From a virus: a stretch of DNA of 22,422 nucleotides. A program made the translations under genes and the position numbers. The DNA is taken from IMG/VR virus record IMGVR_UViG_3300013093_004065, positions 1 through 22,422 of that record; one strand, written 5' to 3'. Under the pieces are notes generated by a model. The model ran no database searches and was not told the origin of the DNA. It worked only from the letters and a program-made list of their open reading frames with translations. Positions 1-22,422 of this stretch are shown here, in pieces (within the stretch, counting starts at the first letter, position 1; every line of letters starts with the position of its first letter).

Positions 1-25
1 AATACTTAAACAGATAAGGCGTCAG

Positions 26-1678
26 ATGATTACAGTTGTAAAACGTAATGGTGAACGAGTACCACTCGACATCAGCAAAATACAGAGACAGGTAGCACAC
101 GATTGTAAGGGCATTGATGGAGTGAGCCCCAGTATGATCGAAATCAAGGCCCAGATAGAACTACATGATGGCATGAGCACTAAAACCATAGACGAGCTCT
201 TGCTCAAGGCCATGGTGGACCTCATAGACGAAACAGAAAATCCAGAAATCAACAATGTAAACTATCAGTATGTGGCTGGGCGTCAACGTGTGAGTATGTT
301 ACGCAAAGAAGTCTACGGCGAGTATGATCCTCCCAAGTTGTATGACATCATCAAGACCAATGTGTCAGCAGGTATGTATACAGCAGAACTATTAGATTGG
401 TACACAGAAGATGAGTGGAACATCATCGACTTGTTCATAGATCATACCAAGGACGAAGAATATACCTATGCCGCTATAGCACAATTAGCAGAGAAGTATC
501 TGGTGCAGAATCGTGCCACGGGACAGATCTACGAAACACCACAGGTACGTTATGCTGTGGCAGCCGCCACAGCCTTCCATGCTGAACCAAAAGATCGGAG
601 ATTAAAATATGTTAAAGAATATTACGAGTGTGCCTCAGATGGACACTTTACTCTTGCAACACCAGTATTGGCTGGGTTGGGCACTACCACTAAGCAGTTT
701 TCAAGTTGCGTACTTATCAGCTCAGATGACACGTTGGATTCTATATTTGCCGCAGGAGAAATGATGGCCAAGTATGCTAGCAAACGTGCTGGCATAGGAC
801 TAGAGATTGGCCGTATACGTCCTCTCGGCGCCCCTATACGCAATGGAGAGATCAAGCACACAGGTATGATACCATTCTTAAAGAAATGGTTTGCCGATCT
901 TCGTTCATGCTCACAAGGTGGTATCCGTAATGCATCATGCACAGTAACGTTTCCTATATGGCATGCTCAGTTTGAAGACCTTATCGTGCTGAAAAACAAT
1001 CAAGGCACCGAAGAGACACGTGTCCGCCAGATGGACTACTCAGTGGTAGTCAACAAGATGTTCTGGAATCGCTATCGACTGGGCCAGGACATAACTCTGT
1101 TTGATCCACACGAAGTTCCAGACCTGTACGAAGCCTACTATAGAGACAGCCAGGATTTCGAGCAGTTGTATCTAGAATATGAAACACGCACAGACATACA
1201 TAAGAAGGTGTTGTCAGCTGAAGAAATGTTCAAGAATGGCATCTTGAAAGAACGTACTGATACGGGACGTATCTATCTGGTCAATATCGACAATGTGATC
1301 AATCAAGGACCTTTTGATACCGCAACTGATCCAATCTATCAGAGTAACCTGTGTTTAACTGGCGATACCACGATTCAAATCATGAATACAGATGATACTG
1401 TTCAATCAATATCTCTTGCCAGCTTTGTTGAACTATATGAATTTGGAGCAATGACCGGTGTTAAAGTTAGAAGTTCGGATATTTCAACAGGCGCTGTTAC
1501 TTGGAATACGGTAAGTGACGCGGCCAAAACCGCTACAGTAACAGAATTAATCGAAATTGAAGATGAATCGGGTAAAATTATTAGATGTACACCTGATCAC
1601 CAAATATATACAAAGAATCGTGGATATGTTAAAGCCAGCGAGTTATTAGAAACAGACGTGTTATGTGTAGAAAGTTGA
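26..1678 (+). CDS. nrdA: Ribonucleotide reductase alpha subunit, N-terminal part, fused to N-half of a split intein
   Basis: This gene encodes the first 442 residues of the class Ia ribonucleoside-diphosphate reductase large subunit, followed by a 108-residue intein half. The enzyme makes dNDPs for phage DNA synthesis. An ATP-cone begins at the N-terminus (VVKRNGERVPLD). Cys228 in KQFSSC corresponds to the reducible active-site cysteine C225 of E. coli NrdA. The extein stops at YQSNL, immediately before the position of the catalytic thiyl-radical cysteine (E. coli C439), and intein Cys1 (residue 443) follows. The stop after LCVES is therefore the end of the N-intein and not a nonsense mutation. 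The ATG at 26 has AAGG six bases upstream and gives the normal NrdA N-terminus. Function needs protein trans-splicing with the product of 2652-3752, giving a mature protein of about 774 residues. The family and intein assignment is firm; splicing activity is inferred. Confidence 0.95.
   Translation: MITVVKRNGERVPLDISKIQRQVAHDCKGIDGVSPSMIEIKAQIELHDGMSTKTIDELLLKAMVDLIDETENPEINNVNYQYVAGRQRVSMLRKEVYGEYDPPKLYDIIKTNVSAGMYTAELLDWYTEDEWNIIDLFIDHTKDEEYTYAAIAQLAEKYLVQNRATGQIYETPQVRYAVAAATAFHAEPKDRRLKYVKEYYECASDGHFTLATPVLAGLGTTTKQFSSCVLISSDDTLDSIFAAGEMMAKYASKRAGIGLEIGRIRPLGAPIRNGEIKHTGMIPFLKKWFADLRSCSQGGIRNASCTVTFPIWHAQFEDLIVLKNNQGTEETRVRQMDYSVVVNKMFWNRYRLGQDITLFDPHEVPDLYEAYYRDSQDFEQLYLEYETRTDIHKKVLSAEEMFKNGILKERTDTGRIYLVNIDNVINQGPFDTATDPIYQSNLCLTGDTTIQIMNTDDTVQSISLASFVELYEFGAMTGVKVRSSDISTGAVTWNTVSDAAKTATVTELIEIEDESGKIIRCTPDHQIYTKNRGYVKASELLETDVLCVES
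1352..1675 (+). other. N-terminal half of split intein (NrdA site)
   Basis: The 108 residues after the extein begin with Cys1 in block A (CLTGDTTIQI) and carry block B with the TxxH motif (CTPDHQIYT), followed by NRGYVKASEL. These are the Hint-fold splicing motifs of an N-intein. The segment is more AT-rich than the flanking nrdA sequence. Its length and its end match the N-halves of split inteins described from fractured phage genes in marine metagenomes. No endonuclease domain lies within it; an endonuclease gene follows as a separate reading frame. Confidence 0.93.
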
Positions 1679-1711
1679 TTACTAACATAAATAGTATTAC
1701 AGAGACTAATT

Positions 1712-2659
1712 ATGTATAAACAACTTTATAAAGAAATTATTGATATTGCCAAACTAGAGAAGCGAAAGAAAAGTTCTGGAGTGTATTATGAATTACATCA
1801 CGTTGTTCCAGAATTTATGTTTAAGAGTAGGAAAAGAACAGGTCCAGCTGGCCACTTAGATGGTAATCCTAATTCAGTGGATAATCTTGTACTATTAACT
1901 TTTCAAGAACATCTAATGGCGCATTATTATCTATATGAGATATTAAAAGATACACGATACGGATACTCAGCCGGGTCAGCATTACAATTTTTCTTTATTA
2001 AAGCAACGGGTAGTCATATTAGACAACGCACATTATCCAAAGTTGATAAAGAATTTCTAGATAAAATGGCTCATTTACGCGAGATTGGGATTGCAAGTAT
2101 TTCAAAAGCACGAACTGGGAAGATGCCAGTTGTTGATGCCATTACTAGAGAAAAAATTGGGTCAATGCCGGTAAACCATCCAAGAGTGTTATCGGGGGAG
2201 TGGGTTCACCATAGTAAAGGAGTGAAGCAAACTTGGGAATCTCGATCCCAAGTCGGAGAAAATAATGGAAATTATAAAGAAATGACAGCCCAACATTTGG
2301 ATCGTATTTTTCAATGCGTTGGAAAATCATTAATAGATGATACGCATTTTTCTGTTAAAAACTTTTCAAAAAATATTAAACTTGAATTTACTGAATTTAG
2401 AAAAATATCAATCAAGTGGGTAATGAATAATCTGTCTTCAATTGAAAACTTAGTTGCTCAATATAATCACAGAATGAATACTAATATAGTGTATGATCCC
2501 TATTATCGAAGTGCCTCGCAAAGAAGCAAGGCATCTATACAGAATCAAATGTATGCTTGGGTAACTGATGGAACCAAAGATTTACGAATATTAAAAATTG
2601 ATATGAGTGATTTCTTAAATACAAATACAGAATACAAAAATGGAAGAATAAATGCTTAA
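1712..2659 (+). CDS. HNH homing endonuclease lying between the two halves of the split intein
   Basis: The 315-residue protein has an HNH core near its N-terminus: H29-H30 in YELHHVVP, then N58 in SVDNLVLLT, H67 and H71 in FQEHLMAH. This is the usual phage pattern HHxxP...NLVxLTxxEHxxAH. The C-terminal two thirds are basic and not recognised; they probably bind DNA. The gene sits exactly between the N-intein and C-intein genes and overlaps the C-intein gene by 8 bp, so it occupies the place an internal endonuclease domain has in a contiguous intein. A late-promoter-like ATAAATA lies in the 33-bp gap upstream (about 1687-1693). Composition is clearly AT-richer than nrdA. It probably cleaves intein-less nrdA alleles and drives homing of the whole insertion; this is inferred from position. 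Confidence 0.85.
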   Translation: MYKQLYKEIIDIAKLEKRKKSSGVYYELHHVVPEFMFKSRKRTGPAGHLDGNPNSVDNLVLLTFQEHLMAHYYLYEILKDTRYGYSAGSALQFFFIKATGSHIRQRTLSKVDKEFLDKMAHLREIGIASISKARTGKMPVVDAITREKIGSMPVNHPRVLSGEWVHHSKGVKQTWESRSQVGENNGNYKEMTAQHLDRIFQCVGKSLIDDTHFSVKNFSKNIKLEFTEFRKISIKWVMNNLSSIENLVAQYNHRMNTNIVYDPYYRSASQRSKASIQNQMYAWVTDGTKDLRILKIDMSDFLNTNTEYKNGRINA

Positions 2660-2753
2660 GATAAAAAGAATTACCGTAGAACCGACTGATGTTTATGATA
2701 TTACTGTGCCAGAAACTGAATGTTTTTTTGCTAATGACGTATTGGTCCATAAT
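2652..2753 (+). other. C-terminal half of split intein (NrdA site)
   Basis: The 34 residues contain block F (VYDITVPETECFFAND) and block G (VLVHN), with the terminal Asn that cyclises and the penultimate His. Cys35 follows as the +1 nucleophile. The small size and independent Met start are typical of natural split inteins. It must pair with the N-half encoded at 1352-1675. Confidence 0.93.
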
Positions 2754-3752
2754 TGCCAAGAGATCCTACTACCAACCAGACCTTTCCAACGTATTGAAGA
2801 TCCGGCGGGACGCATAGCGTTATGTACACTGGGATCTATCAACTGGGGTGCTTTCAATAATCCACAGCAGATGCGCAAGGCCTGCCGTGTGTTGGTACGC
2901 AGTCTTAGTAATCTACTGCAATATCAAGACTTCTTGTCAGTACAGAGCAAGCTGGCCAATGAAGACTTCGAACCACTAGGAGTGGGTATTACCAATCTAG
3001 CCTATTGGCACGCCAAGCGTAGTTTCAAATATGGAACATCCGAAGCACTCGCCGAAGTCAAGCGTTGGATGGAACACCAGGCCTACTTCCTTACCGAGAT
3101 GAGTGTAGAACTTGCCCAAGAAAGAGGGGCCTGTAAGCGTAGCGAATACACACACTACGGTAAGGGAGTATTCCCCTGGGAACGCCGCTCTGCCGGTGTT
3201 GACGAACTCGCAGACTTCACACCAGTGATGGATTGGGAACCTCTGCGTGAGCGTATGAAGCAGTATGGTATCCGTAATGCCACACTCATGGCCGTGGCTC
3301 CTGTAGAATCCAGCTCAGTTGTTCTAAACTCTACTAATGGTATCGAGATGCCAATGGAGATGATATCTGTGAAAGAATCTAAAGCAGGATCATTCGTCCA
3401 GGTAGTGCCAGAGTATCGCCGACTGAAGAATCGCTATCAGCTCATGTGGGAACAGACAGATTGTGTAGACTATCTCAAGACAGCCGCTGTGTTGGCTGCC
3501 TATATCGATCAGAGTATAAGTACTAATACATTCTATTCGCCGGCGCATTTTGCAGGTGGTAAAGTTCCGGGAACTCTAATCGCTAAGAATTTGATGCTGG
3601 CCTATAAATGGGGTCTGAAGACAATTTATTACTCACTTATAAACAAGGTTGGTTCTAAAAATGTATTAACTACTCAAACTGATAGTTTAGTAAGTGTTGA
3701 ACCTGTTACAATATACGAAGACGACGAAAATTGCGAGGCCTGCAAGCTCTAG
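2652..3752 (+). CDS. nrdA: C-half of split intein fused to ribonucleotide reductase alpha subunit, C-terminal part
   Basis: Residues 1-34 form the C-intein, ending in VLVHN, and Cys35 is the +1 extein residue. After splicing it restores NLCQEI, equivalent to N437-L-C439-x-E441 of E. coli NrdA, so the splice nucleophile is also the catalytic radical cysteine. Cys58 in IALCTL matches E. coli C462, the partner of the redox pair. Tyr326-Tyr327 in KTIYYS are the radical-transfer tyrosines (Y730/Y731). The C-terminal CEAC (361-364) is the swinging dithiol reduced by glutaredoxin, with shorter spacing than in E. coli. The start at 2652 overlaps the endonuclease stop and has GGAAG just upstream. The last 220 bp or so are AT-richer than the rest, next to an inserted endonuclease gene. 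Confidence 0.94.
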   Translation: MLKIKRITVEPTDVYDITVPETECFFANDVLVHNCQEILLPTRPFQRIEDPAGRIALCTLGSINWGAFNNPQQMRKACRVLVRSLSNLLQYQDFLSVQSKLANEDFEPLGVGITNLAYWHAKRSFKYGTSEALAEVKRWMEHQAYFLTEMSVELAQERGACKRSEYTHYGKGVFPWERRSAGVDELADFTPVMDWEPLRERMKQYGIRNATLMAVAPVESSSVVLNSTNGIEMPMEMISVKESKAGSFVQVVPEYRRLKNRYQLMWEQTDCVDYLKTAAVLAAYIDQSISTNTFYSPAHFAGGKVPGTLIAKNLMLAYKWGLKTIYYSLINKVGSKNVLTTQTDSLVSVEPVTIYEDDENCEACKL

Positions 3753-3776
3753 GGTATGATAAATACAGGTGCCGAT

Positions 3777-3818
3777 CGCGATACTGATAATATCCACCGG
3801 CTCTATAACTGTGAGGAG
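3777..3818 (+). promoter_or_regulatory. Conserved 5' leader of homing endonuclease gene (copy 1)
   Basis: This 42-nt segment contains CGCGATACTG, ATATCCA, CTCTA and the ribosome binding site GAGGAG at spacings identical to the segment at 6077-6118 on the other strand. By eye about 32 of 42 positions match without gaps. Similarity continues to the start codon and first codons (CAGCA, then ATGTATTTAC). It lies between the nrdA stop and the GIY-YIG start, so it is an untranslated leader. Function is unknown; a promoter, a translational control element or a homing-associated element are all possible. Confidence 0.7.
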
Positions 3819-3827
3819 TTACAGCAA

Positions 3828-4481
3828 ATGTATTTACATACTATCCCAGCCTATGTCTATTATATTAGGCATATACCAACAGGCAAGTTTTATTACGGAT
3901 TTCGATCTGCACATATAAATGAAAATAGGCGTCCGATTGACGATTTATGGAAGACATACTTTACATCTTCTGTTAAAATAAAAGAATTACGAGAACAAGA
4001 TGATACCTTTGAAGTAAAAATAATTTATGAAGATCTAGATGTAGAAGAAGCATATTGGGCAGAACAAGACTATATAAAACAACATATCAATGATCCGCTA
4101 TGTCTAAACAAGTATTACATTGATAAAGAGAAGGATCAAAAAATATTCAGTATGGCAGGTAAAAGTCATACCGAAGATTCGAAATTAAAAATGAAAGGCA
4201 GGCTTCCCTGGAATAAAGGAAAGAAAATTCCAAGAGGAATTCCAAGTTGGAATAAAGGTATTCCAACTCCTGTTTCTGTAAAAGAACTGATTAGAGAAAA
4301 AACTAAAGGCATTAAAAAGTCCGAAGAAACTAAAGAAAAAATGAGAAAAACAAAATCTAAAGAACACGCACACAATATATCAGTAGCGGCATTACAACGT
4401 CCCAGAACTCCGTGTGAAGTTTGCGGAAGGTTGATAACTAAAGCAAATATCGAAAATCATAGGAAAACACATTATGAGTAA
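3828..4481 (+). CDS. GIY-YIG homing endonuclease between nrdA and nrdB
   Basis: The 217-residue protein starts with a GIY-YIG-type nuclease domain: YVYYIRH stands for GIY and KFYYGFR for YIG including the catalytic Arg, followed by DLWKTYFTSS, a motif common in phage members. The middle holds NUMOD3-like DNA-binding repeats (GRLPWNKGKK and PSWNKGIPTP). The C-terminus has a likely zinc finger, CEVCG...HRKTH. The ATG at 3828 was chosen over the in-frame ATG at 3756 because GAGGAG lies nine bases before it and because the same leader and start context precedes the second GIY-YIG gene. Its stop overlaps the nrdB start by 8 bp. It is AT-rich compared with nrdB. It probably targets the nrdA-nrdB junction of related phages. 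Confidence 0.85.
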   Translation: MYLHTIPAYVYYIRHIPTGKFYYGFRSAHINENRRPIDDLWKTYFTSSVKIKELREQDDTFEVKIIYEDLDVEEAYWAEQDYIKQHINDPLCLNKYYIDKEKDQKIFSMAGKSHTEDSKLKMKGRLPWNKGKKIPRGIPSWNKGIPTPVSVKELIREKTKGIKKSEETKEKMRKTKSKEHAHNISVAALQRPRTPCEVCGRLITKANIENHRKTHYE

Positions 4482-5577
4482 AGCACAATACGACATCTCA
4501 AAAAAAACAAATTATTTGAAAAGGAAGATGTTCTTAGACCCAGAAGGCCCTGTAACTGTACAGAGGTTTGAAGAGGTTAAATATCCTAAGATTCAGGCCT
4601 TTGAAACCTTAGCCCGTGGATTCTTTTGGGTTCCAGAAGAAATCAGCCTTACCAAAGACAAGATCGACCACAAGGACTCATCTGATGCTGTAAAGCATAT
4701 CTTTACTAGTAATCTACTGCGCCAGACAGCATTGGATAGTATACAGGGCCGTGCTCCAGCACAGGTATTCTCGCCAGTTATCAGTATCCCAGAATTAGAA
4801 GCATTGGTTTCAAATTGGAGCTTCTTTGAAACAAACATACACTCAAAGAGCTACAGTCACATCATACGTAATGTCTATGGTGTGCCTAAAGATGAATTTA
4901 ACAAGATACACTATACCAAAGAGATCGTAGACATGGCCGCCAACATCGGCAAGTATTATGATCAGCTACATGCCATCAACTGTGCCAAAGAACTAGGCGA
5001 CACAAATGTCAGCGAAGCACATCACATTAAATCTATCTGGTTGGCACTCAACGCCAGCTATGCTCTAGAAGCATTTCGTTTCATGGTATCCTTCGCAACG
5101 TCATTGGCTATGGTGGAGAACAAGATCTATATCGGCAATGGCAACATCATATCACTGATCCTACAAGATGAGATCTTACACGCAGATTGGACCGCTTGGT
5201 TGATCAACAATGTGATCAAAGATGATGAACGTTTCGTTGCCGCCAAGGCAGAGTGTGAGGAAGAAGTCTATCAGATGTACATGGAGGTGATAGAAGAAGA
5301 AAAAGCCTGGGCTGAATATCTGTTCAAACTAGGTCCTGTTATCGGACTTAATGAAACTATCTTAAAAGATTTCGTAGACTACACAGCATTCACCCGACTC
5401 AAAGAGATTGGCATCAAGTATCAAGGCGAACACCCTAAGTCTAGTCCTATCCCTTGGTTTAACCGACACGTCAACATCAACAAGAAACAATCAGCACTAC
5501 AGGAGACCGAATCGACCAATTATGTCGTAGGTGTCATGAGCGATTCTGTTGATTATGAAGAATTACCAGAACTATAA
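4474..5577 (+). CDS. nrdB: Ribonucleotide reductase beta subunit (class Ia)
   Basis: This 367-residue protein carries the diiron-tyrosyl radical needed by NrdA. By comparison with E. coli NrdB, the ligands are Asp88 (LDSIQGR), Glu119, His123, Glu199 (ALEAFRF), Glu233 and His236 (DEILH), and the radical tyrosine is Tyr127 ([11 protein letters not shown]). Tyr350 near the C-terminus (STNYVVG) matches the radical-transfer Tyr356, and the acidic tail should dock on NrdA. One oddity is that the first metal-ligand pair reads ETNIH, with one residue more between Glu and His than the E. coli ETIH. The ATG at 4474 overlaps the end of the GIY-YIG gene; an internal Met19 is possible, but the longer start gives the usual N-terminal extension. 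Confidence 0.95.
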
Positions 5578-6068
5578 GATTTACACTTACTAAAGTGCCA
5601 TTGCCGCATTTGAGGTAGCCCTCCTGTTTTATTACAATGTGGGCACTCTATTACAGGCTTTGGTACTTTATTTTTTCCTATCTTAGTTTTTCTATTATTT
5701 TCTAACCATTCAGGCGTTTGTTTTCTTCCTAAGTTAGGGCTAGGTTTACCTTTTAATAATGCCGAATGTCGTTGTTTACGCTCATCAGTCCATGTCCTGC
5801 CTTCTGCTCCTTCTCCGCCGTCCGTCATGTTAGCTAGTATACCCGTTCCTAAGTCTTTACGTCCGTACCATCTCACTAATCTACGTTCAATAGCTAGTGC
5901 TCCGACTTCGGATAAGTTATTTTCTACAATAACTATTAGTTCTTTAGATTTAGGTGGTTTAACTTGTCTGCCGTACTTGTAGTAGGCTCTGGTCCCAGTA
6001 CCCTTTCCGATATAGTAAGGTGTACCGTCTGTTCTTAGATAGGCGTATACGTAAAAGCGTAAATACAT
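5553..6068 (-). CDS. GIY-YIG homing endonuclease, antisense after nrdB
   Basis: The 171-residue protein opens with a GIY-YIG nuclease domain ([10 protein letters not shown] then [12 protein letters not shown]), with the expected Arg and a Glu-containing helix ([11 protein letters not shown]). A NUMOD3-like stretch ([20 protein letters not shown]) follows, and a C-terminal zinc finger (CPHC...WHFSKC) closes it. It is transcribed opposite to nrdB and overlaps its last 25 bp, so it is probably expressed from its own signals. GAGGAG sits eight bases before the ATG at 6068, inside a leader shared with the other GIY-YIG gene. It probably homes into the region downstream of nrdB in related phages. 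Confidence 0.88.
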
Positions 6069-6076
6069 TGCTGGTG

Positions 6077-6118
6077 CTCCTCATAGCATTAGAGTAGTTG
6101 GATATGTCCAGTATCGCG
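6077..6118 (-). promoter_or_regulatory. Conserved 5' leader of homing endonuclease gene (copy 2)
   Basis: Read on the minus strand, this 42-nt segment holds CGCGATACTG, ATATCCA, CTCTA and GAGGAG at the same spacing as 3777-3818. The intervening bases differ, so the blocks look selectively kept. It ends at the ribosome binding site of the antisense GIY-YIG gene. Confidence 0.7.
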
Positions 6119-6131
6119 AACTACACTAATA

Positions 6132-6162
6132 TTTTTCAAAGTATTTGATATACTTTGAAAAA
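6132..6162. repeat. Perfect 13-bp inverted repeat, possible operator or hairpin
   Basis: TTTTTCAAAGTAT and its exact reverse complement are separated by five bases (TTGAT). The repeat lies between the divergent GIY-YIG and glutaredoxin genes and covers the -35 region of the glutaredoxin promoter. It lacks a GC-rich stem, so a repressor or activator site is more likely than a terminator, though a weak bidirectional terminator is possible. Confidence 0.6.
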
Positions 6163-6173
6163 CAATATATAAT
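6145..6173 (+). promoter_or_regulatory. Sigma70-like promoter for the glutaredoxin operon
   Basis: TTGATA (6145-6150) and TATAAT (6168-6173) are separated by exactly 17 bp. The predicted start is near 6180, giving a very short leader with AAGGAAAG before the ATG at 6191. The -35 lies in the loop and right arm of the inverted repeat. Confidence 0.6.
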
Positions 6174-6190
6174 AAACAAAGGAAAGAAAT

Positions 6191-6418
6191 ATGTCAAAAG
6201 CGATAGTATGGAGCAAAGATGCTTGCCCCTATTGTGATCAGGCCAAGAACCTGTTAAAATCTAGAGGTATTGAGTTCGAAGAAAGAAATGTCAGTACAGA
6301 TTGGACTAAAGAACAGTTGTTAGAGGCAGTGCCAAATGCACGTACAGTTCCACAGATATTCCTAGATGGAGAACTGGTAGGTGGATTCACAGAATTACGG
6401 GCTAGACTAAATGGATAA
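6191..6418 (+). CDS. Glutaredoxin
   Basis: This 75-residue, single-domain glutaredoxin has the dithiol active site CPYC at residues 13-16, the cis-proline motif TVPQIF and the C-terminal GGFTEL glutathione-binding turn. It would reduce the C-terminal CEAC dithiol of the phage NrdA and so belongs functionally with nrdA and nrdB, from which it is separated only by the antisense endonuclease gene. Its length is normal for phage and bacterial glutaredoxins of the NrdC/GrxC type. The next gene overlaps its 3' end by 8 bp, which suggests one transcript. Confidence 0.93.
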   Translation: MSKAIVWSKDACPYCDQAKNLLKSRGIEFEERNVSTDWTKEQLLEAVPNARTVPQIFLDGELVGGFTELRARLNG

Positions 6419-6929
6419 CGCAGAATTAGAACGCATTAAAGATGCCCTGAGAGGTGTCAAACCATCAGAGATCGTAGAGGACGCTGAGGTAGATCTCAAC
6501 ACCATAGATCTCAGCAAGCTGACTACCAGTGAGCTGAGTGGGTTCAGTTGGCCTAACAATGTAACTATCACAGCAAATACAGGCAGTTATAGTAGTTTTA
6601 CCATACCTACTCTCACCAGCTCGGTATACAACGGTGCTAACATCATAAACACCAACAACACCAATCCCGTTTGGACCACTACTGGTATGCCATTTTCTAA
6701 TCATATTGGAAATACAGGAATTGGTCAACTCAACTTAGACGGTGATGATGCCGACATCCTGATCAAAGGCCGCAGTCTAAAAGAATTCATGGAGAAGATG
6801 GAAGAACGGTTGGCCATCTTGGTTCCAGATCCTGCGAAGCTAGAACACTTCGAAGCTCTCAAAAGAGCCTACGATCATTACAAGACATTAGAAGCACTGT
6901 GCGAAATACCCAAACCAGAAGACAAATAA
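6411..6929 (+). CDS. Phage protein of unknown function with conserved C-terminal helix region
   Basis: This 172-residue protein is not recognised by name. The N-terminal third is acidic. The middle is rich in Ser, Thr and Asn (about 45-105), resembling a beta-rich or linker segment. The C-terminal 60 residues (GDDADILIKGRSLKEFMEKM, then ERLAILVPDP and a helical tail) follow a pattern I associate with small proteins in many tailed phages, where a KGxSL...ERLAIL...P segment recurs. It overlaps the glutaredoxin gene by 8 bp and is followed after seven bases by the next gene, consistent with one operon. A virion or assembly role is a guess. Confidence 0.75.
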   Translation: MDNAELERIKDALRGVKPSEIVEDAEVDLNTIDLSKLTTSELSGFSWPNNVTITANTGSYSSFTIPTLTSSVYNGANIINTNNTNPVWTTTGMPFSNHIGNTGIGQLNLDGDDADILIKGRSLKEFMEKMEERLAILVPDPAKLEHFEALKRAYDHYKTLEALCEIPKPEDK

Positions 6930-6936
6930 GGACAAT

Positions 6937-7227
6937 ATGTTAATCAACAAAGGATTCTCCCAAGGAGATGTAGTAAGTATCAAACTATTAAATGGCGATG
7001 AGATAATCGCCCGTTTCGAATCAGAAACTGTAGATACCATAGTGATCAGTAGACCGTTGGCCATAACCATGAGTGGATCGGGGCTAGGACTAATTCCCTG
7101 GGTGTTCCTAGGCGAGGACAAGCAGGTCACACTAGACAAAAAGAATACCTTTTTCATCGTGGCCAGCAAACAGGCGGCCAGCAAACAGTACATCGAAGAC
7201 ACCACTGGAATCAGCCTGGTTAAATAG
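6937..7227 (+). CDS. Small protein with possible Sm/SH3-like beta-barrel
   Basis: This 96-residue protein is not firmly recognised. The pattern VVSIKLLNGDEIIARFESET, then DTIVISRPLAI and GLIPWVFLGED, is typical of the small Sm-like (LSM/Hfq-like) beta-barrels found in T4-like phages of aquatic bacteria, with a short helical C-terminus. RNA binding would follow from that fold but is not shown. AAGGA lies before the ATG at 6937, and the gap to the upstream gene is seven bases. Confidence 0.72.
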   Translation: MLINKGFSQGDVVSIKLLNGDEIIARFESETVDTIVISRPLAITMSGSGLGLIPWVFLGEDKQVTLDKKNTFFIVASKQAASKQYIEDTTGISLVK

Positions 7228-7249
7228 TATTATTATCTAGGAGAATAAA

Positions 7250-7879
7250 ATGGGAGTTCCAATTCAAACCCCAATGGGGGCCACCGGTGGTGCTGGCGTT
7301 TTTACAGCTATTGACAATGGCGCTGAGTTAACCGCTATCGCTACCGCGATCAATGCTCAAACTGTGGTATTGAAACAGATACAGGGCACTCTAGCTGACC
7401 TGGTCTCAGCTGTAGGAGCCGTTGCCGATACTGCCAAAGCTTCTAGCGGTGCTATCCTGTCCGTTTCGAAAGCTGTAGGTAATGCCAGCAGTGCTGTCAG
7501 TGATGCCGCTGTGACTCAACAGGCCATGGCTGCCAGTGTGATCAAGAAAAATAATTTTGACACAGAAGTGGTTAGCCAGACACTAACACAGAACGGGCAA
7601 GAATTACCAAAATTACCTAGCGTAGCTGATCAAATAAAATCACAACTCAAAGAAGGTACTATAATTTCAGAAGTGTCCAAAGTAGAAAATTTCGTCAAAG
7701 ACAAGATAAACAGCACCCTTGGAGATGCAGAAGATTGGGCTAAACAGGCATTGGGAGTTGATCAGATCATTGCTAATGTGAAGGCACAGGCCAGTGCTAT
7801 CATCACTCCGGCTGTTAAAAGTGCAGAAACCACAGCCCGAAATGTCGCGGCTGCCGCTGGCGTATCATCTGGAACTTAA
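7250..7879 (+). CDS. Ala-rich helical protein, unknown, probably structural
   Basis: This 209-residue protein has no recognised family. It is rich in Ala, Ser, Val and Thr, with long amphipathic helical stretches (about 25-95 and 125-200) and no signal peptide or membrane span. The start at 7250 has a strong AGGAG. It is followed after three bases by the CHAP hydrolase gene, so a tail or baseplate role is plausible by position only. Confidence 0.7.
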   Translation: MGVPIQTPMGATGGAGVFTAIDNGAELTAIATAINAQTVVLKQIQGTLADLVSAVGAVADTAKASSGAILSVSKAVGNASSAVSDAAVTQQAMAASVIKKNNFDTEVVSQTLTQNGQELPKLPSVADQIKSQLKEGTIISEVSKVENFVKDKINSTLGDAEDWAKQALGVDQIIANVKAQASAIITPAVKSAETTARNVAAAAGVSSGT

Positions 7880-7882
7880 TAG

Positions 7883-8731
7883 ATGGCTACTAAACCTTGG
7901 ATCAATAACTATGGGCAACAGCGTAACAGTAATAGCCCTGCCGTAGATGATCTGTATCAATCACCTAATGTGTTCATCAACGGAGTTCCTGTAGTTTTAT
8001 ATGCTCAGGCAGGGCCGAGTAGCTCTGCCTTTGCGGTGGACATAGCGGCACCTCAGATATCGAAAGTGGATCTTAATCAAGCGGCTATCACAGAGTTGGC
8101 TAGCCTACAGCCTCAATCATTGCCTGCTACAGCAGTAGACAACGGTGGTCCAGAACAAGGCTATCAAGGAACTCCTACAACCGAAATAACCACGGTTCCA
8201 GGCACTGTTGATCCTGCGGTATCGGATAACATAGTCAGCTGGCTGGCCGCTAGGTTACAAGAAGCTGAACAGGGCCAATGGACTAGACGCAGTCCCCCTG
8301 TACCTGCGGCTCCGGTAAATCCCGGCAACCCCAATATCATCAATATTTGGAAATCCATAGGCATCGCAGCCTACGCAAACAATGATCAAACTGCATGGTG
8401 TATGGGGTTTGTAAATTTTGCGTTGAAACAGAATGGATACAAATGGTGTCCAGAAGCCAGCAGTTGGGCTATAAGAAATAATCCAGGAAAATGGAGTGCT
8501 AGTAAAGTATCCAGTGCTGATGCACAACCGGGTGACATAGCTCTTTGGAATTTTGGACATGTGAATTTAGTTTATACTAATAAAAATGGTGCATTGACCT
8601 TTGTTGGTGGTAATCAAGGAGGTAGGGGAAATAATCCTTCTCGTAGCACTGTATCTATAATGTGGCCCAGTGGTTACAGAGGAAATGGTGACGGCACCCT
8701 AGCAGGAATTTGGAGACCAAGCAGGTCATAG
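7883..8731 (+). CDS. CHAP-type peptidoglycan hydrolase with PAAR-like N-terminus
   Basis: The 282-residue protein ends in a CHAP/NlpC-P60-like cysteine peptidase or amidase domain (about 155-282). Cys173 in TAWCMGFVNFAL is the likely nucleophile. His226 in GHVNLV, after the typical PGDIALW, is the likely base, and the domain closes with VGGNQGG and GYRGN. This matches the WC-F-N...PGD...GHV...GGNQ pattern of phage tail-associated hydrolases. Near the N-terminus, SPNVFINGVPVVLY resembles PAAR-type spike-tip sequences. A long proline-rich linker separates the two parts. There is no signal peptide, so virion-borne cell-wall penetration fits better than a secreted endolysin. It starts three bases after the preceding gene. 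Confidence 0.82.
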   Translation: MATKPWINNYGQQRNSNSPAVDDLYQSPNVFINGVPVVLYAQAGPSSSAFAVDIAAPQISKVDLNQAAITELASLQPQSLPATAVDNGGPEQGYQGTPTTEITTVPGTVDPAVSDNIVSWLAARLQEAEQGQWTRRSPPVPAAPVNPGNPNIINIWKSIGIAAYANNDQTAWCMGFVNFALKQNGYKWCPEASSWAIRNNPGKWSASKVSSADAQPGDIALWNFGHVNLVYTNKNGALTFVGGNQGGRGNNPSRSTVSIMWPSGYRGNGDGTLAGIWRPSRS

Positions 8732-8732
8732 G

Positions 8733-8761
8733 TTGCGAGTATTTTGATTCGATAGTATAAT
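8733..8761 (+). promoter_or_regulatory. Sigma70-like promoter before the exported-protein genes
   Basis: TTGCGA (8733-8738) and TATAAT (8756-8761) are separated by 17 bp, directly after the CHAP gene. An AATAAATAT stretch overlaps the -10 and resembles a T4-type late promoter box, so the site could serve both early and late. The predicted start is near 8768. Confidence 0.55.
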
Positions 8762-8767
8762 AAATAT

Positions 8768-8880
8768 ATTATCCGTAGGGGTAAAGTAGCATAGCTACTT
8801 GCTTGTGTGAGAGGCACAGAGTGGTTAGGCGGAGACATATCGGGCCCTAGGATTCCGTCAATTTTTTAACTTTTGGAGAA
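8768..8880 (+). ncRNA. Candidate structured 5' leader RNA
   Basis: The roughly 115-nt untranslated region before the exported protein contains a strong hairpin, AAGTAGC-ATA-GCTACTT (8784-8800), a possible TGTG/CACA hairpin and a longer-range GGCGGA/TCCGTC pairing enclosing a GGGCCC palindrome. A T-run follows at about 8862-8867 and then the ribosome binding site GGAG. I do not recognise a known riboswitch or tRNA. It could be a regulatory leader or attenuator, or a small RNA. Confidence 0.4.
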
Positions 8881-8885
8881 ATCCT

Positions 8886-9185
8886 ATGAAAAAGATCATA
8901 TTGGCATTAGTATTGTTGGCAACAGTTAGCACAGCAGAAGCGCATTGGAGAGGTGGTAGATGTTGTTGGGGTGGAGGTTGGATAGCACCAGCACTGATAG
9001 GCGGAGTTGTTGGCTATGAATTAAGCCGTCCTCATTACTACGAACCTGCTCCTGTGATCATACAGCAACCTCCTGTATATATCCAGCAACCTCAGATCGT
9101 GCAGGAACCTCCTGTGGGATATCATTGGCAGTTGATGACAGATCCAGCGACAAATCAACAGAGGCCGGTACTGGTACCAAATTGA
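8886..9185 (+). CDS. Small exported Gly/Pro-rich protein
   Basis: The 99-residue product begins with a clear Sec signal peptide (MKKIILALVLLATVSTAEA), with cleavage expected after AEA. The mature part starts with a Gly/Trp/Cys-rich stretch (HWRGGRCCWGGGW) and a short hydrophobic segment (APALIGGVVGYEL). A Pro/Gln-rich tail follows (repeated QQPP-VY-IQQP-Q-IV units) and ends with GYHWQLMTDP. Such proteins occur in bacterial genomes as unknown exported or envelope proteins, so a host origin is plausible. GGAG precedes the ATG. Function is unknown; it belongs to a run of three envelope-directed genes. Confidence 0.78.
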   Translation: MKKIILALVLLATVSTAEAHWRGGRCCWGGGWIAPALIGGVVGYELSRPHYYEPAPVIIQQPPVYIQQPQIVQEPPVGYHWQLMTDPATNQQRPVLVPN

Positions 9186-9325
9186 TAGAAAAACAACAAC
9201 CTGCGAAACAGCCTGTGCAGACTGAAAAAGAACGCAAAGAACAGGAAAAGAAAAAGGTTGTTGAACGAGAATTAGCAAGAGGTAATCCCAAGATTGACAA
9301 CAACGTCATCAGGGGTTATAATTAA
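9182..9325 (+). CDS. Small basic/charged protein, coupled to or frameshifted from the exported protein
   Basis: A 47-residue frame starts at TTG (9182), overlapping the upstream TGA stop by two bases, and runs to the stop at 9325. It is rich in Lys, Glu and Gln (QTEKERKEQEKKKVVERELA) and ends NNVIRGYN. It could be made by termination-reinitiation at the overlapping TTG, or as a -1 frameshift extension of the exported protein, whose Pro/Gln-rich tail it continues in style. Without it the 140-bp interval would be empty, and the OmpA-like gene follows 14 bases later. No function is recognised. Confidence 0.45.
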   Translation: MIEKQQPAKQPVQTEKERKEQEKKKVVERELARGNPKIDNNVIRGYN

Positions 9326-9339
9326 ATTTTGAGGAAATT

Positions 9340-9951
9340 ATGAAGTCGTTATTATTCGCATTATTAGCGGTCGCAGGTGTGGCACAGGCCAATCTCTTAC
9401 CAGAACCTATGGTCAATGACAATTGGACCAGCCAAGGTACCCCTGTGACCAATTCAACCGGCCTATGCTGGAGCGATAGCTCATGGACACCGGCCACTGC
9501 TGATCCAAGATGTGATGGTGCACTGCAACCTACAGAGCCAGTGAAAAGATCAAAGGCAACCCCAACACAGCCTAAAATGGTCGAGGCAGTTAAAATAACC
9601 TATTTGGCCAAGACATTATTTGATTTTGATCGTTCGGTTATCAAGCCGGCCGGCAAACTAGAATTAGACAGATTGGTAGTCCAATTGAATACCATGACAG
9701 TAGAAATTGCGATTGCTGTAGGTCATACTGACAGGGTTGGCACAGACAGTTATAATTTACAGTTAGGTCAGCGTCGTGCAGAAGCTGTAAAGAAATATTT
9801 GATCAGTCGAGGTTTAGAAGCAGGTCGTATATACACAGACACTAAAGGCGAAAGAGAGCCAGTGGCTACAAATAAAACAGCTGAAGGTCGCAGTGAGAAT
9901 CGCAGAGTTGTTGTAGAAGTATATGGTGTTCCTAAATATTGGAATCAATAA
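9340..9951 (+). CDS. OmpA-like outer-membrane/peptidoglycan-binding protein
   Basis: This 203-residue protein has a signal peptide (MKSLLFALLAVAGVAQA), a short linker with GLCWSDSSWTPATADPRCDG, and a C-terminal OmpA domain from about residue 85. The domain shows LFDFDRSVIKP, VGHTDRVGTDSYN, LGQRRAEAVKKYL and EGRSENRRVVVEV, including the Asp and Arg that bind diaminopimelate in this family. There is no N-terminal beta-barrel. The CW...TPATA...CDGA linker and the domain wording resemble betaproteobacterial OmpA, so host acquisition is likely. In the phage it may stabilise the envelope, alter adsorption or aid lysis; none of this is shown. GAGGAA precedes the ATG. Confidence 0.88.
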   Translation: MKSLLFALLAVAGVAQANLLPEPMVNDNWTSQGTPVTNSTGLCWSDSSWTPATADPRCDGALQPTEPVKRSKATPTQPKMVEAVKITYLAKTLFDFDRSVIKPAGKLELDRLVVQLNTMTVEIAIAVGHTDRVGTDSYNLQLGQRRAEAVKKYLISRGLEAGRIYTDTKGEREPVATNKTAEGRSENRRVVVEVYGVPKYWNQ

Positions 9952-9988
9952 AAGAATTGTTGTACATCCTTCAAAACGAAAGAATTCT

Positions 9989-10002
9989 GGACGCGGGTTC
10001 GA
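9989..10002 (+). repeat. Fragment of a tmRNA T-arm abutting the HNH gene
   Basis: GGACGCGGGTTCGA differs at one base from the T-arm of the complete tmRNA at 10586-10599. The bases before it (GAATTCT) also resemble tmRNA 3' regions such as that of E. coli. The match ends exactly where the stop codon of the antisense HNH gene begins, and the expected second half of the T-stem is missing. It is either the remnant of an interrupted tmRNA acceptor piece or an attachment-site-like copy of the host ssrA gene. Confidence 0.6.
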
Positions 10003-10006
10003 CTAA
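9998..10006. repeat. Left 9-bp inverted repeat flanking the HNH gene
   Basis: TTCGACTAA here has its exact reverse complement TTAGTCGAA at 10491-10499. The two enclose the HNH coding region almost exactly. A further related GGTTTCGAC lies at 10523-10531. The repeat includes part of the T-loop-like sequence, so the pair may mark element boundaries. Confidence 0.45.
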
Positions 10007-10482
10007 GCCTGTTTTACCATAAACCCACCATTTGTGACACTACCTCTTAAACAAGCGTTTCCAAAGTTGTTAGGATTATAGCCTCGGTCTAAACACCATT
10101 GGCGTAATCCTTCAACTGTTTCAGTAGTACCATCTGGGTGTGTAATCTCGTATAGTTTACCGTTCCAAGTTTTCTTGCCCTTACCTGCCCTTACTTCTTT
10201 CATCTTCTTACTAGCCCTAGCTCTTTGTTCTGGATCTTTCCAGCGAAGATTAGATTTTGCCGCACCTTTACGGCCTCCCTCTATCATAGACTGTTTTGCG
10301 GCATCAAAATTAGCATCAAGTTTAGCCAATCCTTGCCAGGCAACATAGTCCTGCCAGTTGCCGTGTTGTTCATATAGTAGTCGGTGTGCCTCGGCGTGTT
10401 GCTCTATAGTTAGTTCAACTAGATTAGAAGGATCGTCTGACCCGCCTAGGTACTTTGGAACGATGTGATGTTTATGTAGCAT
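10003..10482 (-). CDS. HNH homing endonuclease, antisense, next to the tmRNA
   Basis: This 159-residue protein begins with the HNH signature MLHKHHIVPKYLGG, SNLVELTIEQHAEAH, in which paired His, Asn and His residues form the beta-beta-alpha metal fold. A basic middle part (KKMKEVRAGKGKK) follows. The C-terminal domain (LYEITHPDGTTETV, then LRQWCLDRGYNPNNF) is a DNA-recognition module common in phage endonucleases. The ATG at 10482 is preferred because the fold starts there; longer in-frame starts at 10533 (ATG) or 10542 (TTG) would add residues encoded by an inverted repeat and the tmRNA promoter. No clear ribosome binding site is seen. Its stop codon directly abuts a tmRNA T-arm fragment, so its target is probably the tmRNA gene. 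Confidence 0.85.
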   Translation of the reverse strand: MLHKHHIVPKYLGGSDDPSNLVELTIEQHAEAHRLLYEQHGNWQDYVAWQGLAKLDANFDAAKQSMIEGGRKGAAKSNLRWKDPEQRARASKKMKEVRAGKGKKTWNGKLYEITHPDGTTETVEGLRQWCLDRGYNPNNFGNACLRGSVTNGGFMVKQA

Positions 10483-10490
10483 AATATTAT

Positions 10491-10499
10491 TTAGTCGAA
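10491..10499. repeat. Right 9-bp inverted repeat flanking the HNH gene
   Basis: TTAGTCGAA is the exact reverse complement of 9998-10006. Overlapping it, GTCGAAACC (10494-10502) is inverted relative to GGTTTCGAC at 10523-10531, so it can also form a hairpin around the -35 element of the tmRNA promoter. Confidence 0.45.
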
Positions 10500-10514
10500 A
10501 CCGAGTAAAAACTC

Positions 10515-10543
10515 TTGACAATGGTTTCGACATACTATACAAT
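10515..10543 (+). promoter_or_regulatory. Strong sigma70-type promoter of the tmRNA
   Basis: TTGACA (10515-10520) and TACAAT (10538-10543) lie exactly 17 bp apart. Transcription would begin near 10550, just before the acceptor piece. The flanking inverted repeat GTCGAAACC/GGTTTCGAC encloses the -35 and might be an operator or a homing remnant. Confidence 0.7.
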
Positions 10544-10606
10544 AAATACTTATATGATTGTATGAAGTGGATTGAAACGGGTCTTGGACGCGAGTTCGAA
10601 TCTCGC

Positions 10607-10648
10607 CATCTCCACCTAAGTGTATCGAGGTATATTTAGGTGGGGATG
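10607..10648 (+). other. Extended hairpin across the tmRNA permutation junction
   Basis: CATCTCCACCTAA (10607-10619) pairs with TTAGGTGGGGATG (10636-10648) over 13 bp with one G-U pair. The acceptor stem is thus continued by six more pairs into the intervening segment, closed by a 16-nt loop. This would hold the precursor together before end processing cuts out the spacer. Confidence 0.75.
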
Positions 10649-10751
10649 AATTTGGTTTTCGACAGGGTCAAGAGTAATGAAATGGACAGTCCGGCAATGT
10701 AGAAGCCGTTAGGGTTGGGGGAACTCGGCCGAAGACACAAATAACGTAAAC

Positions 10752-10784
10752 GCCAACGACGAACAGTTCGCATTGGCAGCCTAA
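10752..10784 (+). other. tmRNA tag-peptide reading frame
   Basis: The frame reads ANDEQFALAA followed by TAA. The preceding in-frame codons GTA AAC could extend the tag to VNANDEQFALAA, because the resume codon cannot be fixed by eye. The ending ALAA is the standard degron for ClpXP and ClpAP. The form ANDExFALAA is typical of betaproteobacterial tags. Confidence 0.9.
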
Positions 10785-10825
10785 ACACTGCCTAGGGTAG
10801 GAAATACCTCGTAACAGAAACCACC

Positions 10826-10852
10826 AAAAAGCGGCTATTATGGCCGCTTTTT
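10826..10852 (+). terminator. Rho-independent terminator of the tmRNA
   Basis: AAAAAGCGGC and GCCGCTTTTT form a perfect 10-bp stem around a seven-base loop, ending in the T-run. It lies right after the coding piece and closes the tmRNA transcription unit. Confidence 0.9.
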
Positions 10853-10936
10853 CATAGGTGTAATCTCATATAGGATATATAATATAGAATATATCTTAAT
10901 CTAAAAGATGTATCATAACAAAAAGGAAATCAAATC

Positions 10937-11485
10937 ATGAAGAAAATTATTGCAATTTTAGCCTCACTGGCATTTATAGGCACAGTAAACGCGGCGTCAG
11001 TATCATTAGAAGACCAATTCCAAAGTGGAGACAATGGTGCGGCTGACAGCCACAATTATGGCATCACTATCAAAGAGTCAGTAACTAAAAATATCACAGC
11101 CGACCTAGGCGTGACGCAATATGTAAGCCCTACAGACAGTCTCAGCACTCGTGCTGAAGTAGGTAGTACTTACAGCCAGCCAGCTGGTATGATTGGCCTC
11201 TATACTCGCGTAGCTGTTGGTAACAAGTTTACAGGCTCTACAGATTTTGGCTACTACTCAGTTGAGCCAGGTATCACAGCCGCATTGGGATCTGGAGTTT
11301 CAGCAAAACTAGGTTATCGCTATCGTACAGCATTTGATAGCTCTATCGCTGATAAAACCAATACTGCTCGTGCTACATTGGCATATGATCTAACACCAAA
11401 AGATCAACTTGGTCTACGTTATGACAAGCAGTACGGCGACAGCCAAAGTCACAGTGTAAATTTAATCTATACACGTGGTTTCTAA
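10937..11485 (+). CDS. Outer-membrane beta-barrel protein
   Basis: The 182-residue product has a Sec signal peptide (MKKIIAILASLAFIGTVNAA). Alternating amphipathic beta strands separated by short turns follow, ending in a strand with C-terminal Phe (SVNLIYTRGF), the usual outer-membrane insertion signal. Its size fits an eight-stranded barrel. I do not recognise the exact family. AAGGAAAT precedes the ATG and a strong terminator follows, so it is a single-gene unit; a TATAAT lies at 10878-10883 without a convincing -35. A phage-encoded surface protein might mask receptors against superinfection or modify the infected cell envelope, but this is speculation. Confidence 0.85.
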   Translation: MKKIIAILASLAFIGTVNAASVSLEDQFQSGDNGAADSHNYGITIKESVTKNITADLGVTQYVSPTDSLSTRAEVGSTYSQPAGMIGLYTRVAVGNKFTGSTDFGYYSVEPGITAALGSGVSAKLGYRYRTAFDSSIADKTNTARATLAYDLTPKDQLGLRYDKQYGDSQSHSVNLIYTRGF

Positions 11486-11506
11486 TTTAACCTTTGTGAT
11501 ACAATG

Positions 11507-11528
11507 AACCCGCTTCGGCGGGTTTTTT
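11507..11528 (+). terminator. Rho-independent terminator after the outer-membrane protein
   Basis: AACCCGC-TTCG-GCGGGTT forms a 7-bp stem with a stable UUCG tetraloop, followed directly by further T residues. Confidence 0.93.
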
Positions 11529-11529
11529 G

Positions 11530-11582
11530 TTATTGAAAAAATCTATAGGCCTTATTAAAATAATTATTGAAAAAATCAATAG
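11530..11582. repeat. Two 19-bp direct repeats upstream of rubrerythrin
   Basis: TTATTGAAAAAATCTATAG (11530-11548) and TTATTGAAAAAATCAATAG (11564-11582) differ at one base and are offset by 34 bp. The second has internal dyad symmetry (TATTGA/TCAATA). They may be operator sites for the rubrerythrin operon. Confidence 0.55.
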
Positions 11583-11614
11583 AAATGGTAGATCTTATTG
11601 TTAAATACTATTAC

Positions 11615-11647
11615 AATAACTTATCAGTAGAAACACTGAGAGTTATT
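11615..11647 (+). promoter_or_regulatory. Hairpin in the rubrerythrin leader
   Basis: AATAACT and AGTTATT pair, as do CAGT and ACTG inside them, with a small asymmetric bulge and a six-base loop. The hairpin ends 25 bases before the ATG at 11673 and just ahead of the ribosome binding site AAGGAGA. It may stabilise or regulate the mRNA. Confidence 0.45.
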
Positions 11648-11672
11648 ATCAGACACACATAAAGGAGAAACA

Positions 11673-12140
11673 ATGTCTATCACAATTAAAAATCTAGAGA
11701 GTGCGCTGGCGGGTGAGAGCCAAGCTCACATCAAGTACCGCTACTTCGCCCGGATCGCTCGTGAAGAAGGATTTGAAGAAATCGCACAGCATTTTGAGCA
11801 CACTGCAGATCAAGAACTCAAACACGCTTGGGGTCATTTGGAACTGTTGATAGGTAAACCAACAACCAAAGAATGTTTGGAAAAAGCCATCGAAGGTGAG
11901 ACCTATGAGTTTACCACGATGTACCCAGAATTTGAAAAGAATGCTGTATTGGAAGGTAACCATGAAGCTGAAAAAGAAATGCAAGATCAGATCGCAGAAA
12001 GCCAAGAACATGCAGAACAGTTTATCGCGGTCCTACGCAAGGCCGAAAAACGTTTCGCCGCACTGAAAAAAGTGGAAGAGCGTCACGCCCGTGCCTATGA
12101 AACAAAATTACAAGATTTATTACAAACGGAGACAAGATAA
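11673..12140 (+). CDS. Rubrerythrin (ferritin-like diiron protein)
   Basis: This 155-residue four-helix protein has the rubrerythrin pattern [32 protein letters not shown] (ExxH), then [29 protein letters not shown] and [11 protein letters not shown]. These supply most of the carboxylate and His ligands of a diiron peroxidase centre. The second ExxH is imperfect, with Glu-x-x-x-His spacing. The usual C-terminal rubredoxin domain is absent and is encoded by the next gene, which starts inside the stop codon (TAATG). The pair should reduce hydrogen peroxide in the cytoplasm. It may protect the diiron-tyrosyl NrdB or the infected cell from oxidative damage, which is inferred. A strong AAGGAGA precedes the ATG. 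Confidence 0.9.
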
Positions 12141-12274
12141 TGGAACAGACCTACGTATGCGTGGTATGTGGCCACGAACATGATGAAGCAGTAGAAGGAC
12201 GTTGGGAAGACCTTCCAGAAGATTTTCTCTGCCCAGAATGTGGAGTTGGCAAAGACGAATACTACGTCCTATAA
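12140..12274 (+). CDS. Rubredoxin
   Basis: This 44-residue protein has two iron-binding pairs, CVVCG (Cys7, Cys10) and [11 protein letters not shown] (Cys31, Cys34), with the intervening [12 protein letters not shown] typical of rubredoxins. It carries one electron at a time and would feed the rubrerythrin encoded just upstream, whose stop codon overlaps its start by one base. Together they are equivalent to a classical rubrerythrin split into two proteins. A terminator follows immediately. Confidence 0.92.
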
Positions 12275-12290
12275 ACAGTATCAACAACAG

Positions 12291-12316
12291 CCCCGCCAAC
12301 CGCGGGGTTTCTTTTT
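12291..12316 (+). terminator. Rho-independent terminator after rubredoxin
   Basis: CCCCGC and GCGGGG form a 6-bp GC stem around a five-base loop, followed by TTTCTTTTT. Confidence 0.9.
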
Positions 12317-12330
12317 GGTAAAATTCCTGG

Positions 12331-12359
12331 TTGCAGATCTTTTGGTTGTACCATATAAT
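12331..12359 (+). promoter_or_regulatory. Sigma70-like promoter
   Basis: TTGCAG (12331-12336) and TATAAT (12354-12359) are separated by 17 bp, with a start expected near 12366. It follows a terminator, so it would drive the gene at 12390 and perhaps those beyond. Confidence 0.6.
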
Positions 12360-12389
12360 AGTGATACTTACACACATAGGAGAAGTAAA

Positions 12390-12707
12390 ATGTCAGCAGA
12401 AACAACCATAAAAGCATTAGGCGATTACTGTGAAAAGAATTCTGGTAATTTCTACACCTGGACAGGCAAGAATGGTACCTACACTTGGAACCGTGGAAAA
12501 ACAGCGGGGGATGGCACAGTCAATGGTGTAGTCCGAAAACTGGCAGGTACCGATGCCTCAGGTACCCAGATTTGGGTAGTTGCCGGTAGTGTTAAGATTG
12601 CACCTACTGGAGAGATCCTGCGTTTCACTGGATTAGCCAAAAAAGAACAAAAAGCCATACAGCAGGTCATCACACCAATATTGATGCCAGAAACAGTTAC
12701 AAGTTAA
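12390..12707 (+). CDS. Small protein of unknown function
   Basis: This 105-residue protein is not recognised. The sequence alternates short beta-like segments (NFYTWTGKNGTYTWNRG, QIWVVAGSVKIAPTGEILRF) with a helical N-terminus and C-terminus, and suggests a small soluble alpha/beta fold. The ATG at 12390 has AGGAG at a normal distance; the same frame is open further upstream but runs back through the terminator, so the shorter start is right. It has its own promoter. Confidence 0.75.
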   Translation: MSAETTIKALGDYCEKNSGNFYTWTGKNGTYTWNRGKTAGDGTVNGVVRKLAGTDASGTQIWVVAGSVKIAPTGEILRFTGLAKKEQKAIQQVITPILMPETVTS

Positions 12708-12760
12708 CCTAGTGTGGTCTACAGATAAAGAACTAGTACGATATTTGAGAGAGGAAATCT

Positions 12761-13150
12761 ATGTCAATGCATCTTGAAGGTCCCTGGCTCAGCACCACAG
12801 GTAAAAAGAAAGGTCCCAAGAAATGGCCATCAGCTGAGGCCAAACGCCGGGCTGAGAAATTAGAAGCAGACTGGAAAGCTCTATTAAAAAAACAAGGCAT
12901 CGAAGCAGAAGCTCGCAAGAAGAGTCGTGCTCTTACTGATGAGGTATTGACCACTAGTCCAAGAGTTCCTCCGGGTCGTGAGACTCCCTATATCCCCAGC
13001 CGAGACACAGGTGCTATAGCCTGCACCAAAAAGGAAGATATGCGGTATTCGGGGAATAAGGTCAAGGGAATTGGTACACTTCACAAGAGTAATGGTGTAC
13101 CGATCTTCACTGATGAAGAGGCAGTAGATATATCCCGCATGAGAAGATAA
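12761..13150 (+). CDS. Conserved-type phage protein, unknown function
   Basis: This 129-residue protein is very basic in its first half (TGKKKGPKKWPSAEAKRRAE and further Lys/Arg) and predicted helical. The second half has a pattern I associate with small unknown proteins in many T4-like phages: IPSRDTGAIA, VKGIGTLHKSNGVPIF and a final DEEAVDISRMRR. Nucleic-acid binding is possible from the charge. A GAGAGGAAA ribosome binding site precedes the ATG. Confidence 0.78.
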   Translation: MSMHLEGPWLSTTGKKKGPKKWPSAEAKRRAEKLEADWKALLKKQGIEAEARKKSRALTDEVLTTSPRVPPGRETPYIPSRDTGAIACTKKEDMRYSGNKVKGIGTLHKSNGVPIFTDEEAVDISRMRR

Positions 13151-13166
13151 CACAATAAATAAATCT

Positions 13167-14480
13167 ATGAAACCAACATTCAATGACCGATTCATCGCTT
13201 GGCTAGCACTAGTCAGTGGCATAGCGATTAGCTGTATCGCCGAGTTCTACTCTATAATGGGGCTGATAGCTATCTATCCAGCCGCACTGATTCCCATCGT
13301 AGTCATGGGTGCGGTCCTAGGCATAGGAAAACTTTCAGCCACAGTCTGGGTCAAGCAGAACTGGGATTGGTCTCCGGCTTTTCTCAAGGCCTATATCTTA
13401 CCGGCTATCGCTCTGCTGATGTTGATTACCTCAGTAGGTGTGTTTGGATTCTTGAGCAAGGCACACAGTGATCAAAGTCTGGTATCAGGTGATGTCCAGG
13501 CCAAGATAGCTGTATATGATGAAAAGATCAAAACTGAAAAGGATAACATAGATGCAGATCGCAAGGCTCTCAAACAGATGGATGAGGCAGTGGACCAAGT
13601 TATGGCACGCTCAACGTCGGAAGGTGGGGCGGCCAGATCCGTCGATATACGCAGAAGCCAGCAGAAAGAACGTAGTCGCCTGCTTGCGGACATATCAGCA
13701 AGTCAGCAACGGATTACCGCTCTTAACGAAGAAAGAGCGCCAATTGCCGCAGAAGTTAGGAAAGTGGAAGCTGAGGTTGGACCGATAAAGTATATAGCAT
13801 CATTCGTCTATGGTAGCAATCCAGACGCTAACATATTAGAAAAAGCAGTCAGCTGGGTCAGCATATTGATCGTGGTGGTTCTAGATCCCCTAGCTATCGT
13901 GCTCCTATTGGCCAGCCAATACAGTTTTCAAAGATTTAGAGAATATCAACCAGAACCCGGTAAACCCGTCCATATGGATTTCGAAGGTGTGCGTATGCCC
14001 AACGGCGAATGGGTCCAGACTGGTCCTGCATTCGCATACGAGCCAGACGATGGTCCACTTACTCCAGAACAGATCAGTGCCCTAGAAGCAGATGCAGAAC
14101 TGCATAGAGCCCAGGGTGAGATCCTCGCCCAAGAACACCTATTCAAGGCAGCCGACGAGTTCATAAAAACCTGGAAGGCCAATGATCGATCTGCGGAACC
14201 TGCCCAGACTGTATCTGCTCCTCCACAGCCTGTCATGGCCACAGAGGAATCCCGTGTGGTAAAAATGAAGGTGTTTCCACCGCCCACCAAACCAGAAGGC
14301 TATGTGCAGAATGAGGAACAGACTGAAAGCAATATCTGGACCACTGCTACCACAGAAGGTGCCCCATTGCCCGACGATGAGGACCATGTGATATATCTAG
14401 CCGCCAACATCCGTGCAGGCCGTATGCACATGAACGAAGTACCAGCTGAGCTAGTCGACAGAGTCAAGGCTCGTTTATAA
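13167..14480 (+). CDS. Four-helix membrane protein with periplasm- or cytoplasm-facing coiled coil
   Basis: The 437-residue protein has three N-terminal membrane segments (about 9-27, 31-55 and 75-97), a long charged coiled coil (about 105-205), a fourth membrane segment (about 227-250) and a hydrophilic, acidic C-terminal 185 residues with proline-rich parts. No enzymatic motif is seen. Similar layouts occur as unknown membrane proteins in large T4-like phages of aquatic bacteria. It leads a closely spaced series with the 14482 gene, clpX and bS21, with one base between it and the next gene. A function in membrane remodelling, superinfection exclusion or lysis timing cannot be distinguished. 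Confidence 0.8.
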   Translation: MKPTFNDRFIAWLALVSGIAISCIAEFYSIMGLIAIYPAALIPIVVMGAVLGIGKLSATVWVKQNWDWSPAFLKAYILPAIALLMLITSVGVFGFLSKAHSDQSLVSGDVQAKIAVYDEKIKTEKDNIDADRKALKQMDEAVDQVMARSTSEGGAARSVDIRRSQQKERSRLLADISASQQRITALNEERAPIAAEVRKVEAEVGPIKYIASFVYGSNPDANILEKAVSWVSILIVVVLDPLAIVLLLASQYSFQRFREYQPEPGKPVHMDFEGVRMPNGEWVQTGPAFAYEPDDGPLTPEQISALEADAELHRAQGEILAQEHLFKAADEFIKTWKANDRSAEPAQTVSAPPQPVMATEESRVVKMKVFPPPTKPEGYVQNEEQTESNIWTTATTEGAPLPDDEDHVIYLAANIRAGRMHMNEVPAELVDRVKARL

Positions 14481-14481
14481 T

Positions 14482-14886
14482 ATGCAGGGCAGTATCACAC
14501 TGGTCACCCCACCTGATATTTTTGAAAACTCCAATGCCAGCATCTTGTTTGTGCATCTAGATGATGCTGGACAGGATCTAGTAAGCCGTTGGCTAAAGAC
14601 CAGTAGTCTAGATGAAGATATCAATATCTATGTCTACAACGGAGAAACCAATATAGCTTGGTTTTTGTACGCACTGAATCGATGCGAATATAAGTATATA
14701 AATGTAGACGGAGCAAATGATATATCACGAGCCATCATGGGCTATGCTGTAGGCAAGAGCGGTATCTGTTATGAAACACGAGATAAAAATATCGCTGCCG
14801 TATATAGCCACATCAATCCCAATCGTGTAAGATCCGTTGATGAATTTTTAGAAAGGGCATTCGGTGAGCAAACAACTAAATCATAG
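14482..14886 (+). CDS. Small acidic protein of unknown function
   Basis: This 134-residue protein is not recognised. It has an alpha/beta character (ASILFVHLDDAGQDLVSRWL, INIYVYNGETNIAWFLYALN, YKYINVDGANDISRAIMG) and no signal peptide or membrane span. It begins two bases after the membrane-protein stop and overlaps the clpX start by 23 bp, so translation is coupled. It could be an adaptor or partner for the ClpX encoded next, but that rests on position alone. Confidence 0.7.
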   Translation: MQGSITLVTPPDIFENSNASILFVHLDDAGQDLVSRWLKTSSLDEDINIYVYNGETNIAWFLYALNRCEYKYINVDGANDISRAIMGYAVGKSGICYETRDKNIAAVYSHINPNRVRSVDEFLERAFGEQTTKS

Positions 14887-16096
14887 CTGTCATTTCTGCG
14901 GTAAGAGCAAAGAGGATGTAGAAAAACTCATCGTGGGAGACAACTCCAGTATCTGTAATGACTGTGTGGTACTGTGTGTCAACATCTTAGAAGATGAAAA
15001 GATCAAGAAGTTTCCAGCAGACAAGATCACTGTGAACCCTACCCAGTTGAAAGATTATCTAGACGACTACGTGATAGGACAAGATGAAGCCAAGATTTCC
15101 CTGTGTGTAGCAGTGGCACAGCATTTCAAACGCATCAATAATCCCAGCAAGAAGATCAGATTGGAAAAGACCAATGTGCTCATGCTGGGACCCACAGGCT
15201 GTGGCAAGACCATGATGGTGCGCAAGATAGCCGAATACTTAAATGTACCTTTTGCCATCTGTGATGCTACAGGCATAACCGAAGCGGGCTATGTGGGCGA
15301 CGATGTGGAAAGCATACTCAACAGATTGATCTCAGCCGCTGACGGAGATCTGGACAAGGCCGAACGTGGCATCATCTATATAGACGAGATAGACAAGATC
15401 GCTCGCAAAGGTGAAAATGTCAGCATCACCCGAGATGTATCAGGTGAGGGAGTACAACAGGCTCTGCTGAAAATGATCGAAGGCAGTATCATGCGAGTGC
15501 CTAGCACAGGAAAACGCAAGCATCCCGGTTCTGATATGCAGGAAATCAACACCGAAGGAATCTTGTTTATCTGTGGAGGAGCCTTCGTCGGTCTAGATAA
15601 GATCATAGAAGAGCGTCTCAATAAACGCAGTATTGGGTTCTCGTCATCATTGACCACTACCCAGACTCCAGATGATGTCTATAGATCAACCACTACCAAA
15701 GACATCATCAAGTTTGGATTTATTCCGGAATTCGTAGGTCGTTTTGGTCTAACAGTATCAGTCGATGAGTTAGGCACGAAAGAATTGGTAAAGATCTTAG
15801 TAGAACCCAAGAACAGCATCATCAAACAGTATCAATACATCTTTGAACTGGACAGCATCGATTTAGAATTTGAAGATACAGCCCTAGAAGAGATAGCACA
15901 GCAGGCCAAGGCCCTGAAGACCAATGCTCGTGGACTTAAAAACATCATAGAAAAGACCCTGCTTCCCTATCAATTTGATGCTCAAAACCTAGTTGCACGT
16001 GGTTTAACCAAAATAGTAGTAAATAAAGACACAGTAAATGGCAGTCCAGCTGTCATGGTATTCGACAAAAAAGCAAAGATCAATGAGCAGAAATAA
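14864..16096 (+). CDS. clpX: ATP-dependent unfoldase ClpX
   Basis: This 410-residue, full-length ClpX unfolds tagged proteins and feeds them to ClpP. It has the N-terminal zinc-binding domain (Cys9, Cys12, Cys31, Cys34), Walker A GPTGCGKT (109-116), pore-1 loop GYVGDD (142-147, with Tyr143), Walker B IIYIDEID (170-177), the RKH loop (218-220) that engages ssrA-type tails in E. coli, the IGF loop (257-259) that docks on ClpP, the arginine finger in GFIPEFVGRF and sensor-2 Arg356. No ClpP gene is visible, so it would use the host protease. The start is GTG at 14864, inside the end of the preceding gene. A tmRNA encoded 4 kb upstream makes the ALAA tags this enzyme should recognise. Confidence 0.95.
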   Translation: MSKQLNHSCHFCGKSKEDVEKLIVGDNSSICNDCVVLCVNILEDEKIKKFPADKITVNPTQLKDYLDDYVIGQDEAKISLCVAVAQHFKRINNPSKKIRLEKTNVLMLGPTGCGKTMMVRKIAEYLNVPFAICDATGITEAGYVGDDVESILNRLISAADGDLDKAERGIIYIDEIDKIARKGENVSITRDVSGEGVQQALLKMIEGSIMRVPSTGKRKHPGSDMQEINTEGILFICGGAFVGLDKIIEERLNKRSIGFSSSLTTTQTPDDVYRSTTTKDIIKFGFIPEFVGRFGLTVSVDELGTKELVKILVEPKNSIIKQYQYIFELDSIDLEFEDTALEEIAQQAKALKTNARGLKNIIEKTLLPYQFDAQNLVARGLTKIVVNKDTVNGSPAVMVFDKKAKINEQK

Positions 16097-16322
16097 CAGA
16101 GACGCGGTACGCGGTATCAAGATCATCGTGGGCGACATGCCCATAAACACCGCCCTACGCAAATTCAAACAGCGTGTAGATGACAGTGGAAAATTGGAAG
16201 ATGTCAAGGCCAAGATGTTCTACGAAAAACCCACTACCGAACGCAAGCGTAAGAAAGGGGCTGCCAAGGCCCGTTGGAAGAAGAAACTCCGAGACCAACA
16301 ACTTCCCAAGAAGATGTATTGA
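16083..16322 (+). CDS. rpsU: Ribosomal protein bS21
   Basis: This 79-residue protein matches bS21: a short strand (GIKIIVGDMPINTALRKFKQ), a helix with DSGKLEDVKAKMFYEKPTTE and a strongly basic C-terminal helix (RKRKKGAAKARWKKKLRD). The FYEKP-x-RKRKK-A motif is the family hallmark. In bacteria bS21 sits near the 16S rRNA 3' end on the 30S subunit and influences initiation; phage copies are known from aquatic tailed phages and may exchange with host S21 to favour phage mRNAs. The ATG at 16083 overlaps the last 14 bases of clpX, so the two are co-translated. A longer open frame upstream lies wholly inside clpX and is not used. Confidence 0.92.
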   Translation: MSRNNRDAVRGIKIIVGDMPINTALRKFKQRVDDSGKLEDVKAKMFYEKPTTERKRKKGAAKARWKKKLRDQQLPKKMY

Positions 16323-16362
16323 CATTAGGTTCGCAAATGGGACTTTTATTTTAGAAAAAATC

Positions 16363-16391
16363 TTGACGCTTACCAAAAGTCGGTGTATAAT
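16363..16391 (+). promoter_or_regulatory. Promoter of the restriction-modification genes (TTACCA class)
   Basis: TTGACG (16363-16368) and TATAAT (16386-16391) are 17 bp apart, and the spacer begins CTTACCAAAA. The same TTACCA position occurs in the promoters at 18653 and 20219. The start would lie near 16398, giving a leader of about 25 nt with no clear ribosome binding site. Confidence 0.75.
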
Positions 16392-16422
16392 ATATTACAC
16401 AAATACATAGAAAAACATAGAA

Positions 16423-17163
16423 ATGATCCCAAAGCAATTATTGAATTCTACAGGAATCCATCGGACACACGATACCTATCAAAATATGCTCGATCACTAT
16501 AGGGCATTACGAAACCCGGAACTTTTAGAAAAAACAATTAAAACATTAGAGACAGAACTTAACTATCCCTTTTATAGATTTTTCAGTAATTATGGTACCG
16601 GTATCGGCGAAACTATGGAAGAAGTCTCTGCCCAAAAATTTATAGACATTATTCCAAAAAAAGATGGTAAGAAAAAATCCAAAGTATATGAAAATTATAA
16701 CAAACAGCATAATAAAAAATCTAGCAATTATGATTTTTTATTTGTAAAAGATGGAATAATTAAAAGTGGAGAAGCTAAAGTAATACGAGCCGCTGAAAGT
16801 AAGCCAGTACAAAATAATAAAATTTACGAACTACCTTCATCATTAGAAGAACGAGCTTTAACTTATTCTGAAAAAAATAAATCCGGAAATCAATCATTTC
16901 AGCAAACTAAAGCAGAACTATTTGATTATTTACTAGGTATTGTAATATATGCAGATCAGGTTGATTTTTATTTGGTACCATCTGATGATATCAAATCTGG
17001 AAAACTTAAGATCATCAATCAACATGCAGGTGCTATTTTAGAAGATGGGAGTACTAATGAAGGCCATTTATCTGTTAAAGATTTAGACTCTTATAAAATA
17101 TTATCAGTGTATTCTGAAAAAGAATTACTAGAGGCTGATAGCATTAATAAATATATTTCATGA
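16423..17163 (+). CDS. Probable type II restriction endonuclease
   Basis: The 246-residue protein contains a PD-(D/E)XK-like nuclease core: Asp104 in NYDFLFV and Glu117-x-Lys119 in GEAKV, with the hydrophobic strands expected around them. It overlaps by four bases an N6-adenine methyltransferase gene, the usual layout of a type II restriction-modification system. The specificity is not recognised. Composition is very AT-rich, unlike the genes on either side, pointing to recent transfer. It has its own consensus promoter. On a phage it could cut competing phage or host DNA lacking the methyl mark. The family call rests on motif plus context. Confidence 0.78.
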   Translation: MIPKQLLNSTGIHRTHDTYQNMLDHYRALRNPELLEKTIKTLETELNYPFYRFFSNYGTGIGETMEEVSAQKFIDIIPKKDGKKKSKVYENYNKQHNKKSSNYDFLFVKDGIIKSGEAKVIRAAESKPVQNNKIYELPSSLEERALTYSEKNKSGNQSFQQTKAELFDYLLGIVIYADQVDFYLVPSDDIKSGKLKIINQHAGAILEDGSTNEGHLSVKDLDSYKILSVYSEKELLEADSINKYIS

Positions 17164-18656
17164 CAGTTACTTTTAAAGACCTTAATAAAAAGAAAAATCA
17201 ATTAGGTCAATTTATGACTCCGGATGTTATATCACAAGTTATGATAGATAATAATACATACTCCGGTCTTATAATTGAGCCCAGTTTTGGTCTTGGATCT
17301 TTTTTATACAAATTAGAGTCAAAATATCCAAAAAATATTAAGATAGGTATCGAATACGATCCGGAATTGTTTGATCAGTATACTGGATCATCAACTGTGC
17401 TAAACCAATCATTTTATCAATTTCAAATTCCAAAAAATATTAAATTTGATTCAATATCATTTGTTGGAAATCCCCCATATAGGACTCCAGCTTATTCACT
17501 TAAAAGTGAAGATAAAGATCTAATTAAGGAATTAGTTAAAAAATACAAACTAACAGGAGTAAAAGAAGAAGCAATTTTTTTTATTGCGTATGCTGTTAGT
17601 CTTATTGAACAAGCAGATGTTCCTGGGGTTATTCATTGGATATTGCCTAAAACAATTTTTGAAAACAGCAGTAAAGCATTTACTAATTTTAGAAAATTTT
17701 TGAATATACATGCACCGGTTATCGAAATGATCGATATATCTGAGAATTATCCAGATGTAGCACAACCGTTATGTATTGCTAAATTTTTAGTGAATCAAAA
17801 AACAAATACAAACTTAACTGATTCTTTTATATTAAAAGATACTATTACATTTCAAGAAATTTTTATTAAAACGTCGCTAGGTAGTGTTCCTTGCGAAAGT
17901 ATATTGCTCTCATGTAAGGACGAACCATTGTCTAGTTTTAAAGAAAGACTTGAGAATATTTTTCAAAAAAACATCAATATTCGAACTGAATTAAAATATA
18001 ATGGAAAATATCATCTACGAGCACTTAGTGGATCATCGGCTACAGAAAAATTTAAAATTTTAGATTCCTATGTTTCTGAAATAAAAAATACCATCAATGT
18101 TTCTGATTTTTCAAATGACGCTTATTATAAGCCTATTTCTCATAGAACAGAAGTCCGTTGGTATTTTAGACATCCCGGATTGACTAAGGTTAGTTTTATA
18201 TATATAATAAATCCTAATCCAGGTAAATCTTTTTACTTTCCTGGAAATCCTACAAAAACATCAACTGATTATTTTGGATATTGCGAATATGATATAAATC
18301 GAAATAGTAGCCCCGGAGCGAATAGAACTGTTTCTATAGAAAATATTGAAAAAAATATTACTCCAAAATTTAAAAAGTTTTGGCAAGAAAATACAACAGC
18401 GCCGATAACCGAAATTTTTAATTATATATTACATATTAGCAAAAGTAGTTGGTATAAAAATTATAAGTCAAAATATCAAAGATTTTACTTTGGAATACCA
18501 AAAACTTTTGACACCTCTTGGAAACCAGAATTAAATAAATCTTGCCTTAACTGGGATAGTATTATTGAACTAACTGCTTCAGAAATTATTATTTCTACAG
18601 AGCAAACATCTATCAATCTTTTAAATTCTCTTTTCATCGAAGAATATTCTTCTTGA
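17160..18656 (+). CDS. N6-adenine DNA methyltransferase (gamma type, type II R-M)
   Basis: The 498-residue enzyme has motif X-like LGQFMTP (residues 15-21), motif I EPSFGLGS (40-47) for S-adenosylmethionine binding, an acidic motif II residue in IEYDP, and catalytic motif IV NPPY (104-107). This is the gamma order with a C-terminal target-recognition region of about 300 residues. It methylates adenine in an unknown sequence and protects DNA from the nuclease encoded upstream. The start at 17160 overlaps the nuclease stop (ATGA), so translation is coupled; expressing the nuclease first is unusual but seen in some systems. It is as AT-rich as its partner. The next promoter overlaps its last codons. 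Confidence 0.92.
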   Translation: MTVTFKDLNKKKNQLGQFMTPDVISQVMIDNNTYSGLIIEPSFGLGSFLYKLESKYPKNIKIGIEYDPELFDQYTGSSTVLNQSFYQFQIPKNIKFDSISFVGNPPYRTPAYSLKSEDKDLIKELVKKYKLTGVKEEAIFFIAYAVSLIEQADVPGVIHWILPKTIFENSSKAFTNFRKFLNIHAPVIEMIDISENYPDVAQPLCIAKFLVNQKTNTNLTDSFILKDTITFQEIFIKTSLGSVPCESILLSCKDEPLSSFKERLENIFQKNINIRTELKYNGKYHLRALSGSSATEKFKILDSYVSEIKNTINVSDFSNDAYYKPISHRTEVRWYFRHPGLTKVSFIYIINPNPGKSFYFPGNPTKTSTDYFGYCEYDINRNSSPGANRTVSIENIEKNITPKFKKFWQENTTAPITEIFNYILHISKSSWYKNYKSKYQRFYFGIPKTFDTSWKPELNKSCLNWDSIIELTASEIIISTEQTSINLLNSLFIEEYSS

Positions 18657-18681
18657 CATTTACCAAACTTTTTATTATAAT
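18653..18681 (+). promoter_or_regulatory. Consensus promoter (TTACCA class)
   Basis: TTGACA (18653-18658) and TATAAT (18676-18681) are exactly 17 bp apart, a perfect sigma70 consensus at both elements. The spacer begins TTTACCAAA, as in the promoters at 16363 and 20219. The -35 overlaps the methyltransferase stop codon. Confidence 0.8.
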
Positions 18682-18704
18682 ATAATTTTAATAGAAAGAA
18701 TCTC

Positions 18705-19223
18705 ATGGTACTTCCAGAACAATGTCCAGTAATAACCATACTCGTAAAAGATCTCTATAATGCCATAGACATCAAGCACGTGTTAAAAGGTTATGGCCGA
18801 TTAGCCTACGAAATTTATACGCTAAATGAAACGTTAAAATACGGCGAATCGGCCGACGAACCGGATGGAGAAAGGATCTATCGCCAAATTTGGCAATTCC
18901 CCGGTTGGCCTACTCTACCTAGTCCCAATGCCGCTGGCAGCGACATATTGGATGTAGTCGGACAACGTCCAGATTTAACCAAGAATGATCTAGCAGTTAG
19001 AGTCTGGGATCTAAGGCATATTCCTTGCCAAAATCCCTATAGGCCACATAAAGAAACCCTCGATGTCGAAGGCGAATTGATAAAACGTCATATAGAGCAA
19101 TATCGCCGAGCTCCTATAGGAAATAAACAAGAACAAAAAAGACTAGACAAAGGCGTTCCTCCTGTTAAACTGATCAAGACCGTAGCACCGGGTTTGATCG
19201 ATAAACTATTCTACGGAGAATAA
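18705..19223 (+). CDS. Unknown protein, possibly with a degenerate GIY-YIG-like domain
   Basis: The 172-residue protein is not confidently recognised. Residues 33-63 (LAYEIYTLNETLKYGESAD, then GERIYRQ) have the spacing of a GIY-YIG nuclease start, with YEIY for GIY, KYGES for YIG and an Arg-containing helix after it, but key residues differ. The rest is basic, with several conserved-looking Pro and Trp residues (WQFPGWPTLP). It is the first gene after a consensus promoter and abuts the exonuclease gene with one base between. It could be a nuclease or DNA-associated early protein. Confidence 0.65.
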   Translation: MVLPEQCPVITILVKDLYNAIDIKHVLKGYGRLAYEIYTLNETLKYGESADEPDGERIYRQIWQFPGWPTLPSPNAAGSDILDVVGQRPDLTKNDLAVRVWDLRHIPCQNPYRPHKETLDVEGELIKRHIEQYRRAPIGNKQEQKRLDKGVPPVKLIKTVAPGLIDKLFYGE

Positions 19224-19224
19224 C

Positions 19225-19755
19225 GTGCCTACACACCTAATGGTAGACTTAGAAACCATGGCAGTGACCCCTAAGGCCACGGTACTCACCCTGGGAGCTG
19301 TGAAATTTAATCCCTATGCTAGCGGTTATGGAGAGAAGTTGTACTTCCGTGTGGATATTGATGATCAAGACAAGCTAGGCAGAGAAGTGGATCCAAACAC
19401 ATTGGACTGGTGGGCGAAACAAGATGCCGCTATAATGGAAGAAGCATTCAGTCCCAACGATCGTGTACCTCTGGCAGATGCCATAGATCAGTTCCACAAG
19501 TTTGCCTGGGGCTGTGATGCCTTTTGGAGCCATGGTTCAATCTTTGACATCGCCATCATAGAAGACATCTATAGACAGTTGGAAAGGACGCCGCCTTGGC
19601 AGTTCTGGCAGATACGTGATACACGCACTATATTTGATCTAGGTTATGATCCAGATATGCCTCAGGCCAGCAAGCACGATGCTCTACAGGATGCCATACG
19701 TCAGGCTGTTGGTGTACAGAACGTCTATGCCAAATTAAAGATACGGCCTAGATAA
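19225..19755 (+). CDS. 3'-5' exonuclease, DnaQ/RNase T-like fold
   Basis: The 176-residue protein has the DEDDh exonuclease motifs: DLET (Exo I, Asp-x-Glu) at residues 8-11, SHGSIFDIAIIED (Exo II) and KHDALQDA (Exo III His and Asp). The wording TLGAVKF...LDWWAKQD resembles the Rv2179c/ExoVIII-like subfamily common in T4-like phages, including proteins like T4 DexA. It could degrade DNA or RNA from the 3' end during host DNA turnover or repair. The start is GTG at 19225, one base after the previous stop with GGAG upstream. Its stop codon abuts the stop of the convergent DUF454 gene with no gap. Confidence 0.88.
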   Translation: MPTHLMVDLETMAVTPKATVLTLGAVKFNPYASGYGEKLYFRVDIDDQDKLGREVDPNTLDWWAKQDAAIMEEAFSPNDRVPLADAIDQFHKFAWGCDAFWSHGSIFDIAIIEDIYRQLERTPPWQFWQIRDTRTIFDLGYDPDMPQASKHDALQDAIRQAVGVQNVYAKLKIRPR

Positions 19756-20175
19756 TTATCGGAACCAACCTAGCTTTTCGCCGGCGGCTCGTCTTCGATC
19801 AGCTTCAGCTCGGCTACCGGGATAACGACTGGCCCAGATCAAGATTAGTGCGAAGAATATGGCCATTGCTGTCACAGCCCGGACATTGTGAGTAGTGAAC
19901 CACATGATGATCAATGATCCATCCATAGAAAGGAACATGGCCAGTTTGGCGTATTTTGGAAATACACGACCTTCACCCCAGTCGCGGATCACGGGCCCAA
20001 ACAACCTGTGATTGATCATATAGTCGTGGAATCGTTTGGAACTCTTGCTGAAACACCAAGTGGCCAAGAGTGCCGGTGTGGACCAAGGTAGTCCGGGAAC
20101 GATGGTGCCCAAATATGCTAGGCCTAGAAACAGTATTCCTGCGGTGAACCAAAGGGCTCGTTTGATCTTTTCCAT
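19756..20175 (-). CDS. DUF454 (YbaN-like) inner-membrane protein
   Basis: The 139-residue protein matches the DUF454 family: LAYLGTIVPGLPWSTPALLATWCFSKSS, the FHDYMINHRLFGPVIRDWGEGR core and two further hydrophobic helices (LAMFLSMDGSLIIMWF and VTAMAIFFALILIWAS). The function of the family is unknown; E. coli YbaN is an inner-membrane member. The ATG at 20175 has GGAGAG at a good distance and the first membrane helix follows at once; the frame is open further upstream but without signals. It runs against the surrounding genes and looks like an auxiliary gene taken from a host. Confidence 0.85.
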   Translation of the reverse strand: MEKIKRALWFTAGILFLGLAYLGTIVPGLPWSTPALLATWCFSKSSKRFHDYMINHRLFGPVIRDWGEGRVFPKYAKLAMFLSMDGSLIIMWFTTHNVRAVTAMAIFFALILIWASRYPGSRAEADRRRAAGEKLGWFR

Positions 20176-20218
20176 TCTATCTCTCCGATTATTAAGTATG
20201 TATTTAACCAATAAGAGA

Positions 20219-20247
20219 TTGACCTTTTACCAGTTTGAGTATATAAT
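20219..20247 (+). promoter_or_regulatory. Promoter of the phosphoesterase/small-paralogue operon (TTACCA class)
   Basis: TTGACC (20219-20224) and TATAAT (20242-20247) are 17 bp apart, with TTTTACCA at the start of the spacer. The ATG at 20254 is only six bases after the -10, so this mRNA would be leaderless or start at the ATG itself. Confidence 0.7.
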
Positions 20248-20253
20248 AGTAAT

Positions 20254-20520
20254 ATGAAGATCAAAAAACTAACACGTCAATACTCAGGTGGAGATTCCTT
20301 TACACATATGGTACAGTATATCTATAAAGATGCTGATACCTTCGTAGAACACAGACAGTGGTGCTGGGAAACCTGGGGACCCAGCTGTGAGCTAGACTAC
20401 TACTATAAAACTGGTAAAAAGAATCCTCTGTGGGCGTGGATGAGTGACAGCAATGGTAGGATCAGGATCTATTTTGGCTCTGACAAAGAAGCCGCACATT
20501 TTGGATTAAGATGGAGTTGA
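20254..20520 (+). CDS. Small protein, member 1 of a tandem paralogue family
   Basis: This 88-residue unknown protein has a Trp/Tyr-rich middle (HRQWCWETWGPSCELDYYY). Its ending, IYFGSDKEAAHFGLRWS, matches the pattern F-x-(2-4 acidic/polar)-D/E-x-x-x-F-x-L-K/R-W/Y seen in four more genes at 21343-22316. It begins right after a promoter with almost no leader and ends one base before the phosphoesterase gene. Confidence 0.7.
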   Translation: MKIKKLTRQYSGGDSFTHMVQYIYKDADTFVEHRQWCWETWGPSCELDYYYKTGKKNPLWAWMSDSNGRIRIYFGSDKEAAHFGLRWS

Positions 20521-20521
20521 T

Positions 20522-21346
20522 ATGAAGGTAAGTTTGGTAAGTGATTTACATCTCGATATTTCTGGATACTGCGATCTCCCAGGTGGGGAGGTTTTAATTC
20601 TCGCCGGTGACGTCTGCGAAGCTCGCAAGCTCACCACAGAATTCCACAGTACTAAAACTCTATACCCAACCGGAGAGCCAAATCGGGAATTTCCCTGTAG
20701 TGAATTCTTCCGTGTAGAATGTGCCAAATATGACAAGGTATTCATGGTCATGGGCAATCACGAGCACTATGGTGGCAAACTCTACAAGACCTATGATGAA
20801 CTCCTAAAGATCTTGCCAGCCAACGTGACCCTGCTGGAAGACCAGGTAGAAGAATATCGTGGAGTCATGTTCATGGGCTCTACCCTATGGACCGACCTCA
20901 ATGGAGGCGACCCAATCACGGCCATGCATCTCAAGATGGGCATGAATGACTACAGGGCAATCACAGAATTCTATCCTGATAGAAGCGTCTGGCACAAGCT
21001 GACGCCGGAACGTACTGCTGAGATACACTTCAAGACCAAACAGTATTTCAAGACCATATTGGAGTTGAACCGTGACAAGCCCTTCGTTGTGATTACTCAT
21101 CACTCTCCCAGCTTCCAGAGTGTAAACGAGAAATATCGGTATGACACCACTATGAATGGTGGATACTCTAGCAACATGGATCAGTTCATATTAGACAATC
21201 CCAACATCCATACTTGGGTATTTGGTCATATGCACGATCCGGTTAGTTATTATATCGGTGAGACTCGTGTTGTCAGTAACCCACGAGGTTATGTAGGCTA
21301 TGAAGATACCCATCAATTCGATCCTGGATTTTCATTTACAGTATGA
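20522..21346 (+). CDS. Calcineurin-like metallophosphoesterase
   Basis: The 274-residue enzyme shows all metal-binding motifs of the family: SDLHLD (residues 7-12), LAGDV, MGNHEHY, THHSPS and GHMHDP. It would hydrolyse a phosphoester, for example a nucleotide, a nucleic-acid end or a phosphorylated protein; the substrate cannot be read from sequence. Such enzymes are frequent in T4-like phage early regions. An insertion of about 20 residues between the second and third motifs (STKTLYPTGEPNREF region) is notable. It overlaps the following small gene by four bases (ATGA) and shares the promoter at 20219. Confidence 0.9.
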   Translation: MKVSLVSDLHLDISGYCDLPGGEVLILAGDVCEARKLTTEFHSTKTLYPTGEPNREFPCSEFFRVECAKYDKVFMVMGNHEHYGGKLYKTYDELLKILPANVTLLEDQVEEYRGVMFMGSTLWTDLNGGDPITAMHLKMGMNDYRAITEFYPDRSVWHKLTPERTAEIHFKTKQYFKTILELNRDKPFVVITHHSPSFQSVNEKYRYDTTMNGGYSSNMDQFILDNPNIHTWVFGHMHDPVSYYIGETRVVSNPRGYVGYEDTHQFDPGFSFTV

Positions 21347-21603
21347 CCACAACTGTCCGACTCTACTGGAATGAGATAAACAATCCTGCCAACGAGCATG
21401 TCATGTGGAATGAGATCTTGGCACGCACCTTTGAACAGTTCGGACTGCCCGGTGATAGATACATGACCAATATAGATACAGATTGGATGGACTGGCATTT
21501 TGTCAGTGAAAAAGATGCTACTATGTTTATATTGGAACATGGAGGGGATGTCATACCTGAGTCTCAGATCACCGTGGAGTTTGTAGGGAGCCTGATGAGA
21601 TGA
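21343..21603 (+). CDS. Small protein, member 2 of the tandem paralogue family
   Basis: The 86-residue protein has no recognised domain. Its middle ending WHFVSEKDATMFILEHGG fits the shared family motif. After it come about 20 extra residues (ESQITVEFVGSLMR) absent from the others. The start and stop overlap the neighbours by four bases each, so it is translationally coupled. Confidence 0.7.
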   Translation: MTTTVRLYWNEINNPANEHVMWNEILARTFEQFGLPGDRYMTNIDTDWMDWHFVSEKDATMFILEHGGDVIPESQITVEFVGSLMR

Positions 21604-21851
21604 GCAGGCCCGTGAGATTAACCGAAAGCCAATGGATGAAGATCTATCACAACATAGCGGCTAATTATCCTCACAGCGTCTTATTGATACGAGACAAGAT
21701 GAGATCGGTCCTAGGATTTACTTCTAGGACTCACCATTGGCATGATCCCGTCTCAGGGTATCGTAGCTGTATTATGCTAGACTTCTATGATGAACCCAAA
21801 CGTACCATGTTTCTGTTGAAATACGGAGATTACCTACAAGATGATCAGTAA
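21600..21851 (+). CDS. Small protein, member 3 of the tandem paralogue family
   Basis: The 83-residue protein ends in LDFYDEPKRTMFLLKYGDYL, carrying the shared motif. The N-terminal half is basic and helical. The start ATG overlaps the stop of the previous gene in ATGA. Function is unknown. Confidence 0.7.
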   Translation: MSRPVRLTESQWMKIYHNIAANYPHSVLLIRDKMRSVLGFTSRTHHWHDPVSGYRSCIMLDFYDEPKRTMFLLKYGDYLQDDQ

Positions 21852-22095
21852 CTACTTATTTCCATCTGAACCTCCACAGGAACTGTTAGATCAGTGCAGG
21901 CTGATAGTGCTGAAAGATCCCCAAAAGATCAAAGAGATAAAATATTGGACCATGGAGAACTGTCATAGTTTCATATGGATGGAAGAAGTCAACACCAGCG
22001 ACGTCAGTCCCATGTATGACGTCTGTTATGGATTTTACTTCTGGGATGACAAGGATATACTGATGTTTAAGATGAAATACGCAGAATGGACATAG
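21841..22095 (+). CDS. Small protein, member 4 of the tandem paralogue family
   Basis: The 84-residue protein ends YGFYFWDDKDILMFKMKYAEW, the clearest copy of the shared motif. The N-terminal half differs from its neighbours. It overlaps the upstream gene by 11 bp and the downstream gene by 10 bp. Function is unknown. Confidence 0.7.
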   Translation: MISNYLFPSEPPQELLDQCRLIVLKDPQKIKEIKYWTMENCHSFIWMEEVNTSDVSPMYDVCYGFYFWDDKDILMFKMKYAEWT

Positions 22096-22316
22096 ACTAC
22101 AGACGACACGGACGCAAATGGGTAGCCGAAGTCTGGGATCAACCCTCGTATAAACTATCTGGTGTAGATTATGCCGTTCCCCTCACAGAATCGATCTATG
22201 AAGAGATCAATCAGTGGTGTATTGACACCCTGGGTTATCACGCTCGTATGGCCTATCATATCTTTCGTTTCGAGAAAGAACAAGATCTGGCCATGTTCTT
22301 GTTGAGGTGGCTATGA
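22086..22316 (+). CDS. Small protein, member 5 of the tandem paralogue family
   Basis: The 76-residue protein ends YHIFRFEKEQDLAMFLLRWL at its exact C-terminus, matching the family motif. Its N-terminal half is charged and aromatic. It overlaps both neighbours (10 bp upstream, ATGA downstream). Function is unknown. Confidence 0.7.
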   Translation: MDIDYRRHGRKWVAEVWDQPSYKLSGVDYAVPLTESIYEEINQWCIDTLGYHARMAYHIFRFEKEQDLAMFLLRWL

Positions 22317-22422
22317 TTACAGAAGATGCAATAATGACATCAATAGCAAAGGCAATGCAAGACCAAATTGACCGGGAAATAATAGAATCTCTGGGTCTCA
22401 AATTCAGACTGGGCCGATATCT
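22313..22422 (+). CDS. Partial gene running off the window, unknown
   Basis: An open frame starts with ATG overlapping the previous stop (ATGA) and continues to the window end, giving 36 visible residues (MITEDAIMTSIAKAMQDQID and onward to GLKFRLGRY). It appears helical and charged. The overlap and the unbroken frame support a real gene, but too little is visible to identify it. Confidence 0.6.
   Translation, partial: MITEDAIMTSIAKAMQDQIDREIIESLGLKFRLGRY

What the first reader, a model, noticed from the sequence alone, without database searches (positions are those of the whole stretch)
26..3752. Fractured nrdA: split intein with an HNH endonuclease gene between the halves, cut at the catalytic cysteine
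The N-extein ends at NL and the C-extein starts with the Cys equivalent to E. coli C439, so the thiyl-radical cysteine is also the +1 splice nucleophile. Without trans-splicing neither half can be active. Split inteins with a free-standing endonuclease in the gap are known from marine metagenomes. Here the nuclease is HNH type, and its gene overlaps the C-intein gene by 8 bp. The junction is close to immune to deletion, because only precise loss restores the enzyme.
Basis: partly seen in the sequence, partly recalled or inferred. Interest (0 to 1): 0.82.

Follow-up and report, generated by a model that had tools for sequence, protein, structure and literature searches.

The report
Phage reductase gene split by intein
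A phage gene for a DNA-building-block enzyme is cut in two exactly at its catalytic cysteine, the two protein halves almost certainly join themselves again, and a DNA-cutting gene sits in the gap; this is a known kind of arrangement, but its many relatives, including a cultured phage, show the cutter being gained, swapped and lost while the split remains.

Summary
The window is a whole 22.4 kb IMG/VR phage fragment. NrdA is encoded by two ORFs (26-1678, 2652-3752) carrying N- and C-halves of a class 1 intein. The second half begins with the residue aligned to E. coli NrdA Cys439. An HNH homing-endonuclease-type ORF (1712-2659) lies between them and overlaps the second half by 8 bp. The exteins sum to 774 aa. 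This is a new member of the known 'fractured gene' kind (Dassa et al. 2009), not a new kind. Most likely the halves trans-splice and the nuclease spreads the cassette into intein-free nrdA. Of 51 relatives of the nuclease in IMG/VR, 49 lie in split inteins at this RNR site. Yersinia phage TG1, complete and cultured, has the same layout and no second RNR large subunit. The cassette has moved between distant NrdA lineages, and the nuclease partly independently of the intein. In relatives a T4-late-promoter-like motif and a hairpin over the nuclease start suggest late-only expression; in the window the motif is present but the hairpin is weak.

The parts
26..1351 (+). NrdA N-extein (442 aa), ends ...IYQSNL
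   Evidence: PDB alignment to E. coli R1 up to residue 438/439, E 1e-129; Pfam RNR domains
1352..1678 (+). N-intein (108 aa, starts CLTGDT, block B CTPDH) and stop codon
   Evidence: TIGR01445 over cut-off; invariant C1, T80, H83 in relatives
1687..1693 (+). ATAAATA, T4-late-promoter-like core upstream of the HNH gene
   Evidence: invariant in 15 of 15 aligned leaders; only 6 copies in the whole window
1685..1715 (+). Weak hairpin over the HNH gene start; strong in relatives
   Evidence: window z -0.96; 13 relatives z -2.0 to -7.1; covariation count
1712..2659 (+). HNH homing-endonuclease-type gene (315 aa)
   Evidence: PHROG 655 E 2e-16; invariant HNH residues; purifying selection on relatives
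2642..2646 (+). GGAAG, Shine-Dalgarno-like site for the C-half, inside the 3' end of the HNH gene
   Evidence: SD-like motif upstream of the C-half start in 20/20 carriers against 30% background
2652..2753 (+). C-intein (34 aa, ...VLVHN)
   Evidence: TIGR01443 over cut-off; invariant H33 N34 C35
2754..3752 (+). NrdA C-extein (332 aa), first residue = Cys439 equivalent and +1 nucleophile
   Evidence: PDB alignment starting at residue 439 of 2r1r, E 3e-70
3756..4481 (+). Second, separate homing-endonuclease-type gene (GIY-YIG) between nrdA and nrdB
   Evidence: PHROG 314 1e-18, SegE_GIY-YIG 5e-5, just below cut-off
4474..5577 (+). nrdB
   Evidence: Pfam Ribonuc_red_sm 4e-38

Best explanation
A fractured nrdA. 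Two precursor proteins are made: NrdA(1-442)-N-intein and C-intein-NrdA(443-774). The intein halves associate and trans-splice by the class 1 pathway: Cys1 N-S shift, attack by the +1 Cys, Asn cyclisation, S-N shift. This joins SNL to CQEI and rebuilds a 774-residue NrdA whose radical cysteine was the splicing nucleophile. The HNH protein between the halves is a homing endonuclease that cuts intein-free nrdA of co-infecting phages near this site, and repair copies the whole cassette across. In relatives the nuclease is probably made only late (late-type promoter plus start-masking hairpin), and the C-half is translated from its own ribosome site in the nuclease gene's tail. Shown: anatomy, conservation of catalytic residues, lateral movement, repeated nuclease loss. 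Inferred: splicing, cleavage, timing.
For: All class 1 splicing residues present and invariant. Both halves conserved and in the same order in dozens of contigs. Host protein in intein-free kin runs SNLCQEI across the junction. The only RNR large subunit in complete TG1 is the fractured one. Nuclease dN/dS 0.05-0.2 in the 7 pairs that can be scored. Intein presence needs at least 13 changes on the NrdA tree. L175 vs L173: NrdA 44%, intein 78%, HNH 70%; NrdA data reject the site-B carriers as one clade (p 8.5e-105) although their inteins form one (100/98). Synonymous divergence of nuclease and intein is below that of the exteins in L180/L184, L180/L183 and L179/L189. Leader ATAAATA 15/15.
Against: No splicing or cleavage data. 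The nuclease has no solved structural match and no Pfam hit. In the window the start hairpin is no better than shuffles and exact TATAAATA is absent. Flank comparison with intein-free L016 is mosaic, so co-conversion at the junction is not proven.
Confidence: 0.88

Rival explanations
1. Genes-in-pieces without splicing: the two NrdA halves assemble non-covalently, as in phage Aeh1, and the intein halves are relics.
For: Aeh1 NrdA split by mobE is active (PMC2988022).
Against: Intein residues C1, T80, H83, His-Asn and +1 Cys are invariant and the intein is under purifying selection, not expected of relics. The active-site Cys would sit behind 34 extra residues.
Confidence: 0.06
2. A dead nrdA: the phage relies on host reductase and the locus is a decaying nest of selfish genes.
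For: Campylobacter phage Cpt10 has a degenerate intein-bearing nrdA (PMC3653736). This locus carries three nuclease-type genes around nrdA, nrdB and grx.
Against: All frames open; low dN/dS on exteins in the pairs that are not saturated (0.04-0.10); nrdB and glutaredoxin intact.
Confidence: 0.04
3. The HNH protein is not the homing enzyme for this site but a T4-Mob-like nuclease that uses the gap as a safe harbour and targets elsewhere.
For: The HNH tree disagrees with the intein: L043 and L187 carry site-B-type HNH beside site-A inteins; AU p 0.0024 against a B-only HNH clade. GIY-YIG genes occupy the same gap in L102, L106, L114 and Klebsiella phage KP13-7.
Against: 49 of 51 HNH relatives in IMG/VR lie in split inteins at this RNR site, and L175/L173 show intein and HNH moving together.
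Confidence: 0.2

Closest known systems
Fractured genes with split inteins (Dassa et al. 2009, GOS metagenome; NrdA-2, gp41-1, NrdJ-1, IMPDH-1)
   Same: Conserved enzyme gene cut by a split intein with a separate endonuclease gene between the halves; NrdA among the targets (7 intein-interrupted nrdA cited in PMC3653736).
   Different: From memory of its abstract, half of those loci carry Vsr-like nucleases; here it is HNH, in a T4-type phage fragment, and cultured relatives exist. The paper itself was not held.
Yersinia phage vB_YenM_TG1 nrdA (KP202158)
   Same: Same order, same SNL|C site, homologous intein halves (32% and 56%) and HNH (30%); deposited as two RNR alpha-subunit ORFs plus an HNH ORF.
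   Different: Strong start hairpin with exact TATAAATA (z -6.6); more diverged NrdA.
Pseudomonas phage MIJ3 split PolB intein with HNH gene (PMC6892783)
   Same: HNH gene between two halves of a split-intein enzyme gene in a cultured phage.
   Different: Other host gene, other intein.
Aeh1 nrdA split by mobE (PMC2988022)
   Same: HNH gene splits nrdA.
   Different: No intein; halves function non-covalently.
T4 I-TevI / Aeh1 mobE late-expression switch (PMC2988022)
   Same: Late promoter and hairpin masking the ribosome site in read-through mRNA; same design upstream of the HNH gene in relatives.
   Different: The window copy keeps the promoter-like core but only a weak hairpin.
NrdJ-1 intein (PDB 8ubs)
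   Same: Closest solved intein, E 1e-17 over residues 26-141 of the joined halves; from memory a natural split intein of a class II RNR.
   Different: Different RNR class.

Membership tests
Class 1 intein | Cys1, block B TxxH, penultimate His, terminal Asn, +1 Cys/Ser/Thr | tested here: met
   CLTGDT..., CTPDH, VHN|C; invariant in relatives
Class 1 intein | Self-splicing activity | not testable with these tools
   Needs expression
Naturally split intein | Halves in separate ORFs broken between blocks B and F | tested here: met
   108 + 34 aa, stop at 1676-1678, own start at 2652
Fractured gene | Split intein in a conserved enzyme gene with a free-standing endonuclease gene in the gap | tested here: met
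   same order in dozens of relatives
Fractured gene | Intein-free alleles exist with an exact junction | tested here: met
   SNLCQEI in 81 and SNLCCEI in 70 intein-free loci; DNA junction compared
HNH homing endonuclease (PHROG 655, T4 Mob-like) | HNH residues and sequence membership | tested here: met
   H29/H30, N58, H67/H71 invariant; PHROG 655 2e-16; no Pfam match
HNH homing endonuclease (PHROG 655, T4 Mob-like) | Beta-beta-alpha metal fold by structure comparison | tested here: inconclusive
   Model pLDDT 81 with strand-strand-helix at 27-30, 59-62, 64-78; Foldseek found no PDB match
HNH homing endonuclease (PHROG 655, T4 Mob-like) | Site-specific cleavage and homing | not testable with these tools
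   Lateral movement is consistent with it
I-TevI-type late switch | Late promoter core upstream of the nuclease start | tested here: met
   ATAAATA 15/15; exact TATAAATA in several relatives, not in the window
I-TevI-type late switch | Stable hairpin masking the ribosome site or start | tested here: inconclusive
   Relatives z -2.0 to -7.1, window z -0.96

The most novel reading that the evidence does not exclude
The RNR radical-cysteine codon hosts a reversible cycle. An HNH (or GIY-YIG) gene with its own late-expression switch sits in a split intein and moves between RNR lineages, partly independently of the intein; it is repeatedly deleted except for the tail that holds the ribosome site of the C-half; and the halves sometimes fuse back into a one-piece mini-intein. 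Split inteins would then be a lasting by-product of nuclease traffic, not only a dead end.
Probability: 0.4. Interest if true: 0.6.

Novelty: new member of a known kind. Interest (0 to 1): 0.45.

Why it matters
It ties an arrangement first described from metagenomes to a cultured phage (TG1) where splicing can be tested during infection, and gives a graded series (nuclease present, swapped, truncated, gone, halves joined) that makes the origin and persistence of split inteins testable. The set also offers many new split-intein pairs with Cys at +1 for protein engineering.

Tried and rejected
(1) First thought that site-B carriers had mutated residue 440 to Cys to suit the intein; rejected, since 70 intein-free relatives have SNLCCEI natively. 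(2) Looked for a nuclease operator resembling the homing site over the promoter, as in I-TevI; no signal. (3) Foldseek on the HNH model: nothing. (4) Junction co-conversion: window vs intein-free L016 is low (68-86%) over ~350 nt upstream and 93-100% just downstream, but other patches occur elsewhere, so inconclusive. (5) Linker scar in contiguous forms: L093's linker matches a stretch inside the L005 nuclease gene (14/15 nt; 2 of 2000 shuffles), not its end as first thought; L099's match is not significant (271/2000). Re-fusion is therefore only moderately supported, mainly by nesting among fractured forms and the start Met retained in L093. (6) Intein data alone do not reject B+L043+L187 as one clade (p 0.26), so independent movement of the nuclease rests on identities and the HNH test. 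(7) Dassa 2009 is not in the paper library. (8) A family search on the more distant RNR hosts failed for a frame error and was not repeated, so their RNR class is not settled.

Full report
OBSERVATION. Three overlapping or adjacent ORFs on the + strand: 26-1678 (550 aa), 1712-2659 (315 aa), 2652-3752 (366 aa). The last two overlap by 8 bp. The first is NrdA 1-442 plus a 108-aa N-intein. The third is a 34-aa C-intein plus 332 aa of NrdA. In alignments to solved structures the N-half ends at SNLC of E. coli-type R1, and the first C-extein residue is position 439, which is the thiyl-radical cysteine (established knowledge of class I RNR). TIGR01445 and TIGR01443 call both intein halves over their cut-offs. 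The middle ORF is a PHROG 655 homing endonuclease with invariant H-H...N...H...H. The window is one linear 22,422-bp IMG/VR record, a fragment; a second contig with the same layout is 99.95% identical over 8.7 kb.

RELATIVES. A scan of IMG/VR with the HNH profile found 51 loci; in 49 the HNH lies beside or between halves of a split intein in an RNR large-subunit gene. The scan is seeded by conserved peptides and contains near-duplicates, so 49/51 is a statement about this nuclease subfamily, not about all HNH genes. In bacterial genome contigs one of nine hits (L377, labelled a Prevotella MAG, perhaps a phage contig) has both intein halves; the others are partial matches without an intein. Class Ia-like hosts dominate; some hosts are much more distant RNRs cut at the homologous SNL|C. 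Cultured phages: Yersinia phage TG1 (complete; deposited as two RNR alpha-subunit ORFs and an HNH ORF), Klebsiella phage KP13-7 (GIY-YIG gene in the gap), Campylobacter phage CC_R7 (two ORFs of unknown type in the gap). Dickeya phage XF4 has a one-piece intein at the same site.

TWO REGISTERS. Site A (window): SNL|C..., +1 = Cys439. Site B (e.g. L173): SNLC|C..., +1 = residue 440. Intein-free kin of most site-B hosts read SNLCCEI natively (70 loci) and those of the window's group SNLCQEI (81 loci), so both registers restore the host protein exactly.

MOVEMENT. On a 136-row NrdA tree intein presence needs at least 13 changes, 6 of them forced by starred branches, against 27.5 for shuffled labels. 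Identities: L175/L173 NrdA 44, intein 78, HNH 70; window/L092 47, 73, 60; window/L043 85, 77, 52; L187/L179 89, 60, 85; L043/L179 70, 60, 80. The NrdA data reject the site-B carriers as one clade (p 8.5e-105) while their inteins form a clade with 100/98 support; HNH data reject a B-only HNH clade (p 0.0024); intein data do not reject B+L043+L187 (p 0.26). Synonymous divergence in nuclease and intein is lower than in the flanking exteins in L180/L184, L180/L183 and L179/L189 (0.25-0.61 vs 0.62-0.87), and nuclease dN/dS is 0.05-0.2 in the pairs that are not saturated. So the cassette travels, and the nuclease is kept functional.

LOSS. L007: N-half stop and C-half start abut, with 15/15 nt of the nuclease gene's 3' end left. 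L010/L011: 32-codon remnant. L008: nuclease tail directly after what looks like the N-half end, at the contig edge. All retain the tail that carries the ribosome site of the C-half; an SD-like motif stands upstream of the C-half start in 20/20 carriers against 30% background. L093-L095, L099 and, in a distant RNR, L108 have both intein halves in one ORF; L093 and L099 lie among fractured forms in the intein tree. Hence the nuclease gene is readily lost; only the intein needs precise removal.

EXPRESSION. Between the N-half stop and the HNH start, ATAAATA is invariant in 15/15 aligned leaders. In relatives a hairpin covers the ribosome site or start, with the motif beside or inside it (z -2.0 to -7.1), and shows some covariation. 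This is the I-TevI / mobE design (PMC2988022): read-through early mRNA would hide the nuclease start and late mRNA would expose it. In the window the hairpin is weak (z -0.96), exact TATAAATA is absent, and ATAAATA is not enriched window-wide, so for the window itself this is inference from kin.

NO BACK-UP ENZYME. The complete TG1 genome has one RNR large-subunit locus, the fractured one, and no NrdD; seven relative contigs of 31-361 kb likewise show only one each. For the window phage this is unknown.

STATUS. Known kind (fractured genes; Dassa 2009, cited through PMC3653736 and PMC6892783), new member, with comparative detail that I did not find described in the papers held.

Noticed in passing
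window 10501-10854 (+): A permuted, betaproteobacterial-type tmRNA gene (RF01850 128 bits, RF04321 106 bits; tag ANDEQFALAA), pointing to a betaproteobacterial host or gene source.
   Followed up: partly
window 10003-10542 (-) and 9987-10005: An HNH-type gene lies divergently beside the tmRNA; just beyond its 3' end is TCTGGACGCGGGTTCGACT, nearly the tmRNA T-arm (about 10582-10602), as if the nuclease insertion had copied or displaced a tmRNA fragment.
   Followed up: partly
window 14864-16096 (+): A full ClpX homologue with its zinc finger (TIGR00382 and PRK05342 well over cut-off) in the same phage as its own tmRNA: both ends of an ssrA tagging and degradation route.
   Followed up: no
window 16038-16322 (+); 11673-12140 (+): Phage-borne ribosomal protein S21 and a rubrerythrin-like protein.
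   Followed up: no
window 16423-18656 (+): Eco57I-like DNA methylase with an upstream 246-aa ORF of no known family, possibly a restriction-modification pair.
   Followed up: no
window 3756-4481 (+) and 5553-6068 (-): Two more homing-endonuclease-type genes around nrdB; the nrdA 3' end next to the first one (about 3529-3752) is more diverged from intein-free L016 than most of the gene, perhaps a conversion tract.
   Followed up: partly
L386 (Klebsiella phage KP13-7, OP617745) 2029-7559: nrdA in four pieces: one break of unknown type after SCSQG, a site-B split intein with a GIY-YIG gene behind a hairpin with AATAAATA in its loop, and a second intein break before TSSQ with an HNH-like gene.
   Followed up: partly
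L177, L178, L223, L275, L288-L290: A second interruption of nrdA about 10-16 codons downstream of the catalytic cysteine; its nature was not determined.
   Followed up: no

Follow-up and report, generated by a model that had tools for sequence, protein, structure and literature searches.

The two diverged nuclease genes of the window, by which we mean the whole 22,422-nt stretch analysed, are preceded by copies of an RNA leader for late expression, shared by homing endonuclease genes, that is real, widespread and interpretable. In the best reading, which is drawn from likeness of layout, the leader would work like the T4 I-TevI and segB and the mobE leaders, but would constitute one RNA family belonging to unrelated nucleases. 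On balance, it is probably a portable cassette that serves the free-standing homing endonuclease genes of T4-like phages and provides for their late expression.

The leader pair and its nrd surroundings

The pattern CGCGATACTGNNNATATCCANNNNCTCTANNNNTNTGAGGAG is present exactly and without gaps at 3777–3818 (+) and 6077–6118 (−), as the sequence-only reading had reported, and is separated by 9 and 8 nt from the ATGs at 3828 (+) and 6068 (−), respectively. A scan of the window, which is the entire record, reveals no third copy at up to three mismatches, and 100 shuffles of the window yielded no match, none being expected by chance. A covariance model search of the window likewise identifies two elements only, leaders A and B. 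The strong divergence ascribed to the proteins is also observed, with ORFs A and B sharing 18% identity in the family alignment. While the 42-nt match itself stands, the full conserved element is longer than had been stated, approximately 83 nt, with a 5′ edge located about 20 nt upstream of the pattern and a 3′ edge beyond the start codon (ATGTATTTAC). From 5′ to 3′ it comprises TAAATA, the stems P2 and P2b, the stem P3 with the Shine-Dalgarno sequence, CAGC, and UAUUUA past the start codon, and the first base of P2 lies six nt downstream of TAAATA (Table 1).

Both genes had been read as GIY-YIG. For ORF A this agrees with a Pfam match to SegE_GIY-YIG (5e-5; 24 bits versus a curated cut-off of 25), whereas no Pfam match is obtained for ORF B at 1e-3; its assignment draws on the motif YYIGKG and on relatives identified by tblastn, of which some are annotated as homing endonucleases. 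ORFs A and B are putative homing endonuclease genes that comparison shows to be inserted between host genes. An alternative start of ORF A at the upstream ATG at 3756 was dropped, since in copy B an in-frame stop directly precedes the ATG.

Table 1. Positions in the window of the elements of leaders A and B and of the genes that follow them
Feature	Position	Strand	Evidence
TAAATA, putative T4-type late -10 box of leader A and P1 5′ arm	3760..3765	+	Position before CRC, upstream enrichment, gp23 boxes
P2 5′ arm GCCGAT of leader A; 3771 is the predicted late transcription start	3771..3776	+	Six nt past the last A of TAAATA
Invariant CRC on one side of the internal loop between P2 and P2b, leader A	3777..3779	+	Leader comparison
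P2b hairpin of leader A, GATA-loop-TATC	3780..3794	+	Two-sided changes in 4/4 pairs in A3
P2 3′ arm ACCGGC of leader A	3796..3801	+	Two-sided changes in 6/6 P2 pairs; RNAalifold
P3 hairpin of leader A (CTA..CAG), Shine-Dalgarno GAGGAG at 3813-3818	3803..3824	+	Two-sided pair changes; sequence
TATTTA in codons 2-3 of ORF A, P1 3′ arm	3831..3836	+	Fixed spacing after CAGC
ORF A, putative SegE-like GIY-YIG endonuclease, 217 aa	3828..4481	+	Pfam SegE_GIY-YIG 5e-5
Inserted unit A (leader and ORF), nrdA stop to nrdB start	3753..4481	+	Empty junction in relatives; G+C
AAAATA, degraded box at the TAAATA place of leader B	6130..6135	-	Alignment A1
P2/P2b hairpin of leader B, GTAGTT..AACTAC	6094..6124	-	Alignment, covariation
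P3 of leader B, Shine-Dalgarno GAGGAG at 6082-6077	6071..6092	-	Alignment; sequence
TATTTA past the ATG of ORF B	6060..6065	-	Alignment
ORF B, putative GIY-YIG-like endonuclease of 171 aa (YYIGKG), lying antisense between the nrdB gene and the glutaredoxin gene	5553..6068	-	Motif, tblastn; no Pfam match

The order of genes in the window is nrdA, unit A, nrdB (4474–5577), unit B on the opposite strand, such that leader B is antisense to the nrd operon, and a glutaredoxin gene (6191–6418), the last named by eye and from relatives at the same place. Unit A, including its leader, fills exactly the space from the nrdA stop (3752) to the nrdB start and has a G+C content of 0.339 versus 0.416 for the window. 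We compared junctions in 80 of the 596 loci matching nrdB, a comparison that rests on the nrdA–nrdB junction and the glutaredoxin start. Among these best 80 of 596, the distance from the nrdA stop to the nrdB start is −4 to +15 nt in, for example, L324, L325, L326, L327, L329 and L337, and in L324 and L325 the glutaredoxin gene starts a few nt past nrdB; other relatives carry different inserts at the nrdA–nrdB junction. Because nrdA and nrdB abut in the nearest relatives, the leader belongs to the insert.

Several other features of the window were observed. The ribonucleotide reductase large-subunit gene upstream of unit A is distributed over 26–1678, 1712–2659 and 2652–3752, where, by Pfam, the N-part of nrdA ends in an intein N-half and an intein C-half is fused to the C-part of nrdA. 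Between the intein halves lies an ORF (1712–2659) that reads, by eye, as HNH-like, and the layout of 26–3752 resembles that of a fractured gene in which the halves of a split intein flank a nuclease gene. The sequence CATAAATA at 1686–1693, 24 nt before the HNH-like ORF at 1712, is a possible late box for this ORF, which would then be served by a box without a structured leader. Between leader B and the glutaredoxin gene, a 13-nt inverted repeat, TTTTTCAAAGTAT / ATACTTTGAAAAA (6132–6162), overlaps the site at which leader B has lost its TAAATA box, and is possibly a two-way terminator. The model search finds no leader at the HNH ORF at 10003–10542, and thus not every nuclease gene carries one. 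Two adjoining ORFs at 16423–18656, of which the second contains an NPPY motif like that of adenine methyltransferases, are possibly, as judged by eye, a restriction-modification pair, and small tandem ORFs with similar endings at 21343–22316 (repeat family D3) probably form a local gene family.

Structure of the leader and its spread among nuclease genes

The RNA fold of P2 with its CRC/C loop, P2b and P3 is well supported, as shown by covariation. Alignment A1 contains 82 distinct leaders, derived from 83 with at least 4/6 stem pairs by removal of one duplicate after trimming. On this alignment RNAalifold predicts P2 unaided, with the pair types GC/AU, UA/CG/AU, AU/CG/GC/UA and GC/AU/UA/CG, and the covariation score for P1, P2, P2b and P3 together is 0.244, whereas shuffled controls score 0.079 and slid ones no more than 0.044. 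Alignment A3 comprises 40 leaders, the two window copies and 38 found by the model, of which only L314, as judged by eye, keeps the exact core. Here, two-sided compensation is observed in 10/10 P2 and P2b pairs and the covariation of the whole structure reaches 0.475, compared to 0.148 when shuffled and at most 0.083 when slid. Pairs of P3 around the Shine-Dalgarno sequence also exhibit two-sided changes in the 82-leader alignment, and in G014 and some G002 copies the ATG is located within the 3′ side of P3, before CAGC, with pairing kept. Since the P2 and P2b pairs compensate, the fixed letters GATACTGNNNATATC, which are present as had been noted, are mostly one lineage's version of an RNA hairpin, the sequence of which varies elsewhere. 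The constant parts are CRC facing C, CTA past P2, and CAGC ahead of the start region.

These observations bear on the functions that had been proposed. The claim of a functional element conserved beyond the proteins is supported. The leader includes a promoter-like box and moves with the inserted unit, complete with expression signals of its own. A sequence-specific binding site in double-stranded DNA is not supported, because the stems change freely while pairing is kept. An autorepressor operator as in I-TevI was rejected as well, the stems being too variable and one binding specificity being needed for many families.

The full pattern has 21 exact matches in 20 IMG/VR stretches, all 21 of which precede, by 8 or 9 nt, an ORF that starts MYL and reads as GIY-YIG, in line with the expectation that the motif would sit before homing endonuclease genes. 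A shorter, 16-base core is present in at least 119 viral stretches. Among the matches listed, 83/88 distinct viral core contexts have at least 4/6 flanking stem pairs, formed by many stem sequences; the 5/88 with no stem were taken as chance. In GTDB genomes, the same core occurs in 101 stretches versus approximately 120 estimated by chance, with at least four stem pairs in 14/99 distinct contexts and at least 5/6 in 6/99, and covariance model R2 gives 0 matches in 100 GTDB core loci (748 kb).

Model R1, built from the 82 leaders, finds further leaders that do not carry the original letters, in loci retrieved through protein similarity or adjoining other leaders. When run on whole contigs, R1 detects leaders in 20/22 records, most of which had been chosen for carrying the motif, and a GIY-YIG or HNH type ORF follows each of the 26 sense matches inspected, the 27th row being an antisense shadow. 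Ten leaders are located in G002 (the L136 record, reported as a 155-kb record with 10 copies) and nine model matches in G014 (the L135 record), one of them the antisense shadow; in such multi-copy records (10; 8 to 9), one regulator could time many nucleases. In nrdB loci that were not chosen for a leader, 3/80 carry one (best 80 of 596): those in L376 and L385 precede GIY-YIG ORFs, and L385 and L387, with identical coordinates and score, look like one site. Across 13 named phage records, R2 finds one leader each in Variovorax phage V45v66 (85993–86072) and Pseudoalteromonas phage XG4 (56130–56217) and 0 in the other 11. A blastn search of the consensus leader against named phages returned short chance-like pieces only. 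Rfam (4227 families) contains no family match, the sole match being a chance CRISPR-repeat elsewhere at E 1, and gave none for five further loci.

Taken with the 38 model-found leaders, the 82 leaders give a set of 120, from which repeat rows for sites covered by two loci (for example L135:7026, G014:35339, G002:146396 and G002:150406), the truncated L109:1-46, the weak L144 and L154 and the antisense G014:69983 were left out. An ORF row was obtained for 119 of the 120, with an ORF of at least 60 aa in 115. Motif patterns assign the 119 as 86 GIY-YIG, 22 HNH, 7 other and 4 short, and by eye several of the ORFs that are neither GIY-YIG nor HNH resemble nucleases or remnants. Pfam matches for the 115 ORFs, with overlaps possible, are NUMOD3 (32), HNH (18), SegE_GIY-YIG (13), HNH_5 (13) and GIY-YIG (6). 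The leader of L003 is identical to leader A at 62/63 positions, whereas its protein shares 18% identity with ORF A, indicating that leader and nuclease have been exchanged independently. The control segment looks like an exchangeable part, carried by more than 100 unrelated selfish genes of T4-like phages. In addition, the leaders at L100, L169:9740-9824 and L089:2915-2999 precede very short or broken ORFs, which are apparently decayed homing genes that keep their leader.

Proposed late transcription and sequestration, and competing readings

Position and enrichment make TAAATA a well-supported candidate for a T4-type late promoter box. Among the matches listed, TAAATA is found 15–18 nt before CRC in 78/83 leaders and within 32 nt upstream in 79/83; in the window it is present in copy A and replaced by AAAATA in copy B. 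Within 45 nt upstream of 585 ORFs on the same contigs, leader genes being excluded via a pattern, TAAATA occurs 152 times versus 40 for its reverse complement. Other A/T hexamers tried reach at most 98 in this test, and ATAAAT and AAATAT overlap TAAATA. The gp23 gene is preceded by ACTAAATA in V45v66, by TATAAATA in XG4 and by CATAAATA in X1 (Gp23 matches of 3e-123, 4e-145 and 7e-121, respectively, with a weak late sigma family match too), and in G006 TATAAATA lies ahead of several genes near gp23. The late sigma family phrog_234 is found in 2/22 records, one of these (G005) being without a leader; most of the 22 records are fragments. T4 late transcripts start about six nt past the late box. 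The first base of P2 is a purine (G or A) in 116/116 leaders, and the next positions include pyrimidines.

We suggest that TAAATA would drive late transcripts starting on the first base of P2, such that the mRNA would begin with a paired 5′ end. The RNA, as covariation shows, folds P2, with its invariant CRC/C internal loop, and the upper stem P2b, followed by P3 with the Shine-Dalgarno sequence. In read-through RNA, UAAAUA may pair with the UAUUUA past the start codon to form P1, generating a three-way junction that would hold the ribosome site and the start codon, whereas late transcripts would lack the 5′ arm and hence be translated. The nuclease would thereby be made late, whichever operon it has invaded. 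As comparison shows, the cassette is swapped among unrelated nuclease genes and moves with them.

We consider sequestration by P1 the most likely, but unproven, account of how read-through RNA would be silenced. Leader sets were defined by the anchors found: 114 for accessibility and TATTTA, 116 (103 when thinned) for the first base and arm swap, and 63, 45 and 43 for swap subsets. TATTTA, which is complementary to TAAATA, is located 4–5 nt past CAGC in 109/114 leaders and falls into the three reading frames of 36, 11 and 64 of 111 ORFs, and is therefore not kept for the protein; leaders without TAAATA still keep TATTTA. Longer native P1 arms pair at −12.86 kcal/mol versus −11.68 kcal/mol when swapped between leaders (0/2000 permutations, 103 leaders). 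The result is 1/2000 for 43 less related leaders without the A lineage and weakens to 36/2000 in a looser 63-leader set without that lineage; shared ancestry can add to this signal. Leader A folds into the full three-way junction with a strong P1 (−23.8 kcal/mol, z −2.0), and leader B folds no better than shuffles (z −0.67). By single-sequence folding of the 101/114 leaders with both arms, the probability of core P1 at 25 °C has a median of 0.006 and a mean of 0.21. The six core P1 pairs exhibit no compensatory change in the 82-leader alignment or in A3, and a test for one extra P1 pair shows no association, either outer (52/99, 52.3 expected) or inner (25/99, 23.0 expected). Across the 114 leaders, accessibility of the Shine-Dalgarno sequence hardly differs between the long and late forms (0.465 versus 0.489), and that of the AUG is slightly lower in the late form (0.301 versus 0.327 in the long). 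The case for P1 and sequestration is thus weakened by the lack of core covariation, by the absence of P1 from most single-sequence folds and by copy B being without TAAATA.

These same data lend some weight to a late promoter combined with a protective hairpin at the 5′ terminus, where P2 would stabilise the late mRNA and P3 would tune initiation, P1 having no role and UAUUUA being kept for another reason. A transcript start predicted at the base that opens the stem, which is a purine in every leader, would fit such a hairpin, as would the lack of covariation in the P1 core and the weak P1 predicted in most leaders; but TATTTA at fixed spacing in all reading frames, native P1 arms that out-pair swapped ones and the strong P1 of leader A argue against it, and we regard it as possible, if somewhat unlikely.

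The unpaired CRC..C, CTA and CAGC are invariant even in very diverged leaders, which goes beyond what a plain blocking hairpin would need. On this ground a protein of the phage or the host might recognise the CRC/C loop, CUA and CAG, or the leader might be a ribozyme or switch. Given that Rfam yields no match, we find this quite unlikely. The wider proposal that the constant part of a mobile module is the leader rather than the nuclease, the leader being one RNA, catalytic or recognised in trans by a CRC/C-bound phage factor, that unrelated homing endonucleases repeatedly acquired, is likewise unlikely; if true, one regulator would time many selfish genes per phage, as in the 155-kb record with 10 copies.

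Because the leader sits at one end of the inserted unit, the hairpins might instead act at the DNA level, as single-stranded DNA or as mobile-unit ends recognised in homing. This is very improbable given the exact register with promoter box, Shine-Dalgarno sequence and start codon, and given that differing leader-bearing nucleases occupy differing sites; moreover, the model finds no further such element in the window, and hence none at the 3′ ends of units A and B. Recent duplication or gene conversion of the two genes would account for the closeness of the window leaders in sequence but is scarcely credible with proteins 18% identical, and the motif is found neither at random positions nor solely in recent duplicates, leaders with compensatory changes preceding both GIY-YIG and HNH genes.

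Relation to known leaders of homing genes

Late timing of T4 homing endonucleases is already known from individual leaders. A structured leader retained through replacement of the GIY-YIG and HNH proteins would demonstrate that timing control in homing elements is modular, exchangeable and selected. The leader also provides a sequence tag by which such homing genes, and what is left of them after decay, can be found in metagenomes, and V45v66 and XG4 are named phages that permit direct tests of late control. A literature search found no description of a shared structured leader of homing genes, which, with most subscription journals outside its coverage, is weak evidence of absence; the text of PMC10448857 contains none of the searched terms.

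In the available portions of two papers, late promoters together with RNA structures holding the ribosome site are described for I-TevI, I-TevII, I-TevIII, segB and Aeh1 mobE (PMC2988022, PMC3014915). The leader described here resembles those of T4 I-TevI, I-TevII, I-TevIII and segB, as far as these portions describe them, in having a 5′ late (or middle) promoter and an RNA structure on the ribosome site of transcripts initiated upstream, with late transcripts being without the 5′ arm, as we propose here (PMC2988022, PMC3014915). It is unlike the T4 leaders in sequence, as had been maintained, and R2 finds no leader in the T4 or Aeh1 genomes, but the layout, a late box within the 5′ arm and a structured Shine-Dalgarno region, is shared with I-TevI, segB and mobE. 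Aeh1 mobE is similarly described in these portions as a free-standing, nrd-linked nuclease gene with a late promoter and a hairpin on the ribosome site (PMC3014915, PMC2988022), yet it is an HNH gene with its own hairpin. In T4 gene e (lysozyme), too, an inhibitory RNA structure carries the late promoter within its 5′ arm; gene e, however, is a non-mobile host gene with another structure (PMC3014915). In contrast to the T4 leaders, which are individual hairpins as described in the portions available, the leader of the present genes is one branched structure with conserved loops that is common to GIY-YIG and HNH genes.

Follow-up and report, generated by a model that had tools for sequence, protein, structure and literature searches.

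Our analysis identified a complete circularly permuted (two-piece) tmRNA gene, including promoter and terminator, at positions 10515-10852 of a stretch of phage DNA of 22,422 bases (the window, which is an entire IMG/VR virus record), and, on the same strand, a gene for full-length ClpX, the unfoldase that recognises the tags a tmRNA adds to unfinished proteins. We consider it probable, at roughly 0.7, that this is a working phage-borne two-piece tmRNA whose tagged products are read by ClpX, including the phage's own copy. What can be seen in the sequences is the tmRNA anatomy, its conservation with compensatory change, an intact ClpX and the absence of SmpB in relatives. Phage tmRNAs tend to be recorded as curiosities with no pathway attached; the companion ClpX gene is less expected here than the tmRNA itself. 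One and the same phages carry the writer of a tag (the tmRNA) and its reader (ClpX, often with ClpP), their order being conserved and SmpB absent, and this pairing suggests a testable purpose for the tmRNA in ribosome rescue and the clean-up of broken proteins during translation takeover.

ARAGORN reported a single permuted tmRNA at 10525-10875 on the forward strand with the tag ANDEQFALAA. The betaproteobacterial subtype model beta_tmRNA (RF01850) was matched by cmscan over its full length at 10501-10854, with 128.4 bits (E 3e-39) against a gathering score of 84, and tmRNA_permuted (RF04321) was matched at 10556-10784 with 105.7 bits (E 5e-20) against a gathering score of 47. The alignment and the sequence place the 3' acceptor piece 5' of the coding piece and the covariance-model matches extend across both pieces, which was the check proposed with the original prediction that the phage encodes a permuted tmRNA equipped with a promoter and a terminator of its own; together with the IMG/VR virus record and a promoter and hairpin scan these matches bear that prediction out, gene order included. 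It had also held that the acceptor strands GGGGATG and CATCTCC pair completely and that the terminal CCA is not fully encoded, and both points agree with what we observed, as seven of seven pairs form, with pair 3.70 a G.U rather than a Watson-Crick pair, and CC only is encoded with T as the next base. A G3.U70 acceptor pair is an identity element for alanyl-tRNA synthetase, and the window tmRNA carries both G3.U70 and A73, giving it a tRNA(Ala)-like acceptor end. Its tag frame closes with a stop codon and the tag has the ClpXP degron end ALAA. The two acceptor strands and the intervening sequence are predicted to fold into one 19-bp precursor hairpin with a 4-nt loop (10607-10648), which is far more stable than shuffled sequences (MFE z-score -6.9). 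The promoter is the best-scoring of the region and is also covered by the RF01850 alignment. The terminator scan listed 10826-10852 on the minus strand only, because on the plus strand the T run pairs inside the stem, and the terminator is possibly bidirectional. Coordinates are collected in Table 1.

Table 1. Features of the permuted tmRNA gene and of the companion ClpX gene in the window
Feature	Position	Strand	Evidence or remark
Sigma70-type promoter TTGACA-N17-TACAAT of the tmRNA gene	10515..10543	+	11/12 consensus matches, near-consensus
Acceptor piece	10556..10616	+	cmscan alignment, sequence
T-arm (T-stem/loop)	10590-10606	+	cmscan alignment, sequence
3' acceptor strand CATCTCC	10607-10613	+	cmscan alignment, sequence
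A73 C74 C75	10614-10616	+	A76 not encoded; next base T
Intervening sequence, 25 nt, presumably removed on maturation	10617..10641	+	
Coding piece up to tag stop (5' acceptor strand, then mRNA-like part)	10642..10784	+	cmscan alignment, sequence
5' acceptor strand GGGGATG	10642-10648	+	cmscan alignment, sequence
Tag reading frame ANDEQFALAA-stop	10752..10784	+	ARAGORN, sequence
Coding piece, 3' part beyond tag	10785..10825	+	cmscan alignment to beta model
Hairpin terminator AAAAAGCGGC-N7-GCCGCTTTTT	10826..10852	+	perfect hairpin, ends in T5
ClpX, full length, 4 kb downstream of tmRNA	14864..16096	+	Pfam, PDB alignment E 3e-119, motifs

The window ClpX contains the zinc finger, an AAA module with Walker A and B motifs and pore loops, the RKH loop and the IGF loop for ClpP. 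In E. coli ClpX the ssrA tag is contacted by Y153, V154, T199, V202, R228 and H230 (PMC7652416), and all six residues are kept in the window protein. We infer transcription, processing, charging, tagging and the part of the phage ClpX in degradation of the products from the known tmRNA pathway, on which these steps rest. Under its own promoter the tmRNA would be transcribed as one precursor, from which host RNase P and 3' processing enzymes would excise the intervening sequence, with the CCA-adding enzyme supplying the last A of the acceptor end. Host AlaRS would charge the RNA through G3.U70 and, together with host SmpB and EF-Tu, the phage tmRNA would free ribosomes that stall in the course of infection, perhaps on host transcripts that are being broken down, adding A-ANDEQFALAA to the broken proteins. 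The ALAA-ended tag would then be read by ClpX and the tagged products would go to ClpXP, which the phage would reinforce with its own ClpX and its relatives also with ClpP. A phage-supplied tag-and-degrade pathway that borrows host SmpB is the likeliest of the readings considered.

A scan of viral contigs gave 80 ClpX loci, of which the 50 longest records were analysed. A permuted tmRNA above the Rfam cut-off was found in 36 of these 50, in every case (36/36) on the clpX strand and upstream of it at a distance of 2.7-17.5 kb, and several of the 14 tmRNA-negative records end just upstream of clpX by their coordinates. ClpP was present in 19/50, and among the ten ClpX contigs of at least 150 kb nine had ClpP, eight had the tmRNA and seven had both. 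No SmpB was found in the 50 contigs, in a search that detected its positive controls, and when ten phage-collection records were included only Lak-A1 had SmpB. The nearest long relative of the window (141 kb, with a ClpX 91% identical to that of the window) has a canonical ClpP (E 4e-72 to a solved ClpP) that seems to keep the Ser-His-Asp triad and sits among metabolic-type genes; a role as head-maturation protease is not favoured there for these reasons, and phage G has a ClpP-like head protease beside ClpX. The genes for ClpP and ClpX are separated by tens of kb and therefore do not form an operon; in the window itself, a 22-kb fragment, no ClpP was seen. In the large phage contigs L063, L064 and L065, which keep ClpP and have no tmRNA, the RKH loop of ClpX is deleted.

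Relatives selected by nrdB rather than by ClpX (n = 19, many of them fragments) carried the tmRNA in 11 cases and ClpX in 4, so that the tmRNA appears to belong to the phage clade with ClpX as a frequent companion. The isolates X1, Marzo and DLP_6 likewise have the tmRNA and no ClpX. A comparison of 36/50 with 11/19 did not establish a statistical coupling of the tmRNA with ClpX beyond the clade, and since relatives have the tmRNA without a nearby ClpX the linkage may reflect shared ancestry of the neighbourhood. Outside this group a tmRNA of either form was found in four of six ClpX-bearing complete phage genomes (permuted in Phosso, standard in G, Lak-A1 and LR756511), with none above the cut-off in Callisto and Atu_ph07. 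The record of Acinetobacter 'phage' MD-2021a, with the gene order tig-clpP-clpX, was excluded because it seems to be bacterial DNA.

These distributions bear on the strongest alternative, to which we give slightly less than an even chance, namely that the tmRNA is functional and tops up host ribosome rescue while ClpX serves other tasks such as replication, virion assembly or the degradation of host proteins, the two genes being linked by inherited gene order. Its probability overlaps that of our preferred explanation because the function of the tmRNA is shared and only the role of ClpX differs. It fits with the several relatives and isolates that have a tmRNA without ClpX, with a tmRNA-clpX distance of at least 30 kb in Phosso and phage G, with the fact that ClpX has other substrates and with published conjectures that phage ClpX acts in replication or in the assembly of virions (PMC6102473, PMC11242549, PMC7824862). 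It is less easily squared with the presence of tmRNA in four of the six outside genomes and with the fate of the tag-reading H230 (E. coli numbering; H220 in the phage ClpX), which is kept in 37/37 tmRNA-bearing contigs, window included, yet lost in 4/14 tmRNA-negative ClpX contigs, although the losses count as one or two events because in the tree they fall in one clade and one single change. As H230 is lost only in contigs without tmRNA, tag and ClpX may co-evolve. An extension of our preferred reading is that the phage tmRNA writes a phage-specific degron read by the phage ClpX, with phage ClpP where present, and that only SmpB is borrowed; we regard this as speculative, at about one chance in three by our reckoning, and if true it would bring proteolysis of stalled products during infection under phage control.

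Conservation of the tmRNA was assessed in 37 distinct phage genes from IMG/VR relatives and isolates. A structure count on a MAFFT alignment (A1) was dropped because the 5' acceptor strand was out of register between genes with short and long intervening sequences, and was replaced by per-sequence stem measurement. All seven acceptor pairs form in each of the 36 tmRNAs whose acceptor was resolved, which represent 11 stem haplotypes, with changes on both sides at pairs 2.71, 4.69, 5.68 and 6.67 and with G3.U70 in all 36. As the first selection rule favoured G.U the picking of acceptor sites was repeated without this bonus, and 36 of the 37 still gave seven of seven pairs. When strands were swapped between stem haplotypes full pairing was obtained in only 9/110 combinations. 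The tags are variable in the middle and 35 of 37 end in L/M/I/V-Ala-Ala (LAA 25, MAA 5, IAA 4, VAA 1, other 2), the terminal Ala-Ala being the most important part of the tag for ClpXP (PMC7652416). From the compensatory stem changes, the invariant G3.U70 and the (L/M/I/V)AA tags the gene has, at the level of sequence, the pattern of a selected gene that is maintained, and it probably works. Together with the ClpX proteins that accompany them, these naturally varied tag ends (LAA, MAA, IAA, VAA) also offer material for studies of degron recognition.

This conservation weighs against two further explanations. One is that the phage RNA acts as a decoy, tying up SmpB or AlaRS and thereby blocking trans-translation in the host, for which there is precedent in a proposal for the tag-less RNA of mycobacteriophage DS6A (PMC4131195, PMC11915505); a decoy requires no tag, yet the tag frame and degron end are kept across the 37 distinct genes, and we think it improbable. 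The other, a chance-acquired and unused copy of host ssrA such as an attachment-site relic, is suggested by the frequent use of ssrA as an integration site by temperate phages (PMC9004378) but is the least credible of all, given that the gene is complete and has both promoter and terminator, that its compensatory changes from phage to phage contradict disuse, that the tmRNA has the same position in many phages and that no integrase was seen in the 22-kb window.

The T-loops of related phage tmRNAs (L091, L100, L107, L109 and others) are of the TTCGA type or of the alpha type GGCRGTR, and some relatives with this T-loop of the alphaproteobacterial model yet score best with the beta model. The halves of the tmRNA (10556-10830 in the window) have a mosaic look, the coding part of the window gene being 92% identical to that of L148 and the acceptor part only 78%. 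L114 and L109 have a tag in common, but their acceptor stems and their intervening sequences are not the same.

The resemblance of the tag to betaproteobacterial tags had been read as a sign that it probably originated in the host and could serve to predict it, an idea for which we found no support. Bacterial matches to the window tmRNA were sought by tag only; the tag ANDEQFALAA occurs on 17 bacterial-genome contigs, for the most part from Rhodocyclaceae, Limnobacter and Pasteurellaceae, and 16 of them have a one-piece tmRNA. The seventeenth, a 3 kb contig of a gammaproteobacterial MAG (L218, CAIMTR010000195.1), has a permuted tmRNA with five tRNAs and a glycosyltransferase-like frame and is most likely a phage piece misbinned into the MAG. 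The tags of sister phages differ, and that of the nearest long relative is ANASNDEVYALAA. As a guide to the host the tag is therefore of little use, since the bacteria that share it mostly have the one-piece form and the nearest long relative does not share it.

The permuted gene had further been called rare on a phage; that it is a phage gene stands but its rarity does not, as phages with two-piece tmRNAs have already been published, with 53 of 133 distinct phage tmRNAs two-piece in a 2022 survey (PMC9004378), and the form is present in Menderavirus and in dozens of related contigs. The current tmRNA database holds 79 bacteriophage sequences (PMC11915505), tmRNA and SmpB have been described in huge phages (PMC7162821), and phage ClpX and ClpP are known with suggested roles in replication, virion assembly and takeover (PMC6102473, PMC7824862, PMC11242549). 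In the open-access literature we found no paper linking phage tmRNA with phage ClpX, although one may exist.

The window gene resembles the betaproteobacterial permuted tmRNA (RF01850) in gene order, short intervening sequence, T-arm, ANDE-FALAA-type tag, promoter region and full-length model match, and differs from it in lying on a phage contig and in the variation of tags among sister phages. Marine methylophage Melnitz and other phages (PMC9004378) likewise have a permuted tmRNA and no integrase seen; the Melnitz RNA is however of alphaproteobacterial type and associated with a glutamine riboswitch, whereas the window carries a beta-type RNA that is preceded by a sigma70-like promoter and has ClpX encoded 4 kb downstream of it. 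The Stenotrophomonas phages (Menderavirus Marzo and kin, vB_SmaS-DLP_6) and Xanthomonas phage X1 are the closest isolates by tmRNA as well as by NrdB (X1 61.5%, Stenotrophomonas Menderavirus phages 54%). They share the permuted tmRNA and G3.U70, and in Marzo and X1 the tmRNA lies near nrdA/nrdB, but unlike the window they have no ClpX and their tags end in -RIAA, -AIAA or -RYA. The Marzo tmRNA is annotated in its record and that of X1 (L201, OQ427096.1 121009-121337) is unannotated, its tag having -RYA instead of -LAA at the end. Jumbo phages Atu_ph07, Phosso, AP-J-162, G, Lak and Callisto also encode a full ClpX, about 42-52% identical to that of the window. Phosso, G and Lak-A1 also have a tmRNA, Lak-A1 with SmpB in addition; in these jumbo phages the tmRNA is absent or far from clpX.

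The neighbours of the tmRNA are of phage type and include ribonucleotide reductase (nrdA with an intein, nrdB), homing endonucleases, a CHAP-domain protein, a phrog_255 exonuclease and a phage metallophosphoesterase. A bacterial chromosome fragment was ruled out by the virus record, these phage-type genes and viral relatives of up to 353 kb. An HNH homing endonuclease (phrog_655; 10003-10542, minus strand) lies divergent and directly upstream of the tmRNA promoter, and in phage Marzo an HNH gene is likewise found just upstream of a tRNA-tRNA-tmRNA run. The nrdA gene (26-3752) is seemingly fractured by a split intein, with N-extein and N-intein at 26-1678 (SNL|CLTGD), a free-standing endonuclease-like frame at 1712-2659 and C-intein (DVLVHN|CQEI) and C-extein at 2652-3752, a layout which we take to resemble the 'fractured gene' arrangement of phage split inteins. 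Two adjoining frames at 16423-18656, of which the second weakly matches a DNA methyltransferase (phrog_3820), could from their sequence be a phage-borne restriction-modification pair, and a rubrerythrin/ferritin-like protein is encoded at 11673-12140.
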